Positions 1-64,000 of a stretch of DNA of 64,000 nucleotides are shown one piece after another. The position numbers and the translations under genes are program-made. The stretch's first letter is position 1. Every line of letters starts with the position of its first letter. The stretch lies in assembly GCA_023634235.1 (NCBI GenBank), contig JAMKCF010000066.1, positions 248,001 to 312,000 of the forward strand, written 5' to 3'. The stretch is from Pisaster brevispinus. Taxonomy: Eukaryota; Echinodermata; Asteroidea; Forcipulatida; Asteriidae. A model generated the notes under the pieces. That model saw only the letters and a list, made by a program, of their open reading frames with translations. It did not search any database and was not told the DNA's origin.

Positions 1-205
1 TGGCCAAATCACCCTCAAGGCAATATCGGATCTGCACACATTTAATACCAGCGTAAAGCCCGTCTCAAGGGCTCTCTCTCCCGTGAATTTGGGCTCGCTG
101 TTGATTCTGTAGGCGAGGCTAGCGGCCCGGATGTTAGGCCTACCCCTAACAGATATTGAAAAAACCTAGGGGCCGGCTGCGAAGCAAGTCTTGCCGGCCG
201 GGGCA

Positions 206-297
206 ATGGCCCGAAATAAATTCGAGGTGAGTTTGGGAATAACTCCCGATCTAGGAGGGCTAGAGAGATGATGTTTTGACCTGGCTCTGCCTTAGGT
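206..297 (+). ncRNA. SL/snRNA-like copy 1, Sm site mutated
   Basis: Same core as the reference copy at 648-739, but the Sm-type site at 271-279 reads ATGTTTTGA instead of AATTTTTGA, two changes in the motif. The splice-site hairpin (GTGAGT at 227), second hairpin and 3' hairpin are intact. If the family is functional, this copy is probably a pseudogene, because Sm-ring assembly needs the A-U run. Confidence 0.3.
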
Positions 298-647
298 ATC
301 CCTGCATCCGAAAATTAGACTTTTACGGCCGCTGCGGGCAGGCTTCACACCGGAAAAGACCGACAAGCGGGGACACTACAAACCCCCCGCAAAACATCTT
401 TAACGCGTTTTTGCTGTCAAAGAGACAAAAACCAAATAAGGATGGCCAAATCACCCTCAAGGCAATATCGGATCTGCACACATTTAATACCAGCGTAAAG
501 CCCGTCTCAAGGGCTCTCTCTCCCGTGAATTTGGGCTCGCTGGCGATTCTGTAGGCGAGGCTAGCGGCCCGGATGTTAGGCCTACCCCTAACAGATATTG
601 AAAAAACCTAGGGGCCGGCTGCGAAGCAAGTTTTGCCGGCCGGGGCA

Positions 648-739
648 ATGGCCCGAAATAAGTTCGAGGTGAGTTTGGGAATAACTCCCGATCTAGGAGG
701 GCTAGAGAGATGAATTTTTGACCTGGCTCTGCCTTAGGT
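648..739 (+). ncRNA. Candidate spliced-leader-like / Sm-class small RNA (reference copy)
   Basis: Seen in order: ATG-containing putative leader ending GAG at 668; 5' splice-site match GTGAGT 669-674; hairpin I GAGTT 671-675 with AACTC 683-687 (7-nt loop), which covers most of the splice site; hairpin II TCTAG 692-696 with CTAGA 702-706 (5-nt loop); Sm-site consensus AATTTTTGA 713-721; hairpin III ACCTGGC 721-727 with GCC 731-733 and AGGT 736-739 around a TT bulge; snRNA 3'-box-like AAAATTAGA 753-761. Known biology: SL RNAs of nematodes, flatworms, tunicates and cnidarians combine a short leader, GU splice donor, hairpins and an Sm site before the last hairpin, in RNAs of roughly 50-150 nt. 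Here donor to hairpin III end is 71 nt. The 5' end is unknown; 648 is the leader ATG and serves only as a working boundary. The sequence does not resemble U1, U2, U4, U5, U6, U7, U11 or U12 as I know them. This copy has A-to-G at 662 in the putative leader. An ordinary satellite with chance motifs remains possible. Confidence 0.45.
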
Positions 740-752
740 ATCCCTGCATCCG

Positions 753-761
753 AAAATTAGA
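753..761 (+). terminator. snRNA 3'-box-like element (reference copy)
   Basis: AAAATTAGA fits the core of the metazoan snRNA 3' box (AAA-purine-NN-AGA) and lies 13 nt beyond the end of hairpin III, within the usual 9-19 nt. The upstream GTTT half of the vertebrate consensus is absent. In nuclear snRNA genes this box directs Integrator-dependent 3'-end formation. The motif recurs intact in 16 of 20 units. It is altered to AAAATTTGA (units at 5657 and 10962) or AAAATTTAA (units at 8310 and 10520). Confidence 0.35.
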
Positions 762-1024
762 CTTTTACGGCCGCTGCGGGCAGGCTTCACACCGGAAAAG
801 ACCGACAAGCGGGGACACTACAAACCCCCCGCAAAACATCTTTAACGCGTTTTTGCTGTCAAAGAGACAAAAACCAAATAAGGATGGTCAAATCACCCTC
901 AAGGCAATATCGGATCTGCACACATTTAATACCAGCGTAAAGCCCGTCTCAAGGGCTCTCTCTCCCGTGAATTTGGGCTCGCTGGCGATTCTGTAGGCGA
1001 GGCTAGCGGCCCGGATGTTAGGCC

Positions 1025-1046
1025 TACCCCTAACAGATATTGAAAA
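1025..1046 (+). promoter_or_regulatory. Possible PSE-like promoter element, one per unit
   Basis: TACCCCTAAC followed by an A/T run resembles the start of the vertebrate snRNA proximal sequence element (TCACCNTNAC...), with one extra C. It lies about 65-86 nt upstream of the splice donor at 1111. A PSE placed about 55 nt before the start site would put transcription near 1085-1092 and give a leader of about 20-25 nt. Echinoderm-type PSEs are poorly conserved, so this is a weak call. Confidence 0.2.
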
Positions 1047-1054
1047 AACCTAGG

Positions 1055-1083
1055 GGCCGGCTGCGAAGCAAGTCTTGCCGGCC
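1055..1083 (+). other. GC-rich inverted repeat upstream of each RNA candidate
   Basis: GGCCGGC (1055-1061) and GCCGGCC (1077-1083) form a perfect 7-bp stem, ending 7 nt before the leader ATG at 1090. A competing 6-bp pairing, CCCCTA 1027-1032 with TAGGGG 1051-1056, overlaps it, so only one can form. The stem recurs in each unit. Some copies alter the competing arm (CTAGTGG at 6947 and 9157) or insert one C (units upstream of 5657, 6100 and 10962). Confidence 0.4.
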
Positions 1084-1089
1084 GGGGCA

Positions 1090-1181
1090 ATGGCCCGAAA
1101 TAAATTCGAGGTGAGTTTGGGAATAACTCCCGATCTAGGAGGGCTAGAGAGATGAATTTTTGACCTGGCTCTGCCTTAGGT
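1090..1181 (+). ncRNA. SL/snRNA-like copy 3
   Basis: Matches the common core: donor GTGAGT at 1111, Sm site AATTTTTGA at 1155-1163, hairpin III intact, 3' box AAAATTAGA 1195-1203. This copy carries the majority leader sequence and can be used as the family consensus. Confidence 0.45.
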
Positions 1182-1531
1182 ATCCCTGCATCCGAAAATT
1201 AGACTTTTACGGCCGCTGCGGGCAGGCTTCACACCGGAAAAGACCGACAAGCGGGGACACTACAAACCCCCCGCAAAACATCTTTAACGCGTTTTTGCTG
1301 TCAAAGAGACAAAAACCAAATAAGGATGGTCAAATCACCCTCAAGGCAATATCGGATCTGCACACATTTAATACCAGCGTAAAGCCCGTCTCAAGGGCTC
1401 TCTCTCCCGTGAATTTGGGCTCGCTGGCGATTCTGTAGGCGAGGCTAGCGGCCCGGATGTTAGGCCTACCCCTAACAGATATTGAAAAAACCTAGGGGCC
1501 GGCTGCGAAGCAAGTCTTGCCGGCCGGGGCA

Positions 1532-1623
1532 ATGGCCCGAAATAAATTCGAGGTGAGTTTGGGAATAACTCCCGATCTAGGAGGGCTAGAGAGATGAATT
1601 TTTGACCTGGCTCTGCCTTAGGT
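1532..1623 (+). ncRNA. SL/snRNA-like copy 4
   Basis: Consensus core with donor at 1553 and Sm site at 1597-1605; no change seen in hairpins or 3' box. Confidence 0.45.
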
Positions 1624-1973
1624 ATCCCTGCATCCGAAAATTAGACTTTTACGGCCGCTGCGGGCAGGCTTCACACCGGAAAAGACCGACAAGCGGGGAC
1701 ACTACAAACCCCCCGCAAAACATCTTTAACGCGTTTTTGCTGTCAAAGAGACAAAAACCAAATAAGGATGGTCAAATCACCCTCAAGGCAATATCGGATC
1801 TGCACACATTTAATACCAGCGTAAAGCCCGTCTCAAGGGCTCTCTCTCCCGTGAATTTGGGCTCGCTGGCGATTCTGTAGGCGAGGCTAGCGGCCCGGAT
1901 GTTAGGCCTACCCCTAACAGATATTGAAAAAACCTAGGGGCCGGCTGCGAAGCAAGTCTTGCCGGCCGGGGCA

Positions 1974-2065
1974 ATGGCCCGAAATAAATTCGAGGTGAGT
2001 TTGGGAATAACTCCCGATCTAGGAGGGCTAGAGAGATGAATTTTTGACCTGGCTCTGCCTTATGT
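1974..2065 (+). ncRNA. SL/snRNA-like copy 5, hairpin III mismatch
   Basis: Donor at 1995 and an intact Sm site. G-to-T at 2063 turns AGGT into ATGT and breaks one pair of hairpin III. Confidence 0.4.
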
Positions 2066-2415
2066 ATCCCTGCATCCGAAAATTAGACTTTTATGGCCGC
2101 TGCGGGCAGGCTTCACACCGGAAAAGACCGACAAGCGGGGACACTACAAACCCCCCGCAAAACATCTTTAACGCGTTTTTGCTGTCAAAGAGACAAAAAC
2201 CAAATAAGGATGGCCAAATCACCCTCAAGGCAATATCGGATCTGCACACATTTAATACCAGCGTAAAGCCCGTCTCAAGGGCTCTCTCTCCCGTGAATTT
2301 GGGCTCGCTGGCGATTCTGTAGGCGAGGCTAGCGGCCCGGATGTTAGGCCTACCCCTAACAGATATTGAAAAAACCTAGGGGCCGGCTGCGAAGCAAGTC
2401 TTGCCGGCCGGGGCA

Positions 2416-2507
2416 ATGGCCCGAAATAAATTCGAGGTGAGTTTGGGAATAACTCCCGATCTAGGAGGGCTAGAGAGATGAATTTTTGACCTGGCTCTGC
2501 CTTAGGT
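2416..2507 (+). ncRNA. SL/snRNA-like copy 6
   Basis: Consensus core; donor at 2437 and Sm site at 2481-2489. Confidence 0.45.
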
Positions 2508-2857
2508 ATCCCTGCATCCGAAAATTAGACTTTTACGGCCGCTGCGGGCAGGCTTCACACCGGAAAAGACCGACAAGCGGGGACACTACAAACCCCCCGC
2601 AAAACATCTTTAACGCGTTTTTGCTGTCAAAGAGACAAAAACCAAATAAGGATGGTCAAATCACCCTCAAGGCAATATCGGATCTGCACACATTTAATAC
2701 CAGCGTAAAGCCCGTCTCAAGGGCTCTCTCTCCCGTGAATTTGGGCTCGCTGGCGATTCTGTAGGCGAGGCTAGCGGCCCGGATGTTAGGCCTACCCCTA
2801 ACAGATATTGAAAAAACCTAGGGGCCGGCTGCGAAGCAAGTCTTGCCGGCCGGGGCA

Positions 2858-2949
2858 ATGGCCCGAAATAAATTCGAGGTGAGTTTGGGAATAACTCCCG
2901 ATCTAGGAGGGCTAGAGAGATGAATTTTTGACCTGGCTCTGCCTTAGGT
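2858..2949 (+). ncRNA. SL/snRNA-like copy 7, last before the array break
   Basis: Consensus core with donor at 2879, and 3' box intact. The unit is interrupted 92 bp downstream, at 3041, by segment A, so the RNA candidate itself is complete. Confidence 0.45.
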
Positions 2950-3004
2950 ATCCCTGCATCCGAAAATTAGACTTTTACGGCCGCTGCGGGCAGGCTTCAT
3001 ACCG

Positions 3005-3041
3005 GAAAAGACCGACAAGCGGGGACACTACAAACCCCCCG
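3005..3041 (+). repeat. 37-bp direct repeat, left side of segment A
   Basis: The last 37 bp of the left array block (beginning GAAAAGACCGACAAG and ending CCCCCCG) occur again, identically, at 5361-5397 where the array resumes. Array sequence is therefore duplicated across the inserted segment, as at a long target-site duplication or a filled staggered break. Confidence 0.85.
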
Positions 3042-3567
3042 AAATTAATTCAAAACTAACAACATAATAAAACAAAATAAGAAAAATGAAAACAGGAAAC
3101 TTCCATGATGATACAGGAGAAATAAGAGGCTGTGGTGATTGGGATGTCTTCCTGTTTGAATGATAATATATTATGACTAGTTACATGTACTTTATACAAG
3201 AGTTTACGCAAATCCATTTTTATATCCAGTTGACATGTTGCACATTTGCATTGATTGACCTCACAATGGCGGCCAATGCAAGGGGTCAATACACTGATAC
3301 CACAGACTACCACAAAGTGCCTAATACCTTCCAGGCTAGAACCTGGTGCATGAGTTTCTTCTGTTTGTACAGCTAGCAATATGTGGAAACCCCAAAGTTT
3401 GTTTACTGGGGTTTGGTCTCAACAGTCTCCTGTGCAACTTTGTGGCAAGAGCCAGTTGGGCAGGAGAGTATATTAAGAGTAATAGGGCGAAATGGTTCTT
3501 GTTTTCTCAGTTTGTAATACGTTATAGAAATTTCAGGTTGATTTTACTTGAAAATATTTACACTCAC

Positions 3568-3659
3568 CAATCAACAATCTCCTTGGTCATCTGCTTTGGA
3601 TGCATACCATATTGTTTCCAGATCTTCATAACTGTATTCCTTTCCCTACTTTCTTCAGT
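3568..3659 (-). CDS. Candidate 92-bp internal exon (copy A), product unknown
   Basis: On the minus strand a pyrimidine-rich (GTTT)n tract and TTTTTACAG precede the block and GTGAGTG follows it, giving good acceptor and donor signals. Only one of three frames is open; it encodes 30 codons plus 2 nt, including RNTVMKIWKQYG and, near the end, QMTKEIVD. The composition is that of a real, charged, probably helical protein segment, but I do not recognise the family. Copy B has the same exon with one substitution (Ser to Arg at the fourth codon). No neighbouring exon could be supported within the 2.3-kb segment, so it may be a lone exon carried along with the duplication and now non-functional. Confidence 0.4.
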
Positions 3660-3663
3660 CTGT

Positions 3664-3687
3664 AAAAACAAACAAACAAACAAACAC
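3664..3687 (+). repeat. AAAC microsatellite
   Basis: A short run of (AAAC)n, also present in copy B at about 13317-13341. Read on the minus strand it is the T-rich tract in front of the candidate exon's acceptor. Confidence 0.8.
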
Positions 3688-4239
3688 CACATGGTTATTG
3701 TAGTTATGAAACAGTAACTCAGGCTTTATTCATCTATAGAACAACTTACAATAACATCACAATGGGTTTTATGTCAGTGTCCTAGTCACTGGGCCAATAA
3801 CATTCCTGTTATCTTTCTCAATTCCCAAGGGAGTATACAGCCCTGGGCTTCCTAGCCTTGTTTGGATGTTACTTGAAGTAACAGCTGGTTTAGTCAAATT
3901 GTTATGTAATTTCATCTTCTTGATATATTTTCCTCCTTCTCTGAGTTAAGGTATGCTTCAATCTGTAATCATATGAAAGTTCTAGGAGGAGACAGAATGT
4001 TTGCTCTTTTACTGTGATTGTGAGATGAAGGACAGCATTGTCAGTATTGGCCAAGTTTTTTATGATAGTTAAAGCTGTCAGATTGTAAAGCGCCCTCTTT
4101 GATGTATACATGAGTAGCCCTCGAAACTGAGAAAATAACAATGTTATTGGCCCCAATGTGAAAGCTAAACATAACTGATTGTGGCTGTCGGCCCAAATCA
4201 ACTGTCACCAGGGCCTAGTTGCCACCTACTCCTGGGGCT

Positions 4240-4475
4240 GAAACGGGGTTGATCCCTTCACAGTTCGTAAGGATGTAGGCAAGGGTATCATCCACTAGGA
4301 GCCCGACTGGTAGAGCAGAATGCAATACCTTCCCAACTTTGTATGAAGCAATTAAGGTTAACTGCCCTTGAGTGCCTAGCTCAAGGGCACAAGTGTCATG
4401 ACTGGGATTGGAACCTTACTCTGCCGCTAACAACACAAAATCTTAGGTCCGGAAACTAGACCTCCTGGCCAAAGC
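4240..4475 (-). mobile_element. tRNA-derived SINE-like element (copy A)
   Basis: On the minus strand, TGGCCAGGAGG (complement of 4461-4471) resembles a Pol III A box. GGTTCCAATCC (complement of 4405-4415) matches the B box at 10 of 11 positions, at tRNA-like spacing. Downstream lies a body with a CTTGAG...CACTCAAGGGCAGTTAACC-type stretch, like the conserved body of V-type SINEs. Copy B has the same element at the equivalent place, so it predates the duplication. The 3' end is unclear; 4240 is an estimate. Confidence 0.5.
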
Positions 4476-5251
4476 ACATGGGTGTCTTCACCAATTACAC
4501 ATTTATAAGATAAAGCGATGGCACTCTCAGTTTTCACTAGATATTATTCTGGCGGTTTTCATTTGTATCAGATTTTTTTACAAAGTTTTTTTTTAAAGGT
4601 TATGACGTGTTCTATGAAGGTGTTTGAAATGTTGTAATTGATTGTGTTTTAACATAATATCCAATAATGAGTCATAGGTATACCCAAGGAATGATCCAAG
4701 AAATTGCAAGTAGTAAATAGCAAAGCTGGGACTGCAGCCCAGGGGCTTTTGGAACCCGTGTGTTAATCTGGGCACATGAGCTTTGTGCTCATGTTTATGC
4801 CTGGGTGGTGTACCCAGTGTGTGTGTCGTTATTTGTAGCCCAGGTTGGAAGCAATAGAGGGGTCCAACAGACACTGACGTCCTACCAGGGCTAGGTTATT
4901 TGATGATGTTCTGTCTTTTTGCGCATGTCTACGTAGGCCTACACTGCATGTTAAACTCAACTCAATTTGGTTCTTGGAGATTAGTGATTAGTTAATTTTA
5001 AAAAAAAATCTTCTTTTTGCTCCTGAACTGAATACTTTGTAACTATACTTAAAAGTAGGGCATATAGCTGTTTATGATTTTTAATTAAAAACAACATTGC
5101 ACTCGATGACTGAGAAACAGTCTAAAGGAAAGAACTTTAGCTGTAGTGTAGGTTTGTTACGCAGTTACAACAGGTTATACAGTAGCACATCATATAGCAA
5201 CTGTGTCAACAGAACCCAGAGTTTATTTTTTTTGCTTTGTGTATAACTTAG

Positions 5252-5253
5252 TA
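5252..5253. other. Empty TA target site of the mariner-type element
   Basis: Copy A reads ...CTTAG-TA-ACAGTTTTCC where copy B has the element between two TA copies. It is therefore the pre-insertion state of the 14892-15941 element and fixes that element's ends. Confidence 0.85.
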
Positions 5254-5360
5254 ACAGTTTTCCTTAACAACTTCAAGAACTGTAATTCAGACTTAGTACT
5301 CTAGATAATCAGTACCCACCTGTCGTGTGATGACTGTACTACAGACAGTACTATCAATCT

Positions 5361-5397
5361 GAAAAGACCGACAAGCGGGGACACTACAAACCCCCCG
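5361..5397 (+). repeat. 37-bp direct repeat, right side of segment A
   Basis: Identical to 3005-3041. The array resumes here in mid-unit, so 37 bp of unit sequence are present on both sides of segment A. Confidence 0.85.
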
Positions 5398-5656
5398 CAA
5401 AACATCTTTAACGCGTTTTTGCTGTCAAAGAGACAAAAACCAAATAAGGATGGTCAAATCACCCTCAAGGCAATATCGGATCTGCACAAATTTAATACCA
5501 CCGTAAAGCCCGTCTCAAGGGCTCTCTCGCCCGTGAATTTGGGCTCGCTGGCGATTCTGTAGGCGAGGCTAGCGGCCCGGATGTTAGGCCTACCCCTAAC
5601 AGATATTGAAAAAACCTAGGGGCCCGGCTGCGAAGCAAGTCTTGCCGGCCGGGGCA

Positions 5657-5748
5657 ATGGCCCGAAATAAATTCGAGGTGAGTTTGGGAATAACTCCCGA
5701 TCTAGGAGGGCTAGAGAGATGAATTTTTGACCTGGCTCTGCCTTAGGT
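5657..5748 (+). ncRNA. SL/snRNA-like copy 8 (type II unit)
   Basis: Donor GTGAGT at 5678 and Sm site at 5722-5730 are intact. The 3' box is altered to AAAATTTGA. Confidence 0.4.
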
Positions 5749-6099
5749 ATCCCTGCATCCGAAAATTTGACTTTTACGGCCGCTGCGGGCAGGCTTCACA
5801 CCGGAAAAGACCGACAAGCGGGGACACTACAAACCCCCCGCAAAACATCTTTAACGCGTTTTTGCTGCCAAAGAGACAAAAACCAAATAAGGATGGTCAA
5901 ATCACCCTCAAGGCAATATCGGATCTGCACAAATTTAAGACCACCGTAAAGCCCGTCTCAAGGGCTCTCTCGCCCGTGAATTTGGGCTCGCTGGCGATTC
6001 TGTAGGCGAGGCTAGCGGCCCGGATGTTAGGCCTACCCCTAACAGATATTGAAAAAACCTAGGGGCCCGGCTGCGAAGCAAGTCTTGCCGGCCGGGGCA

Positions 6100-6191
6100 A
6101 TGGCCCGAAATAAATTCGAGGTGAGTTTGGGAATAACTCCCGATCTAGGAGGGCTAGAGAGATGAATTTTTGACCTGGCTCTGCCTTAGGT
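6100..6191 (+). ncRNA. SL/snRNA-like copy 9
   Basis: Donor at 6121. The core is intact and the 3' box AAAATTAGA is kept, but the CCG just before it reads CTA. Confidence 0.42.
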
Positions 6192-6541
6192 ATCCCTGCA
6201 TCTAAAAATTAGACTTTTACGGCCGCTGCGGGCAGGCTTCACACCGGAAAAGACCGACAAGCGGGGACACTACAAACCCCCCGCAAAACATCTTTAACGC
6301 GTTTTTGCTGTCAAAGAGACAAAAACCAAATAAGGATGGTCAAATCACCCTCAAGGCAATATCGGATCTGCACAAATTTAATACCACCGTAAAGCCCGTC
6401 TCAAGGGCTCTCTCGCCCGTGAATTTGGGCTCGCTGGCGATTCTGTAGGCGAGGCTAGCGGCCCGGATGTTAGGCCTACCCCTAACAGATATTGAAAAAA
6501 CCTAGGGGCCGGCTGCGAAGCAAGTCTTGCCGGCCGGGGCA

Positions 6542-6633
6542 ATGGCCCGAAATAAATTCGAGGTGAGTTTGGGAATAACTCCCGATCTAGGAGGGCTAGA
6601 GAGATGAATTTTTGACCTGGCTCTGCCTTAGGT
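6542..6633 (+). ncRNA. SL/snRNA-like copy 10
   Basis: Consensus core; donor at 6563. First unit of the first five-unit higher-order repeat. Confidence 0.45.
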
Positions 6634-6983
6634 ATCCCTGCATCCGAAAATTAGACTTTTACGGCCGCTGCGGGCAGGCTTCACACCGGAAAAGACCGAC
6701 AAGCGGGGACACTACAAACCCCCCGCAAAACATCTTTAACGCGTTTTTGCTGTCAAAGAGACAAAAACCAAATAAGGATGGTCAAATCACCCTCAAGGCA
6801 ATATCGGATCTGCACAAATTTAATACCACCGTAAAGCCCGTCTCAAGGGCTCTCTCGCCCGTGAATTTGGGCTCGCTGGCGATTCTGTAGGCGAGGCTAG
6901 CGGCCCGGATGTTAGGCCTACCCCTAACAGATATTGAAAAAACCTAGTGGCCGGCTGCGAAGCAAGTCTTGCCGGCCGGGGCA

Positions 6984-7075
6984 ATGGCCCGAAATAAATT
7001 CGAGGTGAGTTTGGGAATAACTCCCGATCTAGGAGGGCTAGAGAGATGAATTTTTGACCTGGCTCTGCCTTAGGT
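6984..7075 (+). ncRNA. SL/snRNA-like copy 11
   Basis: Consensus core, donor at 7005. The upstream hairpin arm carries CTAGTGG in place of CTAGGGG. Confidence 0.43.
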
Positions 7076-7425
7076 ATCCCTGCATCCGAAAATTAGACTT
7101 TTACGGCCGCTGCGGGCAGGCTTCACACCGGAAAAGACCGACAAGCGGGGACACTACAAACCCCCCGCAAAACATCTTTAACGCGTTTTTGCTGTCAAAG
7201 AGACAAAAACCAAATAAGGATGGTCAAATCACCCTCAAGGCAATATCGGATCTGCACACATTTAATACCAGCGTAAAGCCCGTCTCAAGGGCTCTCTCTC
7301 CCGTGAATTTGGGCTCGCTGGCGATTCTGTAGGCGAGGCTAGCGGCCCGGATGTTAGGCCTACCCCTAACAGATATTGAAAAAACCTAGGGGCCGGCTGC
7401 GAAGCAAGTCTTGCCGGCCGGGGCA

Positions 7426-7517
7426 ATGGCCCGAAATAAATTCGAGGTGAGTTTGGGAATAACTCCCGATCTAGGAGGGCTAGAGAGATGAATTTTTGAC
7501 CTGGCTCTGCCTTAGGT
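7426..7517 (+). ncRNA. SL/snRNA-like copy 12
   Basis: Consensus core; donor at 7447. Confidence 0.45.
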
Positions 7518-7867
7518 ATCCCTGCATCCGAAAATTAGACTTTTACGGCCGCTGCGGGCAGGCTTCACACCGGAAAAGACCGACAAGCGGGGACACTACA
7601 AACCCCCCGCAAAACATCTTTAACGCGTTTTTGCTGTCAAAGAGACAAAAACCAAATAAGGATGGTCAAATCACCCTCAAGGCAATATCGGATCTGCACA
7701 CATTTAATACCAGCGTAAAGCCCGTCTCAAGGGCTCTCTCTCCCGTGAATTTGGGCTCGCTGGCGATTCTGTAGGCGAGGCTAGCGGCCCGGATGTTAGG
7801 CCTACCCCTAACAGATATTGAAAAAACCTAGGGGCCGGCTGCGAAGCAAGTCTTGCCGGCCGGGGCA

Positions 7868-7959
7868 ATGGCCCGAAATAAATTCGAGGTGAGTTTGGGA
7901 ATAACTCCCGATCTAGGAGGGCTAGAGAGATGAATTTTTGACCTGGCTCTGCCTTAGGT
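7868..7959 (+). ncRNA. SL/snRNA-like copy 13
   Basis: Consensus core; donor at 7889. Confidence 0.45.
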
Positions 7960-8309
7960 ATCCCTGCATCCGAAAATTAGACTTTTACGGCCGCTGCGGG
8001 CAGGCTTCACACCGGAAAAGACCGACAAGCGGGGACACTACAAACCCCCCGCAAAACATCTTTAACGCGTTTTTGCTGTCAAAGAGACAAAAACCAAATA
8101 AGGATGGTCAAATCACCCTCAAGGCAATATCGGATCTGCACACATTTAATACCAGCGTAAAGCCCGTCTCAAGGGCTCTCTCTCCCGTGAATTTGGGCTC
8201 GCTGGCGATTCTGTAGGCGAGGCTAGCGGCCCGGATGTTAGGCCTACCCCTAACAGATATTGAAAAAACCTAGGGGCCGGCTGCGAAGCAAGTCTTGCCG
8301 GCCGGGGCA

Positions 8310-8401
8310 ATGGCCCGAAATAAATTCGAGGTGAGTTTGGGAATAACTCCCGATCTAGGAGGGCTAGAGAGATGAATTTTTGACCTGGCTCTGCCTTAGG
8401 T
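8310..8401 (+). ncRNA. SL/snRNA-like copy 14, degenerate 3' box
   Basis: Donor at 8331 and Sm site intact; the 3' box reads AAAATTTAA. Confidence 0.4.
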
Positions 8402-8751
8402 ATCCCTGCATCCGAAAATTTAACTTTTACGGCCGCTGCGGGCAGGCTTCACACCGGAAAAGACCGACAAGCGGGGACACTACAAACCCCCCGCAAAACA
8501 TCTTTAATGCGTTTTTGCTGTCAAAGAGACAAAAACCAAATAAGGATGGTCAAATAACCCTCAAGGCAATATCGGATCTGCACAAATTTAATACCACCGT
8601 AAAGCCCGTCTCAAGGGCTCTTTCGCCCGTGAATTTGGGCTCGCTGGCGATTCTGTAGGCGAGGCTAGCGGCCCGGATGTTAGGCCTACCCCTAACAGAT
8701 ATTGAAAAAACCTAGGGGCCGGCTGCGAAGCAAGTCTTGCCGGCCGGGGCA

Positions 8752-8843
8752 ATGGCCCGAAATAAATTCGAGGTGAGTTTGGGAATAACTCCCGATCTAG
8801 GAGGGCTAGAGAGATGAATTTTTGACCTGGCTCTGCCTTAGGT
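8752..8843 (+). ncRNA. SL/snRNA-like copy 15
   Basis: Consensus core; donor at 8773, 3' box intact. First unit of the second five-unit repeat. Confidence 0.45.
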
Positions 8844-9193
8844 ATCCCTGCATCCGAAAATTAGACTTTTACGGCCGCTGCGGGCAGGCTTCACACCGGA
8901 AAAGACCGACAAGCGGGGACACTACAAACCCCCCGCAAAACATCTTTAACGCGTTTTTGCTGTCAAAGAGACAAAAACCAAATAAGGATGGTCAAATCAC
9001 CCTCAAGGCAATATCGGATCTGCACAAATTTAATACCACCGTAAAGCCCGTCTCAAGGGCTCTCTCGCCCGTGAATTTGGGCTCGCTGGCGATTCTGTAG
9101 GCGAGGCTAGCGGCCCGGATGTTAGGCCTACCCCTAACAGATATTGAAAAAACCTAGTGGCCGGCTGCGAAGCAAGTCTTGCCGGCCGGGGCA

Positions 9194-9285
9194 ATGGCCC
9201 GAAATAAATTCGAGGTGAGTTTGGGAATAACTCCCGATCTAGGAGGGCTAGAGAGATGAATTTTTGACCTGGCTCTGCCTTAGGT
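9194..9285 (+). ncRNA. SL/snRNA-like copy 16
   Basis: Consensus core; donor at 9215. Upstream arm has CTAGTGG, as in copy 11. Confidence 0.43.
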
Positions 9286-9635
9286 ATCCCTGCATCCGAA
9301 AATTAGACTTTTACGGCCGCTGCGGGCAGGCTTCACACCGGAAAAGACCGACAAGCGGGGACACTACAAACCCCCCGCAAAACATCTTTAACGCGTTTTT
9401 GCTGTCAAAGAGACAAAAACCAAATAAGGATGGTCAAATCACCCTCAAGGCAATATCGGATCTGCACACATTTAATACCAGCGTAAAGCCCGTCTCAAGG
9501 GCTCTCTCTCCCGTGAATTTGGGCTCGCTGGCGATTCTGTAGGCGAGGCTAGCGGCCCGGATGTTAGGCCTACCCCTAACAGATATTGAAAAAACCTAGG
9601 GGCCGGCTGCGAAGCAAGTCTTGCCGGCCGGGGCA

Positions 9636-9727
9636 ATGGCCCGAAATAAATTCGAGGTGAGTTTGGGAATAACTCCCGATCTAGGAGGGCTAGAGAGATG
9701 AATTTTTGACCTGGCTCTGCCTTAGGT
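9636..9727 (+). ncRNA. SL/snRNA-like copy 17
   Basis: Consensus core; donor at 9657. Confidence 0.45.
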
Positions 9728-10077
9728 ATCCCTGCATCCGAAAATTAGACTTTTACGGCCGCTGCGGGCAGGCTTCACACCGGAAAAGACCGACAAGCGG
9801 GGACACTACAAACCCCCCGCAAAACATCTTTAACGCGTTTTTGCTGTCAAAGAGACAAAAACCAAATAAGGATGGTCAAATCACCCTCAAGGCAATATCG
9901 GATCTGCACACATTTAATACCAGCGTAAAGCCCGTCTCAAGGGCTCTCTCTCCCGTGAATTTGGGCTCGCTGGCGATTCTGTAGGCGAGGCTAGCGGCCC
10001 GGATGTTAGGCCTACCCCTAACAGATATTGAAAAAACCTAGGGGCCGGCTGCGAAGCAAGTCTTGCCGGCCGGGGCA

Positions 10078-10169
10078 ATGGCCCGAAATAAATTCGAGGT
10101 GAGTTTGGGAATAACTCCCGATCTAGGAGGGCTAGAGAGATGAATTTTTGACCTGGCTCTGCCTTAGGT
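10078..10169 (+). ncRNA. SL/snRNA-like copy 18
   Basis: Consensus core; donor at 10099. Confidence 0.45.
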
Positions 10170-10519
10170 ATCCCTGCATCCGAAAATTAGACTTTTACGG
10201 CCGCTGCGGGCAGGCTTCACACCGGAAAAGACCGACAAGCGGGGACACTACAAACCCCCCGCAAAACATCTTTAACGCGTTTTTGCTGTCAAAGAGACAA
10301 AAACCAAATAAGGATGGTCAAATCACCCTCAAGGCAATATCGGATCTGCACACATTTAATACCAGCGTAAAGCCCGTCTCAAGGGCTCTCTCTCCCGTGA
10401 ATTTGGGCTCGCTGGCGATTCTGTAGGCGAGGCTAGCGGCCCGGATGTTAGGCCTACCCCTAACAGATATTGAAAAAACCTAGGGGCCGGCTGCGAAGCA
10501 AGTCTTGCCGGCCGGGGCA

Positions 10520-10611
10520 ATGGCCCGAAATAAATTCGAGGTGAGTTTGGGAATAACTCCCGATCTAGGAGGGCTAGAGAGATGAATTTTTGACGTGGCT
10601 CTGCCTTAGGT
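10520..10611 (+). ncRNA. SL/snRNA-like copy 19, hairpin III and 3' box altered
   Basis: Donor at 10541 and Sm site intact. C-to-G at 10595 breaks a pair in hairpin III (ACGTGGC), and the 3' box reads AAAATTTAA. Likely a non-functional copy. Confidence 0.33.
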
Positions 10612-10961
10612 ATCCCTGCATCCGAAAATTTAACTTTTACGGCCGCTGCGGGCAGGCTTCACACCGGAAAAGACCGACAAGCGGGGACACTACAAACCCC
10701 CCGCAAAACATCTTTAATGCGTTTTTGCTGTCAAAGAGACAAAAACCAAATAAGGATGGTCAAATCACCCTCAAGGCAATATCGGATCTGCACAAATTTA
10801 ATACCACCGTAAAGCCCGTCTCAAGGGCTCTTTCGCCCGTGAATTTGGGCTCGCTGGCGATTCTGTAGGCGAGGCTAGCGGCCCGGATGTTAGGCCTACC
10901 CCTAACAGATATTGAAAAAACCTAGGGGCCCGGCTGGAAGCAAGTCTTGCCGGCCGGGGCA

Positions 10962-11053
10962 ATGGCCCGAAATAAATTCGAGGTGAGTTTGGGAATAACT
11001 CCCGATCTAGGAGGGCTAGAGAGATGAATTTTTGACCTGGCTCTGCCTTAGGT
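10962..11053 (+). ncRNA. SL/snRNA-like copy 20, last in the array
   Basis: Donor at 10983, Sm site and all hairpins are intact; the 3' box is AAAATTTGA. The upstream GC stem loop is shortened (CCCGGCTGGAAGC near 10930). Confidence 0.4.
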
Positions 11054-11301
11054 ATCCCTGCATCCGAAAATTTGACTTTTACGGCCGCTTCACACCGGAA
11101 AAGACCGACAAGCGGGGACACTACAAACCCCCCGCAAAACATCTTTAATGCGTTTTTGCTGTCAAAGAGACAAAAACCAAATAAGGATGGTCAAATCACC
11201 CTCAAGGCAATATCGGATCTGCACAAATTTAATACCACCGTAAAGCCCGTCTTAAGGGCTCTCTCTCCCGTGAGGTTGGGCTTGCTGACGATTCTGTAGG
11301 C

Positions 11302-12696
11302 CACGATTTTTTATTTAAAGAATCCAAATTCTTTGTTTTGCTTGATGCCTCTTTAACACCTTGCATTGAAGTGGTATAAATTGTCATTGTACTATATTAA
11401 CAATTTTTTTAATTGATGTTTCATACTTTTAATACGGAAAGAGAAGTGACAATATTTGGTGTAAAATAATTGTCATAGTATTTTGTTCGGTTTATCTGTT
11501 TATCTGTTTGCCGACCAAACAGTTTACCGCCCTCTGTTGGCTGCAACCATTGTTAAGATGTTTTTTCCACACAGAGATTGCTCATTCGCACATGCTGGAT
11601 CCTCTCGATTCGAAACGAACTTCCGAAAGATATTTGTAATATTTGTAATATTTCCATTGTACATAATTTCGAAGTTACTCTCAAAAATCACGTTTTCCAG
11701 ATGTATTTCTTTAATTCATAGTTTAGATTGATTTGGTTCATTACAAAAGCCTATTATTAGTAGTAATTATTATAATAAATATTATGCGAAAAATTACGAT
11801 CACCCTTTGTTTTTGTCTCAACGTGATTGTATGAATTGGACAGTGTTATAAACATTGAAACTACTACGAGAAAACTTTTTTATTCAGTTCACTTATAATC
11901 TGAAGAGTCCAGATTTCAAAAAGGATGGGGGCACCCGGGGATATAGACACCAATGTTTACACCATTGTTTAATAAACAGTTAAAAATAAGTAAAAGACAA
12001 TATCAAGACAGTTAAATAGCTATGCTTGTGTGTATGGGTGAGTACCGGTGTCCAACGAATGCAGAACTCGGAGATATCGCGTCCATACACGTTCTTTTTC
12101 ATAGACCAGGAAATTTTAACAATGTTATCAATGCTCTATGCGGTCTTTTTAATTGCCGTAAAAAAGGATGCCTTTATGTTACTTAGCTAGTGGGGAAAAA
12201 CCCAAAACATAACAACAAAAACTGATTTTCAGAAACAACACGACAATACAAATTTCAAACGAGAACTTGCGTTTGAAACAAAGGGGTAGAAGAAAACAAG
12301 CCCCTCACTTAATGTTTTATTCTTCTTCTGAAAGTTTTTTATTTTTTCTTAATTACTCCTGCAAAGAAATTTTTAAGAACCTTTTTTTTTAACCAAGCTT
12401 TTTATGTTTATAGAAACACAATCAACTTTTAATTTTAAATAAAGCTCGTTTTTGTGTGTGGAATTTGTTGTGGTGTTAAAGTAAAATACGGATGGCGCTA
12501 TTTTGTGAAGTTGGCAACATTTTATGAATTGTTGAAAAGACTGTGTAAGTCTCGCAACGATAAGGTCACCATTGAGCTACCGCGCACCTCTGAGCCATCA
12601 GCTATGGGAGATTAACGTAAGTACAACTTTGGGGGGATTTGTTAATCCTATCACATAACTTTGTTCAATTCCAAAACCTTGTTAGCGGCTTGTTTA
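11302..12696. other. AT-rich single-copy spacer, no gene supported
   Basis: Low-complexity T and A runs with frequent stops on both strands. An 82-codon frame at 11483-11731 starts at a non-ATG codon and has no recognisable domain. Near 11525-11544 there is a CGCCCTCTGTTGGC stretch that partly resembles a CTCF site. A GTAAGTA donor-like match occurs at about 12617, after a less AT-rich stretch, but no exon could be built. Confidence 0.6.
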
Positions 12697-13221
12697 AAAT
12701 TAATTCAAAACTAACAACATAATAAAACGAAATAAGAAAAATGAAAACAGGAAACTTCCATGATGATACAGGAGAAATAAGAGGCTGAGGTGATTGGGAT
12801 GTCTTCCTGTTTGAATGATAATATATTATGACTAGTTACATGTACTTTATACAAGAGTTTACGCAAATCCATTTTTATATCCAGTTGACATGTTGCACAT
12901 TTGCATTGATTGACCTCACAATGGCGGCCAATGCAAGGGGTCAATACACTGATACCACAGACTACCACAAAGTGCCTAATACCTTCCAGGCTAGAACCTG
13001 GTGCATGAGTTTCTTCCGATGTACAGCTAGCAATATGTGGAAACCCCAAAGTTTGTTTACTGGGGTTTGGTCTCAACAGTCTCCTGTGCAACTTTGTGGC
13101 AAGAGCCAGTTGGGCAGGAGAGTATATTAAGAGTAATAGGGCGAAATGGTTCTTGTTTTCTCAGTTTGTAATACGTTATAGAAATTTCAGGTTGATTTTA
13201 CTTGAAAATATTTACACTCAC

Positions 13222-13313
13222 CAATCAACAATCTCCTTGGTCATCTGCTTTGGATGCATACCATATTGTTTCCAGATCTTCATAACTGTATTCCTTTCCC
13301 TACGTTCTTCAGT
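13222..13313 (-). CDS. Candidate 92-bp internal exon (copy B), product unknown
   Basis: Same acceptor (TTTTTACAG after a GTTT tract), donor (GTGAGTG) and 30-codon open frame as 3568-3659. The only difference seen is AGT to CGT (Ser to Arg). Frame and both splice signals survive in copies whose surroundings have accumulated many indels. That favours a real exon, though 92 bp is short. Confidence 0.42.
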
Positions 13314-13896
13314 CTGTAAAAACAAACAAACAAACAAACACCACGTGGTTATTGTAGTTATGAAACAGTAACTCAGGCTTTATTCATCTATAGAACAACT
13401 TACAATAACATCTCAATGGGTTTTATGTCAGTGCCCTAGTCACTGGGCCAATAACATTCCTGTTGTCTTTCTCAATTCCCAAGGGAGTATACAGCCCTGG
13501 GCTTCCTTGCCTTGTTTGGATGTTACTTGAAGTAACAGCTGGTTTAGTCAAATTGTTATGTAATTTAATCTTCTTGATATATTTTCCTCCTTCTCTGAGT
13601 TGAGGTAAGCTTCAATCTGTAATCATATGAAAGTTCTAGGAGGAGACAGAATGTTTGCTCTTTTACTGTGATTGTGAGATGAAGGACAGCATTGTCAGTA
13701 TTGGCCAAGTTTTTTATGCTAGTTAAAGCTGTCAGATTGTAAAGCGCCCTCTTTGATGTATACATGAGTAGCCCTCGAAACTGAGAAAATAACAATGTTA
13801 TTGGCCCCAATGTGAAAGCTAAACATAACTGATTGTGGCTGTCGGCCCAAATCAACTGTCACCAGGGCCTAGTTGCCACCTACTCCTGGGGCTGAA

Positions 13897-14135
13897 ACGG
13901 GGTTGATCCCTTCACAGTCCATAAGGATGTAGGCAAGGGTATCATCCACTAGGAGCCCGACTGGTAGAGCAGAATGCAATACCTTCCCAACTTTGTATGA
14001 AGCAATTAAGGTTAACTGCCCTTGAGTGCCTTGCTCAAGGGCACAAGTGTCATGACCAGGATTGGAACCTTACTCTTCTGCCAACAACACCAAAGCTTTG
14101 GTCAGGAAAACTAGACCGCCCGGCCACGACACATG
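13897..14135 (-). mobile_element. tRNA-derived SINE-like element (copy B)
   Basis: The better preserved of the pair. A-box-like TGGCCGGGCGG (complement of 14116-14126) is followed by GTCTAG, as in Ser/Leu-type tRNAs. B-box GGTTCCAATCC is the complement of 14059-14069. The body includes CTTGAGCAAGGCACTCAAGG and a GTTAACCTTAATTGCTTC stretch resembling V-type SINE bodies. The 3' limit is estimated. Confidence 0.55.
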
Positions 14136-14891
14136 GGTGTTGTCGCCCACCAGCCATTCGTAAGGTATAACAAAGGCACTCTCAGTTTTCACTTGGTGCT
14201 ATTCCGGCCAACTTCACTTGTATCATAATTTGTTTTCAACATTTTTTTTCCAGGTTTCGACATGTGTTCTATGAAGGTGTTTGAAATGTGGTTATGGGTC
14301 GTGATTTACTATAAAAAATGTCCAATAATGAGTCAAAGGTACCCAAGGAATGATCCAAGAAATTGCAAGTAGTAAATAGTGAAGCTGGGACTGCAGCCCA
14401 GGGGCTTTTGGAGCCTGTGTGTTAATCTGGGCCCAGGAGCTTTGTGCTCATGTTTATGCCTGGGTGGTGTACCCAGTGTGTGTGTGTCGTTATTTGTAGC
14501 CCAGGTTGGATGCAACGGAGGAGTCCAACAGACTCTGACGTCCTACCAGGGCTAGGTTATTTGATGATGTTTTGTCTTTTTGCCCATGTGTACGTAGACC
14601 TACACTGCATGTAAAACTCAACTCAACTCAACTTAAACTTCTTTGGGGTCTGTTTTTGCTCCTGAACTGAATATGAACTACTTTGTAACTATACTTAAAA
14701 GTAGGGCATATAGCTGTTTATGATTTTTAATTAAAAAACAACATTGCACTCGATGACTGAGAAACAGTCTAATGGAAAGAACTTTAGCTGTAGTGCAGGT
14801 TTATTACAATAGATAATACAGTAGCACATGATAAAGCAACTATGTTAACAAAACCCTAGAGTTGATTGTATTAGTTTGGTCTAGTTTAGTA

Positions 14892-14916
14892 CAGTCATTT
14901 GACCAGTTCGGGATCA
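14892..14916 (+). repeat. Left terminal inverted repeat
   Basis: 25 bp starting CAGTCATTTGACC and ending GGGATCA, a perfect inverted match to 15917-15941. Confidence 0.9.
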
Positions 14917-15916
14917 CTTTTTGAATTCACATTGCTTTTGGTTGCAATCTCTTTGACATTTTAAACAAAAAAGTTTATCAGTTTACCTAAACATGTTATA
15001 AAACTCACCAATTATCCACTGACAAAAAAAGATTAGTACTTTTGAAGAGGCTTTGAGAAAAGTATTGTCACCTGTTTGACCAGTTCAGGATCAGTTGATT
15101 CTATTCTGAATCAGTAGCTTGCCCTCTATTGCAAACCAATACTCCCATTCATAAAATTGTCTCTCAAGGACACAAACTTCACAAGTGTGTTGGCATGGAC
15201 ATGGACTTCCTTTATCCAGATAATTTCATGCGCGCAAAAATCCAGCAACAAAAACACAAAAAAAACAGCAAAGGCAAATGAAAAGGTGAAGCACGCCTAA
15301 AAGCAACATTACATTGACCCAAATATCTATTCTTACAGTCGCAATTTCCTCCTCCAAGTTTCATTTTCTCACAAAAAAAACAATATTCCTACAAGAATTT
15401 GTTGAAGAAATGTATCTTAAAAGCAACAAATAAACTTTCGACTGCAGCAGTAAGATTTTACCTCACTGAGTCAGTGCGGCACCATTTGACGCAATGAGAG
15501 ATGCTGAGTAGTGAGTGATCCCGAACTGGTCAAGGGTACGATGCCCCCAAAAAGACGATTTCGGTAATTTTGTCTCCTCAAAAAAACAAGACGACTGCTC
15601 AGTATTCACCTGAAATATTTTTTACACATTCTAAGCATTTAACATAAATTTTATTCGCCCTGGCGTTCAAATTTTAAAGGTGAGAAGTTTTAACAGCGTT
15701 TTTCAACCAACATTAAAAAAAAAAAAAAATGATCAAAATCGCAGACAAACTTTAAGAAAATGGCCATAATTTATTTGTTGATGAAGTTTGGACCTTATTT
15801 TGGGTTTGTTGGTTTATTGCATGTTATTCTTCACATGTATCAACAGAAATTGGTAATGTGAGAAGTAACTTAATTATGGGGTTGTTGCAAAGTTGAAGTG
15901 ATCCCGAACTGGTCAA

Positions 15917-15941
15917 TGATCCCGAACTGGTCAAATGACTG
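15917..15941 (-). repeat. Right terminal inverted repeat
   Basis: Perfect 25-bp inverted copy of the left end, preceded directly by a second copy of its inner part at 15899-15916. The right end is thus a tandem duplicate and the left is single. Confidence 0.9.
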
Positions 15942-16051
15942 TAACAGTTTTCTTTAACAATTTCAAGAACTGTAATTCAGACTTAGTACTCTAGATAATC
16001 AGTACCCACCTGTCGTGTGGTGACTGTACTATAAACAATACTATCAATCTG

Positions 16052-16415
16052 TGCATAATGGTGAATACCGTCCTGCATTGTAAATAGATTTAGTCCCAAG
16101 AAAAAAAAAATGTCAACAATATCCAAGCAACAACGAGCAAATCAAAAGGTCTATTGAGGGGGCACTAAAAGGTCATTGGAAAGTGCGGTTTGCTCCACAT
16201 TAAAATGACAGAAATTCATGCGCGGAAACTCATTAATAAAATGTATACCCACAACTTTTTCTCTAATTCAGCTATTTGAAGGTGGTGGCTTTTATAAAAT
16301 GTAGAAAAGTAGAAAAAAATGAGCCCCTGGGGTTTTTGACTTCCGACTTAAAAGATTTAAGGGTAACATGTTAGCACTCTTAAGAAGGCCCTATTTTTTA
16401 AAATGTAGGGTCATT
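16052..16415. other. AT-rich spacer between copy B and the 314-bp array
   Basis: No reading frame, RNA gene or known repeat could be supported. Contains poly-A/T runs. Similarity to the satellite begins at about 16416 with ATTCTAGACTAGAC. Confidence 0.6.
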
Positions 16416-19239
16416 ATTCTAGACTAGACTTCCCTGAAGACCTTTCCTGTGTGGGGACATGGCCAAATCCCAAAACCTGGGCAATTAGGAGCTTTCTACC
16501 AAAAAGTGACGCCATCTTTCTTGCCCCAAAAACCTCAATAATTCAAGGAATAAAATGATTGCGGCCTTCAAATTCGAACCAGCACCGTCGGGGGAGGTGT
16601 CCGCAAAAAGTTATCGCCGAAAATCGGCACGTTACCGGGGGTCGAATTTTGGAAATATTTGACAGGTAGTACCCTGTCGCCATTTTGAATTTGGGGTCGA
16701 AAACAAAAGTGCGATTTGACGCTGCAGCATTCTAGACTAGACTTCCCTGAAGACCTTTTCTGTGTGGGGACATGGCCAAATCCCAAAACCTGGGCAATAA
16801 GGAGCTTTCTACCAAAATGTGACGCCATCTTTCTTGCCCCAAAAACCTCAATAATTCATGGAATAAAATTGTTGCGGCCTTCAAATTCGAACCAGCACCG
16901 TCGGGGGAGGTGTCCGCAAAAAGTGATCGCCGAAAATCGGCACGTTACCGGGGGTCGAATTTGGGGAATATTTGACAGGTAGTACCCTGTCGCCATTTTG
17001 AATTTTGGGGTCGAAAACAAAAGTGCGATTTGACGGTGCAGCATTCTAGACTAGACTTCCCTAAAGACCTTTTCTGTGTGGGGACATGGCCAAATCCAAA
17101 AACCTGGGCAATTAGGAGCTTTCTACCAAAAAGTGACGCCATCTTTCTTGCCCCAAAAACCTCAATAATTCATGGAATAAAATGGTTGCGGCCTTCAAAT
17201 TCGAACCAGCACCGTCGGGGGAGGTGTCCGCAAAAAGTGATCGCCGAAAATCGGCACGTTACCGGGGGTCGAATTTTGGGAATATTTGACAGGTAGTACC
17301 CTGTCGCCATTTTGAATTTTGGGGTCGAAAACAAAAGTGCGATTTGACGGTGCAGCATTCTAGACTAGACTTCCCTGAAGACCTTTTCTGTGTGGGGACA
17401 TGACCAAATCCCAAAACCTGGGCAATTAGAAGCTTTCTACCAAAAAGTGACGCCATCTTTCTTGCCCCAAAAACCTCAATAATTCATGGAATAAAATGCT
17501 TGCGGCCTTCAAATTCGAACCAGCACCGTCGGGGGAGGTGTCCGCAAAAAGTGATCGCCGAAAATCGGCACGTTACCGGGGGTCGAATTTTGGGAATATT
17601 TGACAGGTAGTACCCTGTCGCCATTTTGAATTTTGGGGTCGAAAACAAAAGTGCAATTTGACGGTGCAGCATTCTAGACTAGACTTCCCTGAAGACCTTT
17701 TCTGTGTGGGCACATGGCCAAATCCCAAAACCTGGGCAATTAGGAGCTTTCTACCAAAAAGTGACGCCATCTTTCTTGCCCCAAAAACTTCAATAATTCA
17801 TGGAATAAAATGGTTGCGGCCTTCAAATTCGAACCAGCACCGTCGGGGGAGGTGTCCGCAAAAAGTGATCGCCGAAAATCGGCACGTTACCGGGGGTCGA
17901 ATTTTGGGAATATTTGACAGGTAGTACCCTGTCGCCATTTTGAATTTTGGGGTCGAAAACAAAAGTGCAATTTGACGGTGCAGCATTCTAGACTAGACTT
18001 CCCTGAAGACCTTTTCTGTGTGGGGACATGGCCAAATCCCAAAACCTGGGCAATTAGGAGCTTTCTACCAAAAAGTGACGCCATCTTTCTTGCCCCAAAA
18101 ACTTCAATAATTCATGGAATAAAATGGTTGCGGCCTTCAAATTCGAACCAGCACCGTCGGGGGAGGTGTCCGCAAAAAGTGATCGCCGAAAATCGGCACG
18201 TTACCGGGGGTCGAATTTTGGGAATATTTGACAGGTCGCCATTTTGAATTTTGGGGTCGAAAACAAAAGTGCGATTTGACGCTGCAGCATTCTAGACTAG
18301 ACTTCCCTGAAGACCTTTTCTATGTGGGGACATGGCCAAATCCCAAAACCTGGGCAATTAGGAGCTTTCTACCAAAAAGTGACGCCATCTTTCTTGCCCC
18401 AAAAACCTCAATAATTCATGGAGTAAAATGGTTGCGGCCTTCAAATTCGAACCAGCACTGTCGGGGGAGGTGACCGCAAAAAGTGATCGCCGAAAATCGG
18501 CACGTTACCGGGGTCGAATTTTGGGAATATTTGACAGGTAGTACCCTGTCGCCAGTTTGAATTTTGGGGTCGAAAACAAAAGTGCGATTTGACGCTGCAG
18601 CATTCTAGACTAGACTTCCCTGAAGACCTTTTCTGTGTGGGGACATGGCCAAATCCCAAAACCTGGGCAATTAGAAGCTTTCTACCAAAAAGTGACGCCA
18701 TCTTTCTTGCCCCAAAAACCTCAATAATTCATGGAATAAAATGATTGCGGCCTTCAAATTCGAACCAGCACCGTCGGGGGAGGTGTCCGCAAAAAGATGA
18801 TCGAAAAAAATCGGCACGTTACCGGGGGTCGAATTTTGGGAATATTTGACAGGTAGTACCCTGTCGCCATTTTGAATTTTGGGGTCGAAAACAAAAGTGC
18901 GATTTGACGGTGCAGCATTCTAGACTAGACTTCCCTGAAGACCTTTTCTGTGTGGGGACATGGCCAAATCCCAAAACCTGGGCAATTAGGAGCTTTCTAC
19001 AAAAAAGTGACGCCATCTTTCTTGCCCCAAAAACCTCAATAATTCATGGAATAAAATGGTTGCGGCCTTCAAATTCGAACCAGCACCGTCGGGGGAGGTG
19101 TCCGCAAAAAGTGATCGCCGAAAATCGGCACGTTACCGGGGGTCGAATTTTGGGAATATTTGACAGGTAGTACCCTGTCGCCATTTTGAATTTTGGGGTC
19201 GAAAACAAAAGTGCGATTTGACGGTGCAGCATTCTAGAC

Positions 19240-19303
19240 TGTCGCCATTTTGAATTTTGGGGTCGAAAACAAAAGTGCGATTTGACGCTGCAGCATTCTA
19301 GAT
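19240..19303 (+). repeat. 64-bp internal duplication in a 314-bp unit (site 1)
   Basis: After ATTCTAGAC the sequence jumps back to TGTCGCCATTTTG and repeats 64 bp before resuming, giving a 378-bp unit. The duplicated part carries CGCTGCAG and CTAGATTAG instead of CGGTGCAG and CTAGACTAG. Confidence 0.9.
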
Positions 19304-20560
19304 TAGACTTCCCTGAAGACCTTTTCTGTGTGGGGACATGGCCAAATCCCAAAACCTGGGCAATTAGGAGCTTTCTACCAAAAAGTGACGCCATCTTTCT
19401 TGCCCCAAAAACCTCAATAATTCATGGAATAAAATGGTTGCGGCCTTCAAATTCGAACCAGCACCGTCGGGGGAGGTGTCCGCAAAAAGTGATCGCCGAA
19501 AATCGGCACGTTACCGGGGTCGAATTTTGGGAATATTTGACAGGTAGTACCCTGTCGCCATTTTGAATTTTGGGGTCGAAAACAAAAGTGCGATTTGACG
19601 GTGCAGCATTCTAGACTAGACTTCCCTGTAGACCTTTTCTGTGTGGGGACATGGCCAAATCCCAAAACCTGGGCAATTAGGAGCTTTCTACCAAAAAGTG
19701 ACGCCATCTTTCTTGCCCTAAAAACCTCAATAATTCATGGAATAAAATGGTTGCGGCCTTCAAATTCGAACCAGCACCGTCGGGGGAGGTGTCCGCAAAA
19801 AGTGATCGCCGAAAATCGGCACGTTACCGGGGGGTCGAATTTTGGGAATATTTGACAGGTAGTACCCTGTCGCCATTTTGAATTTTGGGGTCGAAAACAA
19901 AAGTGCGATTTGACGGTGCAGCATTCTAGACTAGACTTCCCTGAAGACCTTTTCTGTGTGGGGACATGGCCAAATCCCAAAACCTGGGCAATTAGGAGCT
20001 TTCTACCAAAAAGTGACGCCATCTTTCTTGCCCCAAAAACCTCAATAATTCATGGAATAAAATGCTTGCGGCCTTCAAATTCGAACCAGCACCGTCGGGG
20101 GAGGTGTCCGCAAAAAGTGATCGCCGAAAATCGCCATGTTACCGGGGGTCGAATTTTGGGAATATTTGACAGGTAGTACCCTGCCGCCATTTTGAATTTT
20201 GGGGTCGGAAACAAAAGTGCGATTTGACGGTGCAGCACTCTAGACTAGACTTCCCTGAAGACCTTTTCTGTGTGGGGATATGGCCAAATCCCAAAATCCT
20301 GGGCAATTAGGAGCTTTCTACCAAAAAGTGACGCCATCTTTCTTGCCCCAAAAACCTCAATAATTCATGGAATAAAATGGTTGCGGCCTTCAAATTCGAA
20401 CCAGCACCGTCGGGGGAGGTGTCCGCAAAAAGTGATCGCTGAAAATCGGCACGTTACCGGGGGTCGAATTTTGGGAATATTTGACAGGTAGTACTCTGTC
20501 GCCATTTTGAATTTTGGAGTCGAAAACAAAAGTGCGATTTGACGGTGCAGCATTCTAGAC

Positions 20561-20624
20561 TGTCGCCATTTTGAATTTTGGGGTCGAAAACAAAAGTGCG
20601 ATTTGACGCTGCAGCATTCTAGAT
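20561..20624 (+). repeat. 64-bp internal duplication (site 2)
   Basis: Same junction and same diagnostic CGCTGCAG/CTAGATTAG variants as site 1, 1,321 bp further on. Confidence 0.9.
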
Positions 20625-21049
20625 TAGACTTCCCTGAAGACCTTTTCTGTGTTGGGACATGGCCAAATCCCAAAACCTGGGCAATTAGGAGCTTTCTACC
20701 AAAAAGTGACGCCATCTTTCTTGCCCCAAAAACCTCAATAATTCATGGAATAAAATGGTTGCGGCCTTCAAATTCGAACCAGCACCGTCGGGGGAGGTGT
20801 CCGCAAAAAGTGATCGCCGAAAATCGGCACGTTACCGGGGGTCGAATTTTGGGAATATTTGACAGGTAGTACCCTGTCGCCATTTTGAATTTTGGGGTCG
20901 AAAACAAAAGTGCGATTTGACGGTGCAGCATTCTAGACTTGACTTCCCTGTAGACCTTTTCTGTGTGGGGACATGGCCAAATCCCAAAACCTGGGCAATT
21001 AGGAGCTTTCTACCAAAAAGTGACGCCATCTTTCTTGCCCTAAAAACCT

Positions 21050-24000
21050 CAATAATTCATGGAATAAAATGGTTGCGGCCTTCAAATTCGAACCAGCACC
21101 GTCGGGGGAGGTGTCCGCAAAAAGTGATCGCCGAAAATCGGCACGTTACCGGGGGTCGAATTTTGGGAATATTTGACAGGTAGTACCCTGTCGCCATTTT
21201 GAATTTTGGGGTCGAAAACAAAAGTGCGATTTGACGGTGCAGCATTCTAGACTAGACTTCCCTGAAGACCTTTTCTGTGTGGGGACATGGCCAAATCCCA
21301 AAACCTGGGCAATTAGGAGCTTTCTACCAAAAAGTGACGCCATCTTTCTTGCCCCAAAAACCTCAATAATTCATGGAATAAAATGGTTGCGGCCTTCAAA
21401 TTCGAACCAGCACCGTCGGGGGAGGTGTCCGCAAAAAGTGATCGCCGAAAATCGCCATGTTACCGGGGGTCGAATTTTGGGAATATTTGACAGGTAGTAC
21501 CCTGTCGCCATTTTGAATTTTGGGGTCGGAAACAAAAGTGCGATTTGACGGTGCAGCACTCTAGACTAGACTTCCCTGAAGACCTTTTCTGTGTGGGGAT
21601 ATGGCCAAATCCCAAAAACCTGGGCAATTAGGAGCTTTCTACCAAAAAGTGACGCCATCTTTCTTGCCCCAAAAACCTCAATAATTCATGGAATAAAATG
21701 GTTGCGGCCTTCAAATTCGAACCAGCACCGTCGGGGGAGGTGTCCGCAAAAAGTGATCGCCGAAAATCGCCATGTTACCGGGGGTCGAATTTTTGGAATA
21801 TTTGACAGGTAGTACCCTGTCGCCATTTTGAATTTTGGGGTCGGAAACAAAAGTGCGATTTGACGGTGCAGCACTCTAGACTAGACTTCCCTGAAGACCT
21901 TTTCTGTGTGGGGACATGGCCAAATCCCAAAACCTGGGCAATTAGGAGCTTTCTACCAAAAAGTGACGCCATCTTTCTTGCCCCAAAAACCTCAATAATT
22001 CATGGAATAAAATGGTTGCGGCCTTCAAATTCGAACCAGCACCGTCGGGGGAGGTGTCCGCAAAAAGTGATCGCCGAAAATCGGCACGTTACCGGGGTTC
22101 GAATTTTGGGAATATTTGACAGGTAGTACCTTGTCGCCATTTTGAAATTTGGGGTCGGAAACAAAAGTGCGATTTGACGGTGCAGCACTCTAGACTAGAC
22201 TTCCCTGAAGACCTTTTCTGTGTGGGGACATGGCCAAATCCCAAAACCTGGGCAATTAGGAGCTTTCTACCAAAAAGTGACGCCATCTTTCTTGCCCCAA
22301 AAACCTCAATTATTCATGGAATAAAATGGTTGCGGCCTTAAAATTTGAACCAGCACCGTCGGGGGAGGTGTCCGCAAAAAGTGATCGCCGAAAATCGGCA
22401 CGTTACCGGGGGGGTCGAATTTTGGGAATATTTGACAGGTAGTACCCTGTCGCCATTTTGAATTTAGGGGTCGAAAACAAAAAATGCGATTTGACGGTGC
22501 AGCATTCTAGACTAGACTTCCCTGAAGACCTTTTCTGTGTGGGGACATGGCCAAATCCCAAAACCTGGGCAATTAGGAGCTTTCTACCAAAAAGTGACGC
22601 CATCTTTCTTGCCCCAAAAACCTCAATAATTCATGGAATAAAATGGTTGCGGCCTTCAAATTCGAACCAGCACCGTCGGGGGAGGTGTCCGCAAAAAGTG
22701 ATCGCCGAAAATCGCCATGTTACCGGGGGTCGAATTTTGGGAATATTTGACAGGTAGTACCCTGTCGCCATTTTGAATTTTGGGGTCGGAAACAAAAGTG
22801 CGATTTGACGGTGCAGCACTCTAGACTAGACTTCCCTGAAGACCTTTTCTGTATGGGGACATGGCCAAATCCCAAAACCTGGGCAATTAGGAGCTTTCTA
22901 CCAAAAAGTGACGCCATCTTTCTTGCCCCAAAAACCTCAATAATTCATGGAATAAAATGGTTGCGGCCTTCAAATTCGAACCAGCACCGTCGGGGGAGGT
23001 GTCCGCAAAAAGTGATCGCCGAAAATCGGCACGTTACCGGGGGGGTCGAATTTTGGGAATATTTGACAGGTAGTACCCTGTCGCCATTTTGAATTTAGGG
23101 GTCGAAAACAAAAGTGCGATTTGACGGTGCAGCATTCTAGACTAGACTTCCCTGAAGACCTTTTCTGTGTGGGGACATGGCCAAATCCCAAAACCTGGGC
23201 AATTAGGAGCTTTCTACCAAAAAGTGACGCCATCTTTCTTGCCCCAAAAACCTCAATAATTCATGGAATAAAATGCTTGCGGCCTTCAAATTCGAACCAG
23301 CACCGTCGGGGGAGGTGTCCGCAAAAAGTGATCGCCGAAAATCGCCATGTTACCGGGGGTCGAATTTTGGGAATATTTGACAGGTAGTACCCTGTCGCCA
23401 TTTTGAATTTTGGGGTCGGAAACAAAAGTGCGATTTGACGGTGCAGCACTCTAGACTAGACTTCCCTGAAGACCTTTTCTGTGTGGGGACATGGCCAAAT
23501 CCCAAAACCTGGGCAATTAGGAGCTTTCTACCAAAAAGTGACGCCATCTTTCTTGCCCCAAAAACCTCAATAATTCATGGAATAAAATGGTTGCGGCCTT
23601 CAAATTCGAACCAGCACCGTCGGGGGAGGTGTCCGCAAAAAGTGATCGCCGAAAATCGGCACGTTACCGGGGGTCGAATTTTGGGAATATTTGACAGGTA
23701 GTACCCTGTCGCCATTTTGAATTTTGGGGTCGAAAACAAAAGTGCGATTTGACGGTGCAGCATTCTAGACTAGACTTCCCTGAAGACCTTTTCTGTGTGG
23801 GGACATGGCCAAATCCCAAAACCTGGGCAATTAGGAGCTTTCTACCAAAAAGTGACGCCATCTTTCTTGCCCCAAAAACCTCAATAATTCATGGAATAAA
23901 ATGGTTGCGGCCTTCAAATTCGAACCAGCACCGTCGGGGGAGGTGTCCGCAAAAAGTGATCGCCGAAAATCGCCATGTTACCGGGGGTCGAATTTTGGGA

Positions 24001-25898
24001 ATATTTGACAGGTAGTACCCTGTCGCCATTTTGAATTTTGGGGTCGGAAACAAAAGTGCGATTTGACGGTGCAGCACTCTAGACTAGACTTCCCTGAAGA
24101 CCTTTTCTGTGTGGGGATATGGCCAAATCCCAAAAACCTGGGCAATTAGGAGCTTTCTACCAAAAAGTGACGCCATCTTTCTTGCCCCAAAAACCTCAAT
24201 AATTCATGGAATAAAATGGTTGCGGCCTTCAAATTCGAACCAGCACCGTCGGGGGAGGTGTCCGCAAAAAGTGATCGCCGAAAATCGCCATGTTACCGGG
24301 GGTCGAATTTTGGGAATATTTGACAGGTAGTACCCTGTCGCCATTTTGAATTTTGGGGTCGGAAACAAAAGTGCGATTTGACGGTGCAGCACTCTAGACT
24401 AGACTTCCCTGAAGACCTTTTCTGTGTGGGGACATGGCCAAATCCCAAAACCTGGGCAATTAGGAGCTTTCTACCAAAAAGTGACGCCATCTTTCTTGCC
24501 CCAAAAACCTCAATAATTCATGGAATAAAATGGTTGCGGCCTTCAAATTCGAACCAGCACCGTCGGGGGAGGTGTCCGCAAAAAGTGATCGCCGAAAATC
24601 GGCACGTTACCGGGGTTCGAATTTTGGGAATATTTGACAGGTAGTACCTTGTCGCCATTTTGAAATTTGGGGTCGGAAACAAAAGTGCGATTTGACGGTG
24701 CAGCACTCTAGACTAGACTTCCCTGAAGACCTTTTCTGTGTGGGGACATGGCCAAATCCCAAAACCTGGGCAATTAGGAGCTTTCTACCAAAAAGTGACG
24801 CCATCTTTCTTGCCCCAAAAACCTCAATTATTCATGGAATAAAATGGTTGCGGCCTTAAAATTTGAACCAGCACCGTCGGGGGAGGTGTCTGCAAAAAGT
24901 GATCGCCGAAAATCGGCACGTTACCGGGGGGGTCGAATTTTGGGAATATTTGACAGGTAGTACCCTGTCGCCATTTTGAATTTAGGGGTCGAAAACAAAA
25001 AATGCGATTTGACGGTGCAGCATTCTAGACTAGACTTCCCTGAAGACCTTTTCTGTGTGGGGACATGGCCAAATCCCAAAACCTGGGCAATTAGGAGCTT
25101 TCTACCAAAAAGTGACGCCATCTTTCTTGCCCCAAAAACCTCAATAATTCATGGAATAAAATGGTTGCGGCCTTCAAATTCGAACCAGCACCGTCGGGGG
25201 AGGTGTCCGCAAAAAGTGATCGCCGAAAATCGCCATGTTACCGGGGGTCGAATTTTGGGAATATTTGACAGGTAGTACCCTGTCGCCATTTTGAATTTTG
25301 GGGTCGGAAACAAAAGTGCGATTTGACGGTGCAGCACTCTAGACTAGACTTCCCTGAAGACCTTTTCTGTATGGGGACATGGCCAAATCCCAAAACCTGG
25401 GCAATTAGGAGCTTTCTACCAAAAAGTGACGCCATCTTTCTTGCCCCAAAAACCTCAATAATTCATGGAATAAAATGGTTGCGGCCTTCAAATTCGAACC
25501 AGCACCGTCGGGGGAGGTGTCCGCAAAAAGTGATCGCCGAAAATCGGCACGTTACCGGGGGGGTCGAATTTTGGGAATATTTGACAGGTAGTACCCTGTC
25601 GCCATTTTGAATTTAGGGGTCGAAAACAAAAGTGCGATTTGACGGTGCAGCATTCTAGACTAGACTTCCCTGAAGACCTTTTCTGTGTGGGGACATGGCC
25701 AAATCCCAAAACCTGGGCAATTAGGAGCTTTCTACCAAAAAGTGACGCCATCTTTCTTGCCCCAAAAACCTCAATAATTCATGGAATAAAATGCTTGCGG
25801 CCTTCAAATTCGAACCAGCACCGTCGGGGGAGGTGTCCGCAAAAAGTGATCGCCGAAAATCGCCATGTTACCGGGGGTCGAATTTTGGGAATATTCCA
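21050..25898 (+). repeat. Eight-unit higher-order duplication (lag 2,518 bp)
   Basis: About 21050-23380 and 23568-25898 share private variants at a constant offset of 2,518 bp (8 units plus 6 bp). Examples are GTGGGGATATGG at 21591/24109, GGGGTTCGAA near 22094/24612, AACAAAAAATGCG near 22478/24996 and TCTGTATGGG near 22852/25370. Confidence 0.85.
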
Positions 25899-28890
25899 CA
25901 GGTAGTACCCTGTCGCCATTTTGAATTTTGGGGTCGGAAACAAAAGTGCGATTTGACGGTGCAGCACTCTAGACTAGACTTCCCTGAAGACCTTTTCTGT
26001 GTGGGGACATGGCCAAATCCCAAAACCTGGGCAATTAGGAGCTTTCTACCAAAAAGTGACGCCATCTTTCTTGCCCCAAAAACCTCAATAATTCATGGAA
26101 TAAAATGCTTGCGGCCTTCAAATTCGAACCAGCACCGTCGGGGGAGGTGTCCGCAAAAAGTGATCGCCGAAAATTGCCATGTTACGGGGGGTCGAATTTT
26201 GGGAATATTTGACAAGTAGTACCCTGTCGCCATTTTGAATTTTGGGGTCGGAAACAAAAGTGCGATTTGACGGTGCAGCACTCTAGACTAGACTTCCCTG
26301 AAGACCTTTTCTGTGTGGGGATATGGCCAAATCCCAAAACCTGGGCAATTAGGAGCTTTCTACCAAAAAGTGACGCCATCTTTCTTGCCCCAAAAACCTC
26401 AATAATTCATGGAATAAAATGGTTGCGGCCTTCAAATTCGAACCAGCACCGTCGGGGGAGGTGTCCGCAAAAAGTGATCGCCGAAAATCGCCATGTTACC
26501 GGGGGTCGAATTTTGGGAATATTTGACAGGTAGAGTACCCTGTCGCCATTTTGAATTTTGGGGTCGGAAACAAAAGTGCGATTTGACGGTGCAGCACTCT
26601 AGACTAGACTTCCCTGAAGACCTTTTCTGTGTGGGGACATGGCCAAATCCCAAAACCTGGGCAATTAGGAGCTTTCTACCAAAAAGTGACGCCATCTTTC
26701 TTGCCCCAAAAACCTCAATAATTCATGGAATAAAATGGTTGCGGCCTTCAAATTCGAACCAGCACCGTCGGGGGAGGTGTCCGCAAAAAGTGATCGCCGA
26801 AAATCGCCATGTTACCGGGGTTCGAATTTGGGGAATATTTGACAGGTAGTACCCTGTCGCCATTTTGAATTTTGGGGTCGGAAACAAAAGTGCGATTTGA
26901 CGGTGCAGCACTCTAGACTAGACTTCCCTGAAGACCTTTTCTGTGTGGGGACATGGCCAAATCCCAAAACCTGGGCAATTAGGAGCTTTCTACCAAAAAG
27001 TGACGCCATCTTTCTTGCCCCAAAAACCTCAATAATTCATGGAATAAAATGGTTGCGGCCTTAAAATTCGAACCAGCACCGTCGGGGGAGGTGTCCGCAA
27101 AAAGTGATCGCCGAAAATCGGCACGTTACCGGGGGGGTCGAATTTTGGGAATATTTGACAGGTAGTACCCTGTCGCCATTTTGAATTTTGGGGTCGGAAA
27201 CAAAAGTGCGATTTGACGGTGCAGCACTCTAGACTAGACTTCCCTGAAGACCTTTTCTGTGTGGGGACATGGCCAAATCCCAAAACCTGGGCAATTAGGA
27301 GCTTTCTACCAAAAAGTGACGCCATCTTTCTTGCCCCAAAAACCTCAATAATTCATGGAATAAAATGGTTGCGGCCTTCAAATTCGAACCAGCACCGTCG
27401 GGGGAGGTGTCCGCAAAAAGTGATCGCCGAAAATCGGCACGTTACCGGGGGGGTCGAATTTTGGGAATATTTGACAGGTAGTACCCTGTCGCCATTTTGA
27501 ATTTAGGGGTCGAAAACAAAAGTGCGATTTGACGGTGCAGCATTCTAGACTAGACTTCCCTGAAGACCTTTTCTGTGTGGGGACATGGCCAAATCCCAAA
27601 ACCTGGGCAATTAGGAGCTTTCTACCAAAAAGTGACGCCATCTTTCTTGCCCCAAAAACCTCAATAATTCATGGAATAAAATGGTTGCGGCCTTCAAATT
27701 CGAACCAGCACCGTCGGGGGAGGTGTCCGCAAAAAGTGATCGCCGAAAATCGCCATGTTACCGGGGGTCGAATTTTGGGAATATTCCACAGGTAGTACCC
27801 TGTCGCCATTTTGAATTTTGGGGTCGGAAACAAAAGTGCGATTTGACGGTGCAGCACTCTAGACTAGACTTCCCTGAAGACCTTTTCTGTGTGGGGACAT
27901 GGCCAAATCCCAAAACCTGGGCAATTAGGAGCTTTCTACCAAAAAGTGACGCCATCTTTCTTGCCCCAAAAACCTCAATAATTCATGGAATAAAATGGTT
28001 GCGGCCTTCAAATTCGAACCAGCACCGTCGGGGGAGGTGTCCGCAAAAAGTGATCGCCGAAAATTGCCATGTTACCGGGGGTCGAATTTTGGGAATATTT
28101 GACAAGTAGTACCCTGTCGCCATTTTGAATTTTGGGGTCGGAAACAAAAGTGCGATTTGATGGTGCAGCACTCTAGACTAGACTTCCCTGAAGACCTTTT
28201 CTGTGTGGGGATATGGCCAAATCCCAAAACCTGGGCAATTAGGAGCTTTCTACCAAAAAGTGACGCCATCTTTCTTGCCCCAAAAACCTCAATAATTCAT
28301 GGAATAAAATGGTTGCGGCCTTCAAATTCGAACCAGCACCGTCGGGGGAGGTGTCCGCAAAAAGTGATCGCCGAAAATCGCCATGTTACCGGGGGTCGAA
28401 TTTTGGGAATATTTGACAGGTAGAGTACCCTGTCGCCATTTTGAATTTTGGGGTCGGAAACAAAAGTGCGATTTGACGGTGCAGCACTCTAGACTAGACT
28501 TCCCTGAAGACCTTTTCTGTGTGGGGACATGGCCAAATCCCAAAACCTGGGCAATTAGGAGCTTTCTACCAAAAAGTGACGCCATCTTTCTTGCCCCAAA
28601 AACCTCAATAATTCATGGAATAAAATGCTTGCGGCCTTCAAATTCGAACCAGCACCGTCGGGGGAGGTGTCCGCAAAAAGTGATCGCCGAAAATCGCCAT
28701 GTTACCGGGGTTCGAATTTTGGGAATATTTGACAGGTAGTACCCTGTCGCCATTTTGAATTTTGGGGTCGGAAACAAAAGTGCGATTTGACGGTGCAGCA
28801 CTCTAGACTAGACTTCCCTGAAGACCTTTTCTGTGTGGGGACATGGCCAAATCCCAAAACCTGGGCAATTAGGAGCTTTCTACCAAAAAG
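25450..28890 (+). repeat. Six-unit higher-order duplication (lag 1,890 bp)
   Basis: About 25450-27000 matches 27340-28890. Shared variants include AATATTCCACAGG near 25892/27782, GACAAGTAG near 26212/28102 and GGTAGAGTACCC near 26530/28420. Confidence 0.8.
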
Positions 28891-31318
28891 TGACGCCATC
28901 TTTGTTGCCCCAAAAACCTCAATAATTCATGGAATAAAATGGTTGCGGCCTTCAAATTCGAACCAGCACCGTCGGGGGAGGTGTCCGCAAAAAGTGATCG
29001 CCGAAAATCGCCATGTTACCGGGGGTCGAATTTTGGGAATATTCCACAGGTAGTACCCTGTCGCCATTTTGAATTTTGGGGTCGGAAACAAAAGTGCGAT
29101 TTGACGGTGCAGCACTCTAGACTAGACTTCCCTGAAGACCTTTTCTGTGTGGGGACATGGCCAAATCCCAAAACCTGGGCAATTAGGAGCTTTCTACCAA
29201 AAAGTGACGCCATCTTTGTTGCCCCAAAAACCTCAATAATTCATGGAATAAAATGGTTGCGGCCTTCAAATTCGAACCAGCACCGTCGGGGGAGGTGTCC
29301 GCAAAAAGTGATCGCCGAAAATCGCCATGTTACCGGGGGTCGAATTTTGGGAATATTCCACAGGTAGTACCCTGTCGCCATTTTGAATTTTGGGGTCGGA
29401 AACAAAAGTGCGATTTGACGGTGCAGCACTCTAGACTAGACTTCCCTGAAGACCTTTTCTGTGTGGGGACATGGCCAAATCCCAAAACCTGGGCAATTAG
29501 GAGCTTTCTACCAAAAAGTGACGCCATCTTTGTTGCCCCAAAAACCTCAATAATTCATGGAATAAAATGGTTGCGGCCTTCAAATTCGAACCAGCACCGT
29601 CGGGGGAGGTGTCCGCAAAAAGTGATCGCTGAAAATCGCCATGTTACCGGGGGTCGAATTTTGGGAATATTTGACAAGTAGTACCCTGTCGCCATTTTGA
29701 ATTTTGGGGTCGGAAACAAAAGTGCGATTTGACGGTGCAGCACTCTAGACTAGACTTCCCTGAAGACCTTTTCTGTGTGGGGACATGGCCAAATCCCAAA
29801 ACCTGGACAATTAGGAGCTTTCTACCAAAAAGTGACGCCATCTTTCTTGCCCCAAAAACCTCAATAATTCATGGAATAAAATGGTTGCGGCCTTCAAATT
29901 CGAACCAACACCGTCGGGGGAGGTGTCCGCCAAAAGTGATCGCCGAAAATCGCCATGTTACCGGGGGTCGAATTTTGGGAATATTTGACAGGTAGTACCC
30001 TGTCGCCATTTTGAATTTTGGGGTCGGAAACAAAAGTGCGATTTGACGGTGCAGCACTCTAGACTAGACTTCCCTGAAGACCTTTTCTGTGTGGGGACAT
30101 GGCCAAATCCCAAAACCTGGGCAATTAGGAGCTTTCTACCAAAAAGTGACGCCATCTTTGTTGCCCCAAAAACCTCAATAATTCATGGAATAAAATGGTT
30201 GCGGCCTTCAAATTCGAACCAGCACCGTCGGGGGAGGTGTCCGCAAAAAGTGATCGCCGAAAATCGCCATGTTACCGGGGGTCGAATTTTGGGAATATTC
30301 CACAGGTAGTACCCTGTCGCCATTTTGAATTTTGGGGTCGGAAACAAAAGTGCGATTTGACGGTGCAGCACTCTAGACTAGACTTCCCTGAAGACCTTTT
30401 CTGTGTGGGGACATGGCCAAATCCCAAAACCTGGGCAATTAGGAGCTTTCTACCAAAAAGTGACGCCATCTTTGTTGCCCCAAAAACCTCAATAATTCAT
30501 GGAATAAAATGGTTGCGGCCTTCAAATTCGAACCAGCACCGTCGGGGGAGGTGTCCGCAAAAAGTGATCGCTGAAAATCGCCATGTTACCGGGGGTCGAA
30601 TTTTGGGAATATTTGACAAGTAGTACCCTGTCGCCATTTTGAATTTTGGGGTCGGAAACAAAAGTGCGATTTGACGGTGCAGCACTCTAGACTAGACTTC
30701 CCTGAAGACCTTTTCTGTGTGGGGACATGGCCAAATCCCAAAACCTGGACAATTAGGAGCTTTCTACCAAAAAGTGACGCCATCTTTGCTGCCCCAAAAA
30801 CCTCAATAATTCATGGAATAAAATGGTTGCGGCCTTCAAATTCGAACCAACACCGTCGGGGGAGGTGTCCGCCAAAAGTGATCGCCGAAAATCGCCATGT
30901 TACCGGGGGTCGAATTTTGGGAATATTTGACAGGTAGTACCCTGTCGCCATTTTGAATTTTGGGGTCGGAAACAAAAGTGCGATTTGACGGTGCAGCACT
31001 CTAGACTAGACTTCCCTGAAGACCTTTTCTGTGTGGGGACATGGCCAAATCCCAAAACCTGGGCAATTAGGAGCTTTCTACCAAAAAGTGACGCCATCTT
31101 TGTTGCCCCAAAAACCTCAATAATTCATGGAATAAAATGCTTGCGGCCTTCAAATTCGAACCAGCACCGTCGGGGGAGGTGTCCGCAAAAAGTGATCGCC
31201 GAAAATCGCCATGTTACCGGGGGTCGAATTTTGGAAATTTTTGACAGGTAGTACCCTGTCGCCATTTTGAATTTTGGGGTCGGAAACAAAAGTGCGATTT
31301 GTGGTGCAGCACTCTAGA

Positions 31319-31438
31319 CTAGACTTCCCTGAAGACCTTTTCTGTGTGGGACATGGCCAAATCCCAAAACCTGGGAATATTTGAAAGGTAGTACCCTGTC
31401 GCCATTTTGAATTTTGGGGTCGGAAACAAAAGTGCGAT
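31319..31438 (+). repeat. Truncated 314-bp unit
   Basis: CCTGGG is joined straight to AATATTTGAAAGG at about 31377, removing 172 bp. The sequences at the two breakpoints share TGGG, so a microhomology-mediated deletion or slippage explains it. This unit is 140 bp in repeat phase. Confidence 0.85.
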
Positions 31439-32839
31439 TTGACGGTGCAGCACTCTAGACTAGACTTCCCTGAAGACCTTTTCTGTGTGGGGACATGGCC
31501 AAATCCCAAAACCTGGGCAATTAGGAGCTTTCTACCAAAAAGTGACGCCATCTTTCTTGCCCCAAAAACCTCAATAATTCATGGAATAAAATGGTTGCGG
31601 CCTTCAAATTCGAACCAGCACCGTCGGGGGAGGTGTCCGCAAAAAGTGATCGCCGAAAATCGCCATGTTACCGGGGGTCGAATTTTGGGAATATTTGACA
31701 AGTAGTACCCTGTCGCCATTTTGAATTTTGGGGTCGGAAACAAAAGTGCGATTTGACGGTGCAGCACTCTAGACTAGACTTCCCTGAAGACCTTTTCTGT
31801 GTGGGGACATGGCCAAATCACAAAACCTGGGCAATTAGGAGCTTTCTACCAAAAAGTGACGCCATCTTTGTTGCCCCAAAAACCTCAATAATTCATGGAA
31901 TAAAATGGTTGCGGCCTTCAAATTCGAACCAGCACCGTCGGGGGAGGTGTCCGCAAAAAGTGATCGCCGAAAATCGCCATGTTACCGGGGGTCGAATTTT
32001 GGGAATATTTGACAGGTAGTACCCTGTCGCCATTTTGAATTTTGGGGTCGGAAACAAAAGTGCGATTTGACGGTGCAGCACTCTAGACTAGATTTCCCTG
32101 AAGACCTTTTCTGTGTGGGGACATGGCCAAATCCCAAAACCTGGGCAATTAGGAGCTTTCTACCAAAAAGTGACGCCATCTTTCTTGCCCCAAAAACCTC
32201 AATAATTCATGGAATAAAATGCTTGCGGCCTTCAAATTCGAACCAGCACCGTCGGGGGAGGTGTCCGCAAAAAGTGATCGCCGAAAATCGCCATGTTACC
32301 GGGGGTCGAATTTGGGGAATATTTGACAGGTAGTACCCTGTCGCCATTTTGAATTTTGGGGTCGGAAACAAAAGTGCGATTTGACGGTGCAGCACTCTAG
32401 ACTAGACTTCCCTGAAGACCTTTTCTGTGTGGGGACATGGCCAAATCCCAAAACCTGGGCAATTAGGAGCTTTCTACCAAAAAGTGACGCCATCTTTGTT
32501 GCCCCAAAAACCTCAATAATTCATGGAATAAAATGCTTGCGGCCTTCAAATTCGAACCAGCACCGTCGGGGGAGGTGTCCGCAAAAAGTGATCGCCGAAA
32601 ATCGCCATGTTACCGGGGGTCGAATTTTGGGAATATTTGACAGGTAGAGTACCCTGTCGCCATTTTGAATTTTGGGGTCGGAAACAAAAGTGCGATTTGA
32701 CGGTGCAGCACTCTAGACTAGACTTCCCTGAAGACCTTTTCTGTGTGGGGACAAGGCCAAATCCCAAAACCTGGGCAATTAGGAGCTTTCTACCAAAAAG
32801 TGACGCCATCTTTGTTGCCCCAAAATCCTCAATAATTCA

Positions 32840-35800
32840 TGGAATAAAATGGTTGCGGCCTTCAAATTCGAACCAGCACCGTCGGGGGAGGTGTCCGCAA
32901 AAAGTGATCGCCGAAAATCGCCATGTTACCGGGGGTCGAATTTGGGGAATATTTGACAGGTAGTACCCTGTCGCCATTTTGAATTTTGGGGTCGGAAATA
33001 AAAGTGCGATTTGACGGTGCAGCACTCTAGACTAGACTTCCCTGAAGACCTTTTCTGTGTGGGGACATGGCCAAATCCCAAAACCTGGGCAATTAGGAGC
33101 TTTCTACCAAAAAGTGACGCCATCTTTCTTGCCCCAAAAACCTCAATAATTCATGGAATAAAATGGTTGCGGCCTTCAAATTCGAACCAGCACCGTCGGG
33201 GGAGGTCTCCGCAAAAAGTGATCGCCGAAAATCGCCATGTTACCGGGGGTCGAATTTTGGGAATATTTGACAGGTAGTACCCTGTCGCCATTTTGAATTT
33301 TGGGGTCGGAAACAAAAGTGCGATTTGACGGTGCAGCACTCTAGACTAGACTTCCCTGAAGACCTTTTCTGTGTGGGGACTTGGCCAAATCCCAAAACCT
33401 GGGCAATTAGGAGCTTTCTACCAAAAAGTGACGCCATCTTTGTTGCCCCAAAAACCTCAATAATTCATGGAATAAAATGGTTGCGGCCTTCAAATTCGAA
33501 CCAGCACCGTCGGGGGAGGTGTCAGCAAAAAGTGATCGCCGAAAATCGCCATGTTACCGGGGGTCGAATTTGGGGAATATTTGACAGGTAGTACCCTGTC
33601 GCCATTTTGAATTTTGGGGTCGGAAACAAAAGTGCGATTTGACCGTGCAGCACTCTAGACTAGACTTCCCTGAAGACCTTTTCCGTGTGGGGACATGGCC
33701 AAATCCCAAAACCTGGGCAATTAGGAGCTTTCTACCAAAAAGTGACGCCATCTTTGTTGCCCAAAAAACCTCAATAATTCATGGAATAAAATGCTTGCGG
33801 CCTTCAAATTCGAACCAGCACCGTCGGGGGAGGTGTCCGCAAAAAGTGATCGCCGAAAATCGCCATGTTACCGGGGGTCGAATTTTGGGAATATTTGACA
33901 GGTAGTACCCTGTCGCCATTTTGAATTTTGGGGTCGGAAACAAAAGTGCGATTTGACGGTGCAGCACTCTAGACTAGACTTCCCTGAAGACCTTTTCTGT
34001 GTGGGGACATGGCCAAATCCCAAAACCTGGGCAATTAGGAGCTTTCTACCAAAAAGTGACGCCATCTTTGTTGCCCCAAAAACCTCAATAATTCATGGAA
34101 TAAAATGGTTGCGGCCTTCAAATTCGAGCCAGCACCGTCGGGGGAGGTGTCCGCAAAAAGTGATCGCCGAAAATCGCCATGTTACCGGGGGTCGAATTTT
34201 GGGAATATTTGACAGGTAGTACCCTGTCGCCATTTTGAATTTTGGGGTCGGAAACAAAAGTGCGATTTGACGGTGCAGCACTCTAGACTAGACTTCCCTG
34301 AAGACCTTTTCTGTGTGGGGACATGGCCAAATCCCAAAACCTGGGCAATTAGGAGCTTTCTACCAAAAAGTGACGCCATCTTTGTTGCCCCAAAATCCTC
34401 AATAATTCATGGAATAAAATGGTTGCGGCCTTCAAATTCGAACCAGCACCGTCGGGGGAGGTGTCCGCAAAAAGTGATCGCCGAAAATCGCCATGTTACC
34501 GGGGGTCGAATTTGGGGAATATTTGACAGGTAGTACCCTGTCGCCATTTTGAATTTTGGGGTCGGAAATAAAAGTGCGATTTGACGGTGCAGCACTCTAG
34601 ACTAGACTTCCCTGAAGACCTTTTCTGTGTGGGGACATGGCCAAATCCCAAAACCTGGGCAATTAGGAGCTTTCTACCAAAAAGTGACGCCATCTTTCTT
34701 GCCCCAAAAACCTCAATAATTCATGGAATAAAATGGTTGCGGCCTTCAAATTCGAACCAGCACCGTCGGGGGAGGTCTCCGCAAAAAGTGATCGCCGAAA
34801 ATCGCCATGTTACCGGGGGTCGAATTTTGGGAATATTTGACAGGTAGTACCCTGTCGCCATTTTGAATTTTGGGGTCGGAAACAAAAGTGAGATTTGACG
34901 GTGCAGCACTCTAGACTAGACTTCCCTGAAGACCTTTTCTGTGTGGGGACTTGGCCAAATCCCAAAACCTGGGCAATTAGGAGCTTTCTACCAAAAAGTG
35001 ACGCCATCTTTGTTGCCCCAAAAACCTCAATAATTCATGGAATAAAATGGTTGCGGCCTTCAAATTCGAACCAGCACCGTCGGGGGAGGTGTCAGCAAAA
35101 AGTGATCGCCGAAAATCGCCATGTTACCGGGGGTCGAATTTGGGGAATATTTGACAGGTAGTACCCTGTCGCCATTTTGAATTTTGGGGTCGGAAACAAA
35201 AGTGCGATTTGACCGTGCAGCACTCTAGACTAGACTTCCCTGAAGACCTTTTCCGTGTGGGGACATGGCCAAATCCCAAAACCTGGGCAATTAGGAGCTT
35301 TCTACCAAAAAGTGACGCCATCTTTGTTGCCCAAAAAACCTCAATAATTCATGGAATAAAATGCTTGCGGCCTTCAAATTCGAACCAGCACCGTCGGGGG
35401 AGGTGTCCGCAAAAAGTGATCGCCGAAAATCGCCATGTTACCGGGGGTCGAATTTTGGGAATATTTGACAGGTAGTACCCTGTCGCCATTTTGAATTTTG
35501 GGGTCGGAAACAAAAGTGCGATTTGACGGTGCAGCACTCTAGACTAGACTTCCCTGAAGACCTTTTCTGTGTGGGGACATGGCCAAATCCCAAAACCTGG
35601 GCAATTAGGAGCTTTCTACCAAAAAGTGACGCCATCTTTGTTGCCCCAAAAACCTCAATAATTCATGGAATAAAATGGTTGCGGCCTTCAAATTCGAGCC
35701 AGCACCGTCGGGGGAGGTGTCCGCAAAAAGTGATCGCCGAAAATCGCCATGTTACCGGGGGTCGAATTTTGGGAATATTTGACAGGTAGTACCCTTTCGC

Positions 35801-35970
35801 CATTTTGAATTTTGGGGTCGGAAACAAAAGTGCGATTTGACGGTGCAGCACTCTAGACTAGACTTCCCTGAAGACCTTTTCTGTGTGGGGACATGGCCAA
35901 ATCCCAAAACCTGGGCAATTAGGAGCTTTCTACCAAAAAGTGACGCCATCTTTGTTGCCCCAAAATCCTC
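32840..35970 (+). repeat. Five-unit higher-order duplication (lag 1,570 bp)
   Basis: Two successive 5 x 314 bp blocks share private variants at a 1,570-bp offset: CCCCAAAATCC at 32819/34389, GGAAATAAAAG at 32995/34565, GAGGTCTCCGC at 33203/34773, GTCAGCAAAAAG at 33522/35092 and TTTTCCGTG at 33680/35250. Confidence 0.88.
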
Positions 35971-36172
35971 AATAATTCATGGAATAAAATGGTTGCGGCC
36001 TTCAAATTCGAACCAGCACCGTCGGGGGAGGTGTCCGCAAAAAGTGATCGCCGAAAATCGCCATGTTACCGGGGGTCGAATTTTGGGAATATTTGACAGG
36101 TAGTACCCTGTCGCCATTTTGAATTTTGGGGTCGGAAACAAAAGTGCGATTTGACGGTGCAGCATTCTAGAC

Positions 36173-36236
36173 TGTCGCCATTTTGAATTTTGGGGTCGAA
36201 AACAAAAGTGCGATTTGACGCTGCAGCATTCTAGAT
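36173..36236 (+). repeat. 64-bp internal duplication (site 3)
   Basis: Same junction and diagnostic variants as the duplications at 19240 and 20561, about 15.6 kb away and embedded in right-type units. Confidence 0.9.
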
Positions 36237-37207
36237 TAGACTTCCCTGAAGACCTTTTCTGTGTGGGGACATCGCCAAATCCCAAAACCTGGGCAATTAG
36301 GAGCTTTCTACCAAAAAGTGACGCCATCTTTCTTGCCCCAAAAACCTCAATAATTCATGGAATAAAATGGTTGCGGCCTTCAAATTCGAACCAGCACCGT
36401 CGGGGGAGGTGTCCGCAAAAAGTGATCGCCGAAAATCGCCATGTTACCGGGGGTCGAATTTTGGGAATATTTGACAGGTAGTACCCTGTCGCCATTTTGA
36501 ATTTTGGGGTCGGAAACAAAAGTGCGATTTGACGGTGCAGCACTCTAGACTAGACTTCCCTGAAGACCTTTTCTGTGTGGGGACTTGGCCAAATCCCAAA
36601 ACCTGGGCAATTAGGAGCTTTCTACCAAAAAGTGACGCCATCTTTGTTGCCCCAAAAACCTCAATAATTCATGGAATAAAATGGTTGCGGCCTTCAAATT
36701 CGAACCAGCACCGTCGGGGGAGGTGTCCGCAAAAAGTGATCGCCGAAAATCGCCATGTTACCGGGGGTCGAATTTGGGGAATATTTGACAGGTAGTACCC
36801 TGTCGCCATTTTGAATTTTGGGGTCGGAAACAAAAGTGCGATTTGACCGTGCAGCACTCTAGACTTCCCTGAAGACCTTTTCTGTGTGGGGACATGGCCA
36901 AATCCCAAAACCTGGGCAATTAGGAGCTTTCTACCAAAAAGTGACGCCATCTTTGTTGCCCCAAAAACCTCAATAATTCATGGAATAAAATGCTTGCGGC
37001 CTTCAAATTCGAACCAGCACCGTCGGGGGAGGTGTCCGCAAAAAGTGATCGCCGAAAATCGCCATGTTACCGGGGGTCGAATTTTGGGAATATTTGACAG
37101 GTAGTACCCTGTCGCCATTTTGAATTTTGGGGTCGGAAACAAAAGTGCGATTTGACGGTGCAGCACTCTAGACTAGACTTCCCTGAAGACCTTTTCTGTG
37201 TGGGGAC

Positions 37208-40200
37208 TTGCCAAATCCCAAAACCTGGGCAATTAGGAGCTTTCTACCAAAAAGTGACGCCATCTTTGTTGCCCCAAAAACCTCAATAATTCATGGAATA
37301 AAATGGTTGCGGCCTTCAAATTCGAACCAGCACCGTCGGGGGAGGTGTCCGCAAAAAGTGATCGCCGAAAATCGCCATGTTACCGGGGGTCGAATTTGGG
37401 GAATATTTGACAGGTAGTACCCTGTCGCCATTTTGAATTTTGGGGTCGGAAACAAAAGTGCGATTTGACGGTGCAGCACTCTAGACTAGACTTCCCTGAA
37501 GACCTTTTCTGTGTGGGGACATGGCCAAATCCCAAAACTTGGGCAATTAGGAGCTTTCTACCAAAAAGTGACGCCATCTTTCTTGCCCCAAAAACCTCAA
37601 TAATTCATGGAATAAAATGGTTGCGGCCTTCAAATTCGAACCAGCACCGTCGGGGGAGGTGTCCGCAAAAAGTGATCGCCGAAAATCGCCATGTTACCGG
37701 GGGTCGAATTTTGGGAATATTTGACAGGTAGTACCCTGTCGCCATTTTGAATTTTGGGGTCGGAAACAAAAGTGCGATTTGACGGTGCAGCACCCTAGAC
37801 AAGACTTCCCTGAAGACCTTTTCTGTGTGGGGACATGGCCAAATCCCAAAACCTGGGCAATTAGGAGCTTTCTACCAAAAAGTGACGCCATCTTTCTTGC
37901 CCCAAAAACCTCAATAATTCATGGAATAAAATGGTTGCGGCCTTCAAATTCGAACCAGCACCGTCGGGGGAGGTGTCCGCAAAAAGTGATCGCCGAAAAT
38001 CGCCATGTTACCGGGGGTGGAATTTTGGGAATATTTGACAGGTAGTACCCTGTCGCCATTTTGAATTTTGGGGTCGGAAACAAAAGTGCGATTTGACGGT
38101 GCAGCACTCTAGACTAGACTTTCCTGAAGACCTTTTCTGTGTGGGGACATGGCCAAATCCCAAAACCTGGGCAATTAGGAGCTTTCTACCAAAAAGTGAC
38201 GCCATCTTTGTTGCCCCAAAAACCTCAATAATTCATGGAATAAAATGCTTGCGGCCTTCAAATTCGAACCAGCACCGTCGGGGGAGGTGTCCGCAAAAAG
38301 TGATCGCCGAAAATCGCCATGTTACCGGGGGTCGAATTTGGGGAATATTTGACAGGTAGTACCCTGTCGCCATTTTGAATTTTGGGGTCGGAAACAAAAG
38401 TGCGATTTGACGGTGCAGCACTCTAGACTAGACTTCCCTGAAGACCTTTTCTGTGTGGGGACATGGCCAAATCCCAAAACCTGGGCAATTAGGAGCTTTC
38501 TACCAAAAAGTGACGCCATCTTTGTTGCCCCAAAAACCTCAATAATTCATGGAATAAAATGCTTGCGGCCTTCAAATTCGAACCAGCACCGTCGGGGGAG
38601 GTGTCCGCAAAAAGTGATCGCCGAAAATCGCCATGTTACCGGGGGTCGAATTTTGGGAATATTTGACAGGTAGTACCCTGTCGCCATTTTGAATTTTGGG
38701 GTCGGAAACAAAAGTGCGATTTGACGGTGCAGCACTCTAGACTAGACTTCCCTGAAGACCTTTTCTGTGTGGGGACTTGCCAAATCCCAAAACCTGGGCA
38801 ATTAGGAGCTTTCTACCAAAAAGTGACGCCATCTTTGTTGCCCCAAAAACCTCAATAATTCATGGAATAAAATGGTTGCGGCCTTCAAATTCGAACCAGC
38901 ACCGTCGGGGGAGGTGTCCGCAAAAAGTGATCGCCGAAAATCGCCATGTTACCGGGGGTCGAATTTGGGGAATATTTGACAGGTAGTACCCTGTCGCCAT
39001 TTTGAATTTTGGGGTCGGAAACAAAAGTGCGATTTGACGGTGCAGCACTCTAGACTAGACTTCCCTGAAGACCTTTTCTGTGTGGGGACATGGCCAAATC
39101 CCAAAACCTGGGCAATTAGGAGCTTTCTACCAAAAAGTGACGCCATCTTTCTTGCCCCAAAAACCTCAATAATTCATGGAATAAAATGGTTGCGGCCTTC
39201 AAATTCGAACCAGCACCGTCGGGGGAGGTGTCCGCAAAAAGTGATCGCCGAAAATCGCCATGTTACCGGGGGTCGAATTTTGGGAATATTTGACAGGTAG
39301 TACCCTGTCGCCATTTTGAATTTTGGGGTCGGAAACAAAAGTGCGATTTGACGGTGCAGCACCCTAGACAAGACTTCCCTGAAGACCTTTTCTGTGTGGG
39401 GACATGGCCAAATCCCAAAACCTGGGCAATTAGGAGCTTCCTACCAAAAAGTGACGCCATCTTTCTTGCCCCAAAAACCTCAATAATTCATGGAATAAAA
39501 TGGTTGCGGCCTTCAAATTCGAACCAGCACCGTCGGGGGAGGTGTCCGCAAAAAGTGATCGCCGAAAATCGCCATGTTACCGGGGGTGGAATTTTGGGAA
39601 TATTCCACAGGTAGTACCCTGTCGCCATTTTGAATTTTGGGGTCGGAAACAAAAGTGCGATTTGACGGTGCAGCACCCTAGACAAGACTTCCCTGAAGAC
39701 CTTTTCTGTGTGGGACATGGCCAAATCCCAAAACCTGGGCAATTAGGAGCTTTCTACCAAAAAGTGACGCGATCTTTGTTGCCCCAAAAACCTCAATAAT
39801 TCATGGAATAAAATGGTTGCGGCCTTCAAATTCGAACCAGCACCGTCGGGGGAGGTGTCCGCAAAAAGTGATCGCCGAAAATCGCCATGTTACCGGGGGT
39901 GGAATTTTGGGAATATTCCACAGGTAGTACCCTGTCGCCATTTTGAATTTTGGGGTCGGAAACAAAAGTGCGATTTGACGGTGCAGCACCCTAGACAAGA
40001 CTTCCCTGAAGACCTTTTCTGTGTGGGGACATGGCCAAATCCCAAAACCTGGGCAATTAGGAGCTTTCTACCAAAAAGTGACGCGATCTTTGTTGCCCCA
40101 AAAACCTCAATAATTCATGGAATAAAATGGTTGCGGCCTTCAAATTCGAACCAGCACCGTCGGGGGAGGTGTCCCCAAAAAGTGATCGCCGAAAATCGCC

Positions 40201-42200
40201 ATGTTACCGGGGGTCGAATTTTGGGAATATTTGACAGGTAGTACCCTGTCGCCATTTTGAATTTTGGGGTCGGAAACAAAAGTGCGATTTAACGGTGCAT
40301 TACCCTAGACAAGACTTCCCTGAAGACCTTTTCTGTGTGAGGACATGGCCAAATCCCAAAACCTGGGCAATTAGGAGCTTTCTACCAAAAAGTGACGCCA
40401 TCTTTGTTACCCCAAAAACCTCAATAATTCATGGAATAAAATGCTTGCGGCCTTCAAATTCGAACCAGCACCGTCGGGGGAGGTGTCCGCAAAAAGTGAT
40501 CGCCGAAAATCGCCATGTTACCGGGGGTCGAATTTGGGGAATATTTGACAGGTAGTACCCTGTCGCCATTTTGAATTTTGGGGTCGGAAACAAAAGTGCG
40601 ATTTGACGGTGCAGCACTCTAGACTAGACTTCCCTGAAGACCTTTTCTGTGTGGGGACATGGCCAAATCCCAAAACCTGGGCAATTAGGAGCTTTCTACC
40701 AAAAAGTGACGCCATCTTTCTTGCCCCAAAAACCTCAATAATTCATGGAATAAAATGGTTGCGGCCTTCAAATTCGAACCAGCACCGTCGGGGGAGGTGT
40801 CCGCAAAAAGTGATCGCCGAAAATCGCCATGTTACCGGGGGTCGAATTTTGGGAATATTTGACAGGTAGTACCCTGTCGCCATTTTGAATTTTGGGGTCG
40901 GAAACAAAAGTGCGATTTGACGGTGCAGCACCCTAGACAAGACTTCCCTGAAGACCTTTTCTGTGTGGGGACATGGCCAAATCCCAAAACCTGGGCAATT
41001 AGGAGCTTCCTACCAAAAAGTGACGCCATCTTTCTTGCCCCAAAAACCTCAATAATTCATGGAATAAAATGGTTGCGGCCTTCAAATTCGAACCAGCACC
41101 GTCGGGGGAGGTGTCCGCAAAAAGTGATCGCCGAAAATCGCCATGTTACCGGGGGTGGAATTTTGGGAATATTCCACAGGTAGTACCCTGTCGCCATTTT
41201 GAATTTTGGGGTCGGAAACAAAAGTGCGATTTGACGGTGCAGCACCCTAGACAAGACTTCCCTGAAGACCTTTTCTGTGTGGGACATGGCCAAATCCCAA
41301 AACCTGGGCAATTAGGAGCTTTCTACCAAAAAGTGACGCGATCTTTGTTGCCCCAAAAACCTCAATAATTCATGGAATAAAATGGTTGCGGCCTTCAAAT
41401 TCGAACCAGCACCGTCGGGGGAGGTGTCCGCAAAAAGTGATCGCCGAAAATCGCCATGTTACCGGGGGTGGAATTTTGGGAATATTCCACAGGTAGTACC
41501 CTGTCGCCATTTTGAATTTTGGGGTCGGAAACAAAAGTGCGATTTGACGGTGCAGCACCCTAGACAAGACTTCCCTGAAGACCTTTTCTGTGTGGGGACA
41601 TGGCCAAATCCCAAAACCTGGGCAATTAGGAGCTTTCTACCAAAAAGTGACGCGATCTTTGTTGCCCCAAAAACCTCAATAATTCATGGAATAAAATGGT
41701 TGCGGCCTTCAAATTCGAACCAGCACCGTCGGGGGAGGTGTCCCCAAAAAGTGATCGCCGAAAATCGCCATGTTACCGGGGGTCGAATTTTGGGAATATT
41801 TGACAGGTAGTACCCTGTCGCCATTTTGAATTTTGGGGTCGGAAACAAAAGTGCGATTTAACGGTGCATTACCCTAGACAAGACTTCCCTGAAGACCTTT
41901 TCTGTGTGAGGACATGGCCAAATCCCAAAACCTGGGCAATTAGGAGCTTTCTACCAAAAAGTGACGCCATCTTTGTTACCCCAAAAACCTCAATAATTCA
42001 TGGAATAAAATGCTTGCGGCCTTCAAATTCGAACCAGCACCGTCGGGGGAGGTGTCCGCAAAAAGTGATCGCCGAAAATCGCCATGTTACCGGGGGTCGA
42101 ATTTGGGGAATATTTGACAGGTAGTACCCTGTCGCCATTTTGAATTTTGGGGTCGGAAACAAAAGTGCGATTTGACGGTGCAGCACTCTAGACTAGACTT
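37208..42200 (+). repeat. Five-unit higher-order repeat, about three copies (lag 1,569 bp)
   Basis: A run of units with CACCCTAGACAAGAC and GGGGGTGGAATTTT variants recurs at 1,569-bp steps. Copies starting near 39174 and 40743 are almost identical, including GTGTGGGACATGG at 39710/41279, GACGCGATCTTTG and GTGCATTACCC at 40297/41866. The block from 37208 matches only in part. Confidence 0.85.
40710..40886 (-). promoter_or_regulatory. Triplet of YY1/Pho-like motifs in one representative 314-bp unit
   Basis: CGCCATCTT (40710-40718), CGCCATGTT (40825-40833) and CGCCATTTT (40878-40886) all fit CGCCATNTT. On the minus strand these read AA(G/C/A)ATGGCG, the known YY1 recognition core. Spacing is 115 and 53 bp, then 146 bp to the next unit. 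Most units right of about 28 kb have all three; most at the left end have two. Binding is not shown. Confidence 0.35.
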
Positions 42201-44059
42201 CCCTGAAGACCTTTTCTGTGTGGGGACATGGCCAAATCCCAAAACCTGGGCAATTAGGAGCTTTCTACCAAAAAGTGACGCCATCTTTGTTGCCCCAAAA
42301 AACCTCAATAATTCATGGAATAAAATGGTTGCGGCCTTCAAATTCGAACCAGCACCGTCGGGGGAGGTGTCCGCAAAAAGTGATCGCCGAAAATCGCCAT
42401 GTTACCGGGGGTCGAATTTTGGGAATATTTGACACGTAGTACCCTGTCGCCATTTTGAATTTTGGGGTGGGAAACAAAAGTGCGATTTGACGGTGCAGCA
42501 CTCTAGACTAGACTTCCCTGAAGCCCTTTTCTGTGTGGGGACATGGCCAAATCCCAAAACCTGGGCAATTAGGAGCTTTCTACCAAAAAGTGACGCCATC
42601 TTTGTTGCCCCAAAAACCTCAATAATTCATGGAATAAAATGGTTGCGGCCTTTAAATTCGAACCAGCACCGTCAGGGGAGGTGTTCGCAAAAAGTGATCG
42701 CCGAAAATCGCCATGTTACCGGGGTTCGAATTTTGGGAATATTTGACAGGTAGTACCCTGTCGCCATTTTGAATTTTGGGGTCGGAAACAAAAGTGCGAT
42801 TTGACGGTGCAGCACTCTAGACTAGACTTCCCTGAAGACCTTTTCTGTGTGGGGACATGGCCAAATCCCAAAACCTGGGCAATTAGGAGCTTTCTACCAA
42901 AAAGTGACGCCATCTTTCTTGCCCCAAAAACCTCAATAATTCATGGAATAAAATGGTTGCGGCCTTCAAATTCGAACCAGCACCGTCGAGGGAGGTGTCC
43001 GCAAAAAGTGATCGCCGAAAATCGCCATGTTACCGGGGGTCGAATTTGGGGAATATTTGACAGGTAGTACCCTGTCGCCATTTTGAATTTTGGTGTCGGA
43101 AACAAAAGTGCGATTTGACGGTGCAGCACTCTAGACTAGACTTCCCTGAAGACCTTTTCTGTTTGGGGACATGGCCAAATCCCAAAACCTGGGCAATTAG
43201 GAGCTTTCTACCAAAAAGTGACGCCATCTTTCTTGCCCCAAAAACCTCAATAATTCATGGAATAAAATGGTTGCGGCCTTCAAATTCAGACCAGCACCGT
43301 CGGGGGAGGTGTCCGCAAAAAGTGATCGCCGAAAATCGCCATGTTACCGGGGGTCGAATTTTGGGAATATTTGACAGGTAGTACCCTGTCGCCATTTTGA
43401 ATTTTGGGGTCGGAAACAAAAGTGCGATTTGACCGTGCAGCACTCTAGACTAGACTTCCCTGAAGACCTTTTCTGTGTGGGGACATGGCCAAATCCCAAA
43501 ACCTGGGCAATTAGGAGCTTTCTACCAAAAAGTGACGCCATCTTTGTTGCCCCAAAAACCTCAATAATTCATGGAATAAAATGCTTGCGGCCTTCAAATT
43601 CGAACCAGCACCGTCGGGGGAGGTGTCCGCAAAAAGTGATCGCCGAAAATCGCCATGTTACCGGGGGTCGAATTTGGGGAATATTTGACAGGTAGTACCC
43701 TGTCGCCATTTTGATTTTTGGGGTCGAAAACAAAAGTGCGATTTGACGGTGCAGCGTTCTAGACTAGACTTCCCTGAAGACCTTTTCTGTGTGGGGACAT
43801 GGCCAAATCCCAAAACCTGGGCAATTTGGAGCTTTCTACCAAAAAGTGACGCCATCTTTGTTGCCCAAAAAACCTCAATAATTCATGGAATAAAATGGTT
43901 GCGGCCTTCAAATTCGAACCAGCACCGTCGGGGGAGGTGTCCGCAAAAAGTGATCGCCGAAAATTGCCATGTTACCGGGGGTCGAATTTTGGGAATATTT
44001 GACAGGTAGTACCCTGTCGCCATTTGAATTTTGGGGTCGGAAACAAAAGTGCGATTTGA

Positions 44060-45940
44060 CGGTGCAGCACTCTAGACTAGACTTCCCTGAAGACCTTTTC
44101 TGTGTGGGGACATGGCCAAATCCCAAAACCTGGGCAATTAGGAGCTTTCTACCAAAAAGTGACGCCATCTTTCTTGCCCCAAAAACCTCAATAATTCATG
44201 GAATAAAATGGTTGCGGCCTTCAAATTCGAACCAGCACCGTCGGGGAGGTGTCCGCAAAAAGTGATCGCCGAAAATCGCCATGTAACCGGGGGTCGAATT
44301 TGGGGAATATTTGACAGGTAGTACCCTGTCGCCATTTTGAATTTTGGGGTCGGAAACAAAAGTGCGATTTGACGGTGCAGCACTCTAGACTAGACTTCCC
44401 TGAAGACCTTTTCTGTGTGGGGACATGGCCAAATCCCAAAACCTGGGCAATTAGGAGCTTTCTACCAAAAAGTGACGCTATCTTTCTTGCCCCAAAAACC
44501 TCAATAATTCATGGAATAAAATGGTTGCGGCCTTCAAATTCGGACCAGCACCGTCGGGGGAGGTGTCCGCAAAAAGTGATCGCCGAAAATCGCCATGTTA
44601 CCGGGGGTCGAATTTGGGGAATATTTGACAGGTAGTACCCTGTCGCCATTTTGAATTTTGGTGTCGGAAACAAAAGTGCGATTTGACGGTGCAGCACTCT
44701 AGACTAGACTTCCCTGAAGACCTTTTCTGTGTGGGGACATGGCCAAATCCCAAAACCTGGGCAATTAGGAGCTTTCTACCAAAAAGTGACGCCATCTTTC
44801 TTGCCCCAAAAACCTCAATAATTCATGGAATAAAATGGTTGCGGCCTTCAAATTCGAACCAGCACCGTCGGGGGAGGTGTCCGCAAAAAGTGATCCCCGA
44901 AAATCGCCATGTTACCGGGGGTCGAATTTTGGGAATATTTGACAGGTAGTACCCTGTCGCCATTTTGAATTTTGGGGTCGGAAACAAAAGTGCGATTTGA
45001 CGGTGCAGCACTCTAGACTAGACTTCCCTGAAGACCTTTTCTGTGTGGGGACATGGCCAAATCCCAAAACCTGGGCAATTAGGAGCTTTCTACCAAAAAG
45101 TGACGCCATCTTTCTTGCCCCAAAAACCTCAATAATTCATGGAATAAAATGGTTGCGGCCTTCAAATTCGAACCAGCACCGTCGGGGAGGTGTCCGCAAA
45201 AAGTGATCGCCGAAAATCGCCATGTAACCGGGGGTCGAATTTGGGGAATATTTGACAGGTAGTACCCTGTCGCCATTTTGAATTTTGGGGTCGGAAACAA
45301 AAGTGCGATTTGACGGTGCAGCACTCTAGACTAGACTTCCCTGAAGACCTTTTCTGTGTGGGGACATGGCCAAATCCCAAAACCTGGGCAATTAGGAGCT
45401 TTCTACCAAAAAGTGACGCTATCTTTCTTGCCCCAAAAACCTCAATAATTCATGGAATAAAATGGTTGCGGCCTTCAAATTCGGACCAGCACCGTCGGGG
45501 GAGGTGTCCGCAAAAAGTGATCGCCGAAAATCGCCATGTTACCGGGGGTCGAATTTGGGGAATATTTGACAGGTAGTACCCTGTCGCCATTTTGAATTTT
45601 GGTGTCGGAAACAAAAGTGCGATTTGACGGTGCAGCACTCTAGACTAGACTTCCCTGAAGACCTTTTCTGTGTGGGGACATGGCCAAATCCCAAAACCTG
45701 GGCAATTAGGAGCTTTCTACCAAAAAGTGACGCCATCTTTCTTGCCCCAAAAACCTCAATAATTCATGGAATAAAATGGTTGCGGCCTTCAAATTCGAAC
45801 CAGCACCGTCGGGGGAGGTGTCCGCAAAAAGTGATCCCCGAAAATCGCCATGTTACCGGGGGTCGAATTTTGGGAATATTTGACAGGTAGTACCCTGTCG
45901 CCATTTTGAATTTTGGGGTCGGAAACAAAAGTGCGATTTG
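44060..45940 (+). repeat. Three-unit higher-order duplication (lag 941 bp)
   Basis: Shared variants at a 941-bp offset: GTCGGGGAGG (one G lost) at 44241/45182, CATGTAACCGG at 44281/45222, GACGCTATCTT at 44475/45416 and TGATCCCCGAAAA at 44891/45832. Confidence 0.85.
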
Positions 45941-47319
45941 ACGGTGCAGCACTCTAGACTAGACTTCCCTGAAGACCTTTTCTGTGTGGGGACATGGCCA
46001 AATCCCAAAACCTGGGCAATTAGGAGCTTTCTACAAAAAATTGACGCCATCTTTGTTGCCCCAAAAACCACAATAATTCATGGAATAAAATGGTTGCGGC
46101 CTTCAAATTCGAACCAGCACCGTCGGGGGAGGTGTCCGCAAAAAGTGATCGCCGAAAATCGCCATGTTACCGGGGTTCGAATTTTGGGAATATTTGACAG
46201 GTAGTACCCTGTCGCCATTTTGAATTTTGGGGTCGGAAACAAAAGTGCGATTTGACGGTGCAGCACTCTAGACTAGACTTCCCTGAAGACCTTTTCTGTG
46301 TGGGGACATGGCCAAATCCCAAAACCTGGGCAATTAGGAGCTTTCTACCAAAAAGTGACGCCATCTTTGTTGCCCCAAAAACCTCAATAATTCATGGAAT
46401 AAAATGCTTGCGGCCTTCAAATTCGAACCAGCACCGTCGGGGGAGGTGTCCGCAAAAAGTGATCGCCGAAAATCGCCATGTTACCGGGGGTCGAATTTTG
46501 GGAATATTTGACAGGTAGTACCCTGTCGCCATTTTGAATTTTGGGGTCGGAAACAAAAGTGCGATTTGACGGTGCAGCAATCTAGACTAGACTTCCCTGA
46601 AGACCTTTTCTGTGTGGGGACATGGCCAAATCCCAAAACCTGGGCAATTAGGAGCTTTCTACCAAAAATTGACGCCATCTTTGTTGCCCCAAAAACCACA
46701 ATAATTCATGGAATAAAATGGTTGCGGCCTTCAAATTCGAACCAGCACCGTCGGGGGAGGTGTCCGCAAAAAGTGATCGCCGAAAATCGCCATGTTACCG
46801 GGGTTCGAATTTTGGGAATATTTGACAGGTAGTACCCTGTCGCCATTTTGAATTTTGGGGTCGGAAACAAAAGTGCGATTTGACGGTGCAGCACTCTAGA
46901 CTAGACTTCCCTGAAGACCTTTTCTGTGTGGGGACATGGCCAAATCCCAAAACCTGGGCAATTAGGAGCTTTCTACCAAAAAGTGACGCCATCTTTGTTG
47001 CCCCAAAAACCTCAATAATTCATGGAATAAAATGCTTGCGGCCTTCAAATTCGAACCAGCACCGTCGGGGGAGGTGTCCGCAAAAAGTGATCGCCGAAAA
47101 TCGCCATGTTACCGGGGGTCGAATTTTGGGAATATTTGACAGGTAGTACCCTGTCGCCATTTTGAATTTTGGGGTCGGAAACAAAAGTGCGATTTGACGG
47201 TGCAGCAATCTAGACTAGACTTCCCTGAAGACCTTTTCTGTGTGGGGACATGGCCAAATCCCAAAACCTGGGCAATTAGGAGCTTTCTACCAAAAAGTGA
47301 CGCCATCTTTGTTGCCCCA

Positions 47320-49820
47320 AAAACCTAAATAATTCATGGAATAAAATGCTTGCGGCCTTCAAATTCGAACCAGCACCGTCGGGGGAGGTGTCCGCAAAAA
47401 GTGATCGCCGAAAATCGCCATGTTACCGGGGGTCGAATTTTGGGAATATTTGACAGGTAGTAACCTGTCGCCATTTTGAATTTTGGGGTCGGATACAAAA
47501 GTGCGATTTGACGGTGCAGCACTCTAGACTAGACTTCCCTGAAGACCTTTTCTGTGTGGGGACATGGCCAAATCCCAAAACCTGGGCAATTAGGAGCTTT
47601 CTACCAAAAAGTGACGCCATCTTTGTTGCCCCAAAAACCTCAATAATTCATGGAATAAAATGGTTGCGGCCTTCAAATTCGAACCAGCACCGTCGGGGGA
47701 GGTGTCCGCAAAAAGTGATCGCCGAAAATCGCCATGTTACCGGGGGTCGAATTTTGGGAATATTCCACAGGTAGTACCCTGTCGCCATTTTGAATTTTGG
47801 GGTCGGAAACAAAAGTGCGATTTGACGGTGCAGCACTCTAGACTAGACTTCCCTGAAGACCTTTTCTGTGTGGGGACATGGCCAAATCCCAAAACCTGGG
47901 CAATTAGGAGCTTTCTACCAAAAAGTGACGCCATCTTTGTTGCCCCAAAAACCTCAATAATTCATGGAATAAAATGCTTGCGGCCTTCAAATTCGAACCA
48001 GCACCGTCGGGGGAGGTGTCCGCAAAAAGTGATCGCCGAAAATCGCCATGTTACCGGGGGTCGAATTTGGGGAATATTTGACAGGTAGTACCCTGTCGCC
48101 ATTTTGAATTTTGGGATCGGAAACAAAAGTGCGATTTGACGGTGCAGCACTCTAGACTAGACTTCCCTGAAGACCTTTTCTGTGTGGGGACATGGCCAAA
48201 TCCCAAAACCTGGGCAATTAGGAGCTTTCTACCAAAAAGTGACGCCATCTTTGTTGCCCAAAAAACCTCAATAATTCATGGAATAAAATGGTTGCGGCCT
48301 TCAAATTCGAACCAGCACCGTCGGGGGAGGTGTCCGCAAAAAGTGATCGCCGAAAATCGCCATGTTACCGGGGTTCGAATTTTGGGAATATTTGACAGGT
48401 AGTACCCTGTCGCCATTTTGAATTTTGGGGTCGGAAACAAAAGTGCGATTTGACGGTGCAGCACTCTAGACTAGACTTCCCTGAAGACCTTTTCTGTGTG
48501 GGGACATGGCCAAATCCCAAAACCTGGGCAATTAGGAGCTTTCTACAAAAAAGTGACGCCATCTTTGTTGCCCCAAAAACCTCAATAATTCATGGAATAA
48601 AATGCTTGCGGCCTTCAAATTCGAACCAGCACCGTCGGGGGAGGTGTCCGCAAAAAGTGATCGCCGAAAATCGCCATGTTACCGGGGGTCGAATTTTGGG
48701 AATATTTGACAGGTAGTACCCTGTCGCCATTTTGAATTTTGGGGTCGGAAACAAAAGTGCGATTTGACGGTGCAGCACTCTAGACTAGACTTCCCTGAAG
48801 ACCTTTTCTGTGTGGGGACATGGCCAAATCCCAAAACCTGGGCAATTAGGAGCTTTCTACCAAAAAGTGACGCCATCTTTGTTGCCCCAAAAACCTAAAT
48901 AATTCATGGAATAAAATGCTTGCGGCCTTCAAATTCGAACCAGCACCGTCGGGGGAGGTGTCCGCAAAAAGTGATCGCCGAAAATCGCCATGTTACCGGG
49001 GGTCGAATTTTGGGAATATTTGACAGGTAGTAACCTGTCGCCATTTTGAATTTTGGGGTCGGAAACAAAAGTGCGATTTGACGGTGCAGCACTCTAGACT
49101 AGACTTCCCTGAAGACCTTTTCTGTGTGGGGACATGGCCAAATCCCAAAACCTGGGCAATTAGGAGCTTTCTACCAAAAAGTGACGCCATCTTTGTTGCC
49201 CCAAAAACCTCAATAATTCATGGAATAAAATGGTTGCGGCCTTCAAATTCGAACCAGCACCGTCGGGGGAGGTGTCCGCAAAAAGTGATCGCCGAAAATC
49301 GCCATGTTACCGGGGGTCGAATTTTGGGAATATTTGACAGGTAGTACCCTGTCGCCATTTTGAATTTTGGGGTCGGAAACAAAAGTGCGATTTGACGGTG
49401 CAGCACTCTAGACTAGACTTCCCTGAAGACCTTTTCTGTGTGGGGACATGGCCAAATCCCAAAACCTGGGCAATTAGGAGCTTTCTACCAAAAAGTGACG
49501 CCATCTTTGTTGCCCCAAAAACCTCAATAATTCATGGAATAAAATGGTTGCGGCCTTCAAATTCGAACCAGCACCGTCGGGGGAGGTGTCCGCAAAAAGT
49601 GATCGCCGAAAATCGCCATGTTACCGGGGGTCGAATTTGGGGAATATTTGACAGGTAGTACCCTGTCGCCATTTTGAATTTTGGGATCGGAAACAAAAGT
49701 GCGATTTGACGGTGCAGCACTCTAGACTAGACTTCCCTGAAGACCTTTTCTGTGTGGGGACATGGCCAAATCCCAAAACCTGGGCAATTAGGAGCTTTCT
49801 ACCAAAAAGTGACGCCATCT
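47320..49820 (+). repeat. Five-unit higher-order duplication (lag 1,570 bp)
   Basis: Shared variants 1,570 bp apart: AACCTAAATAATT at 47323/48893, GTAGTAACCTG at 47457/49027 and TTTTGGGATCGG at 48110/49680. Confidence 0.8.
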
Positions 49821-52729
49821 TTGTTGCCCCAAAACCTCAATAATTCATGGAATAAAATGCTTGCGGCCTTCAAATTCGAACCAGCACCGTCGGGGGAGGT
49901 GTCCGCAAAAAGTGATCGCCGAAAATCGCCATGTTACCGGGGGTCGAATTTTGGGAATATTTGACAGGTAGTACCCTGTCGCCATTTTGAATTTTGGGGT
50001 AGGAAACAAAAGTGCGATTTGACGGTGCAGCACTCTAGACTAGACTTCCCTGAAGACCTTTTCTGTGTGGGGACATGGCCAAATCCCAAAACCTGGGCAA
50101 TTAGGAGCTTTCTACCAAAAAGTGACGCCATCTTTGTTGCCCCAAAAACCTCAATAATTCATGGAATAAAATGGTTGCGGCCTTCAAATTCGAACCAGCA
50201 CCGTCGGGGGAGGTGTCCGCAAAAAGTGATCGCAGAAAATCGCCATGTAACCGGGGGTCGAATTTTGGGAATATTTGACAGGTAGTACCCTGTCGCCATT
50301 TTGAATTTTGGTGTCGGAAACAAAAGTGCGATTTGACGGTGCAGCACTCTAGACTAGACTTCCCTGAAGACCTTTTCTGTGTGGGGACATGGCCAAATCC
50401 CAAAACCTGGGCAATTAGGAGCTTTCTACCAAAAAGTGACGCCATCTTTGTTGCCCCAAAAACCTCAATAATTCATGGAATAAAATGCTTGCGGCCTTCA
50501 AATTCGAACCAGCACCGTCGGGGGAGGTGTCCGCAAAAAGTGATCGCCGAAAATCGCCATGTTACCGGGGGTCGAATTTTGGGAATATTTGACAGGTAGT
50601 ACCCTGTCGCCATTTTGAATTTTGGGGTCGGAAACAAAAGTGCGATTTGACGGTGCAGCACTCTAGAATAGACTTCCCTGAAGACCTTTTCTGTGTTGGG
50701 ACATGGCCAAATCCCAAAACCTGGGCAATTAGGAGCTTTCTACCAAAAAGTGACGCCATCTTTGTTGCCCCAAAAACCTCAATAATTCATGGAATAAAAT
50801 GGTTGCGGCATTCAAATTCGAACCAGCACCGTCGGGGGAGGTGTCCGCAAAAAGTGATCGCCGAAAATCGCCATGTTACCGGGGGTCGAATTTTGGGAAT
50901 ATTTGACAGGTAGTACCCTGTCGCCATTTTGAATTTTGGGGTCGGAAACAAAAGTGCGATTTGACGGTGCAGCACTCTAGACTAGACTTCCCTGAAGACC
51001 TTTTCTGTGTGGGGACATGGCCAAATCCCAAAACCTGGGCAATTAGGAGCTTTCTAGCAAAAAGTGACGCCATCTTTGTTGCCCCAAAAACCTCAATAAT
51101 TCATGGAATAAAATGCTTGCGGCCTTCAAATTCGAACCAGCACCGTCGGGGGAGGTGTCCGCAAAAAGTGATCGCCGAAAATCGCCATGTTACCGGGGGT
51201 CGAATTTTGGGAATATTTGACAGGTAGTACCCTGTCGCCATTTTGAATTTTGGGGTCAAAAACAAAAGTGCGATTTGACGGTGCAGCACCCTAGACTAGA
51301 CTTCCCTGAAGACCTTTTCTGTGTGGGGACATGGCCAAATCCCAAAACCTGGGCAATTAGGAGCTTTCTACCAAAAAGTGACGCCATCTTTGTTGCCCCA
51401 AAAACCTCAATAATTCAAGGAATAAAATGCTTGCGGCCTTCAAATTCGAACCAGCACCGTCGGGGGAGGTGTCCGCAAAAAGTGATCGCCGAAAATCGCC
51501 ATGTTACCGGGGGTCGAATTTTGGGAATATTTGACAGGTAGTACCCTGTCGCCATTTTGAATTTTGGGGTCGGAAACAAAAGTGCGATTTGACGGTGCAT
51601 CACTCTAGACTAGACTTCCCTGAAGACCTTTTCTGTGTGGGGACATGGCCAAATCCCAAAACCTGGGCAATTAGGAGCTTTCTACCAAAAAGTGACGCCA
51701 TCTTTGTTGCCCCAAAAACCTCAATAATTCATGGAATAAAATGCTTGCGGCCTTCAAATTCGAACCAGCACCGTCGGGGGAGGTGTCCGCAAAAAGTGAT
51801 CGCCGAAAATCGCCATGTTACCGGGGGTCGAATTTTGGGAATATTTGACAGGTAGTACCCTGTCGCCATTTTGAATTTTGGGGTCAAAAACAAAAGTGCG
51901 ATTTGACGGTGCAGCACCCTAGACTAGACTTCCCTGAAGACCTTTTACTGTGTGGGGACATGGCCAAATCCCAAAACCTGGGCAATTAGGAGCTTTCTAC
52001 CAAAAAGTGACGCCATCTTTGTTGCCCCAAAAACCTCAATAATTCAAGGAATAAAATGCTTGCGGCCTTCAAATTCGAACCAGCACCGTCGGGGGAGGTG
52101 TCCGCAAAAAGTGATCGCCGAAAATCGCCATGTTACCGGGGGTCGAATTTTGGGAATATTTGACAGGTAGTACCCTGTCGCCATTTTGAATTTTGGGGTC
52201 GGAAACAAAAGTGCAATTTGAACGGTGCAGCACTCTATACTAGACTTCCCTGAAGACCTTTTCTGTGTGGGGACATGGCCAAATCCCAAAACCTGGGCAA
52301 TTAGGAGCTTTCTACCAAAAAGTGACGCCATCTTTGTTGCCCCAAAAACCTCAATAATTCATGGAATAAAATGCTTGCGGCCTTCAAATTCGAACCAGCA
52401 CCGTCGGGGGAGGTGTCCGCAAAAAGTGATCGCCGAAAATCGCCATGTTACCGGGGGTCGAATTTTGGGAATATTTGACAGGTAGTACCCTGTCGCCATT
52501 TTGAATTTTGGGGTCGGAAACAAAAGTGCGATTTGACGGTGCAGCACTCTAGAATAGACTTCCCTGAAGACCTTTTCTGTGTTGGGACATGGCCAAATCC
52601 CAAAACCTGGGCAATTAGGAGCTTTCTACCAAAAAGTGACGCCATCTTTGTTGCCCCAAAAACCTCAATAATTCATGGAATAAAATGGTTGCGGCCTTCA
52701 AATTTGAACCAGCACCGTCGGGGGAGGTG

Positions 52730-53990
52730 TCCCCAAAAAGTGATCGCCGAAAATCGCCATGTTACCGGGGGTCGAATTTTGGGAATATTTGACAGGTAGT
52801 ACCCTGTCGCCATTTTGAATTTTGGGGTCGGGAACAAAAGTGCGATTTGACGGTGCAGCACTCTAGACTAGACTTCCCTGAAGACCTTTTCTGTGTCGGG
52901 ACATGGACAAATCCCAAAACCTGGGCAATTAGGAGCTTTCTACCAAAAATTGACGCCATCTTTGTTGCCCCAAAAACCTCAATAATCCATGGAATAAAAT
53001 GGTTGCGCCCTTTAAATTCGAACCAGCACCGTCGGGGGAGGTGTCCGCAAAAAGTGATCGCCGAAAATCGCCATGTTACCGGGGGTCGAATTTTGGGAAT
53101 AATTGACAGGTAGTACCCTGTCGCCATTTTGAATTTTGGGGTCGGAAACAAAAGTGCGATATGACGGTGCAGCACTCTAGACTAGACTTCCCTGAAGACC
53201 TTTTCTGTGTGGGGACATGGCCAAATCCCAAAACCTGGGCAATTAGGAGCTTTCTACCAAAAAGTGACGCCATCTTTGTTGCCCCAAAAACCTCAATAAT
53301 TCATGGAATAAAATGCTTGCGGCCTTCAAATTCGAACCAGCACCGTCGGGGGAGGTGTCCGCAAAAAGTGATCGCCGAAAATCGCCATGTTACCGGGGGT
53401 CGAATTTTGGGAATATTTGACAGGTAGTACCCTGTCGCCATTTTGAATTTTGGGGTCGGGAACAAAAGTGCGATTTGACGGTGCAGCACTCTAGACTAGA
53501 CTTCCCTGAAGACCTTTTCTGTGTCGGGACATGGACAAATCCCAAAACCTGGGCAATTAGGAGCTTTCTACCAAAAATTGACGCCATCTTTGTTGCCCCA
53601 AAAACCTCAATAATCCATGGAATAAAATGGTTGCGCCCTTTAAATTCGAACCAGCACCGTCGGGGGAGGTGTCCGCAAAAAGTGATCGCCGAAAATCGCC
53701 ATGTTACCGGGGGTCGAATTTTGGGAATAATTGACAGGTAGTACCCTGTCGCCATTTTGAATTTTGGGGTCGGAAACAAAAGTGCGATATGACGGTGCAG
53801 CACTCTAGACTAGACTTCCCTGAAGACCTTTTCTGTGTGGGGACATGGCCAAATCCCAAAACCTGGGCAATTAGGAGCTTTCTACCAAAAAGTGACGCCA
53901 TCTTTGTTGCCCCAAAAACCTCAATAATTCATGGAATAAAATGGTTGCGGCCTTTAAATTCGAACCAGCACCGTCGGGGAGGTGTCCGCA
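52730..53990 (+). repeat. Two-unit higher-order duplication (lag 628 bp)
   Basis: Two consecutive dimers share GTCGGGAACAAAAG, TGTCGGGACATGGAC, AATAATCCATGG, GGTTGCGCCC, GGAATAATTGAC and GCGATATGAC at a 628-bp offset. Confidence 0.88.
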
Positions 53991-56949
53991 AAAAGTGATC
54001 GCCGAAAATCGCCATGTTACCGGGGGTCGAATTTTGGGAATATTTGACAGGTAGTACCCTGTCGCCATTTTGAATTTTGGGGTCGGAAACAAAAGTGCGA
54101 TTTGACGGTGCAGCACTCTAGACTAGACTTCCCTGAAGACCTTTTCTGTGTGGGGACATGGCCAAATCCCAAAACCTGGGCAATTAGGAGCTTTCTACCA
54201 AAAAGTGACGCCATCTTTGTTGCCCCAAAAACCTCAATAATTCATGGAATAAAATGCTTGCGGCCTTCAAATTCGAACCAGCACCGTCGGGGGAGGTGTC
54301 CGCAAAAAGTGATCGCCGAAAATCGCCATGTTACCGGGGGTCGAATTTGGGGAATATTTGACATGTAGTACCCTGTCGCCATTTTGAATTTTGGGGTCGG
54401 AAACAAAAGTGCGATTTGACGGTGCAGCACTCTAGACTAGACTTCCCTGAAGACCTTTTCTGTGTGGGGACATGGCCAAATCCCAAAACCTGGGCAATTA
54501 GGAGCTTTCTACCAAAAAGTGACGCCATCTTTGTTGCCCCAAAAACCTCAATAATTCATGGAATAAAATGGTTGCGGCCTTCAAATTCGAACCAGCACCG
54601 TCGGGGGAGGTGTCCGCAAAAAGTGATCGCCGAAAATCGCCATGTTACCGGGGTCGAATTTTGGGAATATTCCACAGGTAGTACCCTGTCGCCAATTTGA
54701 ATTTTGGGGTCGGAAACAAAAGTGCGATTTGACGGTGCAGCACTCTAGACTAGACTTCCCTGAAGACCTTTTCTGTGTGGGGACATGGCCAAATCCCAAA
54801 ACCTGGGCAATTAGGAGCTTTCTACCAAAAAGTGACGCCATCTTTGTTGCCCCAAAAACCTCAATAATTCATGGAATAAAATGGTTGCGGCCTTCAAATT
54901 CGAACCAGCACCGTCGGGGGAGGTGTCCGCAAAAAGTGATCGCCGAAAATCGGCATGTTACCGGGGGTCGAATTTTGGGAATATTTGACAGGTAGTACCC
55001 TGTCGCCATTTTGAATTTTGGGGTCAGAAACAAAAGTGCGATTTGACGGTGCAGCACTCTAGACTAGACTTCCCTGAAGGCCTTTTCTGTGTGGGGACAT
55101 GGCCAAATCCCAAAACCTGGGCAATTAGGAGCTTTCTACCAAAAAGTGACGCCATCTTTCTTGCCCCAAAAACCTCAATAATTCATGGAATAAAATGCTT
55201 GCGGCCTTCAAATTCGAACCAGCACCGTCGGGGGAGGTGTCCGCAAAAAGTGATCGCCGAAAATCGCCATGTTACCGGGGGTCGAATTTGGGGAATATTT
55301 GACAGGTAGTACCCTGTCGCCATTTTGAATTTTGGGGTCGGAAACAAAAGTGCGATTTGACGGTGCAGCACTCTAGACTAGACTTCCCTGAAGACCTTTT
55401 CTGTGTGGGGACATGGCCAAATCCCAAAACCTGGGCAATTAGGAGCTTTCTACCAAAAAGTGACGCCATCTTTCTTGCCCAAAAACCTCAATAATTCATG
55501 GAATAAAATGGTTGCGGCCTTCAAATTCGAACCAGCACCGTCGGGGGAGGTGTCCGCAAAAAGTGATCGCCGAAAATCGCCATGTTATCGGGGGTCGAAT
55601 TTGGGGAATATTTGACAGGTAGTACCCTGTCGCCATTTTGAATTTTGGGGTCGGAAACAAAAGTGCGATTTGACGGTGCAGCACTCTAGACTAGACTTCC
55701 CTGAAGACCTTTTCTGTTTGGGGACATGGCCAAATCCCAAAACCTGGGCAATTAGGAGCTTTCTACCAAAAAGTGACGCCATCTTTGTTGCCCCAAAAAC
55801 CTCAATAATTCATGGAATAAAATGGTTGCGGCTTTCAAATTCGAACCAGCACCGTCGGGGGAGGTGTCCGCAAAAAGTGATTGCCGAAAATCGCCATGTT
55901 ACCGGGGGTCGAATTTGGGGAATATTTGACAGGTAGTACCCTGTCGCCATTTTGAATTTTGGGGTCGGAAACAAAAGTGCGATTTGACGCTGCAGCACTC
56001 TAGACTAGACTTCCCTGAAGACCTTTTCTGTGTGGGGACATGGCCAAATCCCAAAACCTGGGCAATTAGGAGCTTTCTACCAAAAAGTGACGCCATCTTT
56101 CTTGCACCAAAAACCTCAATAATTCATGGAATAAAATGGTTGCGGCCTTCAAATTCGAACCAGCACCGTTGGGGGAGGTGTCCGCAAAAAGGGATCGCCG
56201 AAAATCGCCATGTTACCGGGGGTCGAATTTTGGGAATATTTGACAGGTAGTACCCTGTCGCCATTTTGAATTTTGGGGTCGGAAACAAAAGTGCGATTTG
56301 ACGGTGCAGCACTCTAGACTAGACTTCCCGGAAGACCTTTTCTGTTTGGGGACATGGCCAAATCCCAAAACCTGGGCAATTAGGAGCTTTCTACCAAAAA
56401 GTGACGCCATCTTTGTTGCCCCAAAAACCTCAATAATTCATGGAATAAAATGGTTGCGGCCTTCAAATTCGAACCAGCACCGTCGGGGGAGGTGTCCGCG
56501 AAAAGTGATCGCCGAAAATCGCCATGTTACCGGGGGTCGAATTTTGGGAATATTTGACAGGTAGTACCCTGTCGCCATTTTGAATTTTGGGGTCGGAAAC
56601 AAAAGTGCGATTTGACGGTGCAGCACTCTAGACTAGACTTCCCTGAAGACCTTTTCTGTGTGGGGACATGGCCAAATCCCAAAACCTGGGCAATTAGGAG
56701 CTTTCTACCAAAAAGTGACGCCATCTTTCTTGCCCCAAAAACCTCAATAATTCATGGAATAAAATGGTTGCGGCCTTCAAATTCGAACCAGCACCGTCGG
56801 GGGAGGTGTCCGCAAAAAGTGATCGCCGAAAATCGCCATGTTACCGGGGGTCGAATTTTTGGAATATTTGACAGGTAGTACCCTGTCGCCATTTTGAATT
56901 TTGGGGTCGGAAACAAAAGTGCGATTTGACGGTGCAGCACTCTAGACTA

Positions 56950-59400
56950 GACTTCCCTGAAGACCTTTTCTGTGTGGGGACATGGCCAAATCCCAAAACC
57001 TGGGCAATTAGGAGCTTTCTACCAAAAAAGTGACGCCATCTTTGTTGCCCCAAAAACCTCAATAATTCATGGAATAAAATGGTTGCGGCCTTTAAATTCG
57101 AACCAGCACCGTCGGGGGAGGTGTCCGCAAAAAGTGATCGCCGAAAATCGCCATGTTACCGGGGGTCGAATTTTGGGAATATTTGACAGGTAGTACCCTG
57201 TCGCCATTTTGAATTTTGGGGTCGAAAACAAAAGTGCGATTTGACGGTGCAGCACTCTAGACTAGACTTCCCTTAAGACCTTTTCTGTGTGGGGACATGG
57301 CCAAATCCCAAAACCTGGGCAATTAGGAGCTTTCTACCAAAAAGTGACGCCATCTTTGTTGCCCCAAAAACCTCAATAATTCATGGAATAAAATGGTTGC
57401 GGCCTTCAAATTCGAACCAGCACCGTCGGGGGAGGTGTCCGCAAAAAGTGATCGCCGAAAATCGCCATGTTACCGGGGGTCGAATTTTGGGAATATTTGA
57501 CAGGTAGTACCCTGTCGCCATTTTGAATTTTGGGGTCGGAAACAAAAGTGCGATTTGACGGTGCAGCACTCTAGACTAGACTTCCCTGAAGACCTTTTCT
57601 GTGTGGGGACATGGCCAAATCCCAAAACCTGGGCAATTAGGAGCTTTCTACCAAAAAGTGACGCCATCTTTGTTGCCCCAAAAACCTCAATAATTTATGG
57701 AATAAAATGCTTGCGGCCTTCAAATTCGAACCAGCACCGTCGGGGGAGGTGTCCGCAAAAAGTGATCGCCGAAAATCGCCATGTTACCGGGGGTCGAATT
57801 TGGGGAATATTTGACAGGTAGTACCCTGTCGCCATTTTGAATTTTGGGGTCGGAAACAAAAGTGCGATTTGACGGTGCAGCACCCTAGACTAGACTTCCC
57901 TGAAGACCTTTTCTGTGTGGGGACATGGCCAAATCCCAAAACCTGGGCAATTAGGAGCTTTCTACCAAAAAGTGACGCCATCTTTGTTGCCCCAAAAACC
58001 TCAATAATTCATGGAATAAAATGGTTGCGGCCTTCAAATTCGAACCAGCACCGTCGGGGGAGGTGTCCGCAAAAAGTGATCGCCGAAAATCGCCATGTTA
58101 CCGGGGGTCGAATTTTGGGAATATTTGACAGGTAGTACCCTGTCGCCCTTTTGAATTTTGGGGTCGGAAACAAAAGTGCGATTTGACGGTGCAGCACCCT
58201 AGACTAGACTTCCCTGAAGACCTTTTCTGTGTGGGGACATGGCCAAATCCCAAAACCTGGGCAATTAGGAGCTTTTTACCAAAAAGTGACGCCATCTTTG
58301 TTGCCCCAAAAACCTCAATAATTCATGGAATAAAATGGTTGCGGCCTTTAAATTCGAACCAGCACCGTCGGGGGAGGTGTCCGCAAAAAGTGATCGCCGA
58401 AAATCGCCATGTTACCGGGGGTCGAATTTTGGGAATATTTGACAGGTAGTACCCTGTCGCCATTTTGAATTTTGGGGTCGAAAACAAAAGTGCGATTTGA
58501 CGGTGCAGCACTCTAGACTAGACTTCCCTGAAGACCTTTTCTGTGTGGGGACATGGCCAAATCCCAAAACCTGGGCAATTAGGAGCTTTCTACCAAAAAA
58601 GTGACGCCATCTTTGTTGCCCCAAAAACCTCAATAATTCATGGAATAAAATGGTTGCGGCCTTTAAATTCGAACCAGCACCGTCGGGGGAGGTGTCCGCA
58701 AAAAGTGATCGCCGAAAATCGCCATGTTACCGGGGGTCGAATTTGGGGAATATTTGACAGGTAGTACCCTGTCGCCATTTTGAATTTTGGGGTCGAAAAC
58801 AAAAGTGCGATTTGACGGTGCAGCACTCTAGACTAGACTTCCCTTAAGACATTTTCTGTGTGGGGACATGGCCAAATCCCAAAACCTGGGCAATTAGGAG
58901 CTTTCTACCAAAAAGTGACGCCATCTTTGTTGCCCCAAAAACCTCAATAATTCATGGAATAAAATGGTTGCGGCCTTCAAATTCGAACCAGCACCGTCGG
59001 GGGAGGTGTCCGCAAAAAGTGATCGCCGAAAATCGCCATGTTACCGGGGGTCGAATTTTGGGAATATTTGACAGGTAGTACCCTGTCGCCATTTTGAATT
59101 TTGGGGTCGGAAACAAAAGTGCGATTTGACGGTGCAGCACTCTAGACTAGACTTCCCTGAAGACCTTTTCTGTGTGGGGACATGGCCAAATCCCAAAACC
59201 TGGGCAATTAGGAGCTTTCTACCAAAAAAGTGACGCCATCTTTGTTGCCCCAAAAACCTCAATAATTCATGGAATAAAATGGTTGCGGCCTTTAAATTCG
59301 AACCAGCACCGTCGGGGGAGGTGTCCGCAAAAAGTGATCGCCGAAAATCACCATGTTACCGGGGGTCGAATTTTGGGAATATTTGACAGGTAGTACCCTG
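56950..59400 (+). repeat. Five-unit higher-order duplication (lag 1,571 bp)
   Basis: Variants CCAAAAAAGTGACG (extra A) at 57022/58593 and CCCTTAAGAC at 57271/58842 recur 1,571 bp apart. The extra-A variant is seen again near 59224 and 62050. Confidence 0.8.
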
Positions 59401-62400
59401 TCGCCATTTTGAATTTTGGGGTCGGAAACAAAAGTGCGATTTGACGGTACAGCACTCTAGACTAGACTTCCCTGAAGACCTTTTCTGTGTGGGGACATGG
59501 CCAAATCCCAAAACCTGGGCAATTAGGAGCTTTCTAGCAAAAAGTGACGCCATCTTTGTTGCCCCAAAAACCTCAATAATTCATGGAATAAAATGGTTGC
59601 GGCCTTCAAATTCGAACCAGCACCGTCGGGGGAGGTGTCCGCAAAAAGTGATCGCCGAAAATCGCCATGTTACCGGGGGTCGAATTTTGGGAATATTTGA
59701 CAGGTAGTACCCTGTCGCCATTTTGAATTTTGGGGTCGGAAACAAAAGTGCGATTTGACGGTGCAGCACTCTAGACTAGACTTCCCTGAAGACCTTTTCT
59801 GTGTGGGGACATGGACAAATCCCAAAACCTGGGCAATTAGGAGCTTTCTATCAAAAAGTGACGCCATCTTTGTTGCCCCAAAAACCTCAATAATTCATGG
59901 AATAAAATGGTTGCGGCCTTCAAATTCGAACCAGCACCGTCGGGGGAGGTGTCCGCAAAAAGTGATCGCCGAAAATCGCCATGTTACCGGGGGTCGAATT
60001 TTGGGAATATTCCACAGGTAGTACCCTGTCGCCATTTTGAATTTTGGGGTCGAAAACAAAAGTGCGATTTGACGGTGCAGCACTCTAGACTAGACTTCCC
60101 TGAAGACCTTTTCTGTGTGGGGACATGGCCAAATCCCAAAACCTGGGCAATTAGGAGCTTTCTAGCAAAAAGTGACGCCATCTTTGTTGCCCCAAAAACC
60201 TCAATAATTCATGGAATAAAATGGTTGCGGCCTTTAAATTCGAACCAGCACCGTCGGGGGAGGTGTCCGCAAAAAGTGATCGCCGAAAATCGCCATGTTA
60301 CCGGGGGTCGAATTTTGGGAATATTTGACAGGTAGTACCCTGTCGCCATTTTGAATTTTGGGGTCGAAAACAAAAGTGCGATTTGACGGTGCAGCACTCT
60401 AGACTAGACTTCCCTGAAGACCTTTTCTGTGTGGGGACATGGCCAAATCCCAAAACCTGGGCAATTAGGAGCTTTCTACCAAAAAGTGACGCCATCTTTG
60501 TTGCCCCAAAAACCTCAATAATTCATGGAATAAAATGGTTGCGGCCTTCAAATTTGAACCAGCACCGTCGGGGGAGGTGTCCGCAAAAAGTGATCGCCGA
60601 AAATCGCCATGTTACCGGGGGTCGAATTTTGGGAATATTTGACTGACAGTACCCTGTCGCCATTTTGAATTTTGGGGTCGGAAACAAAAGTGCGATTTGA
60701 CGGTGCAGCACTCTAGACTAGACTTCCCTGAAGACCTTTTCTGTGTGGGGACATGGACAAATCCCAAAACCTGGGCAATTAGGGGCTTTCTACCAAAAAG
60801 TGACGCCATCTTTGTTGCCCCAAAAACCTCAATAATTCATGGAATAAAATGGTTGCGGCCTTTAAATTCGAACCAGCACCGTCGGTGGAGGTGTCCGCAA
60901 AAAGTGATCGCCGAAAATCGCCATGTTACCGGGGGTCGAATTTTGGGAATATTTGACAGGTAGTACCCTGTCGCCATTTTGAATTTTGGGGTCGGAAACA
61001 AAAGTGCGATTTGACGGTGCAGCACTCTAGACTAGACTTCCCTGAAGACCTTTTCTGTGTGGGGACATGGCCAAATCCCAAAACCTGGGCAATTAGGAGC
61101 TTTCTACCAAAAAGTGACGCCATCTTTGTTGCCCCAAAAACCTCAATAATTCATGGAATAAAATGGTTGCGGCCTTCAAATTCGAACCAGCAACGTCGGG
61201 GGAGGTGTCCGCAAAAAGTGATCGCCGAAAATCGCCATGTTACCGGGGGTCGAATTTTGGGAATATTTGACAGGTAGTACCCTGTCGCCATTTTGAATTT
61301 TGGGGTCGGAAACAAAAGTGCGATTTGACGGTGCAGTACTCTAGACTAGACTTCCCTGAAGACCTTTTCTGTGTGGGGACATGGCCAAATCCCAAAACCT
61401 GGGCAATTAGGAGCTTTCTATCAAAAAGTGACGCCATCTTTGTTGCCCCAAAAACCTCAATAATTCATGGAATAAAATGGTTGCGGCCTTCAAATTCGAA
61501 CCAGCACCGTCGGGGGAGGTGTCCGCAAAAAGTGATCGCCGAAAATCGCCATGTTATCGGGGGTCGAATATTGGGAATATTCCACAGGTAGTACCCTGTC
61601 GCCATTTTGAATTTTGGGGTCGAAAACAAAAGTGCGATTTGACGGTGCAGCACTCTAGACTAGACTTCCCTGAAGACCTTTTCTGTGTGGGGACATGGCC
61701 AAATCCCAAAACCTGGGCAATTAGGAGCTTTCTACCCAAAAGTGACGCCATCTTTGTTGCCCCAAAAACCTCAATAATTCATGGAATAAAATGGTTGCGG
61801 CCTTCAAATTCGAACCAGCACCGTCGGGGGAGGTGTCCGCAAAAAGTGATCGCCGAAAATCGCCATGTTACCGGGGGTCGAATTTTAGGAATATTTGACA
61901 GGTAGTACCCTGTCGCCATTTTGAATTTTGGGGTCGGAAACAAAAGTGCGATTTGACGGTGCAGCACTCTAGACTAGACTTCCCTGAAGACCTTTTCTGT
62001 GTGGGGACATGGTCAAATCCCAAAACCTGGGCAATTAGGAGCTTTCTACCAAAAAAGTGACGCCATCTTTGTTGCTCCAAAAACCTCAATAATTCATGGA
62101 ATAAAATGGTTGCGGCCTTCAAATTCGAACCAGCAACGTCGGGGGAGGTGTCCGCAAAAAGTGATCGCCGAAAATCGCCATGTTACCGGGGGTCGAATTT
62201 TGGGAATATTTGACAGGTAGTACCCTGTCGCAATTTTGAATTTTGGGGTCGGAAACAAAAGTGCGATTTGAAGGTGCAGCACTCTAGACTAGACTTCCCT
62301 GAAGACCTTTTACTGTGTGGGGACATGGACAAATCCCAAAACCTGGGCAATTAGGAGCTTTCTATCAAAAAGTGACGCCATCTTTGTTGCCCCAAAAACC

Positions 62401-64000
62401 TCAATAATTCATGGAATAAAATGGTTGCGGCCTTCAAATTCGAACCAGCACCGTCGGGGGAGGTGTCCGCAAAAAGTGATCGCCGAAAATCGCCATGTTA
62501 CGGGGGTCGAATTTTGGGAATATTTGACAGGTAGTACCATGTCGCCATTTTGAATTTTGGGGTCGGAAACAAAAGTGCGATTTGACGGTGCAGCACTCTA
62601 GACTAGACTTCCCTGAAGACCTTTTCTGTGTTGGGACATGGCCAAATCCCAAAACCTGGGCAATTAGAAGCTTTCTACCAAAAAGTGACGCCATCTTTGT
62701 TGCCCCAAAAACCTCAATAATTCATGGAATAAAATGGTTGCGGCCTTCAAGTTCGAACCAGCACCGTCGGGGGAGGTGTCCGCAAAAAGTGATCGCCGAA
62801 AATCGCCATGTTACCGGGGGTCGAATTTTGGGAATATTTGACAGGTAGTAGTCTGTCGCCATTTTGAATTTTGGGGTCGGAAACAAAAGTGCGATTTGAC
62901 GGTGCAGCACTCTAGACTAGACTTCCCTGAAGACCTTTTCTGTGTGGGGACATGGCCAAATCCCAAAACCTGGGCAATTAGGAGCTTTCTACCAAAAAGT
63001 GACGCCATCTTTGTTGCCCCAAAAACCTCAATAATTCATGGAATAAAATGGTTGCGGCCTTCAAATTCGAACCAGCACCGTCGGGGGAGGTGTCCGCAAA
63101 AAGTGATCGCCGAAAATCGCCATGTTACCGGGGGTCGAATTTTTGAAATATTTGACAGGTAGTACCCTGTGGCCATTTTGAATTTTGGGGTCGGAAACAA
63201 AAGTGCGATTTGACGGTGCAGCACTCTAGACTAGACTTCCCTGAAGACCTTTTCTGTGTGGGGACATGGCCAAATCCCAAAACCTGGGCACATAGAAGCT
63301 TTCTACCAAAAAGTGACGCCATCTTTGTTGCCCCAAAAACCTCAATAATTCATGGAATAAAATGGTTGCGGCCTTCAAGTTCGAACCAGCACCGTCGGGG
63401 GAGGTGTCCGCAAAAAGTGATCGCCGAAAATCGCCATGTTACCGGGGGTCGAATTTTGGGAATATTTGACAGGTAGTACCCTGTCGCCATTTTGAATTTT
63501 GGGGTCGGAAACAAAAGTGCGATTTGACGGTGCAGCACTCTAGACTAGACTTCCCTGAAGACCTTTTCTGATTGGGGACATGGCCAAATCCCAAAACCTG
63601 GGCAATTAGGAGCTTTCTACCAAAAAGTGACGCCATCTTTGTTGCCCCAAAAACCTCAATAATTCATGGAATAAAATGGTTGCGGCCTTCAAATTCGAAC
63701 CAGCACCGTCGGGGGAGGTGTCCGCAAAAAGTGATCGCCGAAAATCGCCATGTTACCGGGGGTCGAATTTTGGGAATATTTGTCGCCATTTTGAATTTTG
63801 GGGTCGATAACAAAAGTGCGATTTGACGGTGCAGCACTCTAGACTAGACTTCCCTGAAGACCTTTTCTGTGTGGGGACATGGCCAAATCCCAAAACCTGG
63901 GCAATTAGGAGCTTTCTGCCAAAAAGTGATGCCATCTTTGTTGCCCCAAAAACCTCAATAATTCATGGAATAAAATGGTTGCGGCCTTCAAGTTCGAACC

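What the first reader, a model, noticed from the sequence alone, without database searches (positions are those of the whole stretch)
206..11053. Tandem 442-bp array looks like a spliced-leader / Sm-class snRNA gene cluster
Twenty unit cores carry, in the order expected for an SL RNA, a GAG|GTGAGT donor, a hairpin covering the donor (GAGTT/AACTC), a second hairpin (TCTAG/CTAGA), an Sm site AATTTTTGA and a 3' hairpin (ACCTGGC...GCC-tt-AGGT). Chance occurrence of all elements in this order within about 71 nt is unlikely. SL trans-splicing is patchy in metazoans and, to my knowledge, not established in echinoderms, so a new SL family would be notable if the organism is one. An unfamiliar Sm-class snRNA is the alternative.
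Basis: partly seen in the sequence, partly recalled or inferred. Interest (0 to 1): 0.88.

Follow-up and report, generated by a model that had tools for sequence, protein, structure and literature searches.

The report
Tandem spliced-leader RNA gene array
A 442-base unit repeated in large arrays carries, in order, a splice-donor sequence, an Sm-type motif, a sequence predicted to form a hairpin and the same kind of 3'-end motif that follows this genome's own U1 and U5 genes, so it likely encodes a spliced-leader RNA whose first 22 or so bases would be joined to the front of other genes' messages.

Summary
In detail: 20 unit cores with GAG|GTGAGT, 17 of 20 identical over 82 nt. New evidence comes from the window's own genome (549.7 Mb), which holds several arrays of the unit. 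Donor, Sm motif, last hairpin text and a 3' box are all intact in 91 of 109 units read from four contigs. The box, AAAATTAGA, lies 13 nt after the last hairpin; of 41 U1/U2/U5 genes read in this genome, 34 have the same motif strictly. A simple detector (Sm motif, hairpin, box) fires in the arrays, at two real U5 genes and nowhere else in 179 kb of other held DNA. All elements together arose in 0 of 20,000 shuffled units. Against an 87%-identical array on C11, the longest unchanged stretch (31 nt) starts at the predicted exon start and covers exon and donor. Two exon types exist. Against: no promoter element of the local snRNA type, ordinary folding energies, a favoured alternative hairpin, no retrocopied leader, and 83 C11 units that mostly keep exon and donor but lack the Sm motif and box. 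Trans-splicing and species are untested. Best reading: a spliced-leader gene family, about 58%.

The parts
1..3041 (+). 442-bp tandem array, left block (7 cores)
   Evidence: TRF period 442, 99% matches; cores at 224-2876
3042..5360 (.). interruption: second copy of the single-copy flank
   Evidence: 3042-5258 matches 12697-14895 at 92.0%, 5251-5360 matches 15941-16050 at 94.5%
5361..11301 (+). 442-bp tandem array, right block (13 cores); the last unit diverges and the array ends here
   Evidence: TRF; BLAST of unit, last pieces 95.7% and 93.9%
1089..1110 (+). predicted leader exon AATGGCCCGAAATAAATTCGAG (example unit); 5' end inferred, 3' end set by the donor
   Evidence: longest unchanged run against the C11 consensus starts here, 0 of 22 positions changed
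1111..1116 (+). splice donor GTGAGT after GAG
   Evidence: 20 of 20 window units; 102 of 109 units read on C66, C51, C120, C7
   Evidence: weak in the energy model (-2.5 kcal/mol); the C11 change falls in its loop
1134..1148 (+). hairpin H2 TCTAG/CTAGA
   Evidence: -3.9 kcal/mol alone; the C11 change falls in its loop
1155..1163 (+). Sm-type motif AATTTTTGA; ATTTTTG begins 45 nt after the donor
   Evidence: sequence; fits AT{4,6}G 20-60 bp after the donor, the default quoted from PMC7986045
1163..1181 (+). 3' hairpin H3 ACCTGGC-TCT-GCC-TT-AGGT
   Evidence: -5.1 kcal/mol alone; exact text in 106 of 109 units outside C11
1195..1203 (+). 3' box AAAATTAGA, 13 nt after H3
   Evidence: same motif type and spacing as own U1/U5 genes

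Best explanation
The 442-bp unit is most likely a spliced-leader RNA gene: it is predicted to be transcribed into an RNA of about 93-98 nt whose first 22 or so bases would be spliced in trans onto many mRNAs. Shown by sequence: donor, Sm-type motif, hairpin-forming sequence and an snRNA-type 3' box in fixed order and spacing, in arrays on at least four contigs (C66, C51, C120, C7). Inferred: RNA polymerase II makes the RNA and 3' processing cuts it before the box; Sm proteins bind AAUUUUUGA and the cap becomes trimethylated; U1 pairs with GAG|GUGAGU; the exon is joined to an acceptor AG of another pre-mRNA and the rest is left as the intron half. Two exon types exist: A, AATGGCCCGAAATAAATTCGAG (C66, C120, part of C51), and B, AATGGCCCGAACTTAATTCGAG (C7, part of C51). 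The C11 array, which lacks the canonical Sm motif and the box, is likely a decayed relative.
For: Chance: 0 of 20,000 shuffles carry all four elements. Own 3' box: strict AAARNNAGA follows 34 of 41 U1/U2/U5 genes read (21 of 21 U1, 10 of 16 U5, 3 of 4 U2), a looser form 40 of 41; it starts 11-14 nt after the RNA in all 21 U1 and 13 of 16 U5 genes, 22-24 nt in U2; the unit's at 13 nt. Detector (Sm motif, hairpin, box): 120 hits in 124 kb of array loci (overlapping loci not merged), 112 of them with a donor 20-60 nt upstream; 2 in 96 kb of snRNA loci, both U5 genes (L099, L100); 0 in 83 kb of other DNA. On distinct units, with donor: 96 of 109 outside C11. Exact donor, Sm motif, H3 text and box together: 33 of 41 (C66), 37 of 46 (C7), 17 of 17 (C51), 4 of 5 (C120). 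Between consensus units A and C11 (50 differences in 430) the longest unchanged run, 31 nt, starts at the predicted exon start and covers exon and donor; chance of no change there 0.019. In C11 the 98-nt stretch with fewest variable sites starts 1 nt inside the predicted RNA; the predicted RNA ranks 4 of 333 by variable sites, 19 by diversity. The exon can pair across its own donor; 144 of 5,000 exon shuffles fold as well. The two A/B differences fall in the loop of that pairing. Large tandem SL families are known: about 670 genes in Ciona (PMC6836712, passages).
Against: No element like the genome's own PSE: best + strand score 3.6, below the mean best score of shuffled units, 4.9; of 21 real promoters tested by leaving their group out, two (both U2: 3.0, -2.0) score as low and five more score 3.9-4.9. 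My earlier vertebrate-like PSE guess is thereby unsupported and the RNA 5' end is not fixed. Folding energy is ordinary (z -0.26 to -1.42), and a long hairpin pairing the H2 and H3 regions is favoured (about -28 against -20.1 kcal/mol); type B is predicted to fold its exon with the intron instead. Variation inside C66 and C7 does not single out the RNA (by variable sites ranks 61 and 57 of 333, by diversity 64 and 192). Outside exon and donor the RNA is kept no better than the spacer (8 of 67 against 12 of 132 downstream and 20 of 130 upstream). The C11 array keeps the exact exon in 70 of 83 units and the donor in 61 of 83 but has no Sm motif or box in any of 83, so keeping exon plus donor is not tied to a complete gene. 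The exon has no TTT and does not end in WWG, traits that PMC3795323 calls near-universal, though it names exceptions ending in GAG. No retrocopied leader.
Confidence: 0.58

Rival explanations
1. An unfamiliar Sm-class small nuclear RNA that is not a leader: the donor-like GAGGTGAGT is fortuitous or pairs with U1 or another RNA, and the RNA stays whole.
For: Sm motif, hairpin and 3' box support an snRNA-type gene whether or not the donor is used. No chimeric message is shown. Rfam has no matching family.
Against: Exon plus donor is the longest unchanged stretch against C11, and the Sm motif begins 45 nt after the donor, inside the 20-60 range used to find SL RNAs. U1, U2 and U5 are accounted for elsewhere; U4 was asked for and not answered, U6, U7, U11 and U12 were not searched genome-wide, but Rfam matches the window to none of them.
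Confidence: 0.16
2. A plain satellite DNA whose unit happens to hold these short motifs and makes no defined RNA.
For: Long head-to-tail arrays, in the window next to a second satellite; no local PSE; ordinary folding energy; the large C11 array has multiplied without Sm motif and box.
Against: All elements together in 0 of 20,000 shuffles; the 3' box matches this genome's snRNA genes in sequence and spacing; the detector found only arrays and true U5 genes.
Confidence: 0.2
3. A once-working leader gene family now silent everywhere, its text kept by array homogenisation.
For: C11 lacks Sm motif and box; no PSE found.
Against: 91 of 109 units on four other contigs keep donor, Sm motif, H3 and box.
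Confidence: 0.06

Closest known systems
Ciona SL RNA genes (tunicates)
   Same: many clustered SL genes, partly on unplaced contigs (about 670 copies; PMC6836712, passages); Sm site in the intron half (recalled)
   Different: Ciona's SL is 16 bp (PMC7986045, passage), here 22 nt predicted; no sequence comparison was made, as no Ciona SL gene was held
Nematode SL1 RNA
   Same: 22-nt exon (PMC3795323, passage); donor, Sm site and hairpin in like order (recalled)
   Different: no Rfam match of the unit to any SL family
U1, U2 and U5 snRNA genes of the same genome
   Same: 3' box of the same type, at like spacing in U1 and U5; two U5 genes share the Sm motif type, hairpin and box
   Different: a different RNA, no donor found upstream in those two U5 genes, and in most a PSE of the ACCATGG type at about -62 that the unit lacks

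Membership tests
Spliced-leader (SL) RNA gene | splice donor GT directly after the leader exon | tested here: met
   GAG|GTGAGT in 20 of 20 window units, 102 of 109 units read outside C11 and 61 of 83 on C11
Spliced-leader (SL) RNA gene | Sm site AT{4,6}G 20-60 nt after the donor | tested here: met
   ATTTTTG begins 45 nt after the donor (criterion from PMC7986045); intact in 104 of 109 units outside C11, 0 of 83 on C11
Spliced-leader (SL) RNA gene | stem-loops around donor and Sm site | tested here: inconclusive
   hairpins can form, but total energy is ordinary and a rival long hairpin is favoured; 8 of 10 differences (A against B and A against C11 pooled) fall in unpaired positions of the four-hairpin model, P 0.053, and 6 of 10 in an alternative model, P 0.34
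Spliced-leader (SL) RNA gene | snRNA-type transcription signals | tested here: inconclusive
   3' box met; PSE of local type not found, as in two of four U2 flanks
Spliced-leader (SL) RNA gene | leader exon found at 5' ends of many mRNAs | not testable with these tools
   no transcripts held; indirect test by retrocopies gave none: 19 hits (18 C11 array copies, 1 unrelated place), 1 array copy
Spliced-leader (SL) RNA gene | exon ends in WWG and holds TTT (tendencies listed in PMC3795323) | tested here: not met
   the exon ends CGAG and has no TTT; the paper names exceptions ending in GAG, so I take this as a tendency and not a definition
Known Rfam snRNA or SL family | Rfam covariance match | tested here: not met
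   0 matches at gathering score in 64 kb; at E up to 10 in 400-1330 only unrelated families

The most novel reading that the evidence does not exclude
A spliced-leader trans-splicing system in an animal group without an established one (an echinoderm or near kin), with two leader exons that differ only in a loop, hundreds of tandem genes, and a huge sister array in which Sm motif and 3' box have degenerated while the leader exon is kept.
Probability: 0.38. Interest if true: 0.88.

Novelty: new member of a known kind. Interest (0 to 1): 0.72.

Why it matters
SL trans-splicing is scattered over animals, and whether it arose or was lost many times is an open question. A leader family in a new lineage, with complete and degenerated arrays in one genome, would help to date gain and loss, and the predicted exon can be checked directly in RNA-seq of the species.

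Tried and rejected
Vertebrate-like PSE (TACCCCTAACAGATATTG) placing the start 22 nt before the donor: dropped as evidence once the genome's own U1/U2/U5 promoters showed a different element. A first wording that C11 'lost' its last hairpin: wrong, its sequence differs in 83 of 83 units but 79 of 83 can still form a hairpin there. Protein or tRNA content of the unit: only mechanical ORFs in 884-1770, no tRNA in the window by a bacterial-code scan. Organism from the flank gene: a 52-aa piece gave no Pfam or protein match and one weak PDB row (E 0.39). A 22- or 23-nt donor stretch in viral and prokaryote contigs: none, exact matches only. Leader letters in print: 4 papers listed, unrelated by title, not opened. 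Echinoderm SL in print: listings (11 papers; 3; 20 of 24 shown; 20 of 308; 8 of 1,472); of these papers I opened three, PMC3795323, PMC7986045 and PMC12460157, and read passages only. DNA census search returned nothing because common words are skipped. Rows dropped: two C66 units and one C11 unit with over 25 differences; one weak U1 hit (L123) and 11 of 15 U2 loci with repeated flanks were left out of the 41 genes; of 28 U1, 22 U5 and 46 U2 hits, 21, 16 and 4 were read.
Full report
Observation. The window holds a 442-bp head-to-tail array at 1-3041 and 5361-11301, split by a second copy of the neighbouring single-copy DNA: 3042-5258 matches 12697-14895 at 92.0% and 5251-5360 matches 15941-16050 at 94.5%. 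The 20 GAGGTGAGT sites of the + strand lie in its units, and 17 of 20 cores are identical over 82 nt.

Chance. In 20,000 dinucleotide shuffles of the unit, both strands, a strong donor followed by an Sm motif 20-60 nt on occurred 19 times, with a stable hairpin behind it 7 times, with AAARNNAGA behind that 0 times. The criteria were set after seeing the unit, so the figure is a guide and not a blind test.

The window's own genome. The assembly has 549,739,089 bases in 512 contigs; the window is contig C66, 248,001-312,000. Pattern hits and sampled pieces show the unit on C66 (at 200 kb, 220 kb and 238-259 kb; not at 160 kb), C7 (14.330-14.351 Mb; not at 14.300 or 14.400), C11 (at points from 11.50 to 11.81 Mb; not at 11.40 or 11.85), C51, C120 and C195. 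192 distinct full units were held: 83 from C11, 46 from C7, 41 from C66, 17 from C51, 5 from C120. If the C66 and C11 arrays are unbroken between sampled points the genome holds many hundreds of copies; this is an extrapolation.

Three types. Exon type A, AATGGCCCGAAATAAATTCGAG, is in 40 of 41 C66 units, 5 of 5 on C120 and 12 of 17 on C51; type B, AATGGCCCGAACTTAATTCGAG, in 46 of 46 on C7 and 5 of 17 on C51. The C66 and C7 consensus RNAs differ only at these two exon positions. C11 units are 85.9-88.5% identical to the window unit. They have exact A exons in 70 of 83 and the donor in 61 of 83, but in none of 83 the Sm motif, the H3 text or the box; the Sm position mostly reads ATTTTTTTA. The changed last hairpin can still form in 79 of 83. 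Outside C11, 91 of 109 units keep donor, Sm motif, H3 text and box together.

3' box. U1 (28 hits, 26 over the cut-off), U2 (46) and U5 (22) were found by Rfam model in the same genome; the tool calls its counts lower bounds. I read the flanks of 41 of them (21 U1, 16 U5, 4 U2). Strict AAARNNAGA follows 34 of 41: 21 of 21 U1, 10 of 16 U5, 3 of 4 U2. With a looser form it is 40 of 41; it starts 11-13 nt after U1, 11-14 nt after 13 of 16 U5 (the other three: 19 nt, 1 nt, none) and 22-24 nt after U2. The unit's box starts 13 nt after its last hairpin. A detector for Sm motif, then hairpin, then AAARNWAGA gave 120 hits in 124 kb of array loci (overlaps not merged; 112 with a donor 20-60 nt upstream), 2 in 96 kb around snRNA genes (both real U5 genes) and 0 in 83 kb of other DNA. 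On distinct units and with the donor it passes 96 of 109 outside C11 and 0 of 83 on C11. It misses snRNAs with other Sm spellings, such as U1.

Promoter. Most of the same genes share an element with consensus aCCcACCATGGcTGtaAcGTtAca, starting about 62 nt before the RNA. The unit has none: its best + strand score is 3.6, below the mean best score of 500 shuffled units (4.9). Among 21 promoter groups tested by leaving them out, two U2 promoters score 3.0 and -2.0 and five others 3.9-4.9. The test speaks against an ordinary snRNA promoter but does not exclude one, and the RNA start is inferred from conservation only.

Conservation. Consensus A and C11 units differ at 50 of 430 positions. The longest unchanged run, 31 nt, begins at the first base of the predicted exon and ends in the donor region; the two bases just before it both differ. 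The chance that random placement spares these 31 sites is 0.019. The rest of the RNA is kept no better than the spacer: 8 of 67 changed, against 12 of 132 downstream and 20 of 130 upstream. Inside C11 the 98-nt stretch with fewest variable sites starts 1 nt from the predicted RNA start, and the predicted RNA ranks 4 of 333 by variable sites and 19 by diversity; inside C66 and C7 it is not singled out (61 and 57 by variable sites, 64 and 192 by diversity).

Structure. Energies are ordinary for the composition (z -0.26 to -1.42). 144 of 5,000 shuffles of the exon fold as well as the real one. Of 10 differences in the RNA (A against B and A against C11 pooled), 8 lie outside the paired bases of the four-hairpin model, P 0.053; for a variant model it is 6 of 10, P 0.34. 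The type B exon is predicted to pair with the intron past the donor instead. Structure is thus supported weakly.

Trans-splicing. No transcripts are held. An indirect test is a leader that came back into the genome with a reverse-transcribed mRNA: the exact exon end without a donor (exon followed by a base other than G). Type A gave 19 hits, 18 of them C11 array copies with GAGATGAGT and one unrelated place; type B gave one, on C51 inside the array (the duplicated exon end is seen). This is weak evidence against, since recent retrocopies need not exist and only exact matches were sought.

Literature. PMC7986045 (passages) gives working criteria for SL genes: donor, AT{4,6}G 20-60 bp on, stem loops. 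PMC3795323 (passages) says that echinoderm sequences, among others, met its requirements but were left undecided. PMC6836712 (passages) gives about 670 SL genes for Ciona. PMC12460157 (passages) describes the patchy spread of trans-splicing. PMC9652321 (passages) places the human U6-1 PSE at -65 to -48, and PMC5493778 (passages) says that the 3' box directs 3' end formation of pre-snRNA. My searches for an echinoderm SL (listings, in part capped) and for the exon letters showed no report of this leader; only open-licence papers are searched and most listed papers were not opened.

Judgement. The arrays look like snRNA-type genes with a splice donor where an SL RNA has one. I give 58% to a spliced-leader family, 16% to another Sm-class RNA, 20% to a satellite with chance motifs and 6% to a wholly silent family. 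No call names the species.

Noticed in passing
window 16418-64000: A second satellite, 314-bp unit, fills the rest of the window; pieces of it also lie at both ends of contig C66 and at two sampled points of C51.
   Followed up: partly
window 3042-5360 and 12697-16050: The array is interrupted by a 92% copy of its own single-copy flank, with a predicted exon of an unidentified gene on the minus strand; a local duplication that straddles an array edge.
   Followed up: partly
L035 and L044 (G000 C15 and C93): U2 snRNA genes recur about every 5.5 kb together with a histone H4 reading frame and a histone 3' stem-loop; single U2 genes on C5 have a different RNA variant.
   Followed up: partly
G000 C11 about 11.50-11.81 Mb (L010-L027, L031): A very large sister array keeps exon and mostly donor but has no canonical Sm motif or 3' box in any of 83 units read; some copies have donor GAGATGAGT.
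   Followed up: yes
window 15899-15934, with a single copy near 15517: A short repeat TGATCCCGAACTGGTCAA in the single-copy flank.
   Followed up: no
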